IMG/VR virus record: IMGVR_UViG_3300026367_000088
Location: 1 to 36,044 of that record
DNA length: 36,044 nucleotides
Origin: a virus
Reading direction: 5' to 3' (one strand)
A program made the position numbers and the translations under genes. The notes beneath the pieces were generated by a model. That model did not search any database. It was not told the DNA's origin and saw only the letters and a program-made list of their open reading frames with translations. This document shows, piece by piece, positions 1 through 36,044 of this stretch (position 1 is the first letter of the stretch; every line of letters starts with the position of its first letter).

Positions 1-180
1 TTATTTTCCATCAGTCGGCTCCAGTATGATTTTTGGACTAGTGAAAATATGGAAAGCTAAACCATCAATTGTCTTTAATAGCTTCTTTTGCTCAACGTCC
101 AGTTCGGTCTTTTCAAGTTGCTGACAGTAGAAATGGATATCGTGAGATAGTTTTATGGTGTCGGTTTGTTGCTGGGTCAT
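1..180 (-). CDS. Small hypothetical protein (59 aa), last gene of the tail-fibre end
   Basis: The frame opens at the ATG at 180 and ends in TAA at positions 3 to 1, the very edge of the window. The ATG overlaps the TGA of the preceding PLA2-like gene (ATGA), the coupling used throughout this phage, which is the main evidence that it is real. The protein starts MTQQQTDTIKLSHDIHFYC, is mostly helical and polar, and has no signal peptide, membrane segment or motif I recognise. No clear Shine-Dalgarno precedes it, so translation probably depends on coupling. Its function is unknown. Its position suggests a partner of the PLA2-like protein or a fibre accessory, but that is inference only. Confidence 0.6.
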   Translation of the reverse strand: MTQQQTDTIKLSHDIHFYCQQLEKTELDVEQKKLLKTIDGLAFHIFTSPKIILEPTDGK

Positions 181-539
181 TGGAGGATTTCCCGAAGAGT
201 TTTGTATTCACCATAGTCAAATGAGGTGCTTCCGAAGGTGCGGACGATGGCATAAAACGACCAGGCTTCGGTGTAGGCCATTGGTTGCAGATACCAGGAT
301 AATCGTTTCACATCATCGAGCATGGCGTCCTTGAAACCCTGATCAGCTTCATAGCGGTCGAGTTCATCACCGCCCCGTGCATAGGCAAAATCATGGCGTT
401 TACAACTGGCAGAGAAGAACCATCCGAATAAAAGCTTTTTAGCCCAAACCGGCGCCCACTTGGGGCCACAGCCATTGCCATAGGCTTTTTGCTGCTCTTC
501 GGTAAGCTCTTCCCATCTGACTTTTTGCACAGGATTCAT
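177..539 (-). CDS. Phospholipase A2-like phage protein (120 aa)
   Basis: The protein carries two motifs in the order and spacing of small PLA2 enzymes. A glycine/cysteine-rich loop at residues 20-27 (YGNGCGPK) resembles the calcium-binding loop. C-K-R-H-D-F-A-Y at 46-53 resembles the catalytic helix CxxHDxxY, with H49 and D50 as the putative dyad. A following stretch at about 65-76 (ADQGFKDAMLDD) recalls the helix after the HD motif in parvovirus VP1 PLA2 domains. There is no signal peptide. Length 120 aa fits a minimal PLA2 fold. The ATG overlaps the stop of the fibre-assembly gene (TGATG). Lipid hydrolysis during entry or exit would fit the tail-fibre locus but is inference. Similarity to known PLA2 is by motif only. 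Confidence 0.6.
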   Translation of the reverse strand: MNPVQKVRWEELTEEQQKAYGNGCGPKWAPVWAKKLLFGWFFSASCKRHDFAYARGGDELDRYEADQGFKDAMLDDVKRLSWYLQPMAYTEAWSFYAIVRTFGSTSFDYGEYKTLREILQ

Positions 540-1096
540 CAGATGAAGTCCACGACAATGGCATCAAAATCTGATTGAGCAACATCAGGCTGTTCTGCAT
601 CTTCATGCTGTTCAAGTAATGCATAAAGAAGGTCTTCAAAATGCTGTTTTTTGCCAATAGCAGGACCAGCAATCTGTTTGTAAATAACTGCGTTTGCGAG
701 AATGCGAGTTACCAGTGTTGGTTTATCGATACTGGGGCGATTAGCCAGCATATAATCAAGCAGCTCTGTTTCAGCATTATTATCAGCATTCCAAGCTTTT
801 GCCTCCGATTCTTGCGTTGGAAAGCTGGCAATATCTTCGTCAGTATAATTCGCTTTAATGGGCATCATAGCTGTCTTATAAGCTGCAACTACCTCACTCA
901 ACTTAATCTCAAATGCGTTGGTAAAATTAAATGCTGGCGTAAACTCAACCACCTCACCCTCGATGAGCGCCTTACTATTGCGATTATTAAGAAGATCAAC
1001 AGCAACGTTGTCCGGCACTTCAACAGCAGATTCAGGGGCGTTGAATGGCCATAAATGCTCAATGGTACCGTTCTCGTTTAATGTAATTTTCCGCAT
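539..1096 (-). CDS. Putative tail-fibre assembly / DUF4376-like protein (185 aa)
   Basis: I chose the ATG at 1096 (MRKITLNENG) because AAAGGAAT precedes it. The longer frame to 1141 would run back into the fibre gene. The C-terminal part, about residues 95-170, has a pattern common in Mu-like fibre-locus proteins: SFPTQESEAKAWNAD, then a leucine-rich helix, TLVTRILANAVIYKQIAGPAIGK and a terminal helix. Proteins of this kind lie just after tail-fibre genes and are thought to be fibre chaperones or tail-tip components. It lies 10 nt after the fibre gene and overlaps the PLA2-like gene by one base. The exact role is inferred from position. Confidence 0.55.
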   Translation of the reverse strand: MRKITLNENGTIEHLWPFNAPESAVEVPDNVAVDLLNNRNSKALIEGEVVEFTPAFNFTNAFEIKLSEVVAAYKTAMMPIKANYTDEDIASFPTQESEAKAWNADNNAETELLDYMLANRPSIDKPTLVTRILANAVIYKQIAGPAIGKKQHFEDLLYALLEQHEDAEQPDVAQSDFDAIVVDFI

Positions 1097-1106
1097 AACT
1101 ATTCCT

Positions 1107-1712
1107 TTATTTACCAACTGCCAGAAAGAACGCGCTGCCACCGCTACTATTATTAGCCACGATATCCACTGAAGATAAACCTATACCATCCACTGCGTGA
1201 TATGAGACGTTGGCCGCTGCCGATGAACCTTGGTCCTGAACAAAAACCCCATAGCAAGCAGTTGTGAAAGCCATTGGAAAATTATATGGAGTTCCGGTTG
1301 TAGTAACACCTGTTACATAGCCCCACTGAATAATGAACCCGCCCAACCAAGATGGAAATGCAACATATCCGTTAGTTGAGAATAAAGATGAAAAGCCAAA
1401 TCGAAGTTTTTGCGGTGTGACAAACTTTGTATCAATTGTTCCAGCGTCTACTTCTGCTTGAGAAGCTTTAGGAGCGACCAATGTTTGAATGGCCTGCGAA
1501 AACTGGGTCAGATCTTCATAATCTGGTGTCAGTCCAGCCTGAACAATGACATTACGCATTTCCTCAGTTATAGCGTACATATGATATGCACCTGGAACTG
1601 TGGCAGGTATACCTGACGCTGGATTACCGGGTGAAGGATAGCCCTCAGATGGACTTTCTAGGGGTTCTGGTGGTGTTTCTACAGCACCTGATTTGTATTT
1701 ACGTGGATCCAC
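1107..1712 (-). CDS. Tail fibre protein with gp53-like C-terminal domain (201 aa)
   Basis: The start is a GTG at 1712, preceded by GGAGGT seven to eight bases upstream; no suitable ATG exists nearby. The N-terminus is proline/serine-rich (residues 10-40). It is followed by a helical segment (EEMRNVIVQAGLTPDYEDLTQ) seen in many fibre N-terminal regions. The C-terminal domain (about 115-201) contains the GGFIIQWG ... YNFP.AF pattern of the phage T7/HK gp53-like receptor-binding tip. The protein is short for a Mu S fibre, so it probably forms a stubby receptor-binding fibre or needle attached through gp48. The gene follows gp48 by 2 nt, the standard place for the fibre gene. Confidence 0.75.
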   Translation of the reverse strand: MDPRKYKSGAVETPPEPLESPSEGYPSPGNPASGIPATVPGAYHMYAITEEMRNVIVQAGLTPDYEDLTQFSQAIQTLVAPKASQAEVDAGTIDTKFVTPQKLRFGFSSLFSTNGYVAFPSWLGGFIIQWGYVTGVTTTGTPYNFPMAFTTACYGVFVQDQGSSAAANVSYHAVDGIGLSSVDIVANNSSGGSAFFLAVGK

Positions 1713-1714
1713 GT

Positions 1715-2302
1715 TTATTGACCTCCATAAGTGAATAAAACTCGGGTATGACCTGGTTTAGTACGCTGGAAAGTGCATTCAAAAAGGTCATTACCCCAGC
1801 TGGCAAATGCAGTTTCTACGTCGCTTTCAACCGATTTATAGGTAACCGTTTCTTCTGGCGCGTTAACCTGCCAGACGTAGCGCCACTCAATATCAGTGAA
1901 CGGCGCTTCAACGTTGGATTCAAAGGTATACACATCGAATTCAGTGATGGTGACGTCAAAGCCAATTGATGCCGCCAGTTCTATGAAAAATGGGATGCTT
2001 AAGTTGCCTTCAAAATTGACTTTGGCCACCAGTGATTCAATGCGTTCTTCCAGATTTTGTGTTTCGAGAGAGCAGTTTTCTGGCAGGCCGTAGTTGCGTT
2101 CCCAGTCTGGCAACAGCTCGAATGTGGTGCGTGGGTCGGCTTCATTGAGCATGTCATCACTACGCACATCGATGCGGGCCATTTCAGCAGCCATAGCGTT
2201 AATTAAACTGCCCAGCTTATTGGTCGCGGTTTCCGCCCAGAGCAAGCCGCGTGGTAGCAATTTGGTTAATAAGCTGGCATAAGATTGCTGGTTCATTGCC
2301 AT
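1715..2302 (-). CDS. Mu gp48-like baseplate protein (DUF2313/YmfQ family)
   Basis: The N-terminus has the family pattern LLPRGLLW (about residues 16-23), then RIDVRSDDMLNEADPRTTFELLPDWERNYGLP (about 43-74), typical of Mu gp48/YmfQ tail proteins. These follow gp47 at the baseplate periphery and probably connect the fibre. Length 195 aa is normal. Two in-frame ATGs exist, at 2302 and 2296, both overlapping the stop of gp47; I kept the upstream one, preceded by GGGGATATC. The fibre gene begins 2 nt after the stop. Confidence 0.85.
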   Translation of the reverse strand: MAMNQQSYASLLTKLLPRGLLWAETATNKLGSLINAMAAEMARIDVRSDDMLNEADPRTTFELLPDWERNYGLPENCSLETQNLEERIESLVAKVNFEGNLSIPFFIELAASIGFDVTITEFDVYTFESNVEAPFTDIEWRYVWQVNAPEETVTYKSVESDVETAFASWGNDLFECTFQRTKPGHTRVLFTYGGQ

Positions 2303-3342
2303 GTGATATCCCCCAGTAATGGCATTTGACCAGTGGTATGGGTGATGTCTGCAGCAGGAGAAACGACGTTATTATCTGACTCACCGGCCGCGATGCTGAC
2401 CGCCTCACGAATACGGCTGATCAGCATGGTGCCGCCTGGTTTGGCCTCGCGTCGGTATAGGTCGGTGAGTTCAGCCAAGACGGCGGCTTGGACCACTGAT
2501 GTATTAGGCACTAATGCGATAGTGAAATCGTTTGGTGTGGCAATAGGTGCCACCACAGTGAGCACTGATGTGACACAACGTCGGTCATTGATATAAGCCT
2601 CAACGGTTTCGACATCCTGTTCGGTAGGAATGACATCATCGTCATCACGGACAAACCGCACGGTAATGGTGCCTTCGCCCAGTTCGAGCGGATAAGACCA
2701 TGCTCGTGTCACACCTGGCACTTCTAATGCCCACTGCACGTAATCATTTGCATTGCCACCCTGAGGCGGTTTTTGAATACGATCCAGATAGCGAGCACGC
2801 CAGCTTTCGAGTGATTCGAGATCGGCACCACCGGTAATGCCGTCACCGTTTACCGTAGCAGTGCTATCAATGCCACTGACGGTTTCAATCAGATTTAGTG
2901 TGGTGCCCGCTGCCGCATTAGTATTGGCACCGGCTGTGGTGGCGATGACAGTGACTAATGCCTGACCAGCTGCGATGGTGGCTTCCTCTGTCACCTCGTA
3001 AATGATGCCGTCACTGCGTTGCCATTTTTTTCCGGCCTCCATCACTGCGCCATTATTGCCGACAATCAGAATAGGACCCGTGCCTGATTCAGGCGCTTTG
3101 CGAATGACTTTTTTCAGTGATGCATGACGGGCGAAATTTTCTTCATCTGCTGTGTCGGGCAGGATTTGACGTGCCTGGTATTGCAGATAGCCATATAGAC
3201 CATGCACAGCACCCGTAATGACTTTGCCGAGCACACCGAATAAGGACCGTCTCAGCCTTGGCTGACCGTCCGGCACGTTGGTGTCGATATCACCGGTGAT
3301 ACGTTCATTTATAGTTGTGATAGTTGGACGATTAAACGGCAT
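2293..3342 (-). CDS. Baseplate J-like protein (Mu gp47 homologue)
   Basis: The 349-aa product matches Mu gp47/P2 gpJ in size and pattern. It has an N-terminal TINERITGDIDT segment, a central repeat-rich beta region (ATTAGANTNAAAGTTLNLIE), the LESWRARYLDRIQKPPQGGNANDYVQWALEVPGV core at about 180-215, and a RFVRDDDD strand. This is the wedge component that sits around the tail spike. The start ATG at 3342 overlaps the end of gp46 by about 11 nt. The order gp45, gp46, gp47, gp48 matches Mu. Confidence 0.92.
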   Translation of the reverse strand: MPFNRPTITTINERITGDIDTNVPDGQPRLRRSLFGVLGKVITGAVHGLYGYLQYQARQILPDTADEENFARHASLKKVIRKAPESGTGPILIVGNNGAVMEAGKKWQRSDGIIYEVTEEATIAAGQALVTVIATTAGANTNAAAGTTLNLIETVSGIDSTATVNGDGITGGADLESLESWRARYLDRIQKPPQGGNANDYVQWALEVPGVTRAWSYPLELGEGTITVRFVRDDDDVIPTEQDVETVEAYINDRRCVTSVLTVVAPIATPNDFTIALVPNTSVVQAAVLAELTDLYRREAKPGGTMLISRIREAVSIAAGESDNNVVSPAADITHTTGQMPLLGDITWQ

Positions 3343-3796
3343 TTAAAGCCTCCCAAAGAAAATTATATTGAGTGGGTTCTTCACCAGGTCGATCAATCTG
3401 AATATTGAGATTTAACCAGCCATCACGTGGATTAGTGGCCACCACACGAATAGCCGATGAAACGCCATCTTCAATCAGCCATTCCAGCGATTCATAGGCG
3501 TATTCTTCGGCTTTACGCAGGACATTAGTGGTTTGTTTTTCACGATTCAGCAGGTATAACCGTGAGCCGATATTGTCCACAACAGCCGTGACTAAACTAT
3601 CTGCCCACCAGCCACGACGGTCATCAGTATCGTCTGGAAGCACGTCATCAGTGTTGGCCAGACGGTCCGTAAATAACGACATGATCACGGCGGTCTGAAG
3701 ACTGTTTTCATCGGTCATGGCGGCAGCGGACGTGGCCAGCTCAAAGCGTGGCAGCTTGTTTGGCTCGACGATCATTTCTAATACAAAGTCGCTCAT
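3332..3796 (-). CDS. Mu gp46-like baseplate wedge protein
   Basis: A 154-aa protein of the phage GP46 family, functionally equivalent to gpW/gp25 wedge subunits. Recognisable elements are a tyrosine/arginine-poor N-terminus, DDTDDRRGWWADSL around residues 56-69, and the IGSRLYLLNREKQT segment at about 75-88 that typifies the family. The start at 3796 overlaps the gp45 stop by ATGA, and the 3' end overlaps gp47. It acts in baseplate assembly around the hub. Confidence 0.9.
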   Translation of the reverse strand: MSDFVLEMIVEPNKLPRFELATSAAAMTDENSLQTAVIMSLFTDRLANTDDVLPDDTDDRRGWWADSLVTAVVDNIGSRLYLLNREKQTTNVLRKAEEYAYESLEWLIEDGVSSAIRVVATNPRDGWLNLNIQIDRPGEEPTQYNFLWEALNAV

Positions 3797-4341
3797 GACA
3801 TATCCTGATTTGGTGTGCCTGTACTGCCACCGCTATCGCCTGAATGATTATGGCCGTTATAGGTTGTGCGCATGCCCTGCATGCTGAGGCCGCCAGTATT
3901 AATGCGATCGGTAATCTCACCTGTGGCCTTAATTTCACCTTCAAACACGGTCAGCGGTGCGGTGACGGTCAGTTGTGTATTGGCTTTTGCATGAATGTGG
4001 CCATCACGCTTAAGGTGGATGAATTGCCCCTGGTCGTCATATAACGCCACTTCACCTGGTTCCAGATTGACAAGTCGATATCGGTGGTCATCCATCTTGA
4101 TCACGACGTAACCATTGGTTTTGCCACCGATAGCCGCGACCACGCCTTTAGCCTCCTGAAGCGGCACAGAGGTCAGACCATAATCTTGAATGCGAGGCAC
4201 TTCGATGACTTCACCGGATAGCGTTTCGAGCTGGACCATTTGAATGGTTTTGGCATCATTGACACGAATCAGACGGCCTACACGCAGCAGCTGTGCAATG
4301 CCCCGGCGTAATGGCGCCAGTGTTTTCAGTAGCGCTCTCAA
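3793..4341 (-). CDS. Mu gp45-like tail spike (membrane-piercing baseplate protein), TTG start
   Basis: A 182-aa protein of the Mu gp45 family: an N-terminal OB-like part (about 25-95, IQDYGLTSVPLQEAKGVV), then a beta-helix-like region and a C-terminal NGHNH motif. H164 and H166 match the HxH pair that coordinates iron at the tip of Mu and P2 spikes. No ATG is available upstream of the conserved N-terminus. The start is a TTG at 4341 overlapping the gpP stop (TTTTGAG), with GAAGGGG about eight bases upstream. The next methionine (residue 35) would remove conserved sequence. Confidence 0.88.
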   Translation of the reverse strand: MRALLKTLAPLRRGIAQLLRVGRLIRVNDAKTIQMVQLETLSGEVIEVPRIQDYGLTSVPLQEAKGVVAAIGGKTNGYVVIKMDDHRYRLVNLEPGEVALYDDQGQFIHLKRDGHIHAKANTQLTVTAPLTVFEGEIKATGEITDRINTGGLSMQGMRTTYNGHNHSGDSGGSTGTPNQDMS

Positions 4342-5360
4342 AATATGGCCCCTTCATCAGCAGGCTCGGGTAATTCTTTGAGGTCAAAGGCAGCCGGGTC
4401 GGCTACGGTAATTTCACAGCGCAGACCTTTCTCATCGATGACATAACTGACATCACTGATTAGTTGATCAGCATTAATTTTCAGCCACGTATCACGCACG
4501 GCAATCAGCTTGTTTGGCTCTATCAATTGGCCATCCAAATACCAGCCATTGACGGTGTATGTGGCGGACGTGGAATTGGCAAATGCGGTATTGCGATGCC
4601 AGATAGCCCGGTCACGGCAGCCACCTATATCGAGGCCATCTTCAGCCAGGATGGTTTTTGGTCTGAACCGACGCACCAGCTTATCTTCGGCACTGGCCGT
4701 AACGGCGGTGATTTCGGTAAATGGATTGTTGCTTTGGCCTTTGACCGTATATTTGCTGTGACGATCGCGCATTGAACGCCGGCAGTTTCCGGCTTTGATG
4801 TTTTCACCCAATACCAGGGCGCCAGACATTCTTTCTGTTCCGGCCCGGCCGATCACCAAGCCACCCAGGCCGTCAGACATCAGCAACACGCCACGAATGC
4901 GGGCTGCGGTTTCGATGACATCAAAGAGGCTTTCACCTTCATCTGATTTAAGGCTGTCGAATTGTCGTGAGACGTCGACTGTGGCGCGAACAGGTATTCC
5001 GAAAGGTTTGCATAATTCGGTGGCACCTTCGAGCAATGAACGACCACGCCATTGAAATGAGGGTGCGCTGCAGTCGACCAGGTCACCGGTGACGTCACGG
5101 CCTTGCACTTCTACCCCATGGGTATTGGCATCGTAAAATGGCGTTAAATCGTCGATAAAACCGGTTATCACAGTGCGATCATCAATCTTGATGGTGCAGG
5201 CATCGCCTTCAATTATCGGACGTGGCTGCATGTTCTCAGACCATTTATCGGTGAGGCGCAAGGTGAATTCTGAGGATATCTGACGAATCGAACGACGGAT
5301 CCGGACTTCTTTCCAGCCGCGCCATTCTGTGCCCGCTACGCTTAATGCCACATCATGCAT
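4338..5360 (-). CDS. Mu gpP-like baseplate hub protein (gp44)
   Basis: Starting at ATG 5360 (MHDVALSVAGTEW), the product is 340 aa, close to Mu gpP (379 aa). The longer frame to 5468 lies inside gpN and has no signal for initiation. The N-terminal TEWRGWKEVRIRRSIRQISS and the FTLRLTDKW, RPIIEGDACTIKIDDRTVITGFID and GVEVQGRDVTGDLVDC segments are typical of this gpD/gp27-like hub family. The gene overlaps gpN by 8 nt and gp45 by 4 nt. It forms the trimeric hub that holds the gp45 spike. Confidence 0.88.
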   Translation of the reverse strand: MHDVALSVAGTEWRGWKEVRIRRSIRQISSEFTLRLTDKWSENMQPRPIIEGDACTIKIDDRTVITGFIDDLTPFYDANTHGVEVQGRDVTGDLVDCSAPSFQWRGRSLLEGATELCKPFGIPVRATVDVSRQFDSLKSDEGESLFDVIETAARIRGVLLMSDGLGGLVIGRAGTERMSGALVLGENIKAGNCRRSMRDRHSKYTVKGQSNNPFTEITAVTASAEDKLVRRFRPKTILAEDGLDIGGCRDRAIWHRNTAFANSTSATYTVNGWYLDGQLIEPNKLIAVRDTWLKINADQLISDVSYVIDEKGLRCEITVADPAAFDLKELPEPADEGAIF

Positions 5361-6513
5361 TGAGCACCTCCAGCACGCTACCACCCGCAACAAAACCGGG
5401 ATGGCCAACACGATTACGCGAGACGATTTCAGCGTCACGGTTGCTGTTTTGATATAGCTGATGGGCAATGACTAAGGCAGGCATCGTATCGCCCAGCGGG
5501 TACTTTCTGAGCTGTGTAAGTTTGGCAGCACGGTCAGTCAAATCACGCACCATGGCCACTTTCAAATCTTGCATGGCCAGATAACTTTCGTCATCTGCCG
5601 TGAGCATCTTTTCATCAAGAGCCACGGCCAATTCATCACGCACCGCAATGGCATCCTGCTGAGAAGCAAACTCAATAGTGGTGGATTGGCGGGCTGATTC
5701 AATAATTGCTGAACGCTCTACCAGGTCAATGACGGCTTGTTGATTATTTGCCTGGTGTATGCGACTTGGCGTGGTGCGATTAATCGATGAAAACAGACCA
5801 CCGAAATTCCATAACGGACGCATATTGTTCAGATTGGACAGTGAGGATAAACCGGCAATCACGCCGACCGTTTTACTGGCGATTTCATTGGGTAGTGAAA
5901 ATGAATTTGCAATAAAACGATTGGCGCCACCAATTGAAGCCAGTGCGCTGTCCAGCTGCGTTAATACCGTTTGAGAAGCATCCGTCACCCAGCCTGGTAC
6001 GCCACTGACGCTGTAGTTTTGCTGAAAGTTATTGGTAGTGGCAGCAATGGCATTATTAGCGCGGGTATTAACCCGTTGCCGGGTATCAATACTGGCGATT
6101 GGTTTAGGTTCTTCACCCGCTTGGTGGAAGGTGATCGAAAACTTGGCCATACCGCCTTCGCGGTTGGATTCACGAATCCGGAATTCACCCGCCTGCACAC
6201 GAATCTGGCCGTAATAACGATGCACTAAGGTGCCTGGGCCGGGCTGTTCAATCGCTTCAATTAACGCATCACGTTGCGTAATATAATCGTTGCCGATGAC
6301 ATAGGCTTCAATGTTATAGGTGCGTGCTTTACGGCCTAAATCTTCTGGATACGGTTCATCACGTAACGGAAACTCATGCACCTCAACGCGGCGACCACCG
6401 GACCGGTCATGCGTCTCGACCTTGAAATTCACGCCACGAAATGATGCGGGCTGAAGTTGATCGCGCCAATAAGTTGATGGCTTAACTTGATCAGGAAAGT
6501 TATTTTCGCTCAT
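5353..6513 (-). CDS. DNA circularisation / tail protein gpN (Mu gp43) homologue
   Basis: The 386-aa product has the conserved N-terminal block of the Mu N family: W-R-D-Q-L-Q-P-A-S-F-R-G-V near residues 17-29, then RRVEVHEFPLRDEPYPEDLG and YIEAYVIGND-type strands. The family name (DNA circularisation protein) is historical; in the virion gpN acts as a baseplate or tail-tip protein. The start ATG overlaps the tape-measure stop (CAATGAG). Length is close to Mu gpN (491 aa) but shorter at the C-terminus. Confidence 0.85.
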   Translation of the reverse strand: MSENNFPDQVKPSTYWRDQLQPASFRGVNFKVETHDRSGGRRVEVHEFPLRDEPYPEDLGRKARTYNIEAYVIGNDYITQRDALIEAIEQPGPGTLVHRYYGQIRVQAGEFRIRESNREGGMAKFSITFHQAGEEPKPIASIDTRQRVNTRANNAIAATTNNFQQNYSVSGVPGWVTDASQTVLTQLDSALASIGGANRFIANSFSLPNEIASKTVGVIAGLSSLSNLNNMRPLWNFGGLFSSINRTTPSRIHQANNQQAVIDLVERSAIIESARQSTTIEFASQQDAIAVRDELAVALDEKMLTADDESYLAMQDLKVAMVRDLTDRAAKLTQLRKYPLGDTMPALVIAHQLYQNSNRDAEIVSRNRVGHPGFVAGGSVLEVLNA

Positions 6514-8279
6514 TGCATCACCCGCCCGGTATCGACGCTGATATCCATATCGGAACTTTCAATCGAACGCACGGTGGCATCGGCACCTTTTAGCTCAATT
6601 TCTAATCGAGAACGCGAGGCAACCGCTGCTTGAGCCTGGTCATTACCAAAAAACGCTAATGATTTGGCGATGGCCGCACCGATGGAGTCGGCCAGCTTGG
6701 TGTCCTCCAGCAATCCTTTATATATTCCGGTGCCAACGCCATATCCAGCCAATGCGGCCCCGCCCACAGCCAAACCTGCTGTACCAACCGCACCCGCACC
6801 CATCATGCCGATGGTTTTCAAGTTCGGTGCTGCTCGAAGCAAACCAAAGCGGCCAGGTCTACGGGCACCTTTACCCACTTTTCCGGCAGCTCCGCCTGGC
6901 ATCATTCCGCCACCTGGCATATTCACTACCCAAACAGGCATCGCAGTAGCGGCAGAGAGACCACCCGATGCTATACCACCAACACCTTTCCCCCCGCGCA
7001 TAGCACCAATACCGCGTTTAGCTGCCATGCCTATACGCAAGACCTTATTGGCGGCATAAATACCCGCCAGCACGATCGCAATTTGTTTGGCGGTATTTAA
7101 TGCCTCCTGAAGTTGTTCCGGTTCTAAGCTATTAAGTGCGTCAGCAATGTCACGAATATGCTCGGCCAGATTTTCATCCGCAAATTGCTGCCAGGCATTT
7201 TTGAGACTTTGAATAGCCGCATCAGCTGTGGCAGCAGCTCTGGCTGAATCCTCTAATGTCTGGGTTCCATCCGCTTGAATAGACATGAACTTGTCAAGAC
7301 TGGTCATCTGCCCGGTTAGATTGAACTCCTTGATTAAACCATTAAAAGCACGCATAGCTTCTGCATCAAAAATGCTGCTTACCTTGGTAATATCACCTTT
7401 AGTTACCTCAACAATTTCTTGCATCAGCTCATTAATTGGACGTAGTTCTTTTCTGCCATTTTTAAGCTGCTCCAGATCAAAAACCTGTATACCTCCGCGT
7501 TGGAGAATTTTAAGTTTTTCGGTGTCTGCGAAAGTACGAAGCATTGCTTCAAATGCCGTGGTCGCCTGTTCGCTGGTACCGGTTCCGGCCCGGATTACCT
7601 GCATGGTCGCACCTAGCTCTTTATTAAATGTAGCTATTTCAGGTGATCGCATTGCACCATAGGCTGCAAATAACCTAGGCCCCATAGCCGCAAAATTTTC
7701 AAGCGTAAAAGCACCAGCTTTACCTTGCTGATTAAACCCATCTATAGCTAGAAGTACTCCTTCAGCCATAATGTTGCCGTTCTTTTGAAACTCAGCCATC
7801 GTCCTGCCGACATCAGCACCAGCAGTTCCAGTTGCTCTGGCCATTAAGCCAATATTACGAATATTTTCCTTAACGAAATCTTTGTCACCTGTTTGTTCGA
7901 TAATCGCAGAAACAGCACTCAATAGTTCATCAACGCCTAATCGAATATCTGGCATATTTGCGGTTTCAAATATTTCTTTTTTTAAGCTGGCCACTTCTTC
8001 TGTAGACATATTTGCCTGAATACCCAGGCGAGTGAACTGACTCTCAAGTCCAACAAGCATTCTCACCGTTCCAGCACCCGCCGCGCCGGTCAGAATAGCG
8101 GTATAGCGATTCCCTAGCAGGTTGATTCCATTGGAAACACCCATTGCACTTCGACTTAGCATGCCCAGATGACGCTGACCATTTTTACTAAAGTTTTGTA
8201 AACTCCGGCTGTTATCAGATAGTCGGCGGGTAAAATTTCCGCCGACGTTGATATCTAGTTTGGTGCTTAACTCGCTCAT
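6510..8279 (-). CDS. Tail tape measure protein (Mu gp42 homologue)
   Basis: A 589-aa protein in the tape-measure slot directly after the tail assembly chaperones. Features are an N-terminal helical TMP core (residues 30-330, with GLESQFTRLGIQANMSTEEVASLKKEI), and a glycine/alanine-rich hydrophobic central part (about 395-530, including a likely membrane-insertable stretch around GMMGAGAVGTAGLAVGG). It is shorter than Mu gp42 (about 670 aa), which predicts a slightly shorter tail because TMP length sets tail length. The start ATG overlaps the stop of the frameshift extension by ATGA. Confidence 0.9.
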   Translation of the reverse strand: MSELSTKLDINVGGNFTRRLSDNSRSLQNFSKNGQRHLGMLSRSAMGVSNGINLLGNRYTAILTGAAGAGTVRMLVGLESQFTRLGIQANMSTEEVASLKKEIFETANMPDIRLGVDELLSAVSAIIEQTGDKDFVKENIRNIGLMARATGTAGADVGRTMAEFQKNGNIMAEGVLLAIDGFNQQGKAGAFTLENFAAMGPRLFAAYGAMRSPEIATFNKELGATMQVIRAGTGTSEQATTAFEAMLRTFADTEKLKILQRGGIQVFDLEQLKNGRKELRPINELMQEIVEVTKGDITKVSSIFDAEAMRAFNGLIKEFNLTGQMTSLDKFMSIQADGTQTLEDSARAAATADAAIQSLKNAWQQFADENLAEHIRDIADALNSLEPEQLQEALNTAKQIAIVLAGIYAANKVLRIGMAAKRGIGAMRGGKGVGGIASGGLSAATAMPVWVVNMPGGGMMPGGAAGKVGKGARRPGRFGLLRAAPNLKTIGMMGAGAVGTAGLAVGGAALAGYGVGTGIYKGLLEDTKLADSIGAAIAKSLAFFGNDQAQAAVASRSRLEIELKGADATVRSIESSDMDISVDTGRVMQ

Positions 8280-8741
8280 TTAGCTCTAAGCCTTTTTATG
8301 AACTTTCGTAATGGCAAACGATATAAATGGTCAACTTGCGTCTGTGCTTGCTGGTTAATCTGAAGCATTGTTGTTTCCAGCATCTCCGCCAGACGCATCA
8401 GTTCGCCCCCGCTCAGTGACAGCCTCCATGGCTGCCTGGTCGAGTAATTCAGATTCCATCTGCAATTTCTCAAAATCCTCACGATTAAGTCGAGCGAGCA
8501 TGTTGCGCGTCACCGCACCATTAAAATCACCCACTTTATCAATCTGTCTGAGCAATGAATTGACACCCATCAACGTTGGGCTGGTCATAAATTGATAACC
8601 ATGCTCGGTCATCACGGCGCGTTCTGATTCCAGGCTGGCTTCGATAATGTCTTCAGGGGTTAGCTCACGCAGAATGACTTCATGGTGAACTGTTTCGCCA
8701 ATCTTCCAGCCGTGTTTGAGTTGAACGGTCACGGTGGCCAT
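8276..8741 (-). CDS. Tail assembly chaperone fusion product (gp41-gp42' type) made by -2 frameshift
   Basis: The second chaperone is not an independent gene. A frame from about 8482 to 8276 lacks its own ribosome binding site and overlaps the first chaperone. Reading the first gene to CGA (8405-8403) and slipping back two bases resumes at GAA (8404-8402). This would yield about 155 aa: 113 from the first frame plus 42 ending KRLRAK. The extension is helical and basic. In tailed phages such fusions (G/GT in lambda) chaperone the tape measure during tail assembly. Mu is reported to use a -2 shift at this gene pair. The stop overlaps the tape-measure ATG. Confidence 0.7.
8355..8741 (-). CDS. Phage tail assembly chaperone (Mu gp41 family)
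   Basis: I take the ATG at 8741 (MATVTVQLKHGWKIGE), preceded by GAGGAA and overlapping the tube stop (TAATG). An upstream TTG in the same frame is disregarded. The 128-aa product has the family pattern: an N-terminal strand, LRELTPEDIIEAS (about 25-37), then a helical C-terminus. It is the unshifted form of the chaperone pair that coats the tape measure before tube polymerisation. The GGGGGCGA slippery stretch lies in codons 111-113. Confidence 0.85.
   Translation of the reverse strand: MATVTVQLKHGWKIGETVHHEVILRELTPEDIIEASLESERAVMTEHGYQFMTSPTLMGVNSLLRQIDKVGDFNGAVTRNMLARLNREDFEKLQMESELLDQAAMEAVTERGRTDASGGDAGNNNASD
8403..8410 (-). promoter_or_regulatory. Putative -2 ribosomal frameshift site GGGGGCGA
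   Basis: In the mRNA the chaperone frame reads CGG GGG CGA; the extension frame reads AGC GGG GGC GAA. A two-base backward slip on the G run links the two frames. The heptamer-like GGGGGCGA matches, from memory, the -2 slip sequence reported for Mu gp41. No independent initiation signal exists for the downstream frame, which supports recoding. Confidence 0.65.
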
Positions 8742-9100
8742 TACAGTTCCTCGCAACGGATGCCTTCAAACACATACGGAATGGAACCGTCTTGTGTATT
8801 CAGCGTGGCCGGGTCATCAGAGCGCCAGGACTCGCTCATGATGTAGGTTTTGCCTGAGTCAGTTTCAAAGATGATGCTGGCATCAGTGAGGTTATCCAGC
8901 TCCGTCATATTGGTGTTCTTGTCATGCGAAAACGTGGCTTCAATACGGGGTGAAGATACGGCTTCGCTGTAGCCATGCACACTGTCATCACCCAGCTGGG
9001 TGGTGCGAGAAAAACCGCCCAACCGAATGGTGGCGCCGGGGCGGCTTTTTTGGAGGTTGCCATTAATCTTGATTAAGGCACGGCCGGTAATTTGTGACAT
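8741..9100 (-). CDS. Tail tube protein (Mu gpM homologue)
   Basis: A 119-aa protein with the tube-family pattern: MSQITGRALIKINGN at the N-terminus, GYSEAVSSPRIEATFSHD (about 43-60) and a GKTYIMSESW strand. Size equals Mu gpM (118 aa). It polymerises into the inner tube within the contractile sheath. It lies 32 nt after the sheath gene and overlaps the chaperone ATG by one base (TAATG). Confidence 0.92.
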   Translation of the reverse strand: MSQITGRALIKINGNLQKSRPGATIRLGGFSRTTQLGDDSVHGYSEAVSSPRIEATFSHDKNTNMTELDNLTDASIIFETDSGKTYIMSESWRSDDPATLNTQDGSIPYVFEGIRCEEL

Positions 9101-9132
9101 TTTTAGTACTCCTTAAAAATGATTTAAATGGC

Positions 9133-10614
9133 TTATAAACGGAACTGAACAGCCGCCGCGAATACTCGGAACTGATTGATGATGTCTGGCGGAATGATGG
9201 AGTTCACGCGGTCTGGATCCGTGTTGCTTCGCACCACCTGCAGGTCGGCTTTGAACTGTTCAAAGTTTTCAACCAGGGCCACTTCTTCCAGTTCACGAAA
9301 CAGCGCCAACAGTTCAGCTCGCAGCATGCTGGGGGTGACCACGGCCTGACCCGCTGCAAAGCGAGTGCCGTCATCAGCCAGTTTGAATCGTGGATAACGT
9401 AAGGCAATACGGGTACGCACGGCATAGCGGATATAGTCCACGGTCCATTTCGTGTTCAGGTTCAGATAGCTGATATCGTCGACACCAAAAGCATTTTGCT
9501 GATAGGTGGTAATCACCCGCTCGATGTAAACGGTGCCATCCTGGCCAACGGTGAAGGTCGAGATACCATCATTCAGGAGGATGTTGCGTTCTTCGCGATT
9601 AAAGCGACTTTCTTCAGGTGGTGCCAATACGCCTGGTACCGCCAGTGTTTGAAATGGACGAGCCGGGTCAATCGCACCATTGAATTCCACTACCGCCGCC
9701 CAGGCTGCAGCTAATACCCACGGTGGTGTTGGGCTGTTATGCAAGCCGCCTGCACTGCTTTGCACTGAATTACGTGAAGTGCCCCAGGTGCTTAAGCCTG
9801 CATGCGTTGCTGACAGGCCAACAAACGCATGACCGGTTTTCTGGGTCATTGGACCCCAACGCTCGGACAGTTCCGCTTCAATGGCCGCCATATTGGCCGT
9901 GTCTGTCCAGGGGCTGATGATGGTATAAAACTGGTCGTCACCAATCGCAGCCAACGCATCGGCAATATCCGGATTTGCAGCACCATCGGCCATTGGCGTA
10001 ATAGTCACGGTCATGCCTTCAGGTTTTTTGTCGGTTTGGTAATAGGTGATCCGCAGGTCAATGAAGTTGCCGTGCTCACCTTTATTACGCGCCGTTAAAT
10101 CGACCTGTGCGGGTGTGGTGCCATTGACTTCAGCGGTGACTGGTAAATCCGTCTGTGCATTAATCTGTGCGACCAATTTAGTAGCCACCGTGGCGGCGGT
10201 ATCGGTGGTGGCCAGGGCTACCTGGACACGTTCACCGGCCACATACAATGTCAGTACTTGTGCTTTGCTGGGCGTGCCTGCAAACAGAATGGTACCGGTT
10301 GCCGCCACACCGGCATCGGCATCATCCAGCGCGACCGCCCAGACATCGGTTGACCGGTTGGCTGTTTTGACCGCTTTGAGCATGGCGGCAATGACACTGC
10401 CGCGGCCAAAGGCGGCTTCACCTTGTTCGGCATTTAAGATCCGCACCGGAATTTCAGCAGCAACATCACCGGCTGCCAGACGATTACCAATCACCAGAAT
10501 TTTACGATCCTGTGTAGGCAGACCTTGTACCGCTCGGGTGTTATCAAACTCAATGAATTGACCTGGCGTGCGAATATTTAACGGAATTTCAGCAAACGAA
10601 ATGTTCTCTGCCAT
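9133..10614 (-). CDS. Contractile tail sheath protein (Mu gpL homologue)
   Basis: The 493-aa product matches Mu gpL (495 aa). It begins MAENISFAEIPLNIRTPGQFIEFDN and has QDRKILVIGNRLAAG, a central domain, DISYLNLNTKWTVDYIRYAVRTRIALRYPR at about 390-420, and the FEQFKADLQVVRSNTDPDRVN C-terminal domain typical of sheaths. AAAGGAG sits upstream of the ATG. The sheath makes the tail contractile, so the phage is a myovirus. It follows the DUF2635 gene by 2 nt. Confidence 0.95.
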   Translation of the reverse strand: MAENISFAEIPLNIRTPGQFIEFDNTRAVQGLPTQDRKILVIGNRLAAGDVAAEIPVRILNAEQGEAAFGRGSVIAAMLKAVKTANRSTDVWAVALDDADAGVAATGTILFAGTPSKAQVLTLYVAGERVQVALATTDTAATVATKLVAQINAQTDLPVTAEVNGTTPAQVDLTARNKGEHGNFIDLRITYYQTDKKPEGMTVTITPMADGAANPDIADALAAIGDDQFYTIISPWTDTANMAAIEAELSERWGPMTQKTGHAFVGLSATHAGLSTWGTSRNSVQSSAGGLHNSPTPPWVLAAAWAAVVEFNGAIDPARPFQTLAVPGVLAPPEESRFNREERNILLNDGISTFTVGQDGTVYIERVITTYQQNAFGVDDISYLNLNTKWTVDYIRYAVRTRIALRYPRFKLADDGTRFAAGQAVVTPSMLRAELLALFRELEEVALVENFEQFKADLQVVRSNTDPDRVNSIIPPDIINQFRVFAAAVQFRL

Positions 10615-10616
10615 GA

Positions 10617-10802
10617 TTAGGCTCCTTTAGGTGTTTTAGTGGCATTAGCTTTTGCCGATGCATCCACAACATCGCCATCACGCATACGGCGACGCCAGTA
10701 ACTGGTCAGCTCAACGTCTTTACCCGCTGCAGGCAGATGCTCGCCGGTGATGGGATCACGAACCTTGATTTTGTCGGTGGCGGGTTTGAGTTTTTTAATC
10801 AT
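10617..10802 (-). CDS. DUF2635 family small protein (Mu gp38-like)
   Basis: A 61-aa protein containing the family core KVRDPITGEHLPAAGKDVEL followed by YWRRRMRDGDVV. This short protein always sits just before the sheath gene in Mu-like phages. Its role is unknown, probably in tail or connector assembly. TAGGAG precedes the ATG with a spacing of about six bases. Confidence 0.85.
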   Translation of the reverse strand: MIKKLKPATDKIKVRDPITGEHLPAAGKDVELTSYWRRRMRDGDVVDASAKANATKTPKGA

Positions 10803-10811
10803 GTCGGGCTC

Positions 10812-11432
10812 CTATTGATTCAGTTCAGTCACATCATCCTGTGCATCAGGATGGCTGGTGTCATAGTCAGGCGTGTCCTGCAGCCACTTTTTGTGCTCGG
10901 CTGCAGAGTCAAATTCAGGGATGTCGTAATCCGCGTGGAAGTGTTCAAAGTTATCCAGGGAATCCATGTCCACTTCGTAGCTGAAAGGCATGTTGGGCAA
11001 TTCAAAGGTCAGTGCGTATAACGCAGACTTGAAGGTTTCTTCGAGCTGGATAGAGAACAGATTTTGCACGTTGGTCAGACGCAAGCGACCGATATCGGTA
11101 ATGTTGCTGTCATGCAGATCGGGAATCAGTCGTTCAATAATCTGATAGGCACCGATGGTGGTGCTGTCACCGCGCCGACGTGCACTGTCATTGCCCACAT
11201 GACGGGTGATGATGTACACATCAAAGCGACCATTAATGGTGGCACCGTCTGTATCAACGGTGCCGGGTCTGCCCCCCAGAAAAGTGGTGTATACCGCTGG
11301 CGCTAGTGGCAATATGGTTTTCAGCAGTGCCAGGTTTAATGCGTTAGGCAACACTTCAACTGCTCGCAGCGCTCCACCAAGCGACTGCTTGGTGATGTCG
11401 ACAATATGGTCTTCAACGGCGCTGATGCTCAT
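10812..11432 (-). CDS. Mu gp37-like protein (DUF1834 family), tail terminator/connector
   Basis: The 206-aa product has the N-terminal SISAVEDHIVDITKQ and the LPLAPAVYTTFLGGRP block (about 43-58) typical of DUF1834, followed by FDVYIITRHVGNDSARRRGD. Members occupy the slot between gp36 and the sheath operon and are thought to cap or terminate the tail. The ATG overlaps the gp36 stop (ATGA). The acidic C-terminus (about 175-206) is longer than the conserved core. Confidence 0.85.
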   Translation of the reverse strand: MSISAVEDHIVDITKQSLGGALRAVEVLPNALNLALLKTILPLAPAVYTTFLGGRPGTVDTDGATINGRFDVYIITRHVGNDSARRRGDSTTIGAYQIIERLIPDLHDSNITDIGRLRLTNVQNLFSIQLEETFKSALYALTFELPNMPFSYEVDMDSLDNFEHFHADYDIPEFDSAAEHKKWLQDTPDYDTSHPDAQDDVTELNQ

Positions 11433-11851
11433 ATAAAGCTCTTGTCTTTGCGGTTGAACACATTGCCGCCTGATTCAATCTTGACGGTATTTTTGCTGAC
11501 TGGTTTTTCGCCTTCAGTTGTGATGCCGATACTGATATCACCTTTGGCAATGCCTTTGAGAAATGCCACTGCATCGTTGTAACGTTTGCTGACATGCTCG
11601 GTGGCCATGTCGTCATACAGGTAATAGCGTGCGATATCGCAGGCCACGCGAGTTAAAGTGGTTGGTACCGGCGTGACTGGTGCAGAGAAGCGGCTGCTGA
11701 GATAGCCTTCAATCTCAGCATTGGCATCAGATATGGCGCGAGTGAGGACGTCCGTGTTCAACTCACCCACATTATCGTGGTCGGTGAGCTGAATCAGTTC
11801 AGCTTCACCAAAGCGTTTAATCATGTCTTCTTGTGTGCAGTAATTCGTCAT
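11429..11851 (-). CDS. Mu gp36-like head-tail connector protein (DUF1320)
   Basis: Starting at ATG 11851 (MTNYCTQEDMIKRFGE) the protein is 140 aa. This start gives the conserved family N-terminus; the longer frame to 11893 lies inside the preceding gene. The pattern YCTQEDMIKRFGEAELIQLTD, ISDANAEIEGYLSSRF and VPTTLTRVACDIARYYLYDD is diagnostic of DUF1320. It probably docks on the portal ring as an adaptor. Its TGA overlaps the gp37 ATG. Confidence 0.9.
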   Translation of the reverse strand: MTNYCTQEDMIKRFGEAELIQLTDHDNVGELNTDVLTRAISDANAEIEGYLSSRFSAPVTPVPTTLTRVACDIARYYLYDDMATEHVSKRYNDAVAFLKGIAKGDISIGITTEGEKPVSKNTVKIESGGNVFNRKDKSFI

Positions 11852-11852
11852 A

Positions 11853-12134
11853 TCAATGCCCTGATTCACGAACGCGAATAGTGAGCTGCTCATGCAGTAC
11901 TTCGCTGTTGTTTGTGGTGATTTGATTTGTCAGCACGTAATCATTCAGCTCAACACCGCCCGACACCCGCACACCCACGCGATAGCCATCACGCGATTGC
12001 GCATCAATGACCAAACCTTCAGTACTGCTCCAGCTGCTATCGGTGATAGTGGCTTTTTGCAGCTCATCCGCAGGCCATTCCAGCCAATACCATTTGGCTG
12101 AATCAGGATGCTTGGGCGGGGCATTTCTAATCAT
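11853..12134 (-). CDS. Small beta-rich virion protein, possible fibre-tail adaptor (93 aa)
   Basis: The protein has the pattern KWYWLEWPADELQKATITDSSW ... GLVIDAQS ... VSGGVELNDYVLTNQITTNN ... LTIRVRES, a beta-sandwich layout found in many phage genes next to fibre or connector genes and annotated as fibre-tail adaptors. The assignment is by pattern only. It starts at ATG 12134, six bases after the 169-aa gene, and ends just before gp36. Confidence 0.55.
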   Translation of the reverse strand: MIRNAPPKHPDSAKWYWLEWPADELQKATITDSSWSSTEGLVIDAQSRDGYRVGVRVSGGVELNDYVLTNQITTNNSEVLHEQLTIRVRESGH

Positions 12135-12140
12135 TGGTGA

Positions 12141-12650
12141 TTACGCTGCCGTTTCGCATTTGGTGCGGAGTGTCATGCTGACGTTGTTGGCCGCGCTGGC
12201 ACCTTCCGAGATAACACGACGGATCCAGATAGCCTTGTGGCCACCAGCAGGGATATCGCCAATCGCTAATGCAGCCCCTTCGTTGGCCGCCGCACTAAAT
12301 GTCACAGCGCTCGGTGCGGTGCTTTCATTGGCCACCGTTTGTTCGGTAGCGGAAATGGCACTGGACCCCAGACCCACTGTTTCTGCTGAATCTTCACTGG
12401 CACTGGCTGACTGGATCCACAGCTTGGTATTGAGCATGGCCAGCGTGGCGTGATTATTCAGCACATAGATGCAGCGATACTCGGTATCACCGGCAGCGGA
12501 TTCATCACCACTGACCACATCAAACAAGTTATGCAATTCGGCATCGACAATTTCTTCACTGCTGATGACACCGCCCAGAGACGCGTTCGGATTAGCGTTG
12601 GCCTCGCCTCCGGAGAGTTGATACGTAATGTCACTGGCAATGATTGGCAT
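12141..12650 (-). CDS. Hypothetical virion protein (169 aa)
   Basis: A real gene by context: ATG at 12650 with GGAGTTTCTACC upstream, tight spacing on both sides, and an alanine/serine-rich beta-strand-like composition. A segment GDTEYRCIYVLNNHATLAMLNTKLWI (about 54-79) resembles an immunoglobulin-like beta-sandwich found in phage structural proteins. The C-terminal GDIPAGGHKAIWIRRVI strand and tail are consistent. There is no signal peptide. It lies in the extra cassette between the FluMu-type gene and gp36. Function unknown; a virion decoration or fibre-base role is likely. Confidence 0.6.
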   Translation of the reverse strand: MPIIASDITYQLSGGEANANPNASLGGVISSEEIVDAELHNLFDVVSGDESAAGDTEYRCIYVLNNHATLAMLNTKLWIQSASASEDSAETVGLGSSAISATEQTVANESTAPSAVTFSAAANEGAALAIGDIPAGGHKAIWIRRVISEGASAANNVSMTLRTKCETAA

Positions 12651-12661
12651 GGTAGAAACTC

Positions 12662-13552
12662 CTAATGAATAACAGCACGGAACACACGTTTTTCAGGAAT
12701 AACCTGATGCACACGCTGCTCCGCGCGAATTTTGATAATGCTGATAGGTGGCAACACGGTATCGCCCATCTTCCAAACAAAGGTGATGCTGTTTTCGGTG
12801 ATAGCGATTTGCTGCCAGGTTAATGTTGCGTCCTGGTCGACGGCTTCACGCTGAGCAAACAACAGTTGTAAGTCGGTGGTGATTGATTCGGCAATGTTCC
12901 AGCGAGATTGCAGGTCGATTTCCAGCGCGGCGAGCAATTGCCATTGCGTATTGAGACTGGCCACCACGGCATGACGGATATGCCAGCTGGCAGTCAGATC
13001 CTTAATGGCTGTCTGAATAGCGGATTCGATTGTCCAGGGCAGCTCGACGGTTTGATTGACGTTCTGGCGAATCTGCCAATCGGTTTGCAAATCGGCTGTC
13101 AGGTTTTGCATGATTGACCAGGTGGCGGCCACATCAATGTGGAGGCCATTGAGCATGTTCCAGGTCGATTGCAAATCAGCCTGCAGTGATTCACGCAGGT
13201 CGTAATTCAGTTCAAGTTCAGTTGTTAAGGCTTGCTGGATGTTGATAATCAGCTCGACGGTTTGAGTCACGTTCTGCACCATTTGCCAGTTTGATTGCAG
13301 GTCGGCTGTCAGGTTTTGAATGATGGACCAGGCAACATCAGCATCCTGAAAAAGCCTGCTGAGCAGATTCCAATTCGCCTGCAGGTCAGCCTGCAGCGAT
13401 TCACGCAGCGCGTAATTCATCACAAGGTCAGTCGTTAAGGCTTGTCTGATGTTGTTTATCAGCTCGATATCGGAGAATACGGTTGATGCTTCAGACGCAG
13501 CCTTACCTGCATACCCCAGCGGCATATAACCCAATGGATATAAACCCAGCAT
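12662..13552 (-). CDS. Fibre-like coiled-coil protein of 14-residue repeats (296 aa)
   Basis: After an N-terminal segment (residues 1-29, starting MLGLYPLGYMPLGYAGKAAS), the chain is built of repeats with large residues at 14-residue intervals. In unit 30-99 an aromatic recurs at unit positions 18, 32, 46 and 60 (NY, NW, AW, NW), flanked by LQADLQ and NLTADLQ. Residues 30-99 and 100-169 are a near duplicate of 70 aa (five 14-mers); weaker repeats continue to about 240. Two heptads per repeat suggest a long trimeric coiled coil. The C-terminal 45 residues (SIIKIRAEQRVHQVIPEKR) look globular. The start overlaps the preceding stop (TGATG). Likely a head or neck fibre, by inference. Confidence 0.65.
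   Translation of the reverse strand: MLGLYPLGYMPLGYAGKAASEASTVFSDIELINNIRQALTTDLVMNYALRESLQADLQANWNLLSRLFQDADVAWSIIQNLTADLQSNWQMVQNVTQTVELIINIQQALTTELELNYDLRESLQADLQSTWNMLNGLHIDVAATWSIMQNLTADLQTDWQIRQNVNQTVELPWTIESAIQTAIKDLTASWHIRHAVVASLNTQWQLLAALEIDLQSRWNIAESITTDLQLLFAQREAVDQDATLTWQQIAITENSITFVWKMGDTVLPPISIIKIRAEQRVHQVIPEKRVFRAVIH
13046..13465 (-). repeat. Tandem duplication of about 210 bp inside the coiled-coil gene
   Basis: Two adjacent 210-nt units (13465-13256 and 13255-13046) encode 70 residues each and share long identical runs, for example CTGTCAGGTTTTG and CAGCTCGACGGTTTGA. Divergence is moderate, mostly at third positions plus some replacements, so it is not a very recent duplication. 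Confidence 0.75.
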
Positions 13553-14073
13553 CAGATTTGCTCCAACTGGTCAATGAATGGCTGTGCAGCGATTAGGCAG
13601 AGCGCCCAATCAGTTTGTGCCATCACGGCATTGCTACCGGCTCGACGTACTTGCTCAATAGTTGCAGCCAGCAGTTTCCATTGGTTCGCTGTGCTTATAA
13701 TAAAATCGGCTGCAGCTTCACCTGACGTGTTGTTTGCATTGGCTTCAGCATTAATAAACGGATAATCAGCGATGAGAGATTCAGGATATCCAGCACTTTT
13801 GAATGCGTCAGCATCCTGCAATTTCAGTTGATACGTTGCATCCTGGCCAGGTGAATTCGTTGTGTAACGAATTCGGGCTTCACCTGCAGCCTGATTGATT
13901 AGATTTATCGCATCAGTTTGTGCGAGTGGTAATGGATTAAAGCTTTCGTAAAGTGCTTCTACTTCCGCTGCAGGTGAATACTGGAAAACGCCGTCGTCAG
14001 TAGCTACTGAATATCCCGCACGTCCACACGCAGCAATAAAGTATCCACCCTTTTCATTTTTAGTCAGGGACAT
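13552..14073 (-). CDS. Putative fibre-assembly-like protein (173 aa)
   Basis: I chose the ATG at 14073 (MSLTKNEKGGYFIAACG), which overlaps the upstream gene by 14 nt; the longer frame begins with TTG. The C-terminal half has the helical pattern common to DUF4376-like or tail-fibre chaperone proteins: AINLINQAAGEARIRYTT, SLIADYPFINAEANANN and AATIEQVRRAGSNAVM. Its position after the 302-aa gene mirrors the fibre/chaperone order at the tail end. Function is inferred. Confidence 0.5.
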   Translation of the reverse strand: MSLTKNEKGGYFIAACGRAGYSVATDDGVFQYSPAAEVEALYESFNPLPLAQTDAINLINQAAGEARIRYTTNSPGQDATYQLKLQDADAFKSAGYPESLIADYPFINAEANANNTSGEAAADFIISTANQWKLLAATIEQVRRAGSNAVMAQTDWALCLIAAQPFIDQLEQI

Positions 14074-14968
14074 AAGCAAGCCCCACTATATGTGATCTAA
14101 AAGGTGCTTCCCTGCTAAGTGTTTGTGTTGATAGATCATCGGGTAATCCACCTGGCAGTCCTTCTAATTCTAAAGAGCTGACACCACCGTTATTAAACCT
14201 GTAAATACCCCATGGACCAGCATGAGTTCTCTCCTGACATCTCCATGCTTTAACTGTCGCATCATTTGACCAAGAGCCAGACCAATATCTACCAGCAGGT
14301 AATATCTGTAATGGAACACTGGAAAGTTGAAGTCCAGCAATTTCGCCATCAAATGAGGCTTTCGCCAATGCTTTACCTGGGTCACCACAATCGCTTTGAA
14401 ATATTGTCTTGTTCCGTCCTTCATAAATAGCACCTTGAACTTCTGCTCCTGACCCTCCTACTGTGTCAATCCACATCGTCAGGCGATTGAACAATACCGA
14501 TGAAGCATAAAATAAAGGCCCGAAAAATGCGTTATTGGTGCCATTAAAATCTTGAAATGAGTCAGCCCTTAAAATATTGTCTGCAACCTGCATTGTGCTT
14601 CCATCACGATTAACTGAGCTGTATGGGCTAGATCCATGAATACTGAACTGACCAACACCCACCCAAATCCGGTGTATTCCTGCTGGCAAAGTGAAACCAC
14701 TACCGTCATAGGTTTCATACGTCGTACCGTTCCAAATGACCCACGGTGATAACGTCATTGTTCCAGCAGAATCAAAAACAGCCTGACCTTCAAGCCTGTC
14801 GACGCGATTCGATGCCAATAAAACAAACGGCACAATGGCACCATCAGCATAAGCATCAGCAAATGGAATCGTATTGACACCCGCTTCTAACGCATAAGCT
14901 CCCTCAAGGGTCTGGACTGGTCCAGTCCCCGTGCAGGTTTCGCCGACGAATAAGCCCTTAAACTGCAT
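14060..14968 (-). CDS. Hypothetical virion protein, beta-rich (302 aa)
   Basis: ATG at 14968; it follows the FluMu-type gene by 3 nt. Residues 1-115 look like a beta-sandwich (MQFKGLFVGETCTGTGPVQ, then FVLLASNRVDRLEGQAVFD). Residues 120-260 carry the pattern of a jelly-roll-like domain (NAFFGPLFYASSVLFNRLTM and DCGDPGKALAKASFD). No catalytic motif is visible. It appears more AT-rich at third positions than its neighbours, hinting at separate acquisition. It is probably a head- or neck-attached decoration or fibre, but I do not recognise the family. Confidence 0.6.
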   Translation of the reverse strand: MQFKGLFVGETCTGTGPVQTLEGAYALEAGVNTIPFADAYADGAIVPFVLLASNRVDRLEGQAVFDSAGTMTLSPWVIWNGTTYETYDGSGFTLPAGIHRIWVGVGQFSIHGSSPYSSVNRDGSTMQVADNILRADSFQDFNGTNNAFFGPLFYASSVLFNRLTMWIDTVGGSGAEVQGAIYEGRNKTIFQSDCGDPGKALAKASFDGEIAGLQLSSVPLQILPAGRYWSGSWSNDATVKAWRCQERTHAGPWGIYRFNNGGVSSLELEGLPGGLPDDLSTQTLSREAPFRSHIVGLAYVPD

Positions 14969-14971
14969 TAT

Positions 14972-15379
14972 TTACAGCTCAACAACCACAAACATAGGAT
15001 CGGCTTTCAGAATCTTCAGTTCTTCAGCAGATACGTCAGATGCTTTCAGTTCGGTGGTACCGACCCAGGCACGACCACAGCGGCGAAAGCCATCGCGTTT
15101 AACGGTGACCTTGTAGGCAGCTTTGTCGTTTTTGCCTGATGGTGCTTTGTCAGCATCCTTTTTAGCCTGGTCTTTTGCAGCTGCTGCATCGGCATCCGCT
15201 TTGGCCTGTGCGTCGGCGATGGCTTTATCTTCGGCTAATTTAGCCTGATACTTATCCCAGGCTTCATCGCGTTCTGCGCCGGTGACTTTTTCCACGCCAG
15301 CCAGTTTGGCCAGCTCATCGACCGTGGGCTTTTTGTCCAGCTTGGCCGCTAGTAATACTTCTAATAATTTGTCCATCAT
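14972..15379 (-). CDS. FluMu N-terminal-domain protein (Mu gp35 slot)
   Basis: Two adjacent ATGs (15379 and 15376) follow AAAGGAATC; the second has better spacing. The first third is helical, the middle (about 50-85) is an alanine/lysine/aspartate-rich linker, and the end, AYKVTVKRDGFRRCGRAWVG then ELKASDVSAEELKILKAD and MFVVVEL, matches the FluMu/HI1506 domain found next to the gpT gene. It probably acts in head completion. The linker is of variable length in the family. Confidence 0.7.
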   Translation of the reverse strand: MMDKLLEVLLAAKLDKKPTVDELAKLAGVEKVTGAERDEAWDKYQAKLAEDKAIADAQAKADADAAAAKDQAKKDADKAPSGKNDKAAYKVTVKRDGFRRCGRAWVGTTELKASDVSAEELKILKADPMFVVVEL

Positions 15380-15404
15380 GATTCCTTTATTGACTGTGAT
15401 GATT

Positions 15405-15424
15405 AAGGGCGGCTAAGCCGCCCC
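15405..15424 (-). terminator. Hairpin after the major capsid gene (weak terminator or mRNA stabiliser)
   Basis: GGGCGGC (15423-15417 on the minus strand) pairs with GCCGCCC (15413-15407) around a TTA loop, followed by TTAATC rather than a clear U tract. It sits between the capsid stop and the next gene, where partial termination or 3'-end protection of the capsid message would make sense. Confidence 0.5.
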
Positions 15425-15439
15425 GTTATCAGTTAAGGG

Positions 15440-16486
15440 TTAGCTCGCGCCGGTGGAGCCGACTGAGGTTTGCCAGAAGCCATAGACGCCAGTGGCACGT
15501 GCCTCGGCACCGTATTTGTATTCCGCTCGCATGAATACGTCCGGGTTTTCCATATCGGTCTGGGAGACAAACACGGGCTTTTTACGCATTTGGATGATGA
15601 ACGGCTTGACGGGCTTGCTGGTCACATGCAGGAACCAGGCAGTGTCAGATGTGAGGCCAGGGTTGACGATGATTTTCGCCGTGCCTTTGTATGGGTTCGG
15701 GGAATCATCATCGAGCTTGTCGGCATCAATCAGTTTTTTAGCCACTGATTCCAGTGCAGGCGGGACTTCTAACGTGTCAGGCACCAAACGCAGTGGCATG
15801 CCTTCTTCGTCTTTCATCTTCATGATGGCAATACGTGCAGCACCATAACTGGCCAGAGCCGCTGCAGGGGTGGCAGCACTTAATGCGGTGGTCAGCTTGT
15901 TGGATACTGAGGCACCGGCCACTTCATGGTCTGTGTCGTAATATGGCTGACCATCAATGCCAAGATTGGTGAACGAATTGTTTTTCAGTTCATCCAGGAT
16001 GATGTCGTGAAGTTCTGCAGCTGAGCTACCGGCCATCTGTGCCTGCGTGTTGTAGACACCGAGTTTATCGTCTTCGATATCGTTACGCTTGACGGCGATG
16101 GTGGTTTCCCAATCTTCGTTTTTGGCGGTGTAGCGGCCTGCCTTTAAGTTCTTGACATGCTTTTCACCAATCCATTTACGCATCATCGGGAAGCGTTCCA
16201 ACCAGACGTAGTCTTCTTCACTGGAGGTAGATGGTACTTCCATGGCGGTTTCTTGCCATGTGCCGGTTTGCGCGGTTAAGGCATTGTGAAACAGGGTTTT
16301 AAGGCCGGTAAACACATTGTTTAATGCGGCTTTATTGACGATCATGCCTGCCATACCAAACATCATTAATGTATCCGGTTCGCCCATTACCGCGATTGGG
16401 ATTGTGTCGAAATCGGCATAGGCACCACCGATAGCAAACACGGCCATCGCCAGTGTGCCGGTGAGAATTAAGAAACTTTTTTTCAT
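15440..16486 (-). CDS. Major capsid protein (Mu gpT homologue) with signal-peptide-like N-terminal extension
   Basis: Residues 48-348 (MIVNKAALNNVFTGLKTLF onward) match the gpT family and give about 301 aa, like Mu gpT (305 aa). The frame starts 47 residues earlier, at ATG 16486, preceded by AAAGGAAG with good spacing, while M48 (16345) has only a poor site. The extension is a classical signal peptide (MKKSFLILTGTLAMAVFAIG ending AYA|D) followed by GEPDTLMMFGMAGM, which resembles a PEP-CTERM-like sorting motif. Export of a capsid subunit makes no obvious sense; the extension may be cleaved, be rarely made, or be a fused foreign 5' end. Capsid identity is firm, the start is not. Confidence 0.88.
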   Translation of the reverse strand: MKKSFLILTGTLAMAVFAIGGAYADFDTIPIAVMGEPDTLMMFGMAGMIVNKAALNNVFTGLKTLFHNALTAQTGTWQETAMEVPSTSSEEDYVWLERFPMMRKWIGEKHVKNLKAGRYTAKNEDWETTIAVKRNDIEDDKLGVYNTQAQMAGSSAAELHDIILDELKNNSFTNLGIDGQPYYDTDHEVAGASVSNKLTTALSAATPAAALASYGAARIAIMKMKDEEGMPLRLVPDTLEVPPALESVAKKLIDADKLDDDSPNPYKGTAKIIVNPGLTSDTAWFLHVTSKPVKPFIIQMRKKPVFVSQTDMENPDVFMRAEYKYGAEARATGVYGFWQTSVGSTGAS

Positions 16487-16526
16487 GATGACTTCCTTTA
16501 TGAATTAAATAATGGGTTAAGCAGGC

Positions 16527-16928
16527 TTAAGTGATGCGGATCCAGACGCCATCGCTGTCAACGTCTTCAATCACACCCGCCGCACTGCGTGCGCTTGAAC
16601 CATCGTTATCCGCCACGGTTTGGTCATCAACGATGTAGGCTGTTTTGCCAACATCAGCCAGGGCCACGGTGCCGTCATTGGCAAAGCTGAACACGCCACG
16701 ACGAACCTGACAGGTTGCATCGCCATTGCCACCCGCGCTGTTGTCGACCGATTCTTCTGCACGACCTTGCACTTTGAGTGTGGTGGAGACGCTGCCGGGC
16801 ACCAGGTAACCGGATGCATTAATCGCGACCAGGGAACCGGCAAAAATCTTGGTAGATGCCGCCACCGGACGATTGAATTCTTCACCGTCGCGTTTGGGTG
16901 TTTTACGATCTTGTACGAGTGCTGCCAT
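16527..16928 (-). CDS. Capsid decoration / cement-like protein (133 aa)
   Basis: A strong AGGAGG precedes the ATG at 16928. The product is small, beta-rich and glycine/valine-rich (ASTKIFAGSLVAINASGYLVPG; QVRRGVFSFANDG; TAYIVDDQTVADNDG), the pattern of DUF2190-like/head cement proteins. It lies between protease-scaffold and major capsid, the usual position. It should stabilise the expanded head, by family analogy. Confidence 0.7.
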   Translation of the reverse strand: MAALVQDRKTPKRDGEEFNRPVAASTKIFAGSLVAINASGYLVPGSVSTTLKVQGRAEESVDNSAGGNGDATCQVRRGVFSFANDGTVALADVGKTAYIVDDQTVADNDGSSARSAAGVIEDVDSDGVWIRIT

Positions 16929-16930
16929 GG

Positions 16931-17425
16931 TTATGCCTCCTGTGCCAGCGATTTAATGAAGTCTTCTTGTGGGATGTTCATTTGCGTGCACACTGCAATC
17001 TGTTCATCGGTCAGGATGGCTTTGCCGTTTTCATCACGCTTTTGCGTGGTGGATTGCTGCTTGGTTAAGGCCTCAATGGGTTGCGCTACATCGAGATAGC
17101 CTTTCAACGCCGCCACACCTAATTCACGTGCCCATTTCTCTTGAGCCGGAATCAGCTTGCCTTCAGCCTTAGCCGCTGCAATTAATGTGTCCATTTCGCT
17201 GGTTTGAATTTGCTGGGTCAGTGCAGCGACTTCGGTTTGCAGGCCGGTGATGGCTTCCATAGCCGTGGCATCGCCGCTGGCTTTCGCCGCCGCAATGGCT
17301 TCGTCTTTTGCCTTCAGATCCTTTTTCAAATCATCGGCGGTGGTTTGAATAGCAGTCAGTGCAGCCACTGCTTCGTCTTCGCTGGCCTCAGCTGACAGGC
17401 CAAGCATTTTTAGTAACTTCTCCAT
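16931..17425 (-). CDS. Internal in-frame scaffold protein (Mu gpZ-like, 164 aa)
   Basis: Methionine 178 of the protease frame (ATG 17425, MEKLLKMLGLSAEASED) is preceded by CCCGAGGAGCCCGTA, a strong Shine-Dalgarno about seven bases upstream. The product would be the coiled-coil scaffold part without protease. Mu makes its scaffold gpZ from an internal start of gene I in the same way. It is inferred here from the ribosome site alone. Confidence 0.65.
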   Translation of the reverse strand: MEKLLKMLGLSAEASEDEAVAALTAIQTTADDLKKDLKAKDEAIAAAKASGDATAMEAITGLQTEVAALTQQIQTSEMDTLIAAAKAEGKLIPAQEKWARELGVAALKGYLDVAQPIEALTKQQSTTQKRDENGKAILTDEQIAVCTQMNIPQEDFIKSLAQEA

Positions 17426-17956
17426 TACGGGCTCCTCGGGTTGTTGGGATAGCGATTTTGCAGCGGCCAACAAAACACCTTCCATTCCATCAATGGCGGG
17501 GTTGTTTGTTAAACCGACGTGCAAAAGGTCAAGCACTTGGCCTGTTTGTTTGTGGTAGGAAAAAACGGGGGATAAATATTTGTATTCACCTTGAGCGATA
17601 AAGGCAGCAGCCTTTTCAGTCCATTCGGGTGATTTGACGTAAAGACCTTGCCCTGGACGCCATTCCAGATTCTCTGGTTTTAACCAGCCAGATGCGGGCG
17701 CGGGTTGGCCGTTCTGAGCTGCAGCAAGGGTTTGATGCTCATAGTCGACGGCGATATCGTTGATGCGTTGTTTGACTCGGGCAATCAAAGCTGCAGCGGA
17801 TTGGTCGTCGATGTTCCAGGGGCCACTGCCCATCATGGCGCCACGCGGTGCGGTGAAGGTACCAGCCGGGAATAATTGAACAGCACCATCGTCACCTGTG
17901 CCGATTGCACAGAAGGCGATGCCGATGTTTGATGGACGGGTTTTGTTTTTAGCCAT
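16931..17956 (-). CDS. Head maturation protease with scaffold domain (Mu gpI homologue)
   Basis: I chose ATG 17956 (MAKNKTRPSNIGIAFC); the longer frame begins with TTG in the terminator hairpin. The 341-aa product has the Mu-like protease region, residues 1-170 (VDYEHQTLAAAQNGQPAPASGWL with a D-E-H, GQGLYVKSPEWT, YKYLSPVFSY). It then has a long acidic coiled coil (residues 190-255) and a C-terminal core-binding end. The protease cleaves the scaffold during capsid maturation. The site just before the ATG is weak. A separate scaffold product probably starts internally at 17425. Confidence 0.85.
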   Translation of the reverse strand: MAKNKTRPSNIGIAFCAIGTGDDGAVQLFPAGTFTAPRGAMMGSGPWNIDDQSAAALIARVKQRINDIAVDYEHQTLAAAQNGQPAPASGWLKPENLEWRPGQGLYVKSPEWTEKAAAFIAQGEYKYLSPVFSYHKQTGQVLDLLHVGLTNNPAIDGMEGVLLAAAKSLSQQPEEPVMEKLLKMLGLSAEASEDEAVAALTAIQTTADDLKKDLKAKDEAIAAAKASGDATAMEAITGLQTEVAALTQQIQTSEMDTLIAAAKAEGKLIPAQEKWARELGVAALKGYLDVAQPIEALTKQQSTTQKRDENGKAILTDEQIAVCTQMNIPQEDFIKSLAQEA

Positions 17957-17981
17957 GGACGACAGGTTAAAACTGCCGGGC

Positions 17982-18013
17982 AAAAAAAATGCCCTGAAAG
18001 GTTTCAGGGCATT
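17982..18013 (-). terminator. Rho-independent terminator before the protease gene
   Basis: In the minus strand AATGCCCTGAAA pairs with TTTCAGGGCATT (12 bp, CC loop) followed by a run of eight T. It is directly upstream of the protease start. Some head-gene transcription must either pass it or start between it and 17956. Its core stem is the same as in the terminator at 26332-26360. Confidence 0.85.
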
Positions 18014-18024
18014 GATTGGGGGTT

Positions 18025-18081
18025 GTTATTCAACATACCTGCATCAGTTGTGTCTGGCAAGCGGTGACAATAGCGCCAGAC
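18025..18081 (-). promoter_or_regulatory. Possible promoter and inverted repeat before the protease gene
   Basis: On the minus strand TTGCCA (18060-18055) and TATGTT (18037-18032) are 17 bp apart. GTCTGGC (18081-18075) and GCCAGAC (18058-18052) form an inverted repeat that overlaps the -35 element, as an operator might. A transcript from here would meet the terminator within about 20 nt, so use is doubtful. The rest of this 219-bp gap shows no gene. Confidence 0.3.
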
Positions 18082-18175
18082 CCCATTTAAATTTTTGCAC
18101 AATCATTTAAGACTTTTGCGGACAGCTACACGGTGCAGTTTGATAATTGAACGCCTTAGGCGGCCATACAGGCGG

Positions 18176-18643
18176 TCAACCTCTTAGGGCTAAATCGAAG
18201 TGATCTTCCAGCGTGTCCATAATCATTTGTTCATCGGCTTCAGATAGCCCTAAAAACGGTCTGGCCGGAAGATTGTTTTTTTCTGAACCTAGCTGATGAG
18301 CGATAGGAAAAGGAAAACCTTTTTCCGTTCTGTTAGTACCTAGTTCCAGACCATCGTTAAAAGAATTATATGACAGCGTGTCTCGTGTGAACCCTTCAAG
18401 CACCAGTATCTTGTCTTTGTTCTTTTTCTTACGGGCACGGTATTTCTCGGACAAGGGTTCCCAGGCTTCCCCGTCAGGACTGACTTGTTGATCCCAACGG
18501 TCGCGGTGGCTGTTGAGCAAGCTCTCACCGATATCCATAAACGCTGGTTCCATATCGGCACCGGCGCGTTCCAGGCGTTTTAATGCGTCGATTATTCGCT
18601 GGTCATTGAACTCGTAATCGATGGAGATTGATGCACCGGCCAT
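18176..18643 (-). CDS. Phage virion morphogenesis protein (Mu gpG homologue)
   Basis: A 155-aa protein with the family pattern: an N-terminal strand then RIIDALKRLERAGADMEPAFMDIG (about 15-38), HRDRWDQQVSPDGEAWEPLSEKYRARKKK (about 46-75), and a LVLEGFTRDTLSY segment. Homologues of gpG/phage tail completion protein S act in head-tail joining. AGGTGA precedes the ATG. The 95-bp gap from 18644 to 18738 shows no further gene. Confidence 0.85.
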   Translation of the reverse strand: MAGASISIDYEFNDQRIIDALKRLERAGADMEPAFMDIGESLLNSHRDRWDQQVSPDGEAWEPLSEKYRARKKKNKDKILVLEGFTRDTLSYNSFNDGLELGTNRTEKGFPFPIAHQLGSEKNNLPARPFLGLSEADEQMIMDTLEDHFDLALRG

Positions 18644-18738
18644 GTTTCACCTATACTATTATTTCGGTTGCGTGGTTGGGGTGTGTCCCAATAACCACAA
18701 AGACCTGCCCGCCTGGCACACCGGGAGCGAGGGCCCCA

Positions 18739-19953
18739 TCATTGTTTTCCATAGACTAATTTACCCTGACGCTGGCGCTGGATATAACGCGCATCAGATG
18801 TGGGAATCACGGTCCAGCCTTCCAGATAGCCGTTGCGTGCATTGGCCACCATCATCACAAACCTGTCTTTGCTCAGCCCGTAATGTTTGATAAACCGAGA
18901 GCGTAAGCGGATTTTGCCGGTACCTTCATGTTGCTCAAACGATAGCCAAACTTCATTTGGATCGCGCATCAGGTCATCGAGCAGTGGCAAATATTCTGAA
19001 CGGGCCGGATCCATGTGGCTGGCTAAGGCTTTCGCATTTATCAATACCGGTAACTTTGCGGTTTCATAAAGCTTCTCATCACCCTGCAAACCTTTAATCT
19101 GAGCCAGTAGTTCTGATTGCTTTGTTGTCCTGGTCCCCAGTGCAATGTTTGTTTGCTCTGAAGGGATACGCTCTGGCCGTCCGGCTTCGGCCCAGCCAGC
19201 CGGATTCAGTGGCTTCCACGCTGAGCGGGTTTTGTTCCAGTCAGCCATCACATCATCAGCTAACTGCTCACCGACAGCGGCACGGCCTGGGTTATAGGCA
19301 AAGCCCGGATCCACGCCTTTGGGTACGGTGACGGTTTTGGGGTTAGGGCTATTGATGCCGATGGTCTTTTCTTCGACTTCCACAGCCGGAGTCTCATCGG
19401 GGCCCGTTTTCCCCAGGCGTTGCATATCGCGTTCGCTTAAGGTTTCGACAAAGCATTTGCAGCCCCAGCCATTGGCTGGATAGTGTGTGTTCCACCATGG
19501 GTCATCGGCCATAAGGATTTTGCCATCCCAGGCGACATGCTCGGGCCGTGGATGCTCAACTGAATCATTGTGTCGATATCGCCAGTATGGCCGGGTGCGT
19601 TTAACCTGTTGCATTTGGGCATAACGGCCAGCGTTGTGTGACTGATACAGGTTGGTTTCATAGATGACACGGGTTCGCCAGTTACGGCCACCGTTATAGC
19701 CCCAGCCATGCTGCTCGACGATGCCATCAAACTGTTTACGGAAATCGTCCAGGCTAATGCCATCGGCCACAACCTTATCGACTGAGGCGCGCAAGTCCGT
19801 GAGCAGATCTTCTTTCATTGCTCCGGCCACGACAAATGCCCGGGCATGTTGCTGCTCGTAGATATCGGTCCAGCCGCTGGTCGGAATACTAAGCTTATCC
19901 CGAAACAAATCGACGGCTTTATTGAACGGCATTGAGCCGTAGTTAACTGCCAT
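18739..19953 (-). CDS. Minor head protein gp30 (Mu gpF family) with C-terminal PBECR-type nuclease-fold domain
   Basis: A 404-aa protein. Residues 1-200 carry the SPP1 gp7/Mu gpF head-morphogenesis domain: SVEHPRPEHVAWDGKIL, then DPWWNTHYPANGWGCKCFVETLSERD, with the two conserved cysteines. A linker follows. Residues about 285-404 form a separate domain (LPVLINAKALASHMDPAR, LLDDLMRDPNEVWLSFE, RFIKHYGLSKDRFVMMV) resembling the PBECR (barnase/EndoU/ColicinE5-D/RelE-like) domains seen fused to phage minor head proteins. The N-terminal part is an internal head protein; the C-terminal enzymatic role is predicted only. ATG 19953 is preceded by TAGG. Confidence 0.85.
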   Translation of the reverse strand: MAVNYGSMPFNKAVDLFRDKLSIPTSGWTDIYEQQHARAFVVAGAMKEDLLTDLRASVDKVVADGISLDDFRKQFDGIVEQHGWGYNGGRNWRTRVIYETNLYQSHNAGRYAQMQQVKRTRPYWRYRHNDSVEHPRPEHVAWDGKILMADDPWWNTHYPANGWGCKCFVETLSERDMQRLGKTGPDETPAVEVEEKTIGINSPNPKTVTVPKGVDPGFAYNPGRAAVGEQLADDVMADWNKTRSAWKPLNPAGWAEAGRPERIPSEQTNIALGTRTTKQSELLAQIKGLQGDEKLYETAKLPVLINAKALASHMDPARSEYLPLLDDLMRDPNEVWLSFEQHEGTGKIRLRSRFIKHYGLSKDRFVMMVANARNGYLEGWTVIPTSDARYIQRQRQGKLVYGKQ

Positions 19954-19973
19954 TTAAAAACCTATTATGAATA

Positions 19974-19998
19974 AAGGTGGCAGCAACACTGCCACCTT
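19974..19998 (-). terminator. Hairpin upstream of the minor head gene, possible weak terminator
   Basis: AAGGTGGCAG and CTGCCACCTT form a 10-bp stem with a five-base loop, followed on the minus strand by TTTATTC and then the gp30 gene. It is a moderate terminator at best. It lies in the 160-bp gap 19954-20112, where I otherwise see only an 18-codon frame following the stop at 20113 and nothing of note. Confidence 0.5.
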
Positions 19999-20112
19999 GA
20001 TAAGTGTTTTTTGATGGACCGCTTTTAACGGCTTCATTCACATGGCTATGCCTCATCATTTAACCCCGGTCTTCGGCTGCCAGGGTAACGCCTCATAAGC
20101 GAGAACAGTCAT

Positions 20113-20304
20113 TTACCAAAAGCCTATTTTTAACCAGATAAACGCTGCCACGCTGGTAAATCCAATAGCACCGCAAACAATCGTCCAGGCCAGTTTCGGG
20201 GATTCATAAAGCCAGGCTTCACGAACAAATATGAAACAGACTATTGCCAGACCAATGCAGAGAATACCCAATAGCCTGGCGGTAAATACTAAGACATCAG
20301 CCAT
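20113..20304 (-). CDS. Small two-helix membrane protein (63 aa)
   Basis: ATG at 20304 is directly adjacent to the preceding stop (TAAATG). The product has two hydrophobic helices, about residues 7-26 (FTARLLGILCIGLAIVCFIF) and about 38-58 (AWTIVCGAIGFTSVAAFIWL), with a short charged loop. Such small genes are uncommon between portal and gp30, so it could be an accessory moron. Function unknown. Confidence 0.55.
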   Translation of the reverse strand: MADVLVFTARLLGILCIGLAIVCFIFVREAWLYESPKLAWTIVCGAIGFTSVAAFIWLKIGFW

Positions 20305-20502
20305 TTACGGTTTCTTCCTGGGTTTCGGAGCCACTTTCTCAAACAAGAACCCACTTAATGATTTCCTTGAGCCATCAGAATTTAAGTATGCAGGGTTGTA
20401 CTTGACAAGCTGGGTCATATAATCATCAAACATTTTCCGTCTGTCGGCTTCGCTTGCACCATTGGGTACCGGCGGCATATCTGGAATAATTACTCTAGCC
20501 AT
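20305..20502 (-). CDS. Small hypothetical protein (65 aa)
   Basis: The start MARVIIPDMPPVPNGASEAD is ATG 20502, eight bases before the portal stop, which overlaps in the same tight style as other genes. The protein is basic at its C-terminus (FEKVAPKPRKKP) and helical in the middle. No family recognised. It precedes the small membrane protein without a gap, and the two may work together. Confidence 0.55.
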   Translation of the reverse strand: MARVIIPDMPPVPNGASEADRRKMFDDYMTQLVKYNPAYLNSDGSRKSLSGFLFEKVAPKPRKKP

Positions 20503-22042
20503 CTTCTGACACCTCATATCGACCCGCCAGTTCGGCGGTGGCCATGCCCATCTGGATGATGTCGCTGAGCATGTCCGGTTCCAGATAGCTGTAGGCTTCA
20601 ATCAAGCGGTCCTGAAATTCTTCGATGCTTTGCACTTCATTCAACAGCTGCTTGATGCGGTCATACAAACTATCAATGGCGGGCTGTGTCTGGTCAGCCA
20701 GTTGGGTGATCACGCCATCAATTTCGGTTGCCTGATCACCGGCTTTGGCGGCAGCAGTGGCGGCTTGCTCTGCTTCAGATTCGACAGGCGGTATCGGTTT
20801 GGGCTTTTCTATTTCGACATAGCCTTCACCGTACACTTCGTTGACCTTTTCAGGTGTTAAGCGATAGCCCATATCGAACAGCGTTTTGTCCCGTTCGGCA
20901 CGTTTGGCAATGTCTTCTTCTTCCTCAGTGATAAATTTAAAGCGTGGTGCACGGCCTGGGTCGATGCCAGGAATATTGAGTGCCACCATGGGCCAAATCA
21001 GATCGCGGCTTAAGGTACCGGCTATTTGCCGGACATCACTGTGCAGTAAATCCATACGCACTTCGTTATGCACATCTGCCTGGTTGGAACCGAGCCCGGT
21101 GTTTTCGGCACTGGTGGTGAGTGTGCCGCCGAGTATGGCTTTTGATTGGGAGGATTCGCACCAGGCAATCATCGCCTGGAACGGATCACTGTGTCCCTGG
21201 GCAGCTTCTTTGAATTCCATTTTCATGCCTTCTGGCATGATGCCAGCAGCATTATGGCCAACCGATATCACGGCTCTGAGCAGTGTGGCTTTTTCGTCTT
21301 CCGATGCGCCGTTTGAATAGGTGCCAAGGCGTGCCGGTATGCCGTAGATTTCCAGAAACTCAGCCAGATCACGTATTGAATAATTCTTGAACATGAACGG
21401 CCAGACCAGGACGCGGTGTAAACCGGCGCGGGAGATGTAGCCTGATTTGGATTTGTGCACATGCCGAACCCAACCGAACGGCCATAATTCTGCACCGTTG
21501 GATGACATATCACGCAGCAATAATTTATTGCGATCCTGTTCATCGACGGTGAACCAGCGTGGTGGTTGATGGGTAAGCTGGGGAATCATGACGCCTGATT
21601 GTTCCTGCCAGTTCATTTCGAGCATGGAGAAGGCTTTGCCGATGGCGTCGGCCATATCAAACAGATGGTCTTCAAAGTCGTCCATGTCCTGCAGCCATTC
21701 AGTAACGGCTTCAGCTGCCGCTTCTTCAGCAGTACTGGCGTTGCGTGGTGGCATTAACTTCCAGTCCAGCCCCAGCAATGCGCGCTTACGTTTGCCCAGC
21801 TCACAGCTGATATGGGAGTCTTTTTCTTCCATGTCTTCAAACATGTCGAGCTGCTCGATCAGGTCGCCGCGTTCGGCATTGATCAGAATGCGTGCAACCT
21901 TGGCAGGTGTGAGCCCGGATGTCGGGTGATTCTCAAACTCCGTACTGATAAAACCAATTCGGGAAGTTTGTTCTTCCCGTATCGCTTCGTTGATTTTTAT
22001 CGGCTGCCCTTGAGCATCGAGAATTTTGCTTAATCGTTGCAT
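20495..22042 (-). CDS. Portal protein (Mu gp29, DUF935 family)
   Basis: About 515 aa, as expected for a DUF935 portal. Conserved patterns are QTSRIGFISTEFENHPTSGLTP, a core KRKRALLGLDWKL (about 86-98), SAGLHRVLVWPFMFKNYSIRDLAEFLEIYGIPARLG (near 208-240) and GSNQADVHNEVRMDLLHSD. Two ATGs are possible: 22048 and 22042. The latter (TAATG with the terminase stop) has GGAGG at nine bases and is preferred. It forms the dodecameric ring through which gp28 pumps DNA. Confidence 0.9.
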   Translation of the reverse strand: MQRLSKILDAQGQPIKINEAIREEQTSRIGFISTEFENHPTSGLTPAKVARILINAERGDLIEQLDMFEDMEEKDSHISCELGKRKRALLGLDWKLMPPRNASTAEEAAAEAVTEWLQDMDDFEDHLFDMADAIGKAFSMLEMNWQEQSGVMIPQLTHQPPRWFTVDEQDRNKLLLRDMSSNGAELWPFGWVRHVHKSKSGYISRAGLHRVLVWPFMFKNYSIRDLAEFLEIYGIPARLGTYSNGASEDEKATLLRAVISVGHNAAGIMPEGMKMEFKEAAQGHSDPFQAMIAWCESSQSKAILGGTLTTSAENTGLGSNQADVHNEVRMDLLHSDVRQIAGTLSRDLIWPMVALNIPGIDPGRAPRFKFITEEEEDIAKRAERDKTLFDMGYRLTPEKVNEVYGEGYVEIEKPKPIPPVESEAEQAATAAAKAGDQATEIDGVITQLADQTQPAIDSLYDRIKQLLNEVQSIEEFQDRLIEAYSYLEPDMLSDIIQMGMATAELAGRYEVSEDG

Positions 22043-23565
22043 TACCATCCACCTCCCTTATTCAGGGAACTAAAGTCATTATCAGGATTATCGCGATCGC
22101 ATTTGTCTGGCGCCGCGGTAAATTCTATGGGGGCCGCTAAATCAAAGCTGGCCGCATGGGCCATGACTAAACTGATGGCCGCGTCACCGTGTCGGGTCTT
22201 CTTGGCGTCGGTTTTGCCTTCAGGCAGTTTGGGAATGCCTTTGATAACTTGGATGGCACCGATATCGTCAGCCACATCACTATCTTTCGGGATGACAATT
22301 TCATCGTCTTCAAATGCCGATTTGAAGCGTGGCATGTTTTCAAGGTACCAGTTTTGGGTGAGCATGACTTTTTCAACGACATCCACGCCATAACGGTATT
22401 GGGCTTGTTCGGCGATATAGGAACCGTTACCGCGTGCATCAAACTTGGCGGCGCTGAATCGTGGCAAGCGGTCACAGATGTAATAGACGACTTGCTCTTG
22501 TTGTTTGAACGGCACGTTGTGCAGCTCGACCATGAATGGCACTTCACGTTTTAGCATTTGTGTAATGGCCATTGGAGAGAGCACAGTCAAGTCGCCACTG
22601 CGACCAAAGTCTTCACCGAATACGTGTCTGAAATTAGGATTAAGCTGGGCTAAAAGCGGCTTTAAATGTTTATCACACCAGTCTTTGATTTCGGCTTCGC
22701 GTATGTGTTCTGGCCAAAGATTGAATTCTGCTGTGCCGGAGTAACGCAACACCGGTGCATCATGGGTACGCATCTCACGCAGTGCCCGACTGATATAGGT
22801 ACCGCCGCCTTGTTTGGGCACGCAGTCATATTCTTCTTCAGCATCTTCTGTGCTGGCCGTGTTTTTACGCAGTCCGGCTTTCCATTCATCTTCGGCTTGC
22901 TGTGTCCATTCAATTTTTTGGATCTGGCAGATGCGTTTATACAGACCCATCTCACATGCATCATCCAAGGTGATGCGATGCACGGTGTAATCTTTTTTAC
23001 CGGCCCGGCTGTCCTGGATGAGTTCATTGAATAGATTATCCACGCCGTTATGGGTAGAGATAATGCGGATTTTACTGCCCCACATGGTGAGTGCCAGGGC
23101 AGCTTTTAGTAGTTCATCCAATGCATCATGGAAAGCGGCCTCATCGATGCAGACATTCCCCTGACGGCCACGCATATTGCTGGGCCGTGAGCTGAGCGCC
23201 TGGATCTTAAATCCACTGGCAAAGCGAATATTGAAGGTCAGGATATCTTTGTCTTCATCCTTGAACACTTCTTCTTCAATCTCTGAAGCCGCTTTATTGA
23301 ATGCCTTGGCCCACATGGCACAGGCTTCAATAAACTCAACGGCCATCTCTTTGTTAGAACCAACGTAATAGCAGTTGGTACCGCCTGCCGATTTCGAGGA
23401 TGAGGCAGCTAATACCTGGTCAGCTGCTTCGGCCCAGGTGAGGCCGGTACGGCGCGATTTTTCGGCAATCTTGAGAATGCTGTCATCTGACATCCAGTTC
23501 TTTTGATAAGGCAACAGGACATCATTGGGATCGTAATCTTTGTATATAGCGTAGGCTGCGCCCAT
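22042..23565 (-). CDS. Terminase large subunit (Mu gp28 homologue)
   Basis: A 507-aa packaging ATPase-nuclease. Walker A-like SRRTGLTW is at residues 37-44, Walker B VCIDEA at 138-143, and coupling motif ISTHNG at 169-174. The nuclease domain is marked by HVFGEDFGRSGDLT with D319. Pattern and length match Mu-type terminases, which cut host-flanked phage DNA in headful packaging. It follows gp27 by 3 nt and overlaps the portal start. Confidence 0.93.
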   Translation of the reverse strand: MGAAYAIYKDYDPNDVLLPYQKNWMSDDSILKIAEKSRRTGLTWAEAADQVLAASSSKSAGGTNCYYVGSNKEMAVEFIEACAMWAKAFNKAASEIEEEVFKDEDKDILTFNIRFASGFKIQALSSRPSNMRGRQGNVCIDEAAFHDALDELLKAALALTMWGSKIRIISTHNGVDNLFNELIQDSRAGKKDYTVHRITLDDACEMGLYKRICQIQKIEWTQQAEDEWKAGLRKNTASTEDAEEEYDCVPKQGGGTYISRALREMRTHDAPVLRYSGTAEFNLWPEHIREAEIKDWCDKHLKPLLAQLNPNFRHVFGEDFGRSGDLTVLSPMAITQMLKREVPFMVELHNVPFKQQEQVVYYICDRLPRFSAAKFDARGNGSYIAEQAQYRYGVDVVEKVMLTQNWYLENMPRFKSAFEDDEIVIPKDSDVADDIGAIQVIKGIPKLPEGKTDAKKTRHGDAAISLVMAHAASFDLAAPIEFTAAPDKCDRDNPDNDFSSLNKGGGW

Positions 23566-23568
23566 GGG

Positions 23569-24117
23569 TTAACCCAGCCCCAGTATTTCTTTTTTGATGG
23601 AATCAATCGCTTTTTGGCTCATGCCCTGGCTGGCCATAGATTTTTCAGCGGTGGCAGCGGCATCTTTGGCGGCTTCAGCACGGATGACTTTTTCGCGTTC
23701 TTCATTCATGTTGGCAGCGGATTCAAGACGCTGAACGGCCAGTGCCAATTGCGCGAGCATTTTAGGTGGTACCGGTTCTTCACCTTCAGACATGTGCATG
23801 GCGGTATCAAATGCCAGGGTACGGATGATTTCATTGACCAGCTTGCCGAGTTTACCCTGGGGCGCTGCGCCTAATTTACCGATCCACATATCAGCCATCT
23901 CACGGGACTGACGCAGCTTGGCACCGACTTCTTCCATCTTGATGGCATAACGATTAACGGCAGATTTGCTGACGCGCTCATCGATACCGGTGTGTTCCAG
24001 GATGGTATTAATTTGTGCAGTCGCATCCAGCTGGCTGATTCGTGGGTCACGCAGCAGCTCATGCAGCTGGTCTTTAATATCCGCTGGCAACAGCTCAATG
24101 GTGGATGGGCGTGGCAT
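23569..24117 (-). CDS. DUF3486 family protein, terminase small-subunit-like (Mu gp27)
   Basis: The 182-aa protein begins MPRPSTIELLPADIKDQLHELL and has the DUF3486 layout: an N-terminal HTH-like part, SKSAVNRYAIKMEEVGAKLRQSREMADMWIG, then a long C-terminal helix. It precedes gp28, where a DNA-recognising small terminase component would be. The start overlaps the preceding stop as TAATG. Confidence 0.85.
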   Translation of the reverse strand: MPRPSTIELLPADIKDQLHELLRDPRISQLDATAQINTILEHTGIDERVSKSAVNRYAIKMEEVGAKLRQSREMADMWIGKLGAAPQGKLGKLVNEIIRTLAFDTAMHMSEGEEPVPPKMLAQLALAVQRLESAANMNEEREKVIRAEAAKDAAATAEKSMASQGMSQKAIDSIKKEILGLG

Positions 24118-24362
24118 TATTCGGCAATCTCAAGCGTGATATGTACGGGGCGATCTGCCAGCTGTGCGCCGATGGTGAAAAAGAATCCTGCACTGACAAT
24201 CAGCCCGGCAAAAAGAATTGCTTTGAATATATCTTTAGGACCAGGCAACCAAGACTTAATCCGAATACCAATGATTGATAGTTGAAGCATGGCAATTTCA
24301 AAATGCTGACGTGTTGGGATCCATGAACGTACCAGGGTGATCAGTTTTTTATATTTGGTCAT
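24117..24362 (-). CDS. Small membrane protein (81 aa)
   Basis: ATG at 24362 overlaps the previous stop by ATGA, and its own stop overlaps gp27. A basic N-terminal half (TKYKKLITLVRSWIPTRQHF) is followed by one hydrophobic helix, about residues 46-66 (FKAILFAGLIVSAGFFFTIG). No family recognised. Its place in the lysis-packaging module could suit a lysis accessory, but nothing in the sequence shows that. Confidence 0.55.
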   Translation of the reverse strand: MTKYKKLITLVRSWIPTRQHFEIAMLQLSIIGIRIKSWLPGPKDIFKAILFAGLIVSAGFFFTIGAQLADRPVHITLEIAE

Positions 24363-24652
24363 GGTCTGGGCCTCGCGATTCCATCAATACGGCTACGGCC
24401 AAGTGCGACATCCACACCACGGCCCGTAATTCTGGCGATTAATAAACTGCCGATTTCGCTGACAGCGACGAGCTCTTGCTCTTCCAGCCAGCGCATTTCT
24501 GTCCGAACACGATCGCTGGACAGGTTATGACCGAGACTGGCCAGCACGGTCTGCAGCACATGCTCGTTGTGGCTGTAGTCCGGGTCCTGTTCGAGTACCT
24601 GCAAAATGGCCAGGCGCACGGCGTGTGTTACTAGCTGATTAAAATTAGTCAC
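24359..24652 (-). CDS. Mu gp26-like protein (VpaChn25_0724-type winged helix)
   Basis: The start is GTG at 24652, with GGAGGTAAAC just upstream and GTGA overlapping the DUF2730 stop. The 97-aa product matches the family pattern HAVRLAILQVLEQDPDYSHNEHVLQTVLASLGHNLSSDRVRTEMRWLEEQELV, a winged-helix-like domain commonly found between the lysis genes and terminase of Mu-like phages. Role unknown, perhaps DNA binding in packaging. Confidence 0.75.
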   Translation of the reverse strand: MTNFNQLVTHAVRLAILQVLEQDPDYSHNEHVLQTVLASLGHNLSSDRVRTEMRWLEEQELVAVSEIGSLLIARITGRGVDVALGRSRIDGIARPRP

Positions 24653-24975
24653 CGTTTACCTCCGCTGATCAAATACTCAGTTATTAAACTCAGTTGCGTC
24701 TTAATGCCATCTAAAGAACCCGTGACATTTTCCAGCTTGCCGTTTACTTCATTCACGCGGTTATAAAGATTGCCCATATCCGTATGGGTGGGTGCCGTTT
24801 TCCTATGGTCTTCTAATACGCTCACGGAAGTTTTTAAGCCGTTAACCTCTACTGATAATTCATCAATAGCCGCTTTATTGGCTTTGTGCCGAATGGTTAT
24901 CCAGGTATAAAGCGTGTTGGCCAGCAGGCACAGCAACACAATGATGTTCAGCCAGAGCTGTAACTCTTCTCCCAT
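24649..24975 (-). CDS. DUF2730 family membrane coiled-coil protein (Mu gp25-like)
   Basis: 108 aa with one N-terminal transmembrane segment (about 6-24, LWLNIIVLLCLLANTLYTW) and a long amphipathic coiled coil (about 30-100). This is the DUF2730 layout. The N-in helix plus periplasmic coil would be compatible with an inner-membrane spanin, but no overlapping Rz1-type lipoprotein is visible, so I do not call one. GGAGT precedes the ATG, which directly follows the DksA stop. Confidence 0.75.
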   Translation of the reverse strand: MGEELQLWLNIIVLLCLLANTLYTWITIRHKANKAAIDELSVEVNGLKTSVSVLEDHRKTAPTHTDMGNLYNRVNEVNGKLENVTGSLDGIKTQLSLITEYLISGGKR

Positions 24976-25206
24976 TTAACGTTTACTCCTTACATCCTTA
25001 AAGTTCTGGCAATCCACACAGCGAACAGACTCTGGTCTGAACTCTAATCGGCGTGAGTCAATCTGATGGCCACAATCCAGGCAGTATCGAATACCGTCGA
25101 CTTCATTTGGTGTTTCAGTTTCGCGACCTCTAAGCAGCTGATTCTGGATGGCACGTTCACGGTCTTCTTGTTCGCGTTCCTGTGCCCGGCCATACACATC
25201 CACCAT
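24976..25206 (-). CDS. TraR/DksA-type C4 zinc finger protein
   Basis: 76 aa with C42-LD-C45 and C63-VD-C66, giving the CxxC...CxxC zinc site of the DksA/TraR C-terminal domain, preceded by a charged helix (residues 6-28, EREQEDRERAIQNQL). There is no long coiled-coil tip as in full DksA, so it resembles phage TraR, which can bind the RNA polymerase secondary channel. It overlaps the holin stop as TAATG. A role in redirecting host transcription during late infection is inference. Confidence 0.85.
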   Translation of the reverse strand: MVDVYGRAQEREQEDRERAIQNQLLRGRETETPNEVDGIRYCLDCGHQIDSRRLEFRPESVRCVDCQNFKDVRSKR

Positions 25207-25775
25207 TATTTCGAGCCTGCTATGCGTTGTGCGACCGCACCGAGAATGCCGACCGGCAGTTCACGGCCAGCCGCCACGGCTTTGTCTTCTGAGCGTTTAT
25301 TGACGTAGACGCCCAGCACTGAGAGAGCCACGGACCACATGACAGAGAGTTCGCTGAGTGCGGAAATAACGGTGGCCGATTGTTCTGGCCGGAAGATGAT
25401 GATGTAACTAAGCGCCATCATTTGGATGAACCAGCTGATTGCCACGGCATAGCCAAAATAAGGACGCCAGCGTCTGACCACCACGTCATTGCTTTGCGCT
25501 TCTACCCGCATGGTGGCGTTGATGGTTTCCAACCGTTTCAGGTCAGATTCCATTTCAGCGATGATGAGTTGATTGACTTCTTTCTGAAGCTGCAGCTGCA
25601 GCTCCGGGTTCAGTTTAATTTGCTGCAGAGCTTCTGACGGGTCGTCTTTGCCGGTGACGGTGTTAGCGACCTGGACCACTTTTTCAGCGACATCGGCGGC
25701 TTTATCGCCCATCAACATGCGGGTGAGCCCAGGCACAAATTGCGCGAGTGCCAGCGCGATACTAATCGGTTCCAT
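25206..25775 (-). CDS. Holin, GTA/3TM family (189 aa)
   Basis: An N-terminal hydrophobic/amphipathic helix (residues 3-22), a charged coil (45-95), and two strong membrane segments, about 107-128 (FGYAVAISWFIQMMALSYII) and 138-158 (WSVALSVLGVYV), joined by a short loop. Patterns RRWRPYFGYAVAISW and VYVNKRSEDK are characteristic of the 3TM holin group next to GH108 endolysins. The gene begins inside the 3' end of the endolysin gene, a typical lysis cassette. Confidence 0.85.
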   Translation of the reverse strand: MEPISIALALAQFVPGLTRMLMGDKAADVAEKVVQVANTVTGKDDPSEALQQIKLNPELQLQLQKEVNQLIIAEMESDLKRLETINATMRVEAQSNDVVVRRWRPYFGYAVAISWFIQMMALSYIIIFRPEQSATVISALSELSVMWSVALSVLGVYVNKRSEDKAVAAGRELPVGILGAVAQRIAGSK

Positions 25776-26304
25776 GGATTACCTCAGTGAGAATGAATTG
25801 TTGAAGGGAAAACAAACGACGCATCCAACCCAAAATAAAGCGCTCCTGGCTTGGGTTATCCACGACTAGATCATGATAGAAATCGGCTCGGTAACTTAAA
25901 CACCAGGTGATTGTTTCTACGGTGTGTTCAAGGTTTTGAGAAAACTGCTTGGCAGCTGCTCTGGTTTGAGGGCCAAGGATGCCATCTGGCGTGGCACGTA
26001 AAGCTTGTTGCAGAAACTTTATAGCTGTTTTTGGTCGATGGTTGACCAGGGCATCAAACAGAAAGCAGGCATAGGCAATAGGAAGCTGATCAAGTTTATT
26101 GGCCAGCCAGTAATCACGGTGATAGAGATAGATGGCTTCATCCATCGTGAGCTTGATGATATTCAGCTGAGGATATTGACGTTTACTGATGCCGTAGTTG
26201 GTTTCACCGCCATTGTCGGTCGGGTCATCTACATAGCCGCCTTCGACCTTTAGCAGATGATTGACGGCAGTCAGAAAGACTTGGGAATAGTTTTGTTCAT
26301 TCAT
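25762..26304 (-). CDS. Endolysin, GH108 N-acetylmuramidase with PG-binding end
   Basis: The 180-aa enzyme has the GH108 motif E-G-G-Y at 21-24 (E21 the catalytic acid), then DPTDNGGETNYGIS (28-40). The C-terminal region carries GILGPQTRAAAK, as in PG_binding_3. No signal or SAR segment is visible, so it needs the holin. ATG 26304 has no clear Shine-Dalgarno. It is the first gene after the terminator at 26332-26360, and only 27 bp separate them, so its message must come through the terminator or from a promoter overlapping it. Confidence 0.92.
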   Translation of the reverse strand: MNEQNYSQVFLTAVNHLLKVEGGYVDDPTDNGGETNYGISKRQYPQLNIIKLTMDEAIYLYHRDYWLANKLDQLPIAYACFLFDALVNHRPKTAIKFLQQALRATPDGILGPQTRAAAKQFSQNLEHTVETITWCLSYRADFYHDLVVDNPSQERFILGWMRRLFSLQQFILTEVIHGTD

Positions 26305-26331
26305 GGCGCTATGATGCGTATGGCCACAAAC

Positions 26332-26360
26332 AAAAACGCCCTGAAATGTTTCAGGGCGTT
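26332..26360 (-). terminator. Rho-independent terminator between immunity module and lysis genes
   Basis: AACGCCCTGAAA pairs with TTTCAGGGCGTT (12 bp) around a two-base loop and is followed on the minus strand by TTTTTG. It ends the transcript of the BRO-type and 57-aa genes and isolates it from the endolysin operon. The flanking 106-bp gap (26305-26410) has no gene. Confidence 0.88.
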
Positions 26361-26410
26361 GGTTAAGTGATTGTTATTTAGTAAATCATGGTTGTTTCAG
26401 ATTATCAATC

Positions 26411-26584
26411 CTACTGATATTCGACTGATAGTTTAGTGACACTGCTCAGCCGTTCATTGAGCACATAGAGAATATTCGCTACATCTTCGCTGCTGCAACT
26501 GCGGGCTTCGCTGGCCAGACTGCTCAGGCCCATGTACGCGGCATTGAGTGATTGCAGCTCATCGGTTAATTCAAGCCGGCTCAT
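26411..26584 (-). CDS. Small hypothetical protein (57 aa) coupled to the antirepressor-like gene
   Basis: The true start is ATG 26584 (MSRLELTDELQSLNAAYMGL); a much longer open frame on the same side runs through the antirepressor gene and is a shadow. The ATG overlaps the TGA of the shifted antirepressor frame (CGATGAG), so the pair was once or still is translationally coupled. The protein is a helical, serine/leucine-rich two-helix unit with one conserved-looking cysteine. Function unknown; perhaps a cofactor of the antirepressor. Confidence 0.6.
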   Translation of the reverse strand: MSRLELTDELQSLNAAYMGLSSLASEARSCSSEDVANILYVLNERLSSVTKLSVEYQ

Positions 26585-27056
26585 CGTGTCACCCTCAAGG
26601 CTTTGCGAAGATACCCGCCCACCGATGATGGGTTGCGCCCCAGCAGTCTGCCGATTTCGCCGTTGTTTTTGCCCTGGGCATGCAGGGCAATGATTTGCTG
26701 GCTGGTTTATCCGCTTGTGGCTGTTGATGGGTTTCGAGTACATCGAGCACCCACTGACGAAACTGCTTGGCGCGCTCGGTTTGTGCCCACATGGCCAGCA
26801 TCCAGGCACCGCGTGAGCTAAAGATTCGGACTTGTCTCTGCTTTCCATCAACCGTACCCATATCGACTACGGTTGTCATTTTCTCTGTGAATTCATCGGC
26901 ATGACGATTATAAAGCTTATTAGCACCGATTCTGGCGTGCTTTAAACCAATAGCTAAACCGATCTGTTCGCCGGTGAGCCAGGCCTGTTGATGATGGTCG
27001 ATTACTTCAATGGGATAGCCATTAAAACTGGCGAGATGAGTAGAGATATTAGACAT
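26581..27056 (-). pseudogene. BRO-N family antirepressor-like protein, frameshifted near its C-terminus
   Basis: ATG 27056 with AAAAGGAGA upstream. Residues 1-110 form a BRO-N-like domain (FNGYPIEVIDHHQQAWLTGE, VRIFSSRGAWMLAMWAQTER, FRQWVLDVLETH). As sequenced the frame ends at 26595 (153 aa) in a low-complexity tail. In the -1 frame the same DNA encodes SQQIIALHAQGKNNGEIGRL followed by LGRNPSSVGGYLRKAL, a typical helix-turn-helix, and stops exactly as ATGA with the next gene. A single-base change between about 26681 and 26706 therefore disrupted a BRO-N/HTH protein, unless the base is a sequencing error or recoding occurs. Such proteins act as prophage antirepressors. Confidence 0.75.
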
Positions 27057-27082
27057 TGCTGTCTCCTTTTGATTTCTTTGAA

Positions 27083-27169
27083 TTAACCCTTATTCCGTAA
27101 GGGTGCCGGGAGGTTCAAAACGGCCAAAAGTAACCGCGGATTTATTTCCCCGAAGGGTATTGTATTCAT
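27083..27169 (-). CDS. Leader ORF (28 aa) in the antirepressor message, icd-like
   Basis: ATG 27169 follows GGGAGGGG at very short spacing. The peptide begins MNTIPFGEINPR and stops at 27083, 26 bases before the antirepressor start. It spans both sequences complementary to the upstream C4-type RNA. This is the arrangement in phages P1 and P7, where C4 pairs near the start of the small icd frame and so blocks translation of ant. Real translation here is inferred from position and the purine-rich site. Confidence 0.5.
   Translation of the reverse strand: MNTIPFGEINPRLLLAVLNLPAPLRNKG
27111..27154 (-). promoter_or_regulatory. Antisense target sites in the leader of the antirepressor mRNA
   Basis: On the minus-strand RNA, CUUUUGGCCGUUUUGAACCU (27130-27111) pairs with the first loop region of the C4-type RNA (27266-27247), with 2 + 1 mismatches over 20 nt. 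UUCGGGG (27154-27148) pairs perfectly over seven bases with CCCCGAA in its second loop. Both sites are inside the leader ORF. Confidence 0.65.
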
Positions 27170-27212
27170 CCCCTCCCGACTTAACGGGGTTGCGTGCCCG
27201 GAAACCGGGCAC

Positions 27213-27270
27213 AAAAAAACCAACACTTTCGGGGCTGGACATTCCGCTTTTGGAGGTTTTGAAGCCTCAG
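27213..27270 (-). ncRNA. C4-type antisense RNA
   Basis: Downstream of the promoter the transcript folds into two hairpins. GAGG-CUUCAAAA-CCUC (27268-27253) shows an eight-base loop with the first antisense seed. CCAGC-CCCGAAAGU-GUUGG shows the second seed and is followed by seven U (27219-27213), so it may also terminate. Both loops complement the leader of the BRO-type gene. This is the layout of C4 RNA, the immunity antisense RNA of P1/P7 found in front of many prophage antirepressor genes. A further strong hairpin (27212-27194, GUGCCCGG/CCGGGCAC) separates it from the leader ORF. Confidence 0.72.
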
Positions 27271-27276
27271 ACGCGG

Positions 27277-27306
27277 ATACTACGCCCCGATTGTTTTGTT
27301 TGTCAA
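27277..27306 (-). promoter_or_regulatory. Sigma-70-type promoter for the C4/antirepressor transcript
   Basis: TTGACA (27306-27301) is a perfect -35 box, 18 bp from TAGTAT (27282-27277). It begins right after the lipoprotein stop. Start of transcription would be near 27270, just before the first C4 hairpin. Because it is close to consensus it would be active in the lysogen, as expected for C4. Confidence 0.75.
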
Positions 27307-27768
27307 TTATCTGAGATTGGCTGTGTAGTCCGCGCCAGATGGCATTAAGTAGCTGTTTTCAGGTAAGAACATATTCTTATCTGCACACACTGAAGCACAG
27401 GCATGCTTGGGTACTCCAATTGTTTTATTGTGATCGTAAATTCGGAAATGGCAATGATGTCCCCAAGCCTTATAGCTATTAGGGATCCTTTTCGGATCAT
27501 CACTAACAGCATATGAGATAGTTACCCAAGCTTCTTTATCATCCATGAATGGCTCAAGGTAATCTCTCATCTCAGAAAACGTTAGATCATCTTGGTATCT
27601 ATTTAAACCCGGGCATTGTGCTAAAAAGGCATCCCAGTTTTCAGTAACTAGTATTTTCACTTCTTCACTTTGATTACTCATATCTGGTATGGATAAAGGC
27701 TGTTTTTCTGCTTCAGCAGAACATCCCGCTAATAGAATTAAAGCAATAGTCGATAGTAAGAATTTCAT
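27307..27768 (-). CDS. Small lipoprotein (153 aa), possible lysogenic-conversion gene
   Basis: The start is ATG 27768, with TAAGGAAATAATA just upstream; a longer frame to 27810 overlaps mor. Residues 1-16 are a type II signal (MKFLLSTIALILLAGC) with lipobox LAGC and C16 as the lipidated residue. The mature part has five more cysteines (LAQC, HHCHF, KHACASVCADK), perhaps disulphides in the periplasm. It is 13 nt after mor, so it may share that transcript. No family recognised. Cell-surface lipoproteins of prophages often block superinfection, but that is inference. Its flat codon pattern hints at foreign origin. Confidence 0.8.
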   Translation of the reverse strand: MKFLLSTIALILLAGCSAEAEKQPLSIPDMSNQSEEVKILVTENWDAFLAQCPGLNRYQDDLTFSEMRDYLEPFMDDKEAWVTISYAVSDDPKRIPNSYKAWGHHCHFRIYDHNKTIGVPKHACASVCADKNMFLPENSYLMPSGADYTANLR

Positions 27769-27781
27769 TATTATTTCCTTA

Positions 27782-28150
27782 TTAGAACAGCTTGGCTTGC
27801 CGATCATCATCCTGACTGACCGATAGGCGATTATAAACAGCTCGTTCGGTGATGCCTAACTGACGAGCAATTTCCGCCCTGGTGAGACCTGCCTCATCCA
27901 GTCGTTTGGTTTCTTCCACAGCCAGCCGATCCAGTTGCGCCTGCAGTTTGGGGATGGCCAGTTTTTCATTGCGGAAGGTATGGGTAAACTCTTTGTATTG
28001 TTCTGGCGTTAAGATTTGCTTTAAGTCGCCACGTCCAGGCACCCGGATTACGACACCACCATAGTGTTTGACCAGACGCATCAGGCCATCTAAGCCGATG
28101 ACCTCCGCTATCTCGCGTGCTACTGGGGGCAAGTAATCCGGCAGATTCAT
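27782..28150 (-). CDS. mor: Mor-family middle transcription activator
   Basis: 122 aa, the size of Mu Mor (129). The N-terminal dimerisation part (EIAEVIGLDGLMRLVKHYGG, about 13-32) is followed by the C-terminal HTH LTRAEIARQLGITERAVYNRL (89-109). Mor/C proteins bind as dimers and recruit RNA polymerase to middle and late promoters. It is the last regulatory gene of the early operon, and its ATG overlaps the upstream stop (ATGA). No second member (C protein) is present, so this protein may drive the late genes itself. Confidence 0.9.
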   Translation of the reverse strand: MNLPDYLPPVAREIAEVIGLDGLMRLVKHYGGVVIRVPGRGDLKQILTPEQYKEFTHTFRNEKLAIPKLQAQLDRLAVEETKRLDEAGLTRAEIARQLGITERAVYNRLSVSQDDDRQAKLF

Positions 28151-28872
28151 TGTCGTGGCACCAGGCTTAAAACGTCTTTAATGTTTGGCCAGCGCTTGGT
28201 GGTTTCGGCAGTTTCCATAAACGCCCGGTGCAATCTTCCTGCACCTCGGAAAGGATGATCGCGTTGCCATTCACGCTTTGGCCACAGTTCATTCAGAAAG
28301 CGTTCGATGACCAGGTTCATTGTGTCAAACGCGGGCACATTCTCCAGCCCCATAATCATCATTTCTGCCATGGCGCCGCAGACCGTTCGGGTGAACCATT
28401 CATCCACTTCGGGTGGTGATGGATACTGTTTCAGCATGTCTATGGCCATCGCTGCTTTGGATTGATTGCGGCCACCGGTAACCGGCATTTGTGAAGCGTT
28501 TAAAGCTGGTTTAATAACCGGTAAATAGGTGACGGTTTCAAAGACGCGCTTTAAATAATTGTGATTGGTGAGTGGTTTGAAACTGCCTTCATCCTGTTTA
28601 ACTCGCATGGCCTGCAGCGTTTCAGCCATAGCATTGGCCAGTCGTGGTTTGTCATCACTAATGGCCAGTACTTCATTGGCTAATTTTAACGCACGGTCAA
28701 TTGGCAGGTCGCGTTTACTGCTGCGAAACAATGCCATGTAATTGACCAACACACGGCCAAAGTCTTCAGATACTTCAACCAATAAGCCGAGTAAATCACT
28801 GGTGGATTTATCCTGGACGATCGCTTCGAGTGAAATGCGGCTGTGACATGATGGGCATCTACTGAGCTGCAT
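28147..28872 (-). CDS. Hypothetical early protein with N-terminal CxxC (241 aa)
   Basis: ATG 28872; the start overlaps GemA by 14 nt. C6-PS-C9 at the N-terminus resembles half of a zinc ribbon. The rest is helical, with YMALFRSSKRDLPIDRALKLANEVL (about 46-69) and NHNYLKRVFETVTYLPV. The layout recurs in early regions of Mu-like phages just before mor, but its function is unknown to me. A replication or host-takeover role is possible by position only. Confidence 0.65.
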   Translation of the reverse strand: MQLSRCPSCHSRISLEAIVQDKSTSDLLGLLVEVSEDFGRVLVNYMALFRSSKRDLPIDRALKLANEVLAISDDKPRLANAMAETLQAMRVKQDEGSFKPLTNHNYLKRVFETVTYLPVIKPALNASQMPVTGGRNQSKAAMAIDMLKQYPSPPEVDEWFTRTVCGAMAEMMIMGLENVPAFDTMNLVIERFLNELWPKREWQRDHPFRGAGRLHRAFMETAETTKRWPNIKDVLSLVPRQ

Positions 28873-29461
28873 TCATGAACTCCATTTTTTCATGTAGATG
28901 CTTATACACCGCATCGAGCAAAGGCACATCCCGCTGCCACTTATCAGCGTTCTTTCTTCCAGCTATCAGTTTTTCGACGTAGTCTTCATGCAGATTCATG
29001 GCATTCAGGCAGTACTCGATGCCGCTGAGTAAGCTGCGCTTTTTCTGTTCTTTTTGCAGGGCGGCGATGATGCCTTCAAAGTGCTCGCGCTTGTTGACCC
29101 ACTCTAACCTGACCATGCCAGGCTGACCGGTTCGCTCACCTTTGCCACCTGTTAAACGCCAGGCTATGGCTTCGGCATACTGCCAACTGAGCTGCATATC
29201 AGAGAGCATCGCTTCAATCTTGGCCATATACGGGCTGCGATTAAACGGCACCCGGCCAGCGCGTTTGGGTGGCTTGACGGTGATAGCTTTGGCCGCTTTG
29301 AGCAGCTTGACCAGCTTTTCCAGTTCCTCATTGCTCATCTTGCTGCAGGAGGCTTTGCCGGTGTGCTGCTGTTGCCAAGCACGGCGGGCATCGTCGTCTT
29401 TGGAGAACAGCTTGCCCGCACCGATGTGGACTAATTGAATGAGTTTTTGTCTGTTGGCCAT
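28859..29461 (-). CDS. GemA-family regulatory protein (DUF1018, Mu gp16-like)
   Basis: 200 aa with the family start MANRQKLIQLVHIGAGKLF, DDARRAWQQQHTGKASCSKM, ELEKLVKLLKA and a C-terminal MARVRLEWV-like region (GMVRLEWVNKREHFEGI). GemA of Mu alters host DNA gyrase and gene expression early in infection. The start overlaps the previous stop by one base (TAATG). Confidence 0.88.
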   Translation of the reverse strand: MANRQKLIQLVHIGAGKLFSKDDDARRAWQQQHTGKASCSKMSNEELEKLVKLLKAAKAITVKPPKRAGRVPFNRSPYMAKIEAMLSDMQLSWQYAEAIAWRLTGGKGERTGQPGMVRLEWVNKREHFEGIIAALQKEQKKRSLLSGIEYCLNAMNLHEDYVEKLIAGRKNADKWQRDVPLLDAVYKHLHEKMEFMNAAQ

Positions 29462-29655
29462 TACTTATAGTCCTTAACCGAGCCCCAAGACCAGGCTACA
29501 GATTCATAACCACAGGTTTTGCATCGGATGATATGAATATTGTCCGGCGTTTCGTATTGGGCTGTACTAAAGTCATGGCCGGAAATTAGCCGACGCTTAT
29601 TCAATGAATACACAATTAACCGCATTAGGCATATTGGATTACGAAGCTCATTCAT
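29461..29655 (-). CDS. Small protein with CxxC motif (64 aa)
   Basis: ATG 29655 (MNELRNPICLMRLI) or the adjacent GTG at 29658 can serve as start; TAGGTC is upstream. IIRCKTCGYESVAW near the C-terminus provides a single CxxC, as in rubredoxin-like knuckles. One more cysteine lies near the N-terminus. It resembles small phage zinc-ribbon proteins, but two further ligands are not visible. Gene context (between DUF3164 and GemA) is early. Confidence 0.6.
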   Translation of the reverse strand: MNELRNPICLMRLIVYSLNKRRLISGHDFSTAQYETPDNIHIIRCKTCGYESVAWSWGSVKDYK

Positions 29656-29663
29656 CACTGGAC

Positions 29664-30284
29664 CTATAGCGCAGACAAATCAAGTGGAATGTTTTGAAAC
29701 TTGGCATCGGGTGACGGCCGTTCGTAGAAACGGATATAGGCGCTGGAGCCAATGATTTGGATGCTGTCTTTCAGGGCTTCTATGGCATCCAGCCATTTAC
29801 GATCATCAATATCGAGACGCAGCAGACCGAGGATACGGCCGGTGTTTAGCTGGCCATCGGTGTTGGCTTTGAAGGCGTGTTCGATCAGCGCTTTGATGTT
29901 GTCGTTAGAATCGGCACTCCATTCTTTAATGCAATCATCTATCTTTGATTTGGCTACCTGGACACGTTCATCAAAGTGCAGGTGTTCGGCTATTTGAATG
30001 CGAATTTGGCGACGGCCATCAAAGCTGACCAGGCTGATATTACCTTTCTTACCACCCAGTTTGGCGTCGTATTTTTCGGCCACTAAATCGACAAAGGCGG
30101 TGACATCGTTCATCGCTTTCTGTTTAAAACGAATCATGCTGTGGCGTACATCATTGGCTTCTTTAAATAGCTCATCGATGAGTTCATCACGGTCCTGATC
30201 CACTGGTTTGATTTTTGACACAGGCACATGGTGGCCTTGTGCGTTGATTTTGAAGCCGTCAGCGGCTTGGTTTAATTGGCTCAT
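29664..30284 (-). CDS. DUF3164 family early protein
   Basis: 206 aa with the typical start of the family: GFKINAQGHHVPVSKIKPVD followed by RDELIDELFKEANDVRHSMIRFKQKAMNDV. The middle KGNISLVSFDGRRQIRIQIAE and the C-terminal FYERPSPDAKFQNIPLDLSAL are also family features. It is nearly always present in early operons of Mu-like phages; its role is unknown. ATGA overlap with the preceding gene. Confidence 0.88.
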   Translation of the reverse strand: MSQLNQAADGFKINAQGHHVPVSKIKPVDQDRDELIDELFKEANDVRHSMIRFKQKAMNDVTAFVDLVAEKYDAKLGGKKGNISLVSFDGRRQIRIQIAEHLHFDERVQVAKSKIDDCIKEWSADSNDNIKALIEHAFKANTDGQLNTGRILGLLRLDIDDRKWLDAIEALKDSIQIIGSSAYIRFYERPSPDAKFQNIPLDLSAL

Positions 30285-30757
30285 GCGGTTTGCTCCTGTG
30301 ATTGTTTGGCGGCTAATCGCTGCTGATAGGTGTCATAGTCCAGCAGCTCAATGGATTGATTGTGTTTCTTCAGGTGGCTGATGAAGCTTTTGGCTGAGTT
30401 AAACCATGGAAAAGAGGTATAACGAACATCGTAGTAACCTTCATTTTTGCAACGTCGTTTACCTAGAATTTTTTCCATGTCTTTAATCAGCTTATGTGGC
30501 CACAGGTTTTTACGGGAATGGTTATAAAATCGCTTTGGCACATCAGCAAACTCATCAATCGTCTTTACCGACTCGACCCATTTGCCACGAATAAACCCAT
30601 CGACATAAACCTGAATCACTAACTTATTTTTATCACGCACCATTTGGGCAGCAATCAGGTAACCATCGCATTCCAGATACGTGGTGCTGAACTGACTATT
30701 CAGCTGTCGCTCGATATCGATCCATTGCTCTTTGGTTGGGTGTATTACCTGGCTCAT
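30281..30757 (-). CDS. Hypothetical early protein (158 aa)
   Basis: The ATG at 30757 (MSQVIHPTKEQWIDIERQLN) has GGAAGGTG upstream and overlaps the preceding stop by ATGA; a GTG start 15 nt earlier is less likely. An N-terminal alpha-beta part (EQWIDIERQLNSQF; YLIAAQMVRDKNKLVIQVY) is followed by a basic region (KRFYNHSRKNLWPHKL, DMEKILGKRRCKNEGYYD) suggesting nucleic-acid contact. No family recognised. Confidence 0.6.
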   Translation of the reverse strand: MSQVIHPTKEQWIDIERQLNSQFSTTYLECDGYLIAAQMVRDKNKLVIQVYVDGFIRGKWVESVKTIDEFADVPKRFYNHSRKNLWPHKLIKDMEKILGKRRCKNEGYYDVRYTSFPWFNSAKSFISHLKKHNQSIELLDYDTYQQRLAAKQSQEQTA

Positions 30758-31023
30758 GCGGGCACCTTCCACTGCACCTGGCAGCCGTTGAGTTCGGTGG
30801 CGTATGTTTCCAGACGGCGATCACCTTGCTTAATTCGCGTGAGGGTACCGCCACGTAATCCGCCCGGTGCTTTATGAAAGCTGACAATGGTGATGCGGGG
30901 TTTTGCATCTTTGATTTCGATACTGGCGATGGTGCATCCGCGTCGGGCCAGTTCTGCCAGGCAGTAACGCACGTCGTCCATTTTTTTATTGATGATTTCG
31001 TTGCTACTCATTTTTGCGTTCAT
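30754..31023 (-). CDS. Hypothetical early protein (89 aa)
   Basis: ATG 31023 follows AAGGAATAACGCC. A helix (MDDVRYCLAELARRG) precedes an SIEIKDAKPRITIVSF strand and a basic GGLRGGTLTRIKQGDRRLETYATEL segment. It could be a small nucleic-acid-binding regulator, but no family is clear. It overlaps the following gene by ATGA. Confidence 0.55.
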   Translation of the reverse strand: MNAKMSSNEIINKKMDDVRYCLAELARRGCTIASIEIKDAKPRITIVSFHKAPGGLRGGTLTRIKQGDRRLETYATELNGCQVQWKVPA

Positions 31024-31027
31024 GGCG

Positions 31028-31360
31028 TTATTCCTTGATGTTGCTGTTTAAACAACCGCCACGGCAGGCTTTATAAAGCTTGACCCACTGGTGATTGATA
31101 GGGGCGAACTTACGCGATTGGATCTCTACACAATGGTCACTGCTGATAACCCCCATGACTGGGCACACTACGGTGCCCGCCATGAATCGGCCTTCAACCA
31201 GAGCTTTTAAACGGTCGGTGCGACCTGGATACTTGCCCTTGATGATTTGATTAATAACAGTTGGTGAGGGAAAGCCATCTGTCTGACGCAACAGGTTCGC
31301 AACGCGAGACTGAGAGCTGCGACTGCATTCGATTTTAAGTACATCGATCCATTCGCTCAT
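31028..31360 (-). CDS. Putative phage transcriptional regulator (110 aa)
   Basis: ATG 31360 overlaps the csrA-like stop (ATGA), with GGAGGTGCAGC directly upstream. An N-terminal HTH-like part ([20 protein letters not shown], then [20 protein letters not shown]) recognises the pattern of small phage regulators. The C-terminal part has CPVMGVI and ACRGGC, a possible cysteine-based metal site. Such proteins occur in the early region of transposable phages of Pseudomonas and relatives. The DNA target is unknown. Confidence 0.65.
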
Positions 31361-31659
31361 GCTGCACCTCCATCGGATGGGTAGTCTCTGTATGAAGGTG
31401 CTGTTTTATGGGTACCGGCTTTTTCCCGCTCACAGGCCAGGCAACGGGTGCCGTATAACGTGACACCGTGTTTGCAATGCTTCTTGCCATGGGATTGTTC
31501 CGCCAAGATGCGTTTGCGGATTTCTTCTCTGTCGACTCGGGTGTCTAATGGTGCATCGACACCAATACGCACCTGGTTACCTTTTACGCCAAGCACTTCA
31601 GCCACGATGTCATCACCGATGACCAGTCTCTCACCCACACGTCTAGTTAAAATCAGCAT
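31357..31659 (-). CDS. csrA: CsrA/RsmA homologue with C-terminal cysteine-rich extension (100 aa)
   Basis: Residues 1-55 match Csr[21 protein letters not shown] start, [15 protein letters not shown], and [11 protein letters not shown]. The RNA-contacting L4, R6, R7 and R44 are all present, so binding to GGA motifs in mRNA leaders is expected. Residues 56-100 are an addition absent from host CsrA (about 61 aa): H61-C62-x-H64 ... C73-LA-C76 could coordinate zinc, followed by an unstructured tail. ATG 31659 has AAGGTGAG upstream and overlaps the previous gene by 7 nt. It sits in the early operon, so it may control translation of phage or host messages. Confidence 0.92.
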
Positions 31660-32282
31660 GACTCACCTTCTTTAGGCCATACGACCTGATTGATATTAGG
31701 ATCGAACACCTGTTTGATGCGTTGCACCATCGGTGGTTTTGGGCCGGTATGCATACTTGGCAAAGCTCTATAACGAGCGAGTCCGCCACTATTTTTTGCG
31801 GCTTGCGTCTGTATGAGATAGCCCGCTTTATGCAGGTTGTAGATATAGTCTTTGGCTGTGTTATCTGAGACTGGAACGTCTTTTGTGGCAGCCGCTACGG
31901 CCAGATCCCGTGCATTGAATTCCTTTAGGATCCACATGGTTTGCCACATCTGTTCACGATTGCGACCCTGCATAACTGGGTCGCCATTTTTCCGAACACG
32001 CGGGGCATTGACGCCATTGTTTTTGGTGAGCTTCCATTGGCTTTGTAATTGACCGGATTGCTCAACCTCGCCAACCAGAGCGACAAAACCAGCCGCCTCC
32101 AGACCTTGAACATAGGGTTTGGCCAGACTGACTGTCACCGGATTAAGGCGACGGTTCTTTTGGGTAACAGCGACGATGTCATCCAGAGTGAAAACAGTGA
32201 GCTGTCTGATGGCTGACCAGATAGCGTCTCTACCAGTTTGCAGACCGGAAGCACGAACGACATGAACGGGACGAACACTCAT
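31653..32282 (-). CDS. Winged-helix early protein following MuB (209 aa)
   Basis: ATG 32282 overlaps the MuB stop by ATGA. Two winged-helix-like modules can be seen: about 17-90 ([20 protein letters not shown] ... [14 protein letters not shown]) and about 110-170 ([21 protein letters not shown] ... [17 protein letters not shown]). The pattern [10 protein letters not shown] recurs in Mu-like phage proteins in this slot. DNA binding in replication or regulation is likely; the exact role is unknown. Confidence 0.7.
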
Positions 32283-33022
32283 CTTCCTCTCCTTGGTGCG
32301 CGGCCGGTATAAACTTCAAATCGCTTGCGACGAACATAGTCAAAGTCAATGGTATCGAGACCTTGGCTTCTGGCTTCTTCCTGGATTTTGTTGATATTTA
32401 TACATATCAAACGCACGACGCCATCACACTGGTCATTTAGGTGAGCCAGTAAATCATCAGTAATAGTGATATCGGGACTGTATAGGCGACTGAGATGCTG
32501 CACATCTTCCATGCTGGCAATTTGGGCCTTGTACCAACTTAGCATCCGGTTATGGAAACGCTTCCATTTTTTTTGCAATTTGGTTTCAACGTTTTCTTCA
32601 CCAATTATTAGAATGGTGGACTGGCTGCCCTCAAAGATGTCCCGCACCAAATCGACCATGCCTTTGTCGACGATGTAATCGAACTCATCGATGATAAAAG
32701 GACGTTCTGACAGTGACAGCTCTTCAGAGACCTGATCAGTCATCTCAGAAATGTTTCTACCTGGTTCAATCCCCATGGATTTTAGTGCAGCCAATAAAAA
32801 GGATTTGCGCGTCCATGTGCTCCGGCATTCAATGTAATAAGCGCGGTGCATATTCACTGCATAAGCCGCTGAAAAGCTTTTGCCTAAGCCCGATTGGCCA
32901 GCAAAACCGACAATGCCTGGCAGATGTGATGGCCGGTTAATTGAAGACTCCAGCGCCTCCAAACACAATGAAACATTACGCAGGGGTGCGGTAGTGTTGT
33001 CACCCGTTACAGTTTTAGTCAT
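32279..33022 (-). CDS. MuB-type target-DNA activator ATPase
   Basis: The ATG at 33022 (MTKTVTGDNTTAPLRN) follows ACGAGGTGATT; the upstream TTG at 33052 is rejected. The 247-aa AAA+ protein has Walker A GQSGLGKS (about 42-49), Walker B PFIIDEFD (about 108-115), a sensor strand (STILIIGEENV) and a C-terminal basic end ([18 protein letters not shown]). MuB filaments mark target DNA, stimulate MuA and give target immunity. Position after MuA is canonical. A hairpin lies in the gap between them. Confidence 0.92.
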   Translation of the reverse strand: MTKTVTGDNTTAPLRNVSLCLEALESSINRPSHLPGIVGFAGQSGLGKSFSAAYAVNMHRAYYIECRSTWTRKSFLLAALKSMGIEPGRNISEMTDQVSEELSLSERPFIIDEFDYIVDKGMVDLVRDIFEGSQSTILIIGEENVETKLQKKWKRFHNRMLSWYKAQIASMEDVQHLSRLYSPDITITDDLLAHLNDQCDGVVRLICININKIQEEARSQGLDTIDFDYVRRKRFEVYTGRAPRRGR

Positions 33023-33055
33023 AATCACCTCGTTAGGTTGACTGTCTAACAAATC

Positions 33056-33075
33056 GATTACCTTGTGGGGTAATC
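33056..33075 (-). other. Inverted repeat between transposase and ATPase genes
   Basis: GATTACC and GGTAATC (7 bp) flank a six-base loop, in the 56-bp gap after the transposase stop. The sequence AGGTGATTA occurs here and again as the ribosome site of the ATPase gene. It might set the ratio of transposase to ATPase, or be a weak terminator. Confidence 0.35.
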
Positions 33076-33078
33076 ACC

Positions 33079-35328
33079 TTATTTGGCCTCGGCATTGAGT
33101 TCACCTTCGATGTCGAGGCTAAATTCTTCATGGATCCGCTTCTCAGCCCGATAGGCTGCTGTGGTTTGAAAACCAAGATGAAAGCGACGGTCCTGTTCTG
33201 ATACTTGCTCACCGGATTCAACACGTTTATTGAGTCGATTCCAGTAATGAAACTTCTGACGGCTATCCATTTCACTGATACTCGGTTCGTGCTGAACCGG
33301 TTGCGTCAGGGAGGCAATAACTCGTTTAGTGATGGCTTTTTCTGCAGCTGACTTTGGTTGCTCAGTTAACTGATTTACATCAACCGCTTTGGCGGATTCT
33401 TCCAGACCTTTGCTGGTATAAACCTCGCCACGCTTCGGAAATGACGCCACTTGTTTTGATTGAGAAATACGGTGCTCGATGACCGCTTGCGGGATATCTT
33501 TAACGATGGCTTTACGGTACTCACGCAGTTCTTTGGCTTGCTGAGTGACAAACTTCTTCTGTTTGGCTTTGGCAGCACTGGCCGCTTCCTGACGCGAGAT
33601 ACCAATCAGCTCATGACAGAGCATTTCGCCAATAAACTCACCATCACAATAGGCGTATAAACGGCCCATATCCTGCTCGTCATATTTGAGTAGCACATCA
33701 CGACCGACATAGCTGAACAGTGCATCATTGAAATAGGTGTAATTATTGAAACGGATACCTTTTTTGCTGACGGTACGTGTGCCAGCCACTTCGGCCAGCA
33801 ACATATCCAAAGCACGCTCGTCATCAATAAAGCGAAGTGGCTCTGTCCAGGCGTGAACCATCTCAAAGGGTGTTTTGCCTTTCAGGCCGCCATGCTCATC
33901 GTGCAGATAAACATGTTCGGTCCATTTATCCAGCAGCTCCTGCAGGGCTTCTGAAGTCATGGAAACCTCAACCACTTCGTCGCTTTTCATAATGCGATCA
34001 GCAAAGGATTTACGGGCTTCGATGACTTTGCGTTCTGCCACACTGTGTCCAATAAATCCGGGCAGTAAATCTAATATGCCGTGACTCATGGTGCGCATGG
34101 CTCGCTCAATGGTGCCTTTCTCTTCAGAGGCGAATGGAATACACAACTCATGATTGATATCCATATCACGTAACACGCCACTGAATTGGTCTGAAACATA
34201 GTCCGCGCCGTTGTCTGTCCGAACACCTTTGGGCACACCCCAGTCCAGTACTGCTCGACGGAATAGTTGACAGATAGCACTGGCTTTAGAGGTTTTGCTG
34301 ACATAAAACTTCAGCCGACGTGACCACATATCCACCACACCAATGACACTGTGACGGCCATCTTCCAGCAGCCAATCGCCGGGCGTTGAGTCCATTTCCC
34401 ACAGCTGATTAAGTTCGTTAATGCGTTCAAAATGACTGCCAGCTGCCGACATATAGATGTTTTTCCACTTATCCGGATTGGACATAAATGTCCAAGACTG
34501 CTGGTTGTCATGCTTCCAGTTAGTCACAAAACGACTGATCGTTTTTTCGCTGACGATATTCAGTGATGGGTGTTCAGCGGCGAGAAACTGCTTTATCTTT
34601 TTAGCTGTGATGTGGGGGTAGCTAATCAGCGCGCCCAGAACAATATGTTTCAAATCATCATTGGTTTCAATCTTGCTCTGGCCTTTACGGGTGCCATAAT
34701 TGTCCGTTAAACCCCATAAACCGTTCTGCTGATAGGCATATTCCCAGTTCTTTAAGGTGCCGGCTGACAGATCATGCCGGCCATGTAGTTTCGGCAGCCA
34801 TTCAATACAATTGGGCGGTACAGCCACTTCACGCTGATTCACCTTATTAGCAAACGCGGCTCGCGCTTTTTGTTTACTTAACTCGCTGGTATTGAATAAT
34901 TGCAGATAGCCAATCACCGCCCATTGACGGGCTTTAGCACGAAGGTATTTCGGATCTTGCCTGGCGATTTTATTGAACTTGGCATCGCACTCGCGCTTAT
35001 GTTTAAACAGGGCGTTGTCTATTTCTGTTTGTTCCTGGCGTTGCTTTCCGGCGTGTGACGCAATGCTTTTTTCCAGCTGCTGCACCTGCAAACGGGCTTG
35101 TTCAAGCGCCGTTTGTTGGTTGAGCTCCTCGGCAACGCGATGCATGGCTATGGCATTGCGGATTTCTGAGGGGAGTGAATCAAGTATATAAAGACGCTTC
35201 TTACCACCTCGAACCGTTGATTCTTGGTATGGCCAATTTTCTTTATTGGCACGACGTGTAACGGTATGACCTTTAACGCCTAAAACTTCCGAAATATCTT
35301 TGACCGAAACCGAATTATGCATTTGCAT
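33079..35328 (-). CDS. Mu-type DDE transposase (MuA homologue), 749 aa
   Basis: ATG 35328 follows GGGAGG. An N-terminal helix-turn-helix (about 9-30, VKDISEVLGVKGHTVTRRA) reads the enhancer or end region as in MuA. A second HTH unit is near 175-270. The catalytic core has D313 (LWEMDSTPGD), D372 (RTDNGAD) and E408 (EKGTIERAM), the DDE triad. The C-terminal part (about 560-749) is basic and helical and should contact the ATPase. The protein is about 86 aa longer than MuA (663 aa), with long helices at 65-130. It drives integration and replicative transposition. It overlaps the upstream gene by 14 nt. Confidence 0.96.
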   Translation of the reverse strand: MQMHNSVSVKDISEVLGVKGHTVTRRANKENWPYQESTVRGGKKRLYILDSLPSEIRNAIAMHRVAEELNQQTALEQARLQVQQLEKSIASHAGKQRQEQTEIDNALFKHKRECDAKFNKIARQDPKYLRAKARQWAVIGYLQLFNTSELSKQKARAAFANKVNQREVAVPPNCIEWLPKLHGRHDLSAGTLKNWEYAYQQNGLWGLTDNYGTRKGQSKIETNDDLKHIVLGALISYPHITAKKIKQFLAAEHPSLNIVSEKTISRFVTNWKHDNQQSWTFMSNPDKWKNIYMSAAGSHFERINELNQLWEMDSTPGDWLLEDGRHSVIGVVDMWSRRLKFYVSKTSKASAICQLFRRAVLDWGVPKGVRTDNGADYVSDQFSGVLRDMDINHELCIPFASEEKGTIERAMRTMSHGILDLLPGFIGHSVAERKVIEARKSFADRIMKSDEVVEVSMTSEALQELLDKWTEHVYLHDEHGGLKGKTPFEMVHAWTEPLRFIDDERALDMLLAEVAGTRTVSKKGIRFNNYTYFNDALFSYVGRDVLLKYDEQDMGRLYAYCDGEFIGEMLCHELIGISRQEAASAAKAKQKKFVTQQAKELREYRKAIVKDIPQAVIEHRISQSKQVASFPKRGEVYTSKGLEESAKAVDVNQLTEQPKSAAEKAITKRVIASLTQPVQHEPSISEMDSRQKFHYWNRLNKRVESGEQVSEQDRRFHLGFQTTAAYRAEKRIHEEFSLDIEGELNAEAK

Positions 35329-35560
35329 TGGGAACCTCCCCCAAAGCAGAAAAAATATTTTTAATTAATGCCAATTGGCTCTTAGGTAAATATGTTTCCA
35401 TACTCTTGATTACAGACTTTTCGGTCTGGTTTTTTATATTTTCTAAACGAAGCCTGTACTCATATTCCTTAAGCTCATACAGCTCTTTCTCCAGCTCTTG
35501 TGTCTTTTCTTTTAATTCAGACAACTCGCGCTCTAGCGAATAGGTAGATTTTCTACTCAT
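35315..35560 (-). CDS. Small coiled-coil protein (81 aa)
   Basis: ATG 35560 (MSRKSTYSLERELSELKEKT) overlaps the upstream stop by 8 nt; the longer frame to 35671 is an extension into that gene. Residues 7-50 form a continuous coiled coil rich in E, L and K, ending in a short IKNIFSALGEVPNANA tail. It may dimerise with the neighbouring regulator or the transposase. No family recognised. Its stop overlaps the start of the transposase. Confidence 0.6.
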   Translation of the reverse strand: MSRKSTYSLERELSELKEKTQELEKELYELKEYEYRLRLENIKNQTEKSVIKSMETYLPKSQLALIKNIFSALGEVPNANA

Positions 35561-36044
35561 CTTCGTCACCATCAAAAAGCGCCAATTCCTGCTGTGTCTG
35601 AATATTTTTACGGTGATATGCCAGTCCACACATGGCCTTTGTAAGCGCTGCAAAGGTTTCTTCAAAACCACTTTCTTGCTGGTAAAAATGCAATAGTCGA
35701 TTTACCGCATCGTTTAATACGATTTGCAGCTCATTACTGTCTAATTCAGAGACTTTGCCACCAGCTGGAATATCAATCAGCAGCTTATGGCCACGATAAG
35801 CAAGATATTGCGTGACATAGTCGATGCCACAAATATGCTCATAAGCTGGAATTAAGGTGGTGGGCATTTCACCATTCGATAGCCACTTGTATAAGAGGTC
35901 ATCTGACTTACCCATTAGCTCAGCAATGGCTGGGACCGTTAGCCTTTTATGATGCCGGGCGTACTCTTTACAGAAACGAAAAGCTTGTTTGATATTGCTT
36001 GGCTGAAGCCTTTTCCAGGCCGTCTTGGTTTTTGGAATATTCAT
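35553..36044 (-). CDS. Putative phage regulatory DNA-binding protein (163 aa)
   Basis: The ATG lies at the window edge (36044-36042), so its ribosome site cannot be seen. An HTH-like region at about 27-60 (HHKRLTVPAIAELMGKSDDL, then LYKWLSNGEMPTTLIPAYE) and ICGIDYVTQYLAYRGHKLLIDIPAGGK suggest a CII-like or Cro-like regulator of transposable phages. The acidic C-terminus (LFDGDEDE) contains the next gene's start. It takes the position of Ner in Mu, but is twice as long and not obviously homologous. Confidence 0.6.
   Translation of the reverse strand: MNIPKTKTAWKRLQPSNIKQAFRFCKEYARHHKRLTVPAIAELMGKSDDLLYKWLSNGEMPTTLIPAYEHICGIDYVTQYLAYRGHKLLIDIPAGGKVSELDSNELQIVLNDAVNRLLHFYQQESGFEETFAALTKAMCGLAYHRKNIQTQQELALFDGDEDE

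Follow-up and report, generated by a model that had tools for sequence, protein, structure and literature searches.

sRNA-Xcc1 as a likely C4-type antirepressor-control RNA in a Mu-like phage

The window, a 36,044-nt stretch of viral DNA (IMG/VR record IMGVR_UViG_3300026367_000088), carries what is likely a C4-type antirepressor-control cassette, in which an antisense RNA of the sRNA-Xcc1 family would pair over the Shine-Dalgarno (SD) sequence of a BRO-N antirepressor gene and be antagonised by a short RNA from the same promoter. Our computations establish the order of the parts, the fold, the complementarity, a three-way covariation and the class of the downstream gene. All parts of the cassette lie on the minus strand.

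Covariance-model searches of the whole window identified a match to sRNA-Xcc1 (RF02221) at 27180-27097(-), with 66.5 bits against a gathering score of 53 and an E-value of 4e-10. A reading made from the letters alone (hereafter the sequence-only reading) had suggested running the C4 model on the cassette; RF01695 gave nothing in the window, even at E<=5, and nothing in G000, and RF02221 matched instead. The IsrK model (RF01394) likewise found no match in the window, so that direct membership in RF01695 or RF01394 was ruled out. The covariance model and the predicted fold divide the 84-nt segment (27097..27180) into an outer stem P1, a constant hairpin P2 and a specificity hairpin P3. The specificity sequence b' (CTTTTGG, 27124..27130) occupies the loop region of P3, as supported by the fold and by covariation, and the sequence a' (GTTTTGAACC, 27112..27121), which was assigned by covariation, lies 3' of P3. 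When compared directly, the C4 RNA of phage P1 showed the same three-stem form, with b' within the P3 loop and a' directly 3' of P3. Moreover, the trinucleotide ACC (27102..27104) stands directly 3' of the P1 stem; NCC is common at this position in the family and resembles an RNase P-recognition end, which is consistent with RNase P cleavage.

The near-consensus promoter TTGACA-18-TAGTAT described earlier is indeed present on the minus strand (27277..27306), with its -35 element at 27306-27301, an 18-nt spacer and its -10 element at 27282-27277. It is followed by the S element (27213..27270), an a1/b1-type short RNA of about 58 nt that is predicted to end at its own terminator. The terminal hairpin and U7 tract previously noted for this unit were seen at 27238-27213 and resemble an intrinsic terminator. 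Within the S element, site a1 (TTCAAAACC, 27255..27263) is complementary to a', and site b1 (CCAAAAG, 27247..27253) is complementary to the b' loop, both assignments resting on pairing and covariation. Duplex prediction, another check suggested by the sequence-only reading, bore out strong complementarity between the short RNA and the leader: the duplex with sRNA-Xcc1 reached -46.5 kcal/mol, a value equalled by 1 of 500 dinucleotide shuffles.

The same seed recurs in front of the BRO-N gene, where it had been overlooked. Downstream of a small spacer hairpin (CCCTTA-CGGAA-TAAGGG, 27087..27103; sequence and fold), sites a2 (TTCAAA, 27077..27082) and b2 (27063..27071) have the same sense as the short unit and are supported by covariation; b2 comprises CAAAAG (27071-27066) and overlaps the antirepressor SD, AAAGGAG. 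The predicted duplex of the SD site with sRNA-Xcc1 is modest in the window, at -22.3 kcal/mol, and was equalled by 14 of 500 shuffles. The gene itself (26595..27056, 153 aa as read) matches Pfam PF02498 (E 7e-7; 30.2 bits against a cut-off of 25.6) and PHROG anti-repressor families (best E 1e-34), confirming that a BRO-type gene lies downstream of the leader. An antirepressor gene is found directly 3' of the RNA both in the window and in its relatives.

Related loci were retrieved from genome and viral collections with a DNA pattern built from the constant P2 hairpin, from which the specificity loop was excluded. We read 213 distinct stretches, and parsing of the stems left 136 non-redundant loci with distinct loops for testing. 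Against a null in which loops were permuted among loci (loop duplicates taken out, kinship uncorrected), the reverse complement of the P3 loop matched its own upstream site over a mean of 6.12 bases (4.23 +/- 0.07 permuted, z 27) and its own SD region over a mean of 5.79 bases (4.10 +/- 0.07 permuted, z 24). Matches of at least 6 bases occurred upstream in 76% and at the SD in 62% of loci, as compared to 8% with permuted partners, and the sense-strand control for b' loop matching was null across the 136 loci. The SD copy most often ended 9 nt 5' of the ATG. The a' sequence covaried with its upstream and downstream sites too (z 20 and 14), and thus both a1,b1 upstream and a2,b2 at the SD covary with the RNA. 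Of the outcomes that the sequence-only reading had named as counting against it, the lack of a C4-model hit came true for RF01695, whereas the absence of covariation in related phages did not. Its first seed, a1-b1 with a'-b', is real and covaries in more than 130 loci. Its second seed, a 7/7 match of the terminator loop with the P2 loop, showed no covariation (z 0.5) and was discarded. An S-type element with a terminator-like U-run 3' of b1 is present in 184 of 203 loci.

The surroundings of the cassette agree with its proposed nature and placement: an RNA-based immunity module that includes an antirepressor, carried by a Mu-like phage and located between early and late-activator genes and the lysis genes. 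Pfam and PHROG matches place a Mu transposase, GemA and a late-activator-like protein on one side, and a GH108 endolysin and a holin on the other. A 167-aa ORF (27307-27810, -) without a Pfam match separates the cassette from the late-activator gene; by eye, its N-terminus resembles a lipoprotein signal (LLAGC). A second virus record, L283, which contains Mu Gp27, GemA, a terminase, a GH108 endolysin and a holin, carries the cassette at the same location, with a different seed (entry L242) that matches its own sites. The arrangement is therefore not unique to the window.

The closest parallel in design is the C4 system of phages P1 and P7 (RF01695; a1,b1 RF03163), in which the order is likewise promoter, a1,b1, terminator, three-stem RNA, a2,b2 at the SD and antirepressor, with b' in the P3 loop, a' after P3, and a variable seed on a constant scaffold. 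The annotated P1 record reads promoter, a1, b1, C4 (77 nt), a2, b2 and start codon; the end of b2 is 10 nt away from the start codon. C4 is known to be an RNase P-processed, separate RNA whose b' loop occludes the ribosome-binding site (PMC5320573). The two cassettes differ in several respects. The constant P2 motif of the window (ATACAAYACCC..GGGRAAT) is distinct, and the C4 covariance model does not match; a2 adjoins the RNA in P1, whereas it lies beyond the spacer hairpin in the window; and b2 is located at icd in P1 but at the antirepressor SD itself in the window. By eye, 20 genomic C4 loci share the design of P1, and isrK/c4-a1b1 is found immediately 5' of C4 in C4 loci. An HMM of the Xcc1-type S elements gave one match (E 0.001) against these 20 loci and P1, so that, in this set, the test for homology between the S elements of the two kinds of cassette was essentially negative. 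Common descent with C4 is accordingly backed by layout and not by sequence: the two kinds of cassette have layout and logic in common, and sequence homology is not established. Given the P1-like order, the self-matching b' in 136 loci and the antirepressor families downstream, we conclude that, as judged from comparative sequence data, sRNA-Xcc1 is a second sequence family of C4-type antirepressor-control RNA.

This comparison also revises the C4/icd/ant arrangement first proposed for the locus. The C4-style antirepressor module stands, but its parts were inverted: sRNA-Xcc1 (27180-27097) is in the place of C4, and the 27270-27213 transcript, once taken for C4, corresponds by its P1 position and shape to the a1,b1 element. 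We now regard it as highly improbable that the short RNA is itself a C4-type repressor that silences the leader through an icd-like ORF. Its complementarity to the leader and its own promoter and terminator fit such a role, but both its position and its shape are wrong with respect to P1, it does not pair with the SD, being of like sense to the site there, and its second seed lacks covariation. The small icd-like leader ORF said to span both targets was dropped as well, since no ORF through the pairing sites exists in 139 of 207 relatives and the distance from RNA to ATG is random modulo 3 (36/36/33). A different possibility, which we consider somewhat unlikely, is that the cassette has decayed and its RNAs are relics. 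In this record, a frameshift near 26,700 disrupts the antirepressor ORF, a feature the sequence-only reading had missed, and an HTH-like C-terminus (QQIIALHAQGKNNGEIGRLLGRNPSSVG...) continues to about 26,581 in a frame other than that of the N-terminal domain (window 26581-26720), whereas the BRO-N gene of the related Mu-like record L283 is intact (193 aa). However, the a1, b1, a', b', a2 and b2 matches are all preserved within the window, and a sequencing error may account for the broken frame.

By analogy with known systems, we infer that the RNA is processed and represses the antirepressor, that the short RNA antagonises it, and that the cassette has a role in immunity. In this model, one promoter would give rise to a short terminated RNA containing a1 and b1 and to a readthrough transcript that includes Xcc1 as well as the antirepressor gene. 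The Xcc1 RNA would be cut free at the foot of the P1 stem, probably by RNase P, as in C4. The b' loop and a' strand of the freed RNA would then pair with b2 and a2, and repression of the antirepressor by pairing over its SD is the most likely function of sRNA-Xcc1. With the SD masked, no antirepressor would be made and lysogeny would be kept. Conversely, the short a1,b1 RNA, being complementary to a' and b', may titrate or block Xcc1 and thereby permit antirepressor synthesis; antagonism of Xcc1 is its probable role, on the model of short IsrK in Gifsy-1. When the whole readthrough transcript is folded to minimum energy, a1 and b1 sequester a' and b' and the SD is open. This fold fits antagonism in cis, but it also speaks against the model in that the antirepressor may be ON by default in cis.

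Two known phage systems offer other ways of reading the same parts. In Gifsy-1, IsrK (RF01394)/STnc1160/AnrP also comprises a short terminated RNA that is complementary to a downstream readthrough part and controls an antirepressor; there, short IsrK switches on in trans a readthrough mRNA that is otherwise inactive, raising anrP translation more than 100-fold (PMC4825925). The window could by this precedent contain a switch in which the Xcc1 segment masks the SD only in cis and the short RNA is the sole trans regulator, turning the antirepressor on. In three of the C4 loci scanned, a member of the isrK family immediately precedes C4, at the place expected for a1,b1, and the predicted duplex of short RNA and Xcc1 is stronger than that of the SD and Xcc1. 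We nevertheless think this unlikely. A discrete sRNA-Xcc1 of 88 nt has been mapped by RACE in Xanthomonas (PMC2996969) and one of 89 nt, with a low ribosome-coverage value of 0.02, was reported in E. coli O157:H7 (PMC5331693), and a purely cis-acting element would have no need of a free RNA; the NCC 3' of the P1 stem suggests excision; and the C4 of P1 works as a processed, separate RNA. The Gifsy-1 system also differs in that IsrK works via orf45, and no such ORF is conserved among the relatives of the window. Satellite phage P4 provides the second precedent: as described in PMC4825925, its order is seqA - CI RNA - seqC, so that complementary sites likewise flank a processed RNA. Were the window to work in this way, Xcc1 would pair with nascent a1,b1 and cause termination at U7, and the antirepressor would be off because it is not transcribed. 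The terminator-like U-run that follows b1 in most loci is compatible with such control. P4 differs in that transcription termination acts on replication genes and not on an antirepressor SD. In our loci, the seed copy at the SD shows covariation as strong as that of the upstream site, for which termination alone is insufficient. We therefore rate P4-like control as quite unlikely and retain SD pairing by a C4-type Xcc1 RNA as the preferred reading.

The genes downstream of sRNA-Xcc1 are varied. Among 83 downstream proteins from loci with an SD copy, the Pfam assignments were Bro-N 18, KilA-N 16, P22_AR_C 13, pRha 12, ORF6C 10, AntA 9, P22_AR_N 8 and ORF6N 8, and at these loci most downstream proteins match PHROG anti-repressor families. 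The cassette thus appears swappable, serving unrelated antirepressors, and the related switches each seem to have their own matched pairing code. RF02221 was also found in Vibrio phages and on records of conjugative plasmids from Klebsiella and Enterobacter, including one of type IncL/M. Within one class, which was reached from a Lelliottia genome, 369 genomes were sampled and 26 contained it. C4-type control would therefore comprise at least two sequence families and extend to Mu-like phages and a conjugative plasmid. A practical aspect is that such cassettes may provide many naturally occurring RNA pairs that seem to be mutually orthogonal and follow simple rules of seed pairing.

Xanthomonadales loci deviate from this pattern. 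The Xanthomonas integron sRNA-Xcc1 (RF02221) shares sequence and fold with the RNA of the window, and the upstream site of Xanthomonadales loci still matches the b' loop; these copies precede XAC0095-family genes, and the b2 copy at the SD is mostly missing. Among 39 comparison loci, most of them with no SD copy detected, 15 downstream proteins were assigned to the XAC0095 family; these come from Xanthomonadales. One Xanthomonas genome contains ten RF02221 copies (L273-L282), of which all nine that could be parsed have different, self-matching seeds; one has kept its SD copy, and a full SD copy is missing in the others. The loops of orphan Xcc1 copies matched the SDs of other cassettes over a mean of 4.93 bases, as compared to 4.38 for shuffled loops, which is no clear excess.

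In the literature, sRNA-Xcc1 figures as a trans-acting, virulence-linked sRNA. It was suggested to favour the virulence of Aeromonas salmonicida (PMC8780938), and action on plant genes from Xylella vesicles has been proposed (PMC12189769). A targeted look at several openly accessible papers that mention both sRNA-Xcc1 and phage found no link of this RNA to antirepressor control. On our results, these RNAs look like phage immunity RNAs with their true target close by, at the antirepressor SD. This would supply both function and origin for a family that has been cited as a virulence regulator in Xanthomonas. We further raise, as a speculative idea with a low chance of being correct, that sRNA-Xcc1 is a large family of addressable phage antirepressor-silencing RNAs rather than a dedicated virulence sRNA, and that the multiple Xanthomonas copies, which differ in seed, each match their own upstream element and mostly lack an antirepressor, are captured elements for multi-specific phage protection or control. 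If so, these captured copies would act on phages whose antirepressor SD bears a matching seed.

Several loci combine more than one RNA element. Tandem sRNA-Xcc1 copies with differing loops, about 250-370 bp apart, occur in L183 (6880-7420), L176 (1040-1560) and L114, and the upstream copies of L183 and L176 have no antirepressor gene. On a conjugative plasmid (L011, 1664-1732), an RNA-OUT antisense RNA adjoins an sRNA-Xcc1 cassette. Finally, an E. coli prophage region (L009, 1381-2903) contains a C4-type and an sRNA-Xcc1-type cassette in tandem, each in front of an ORF6N-type gene.
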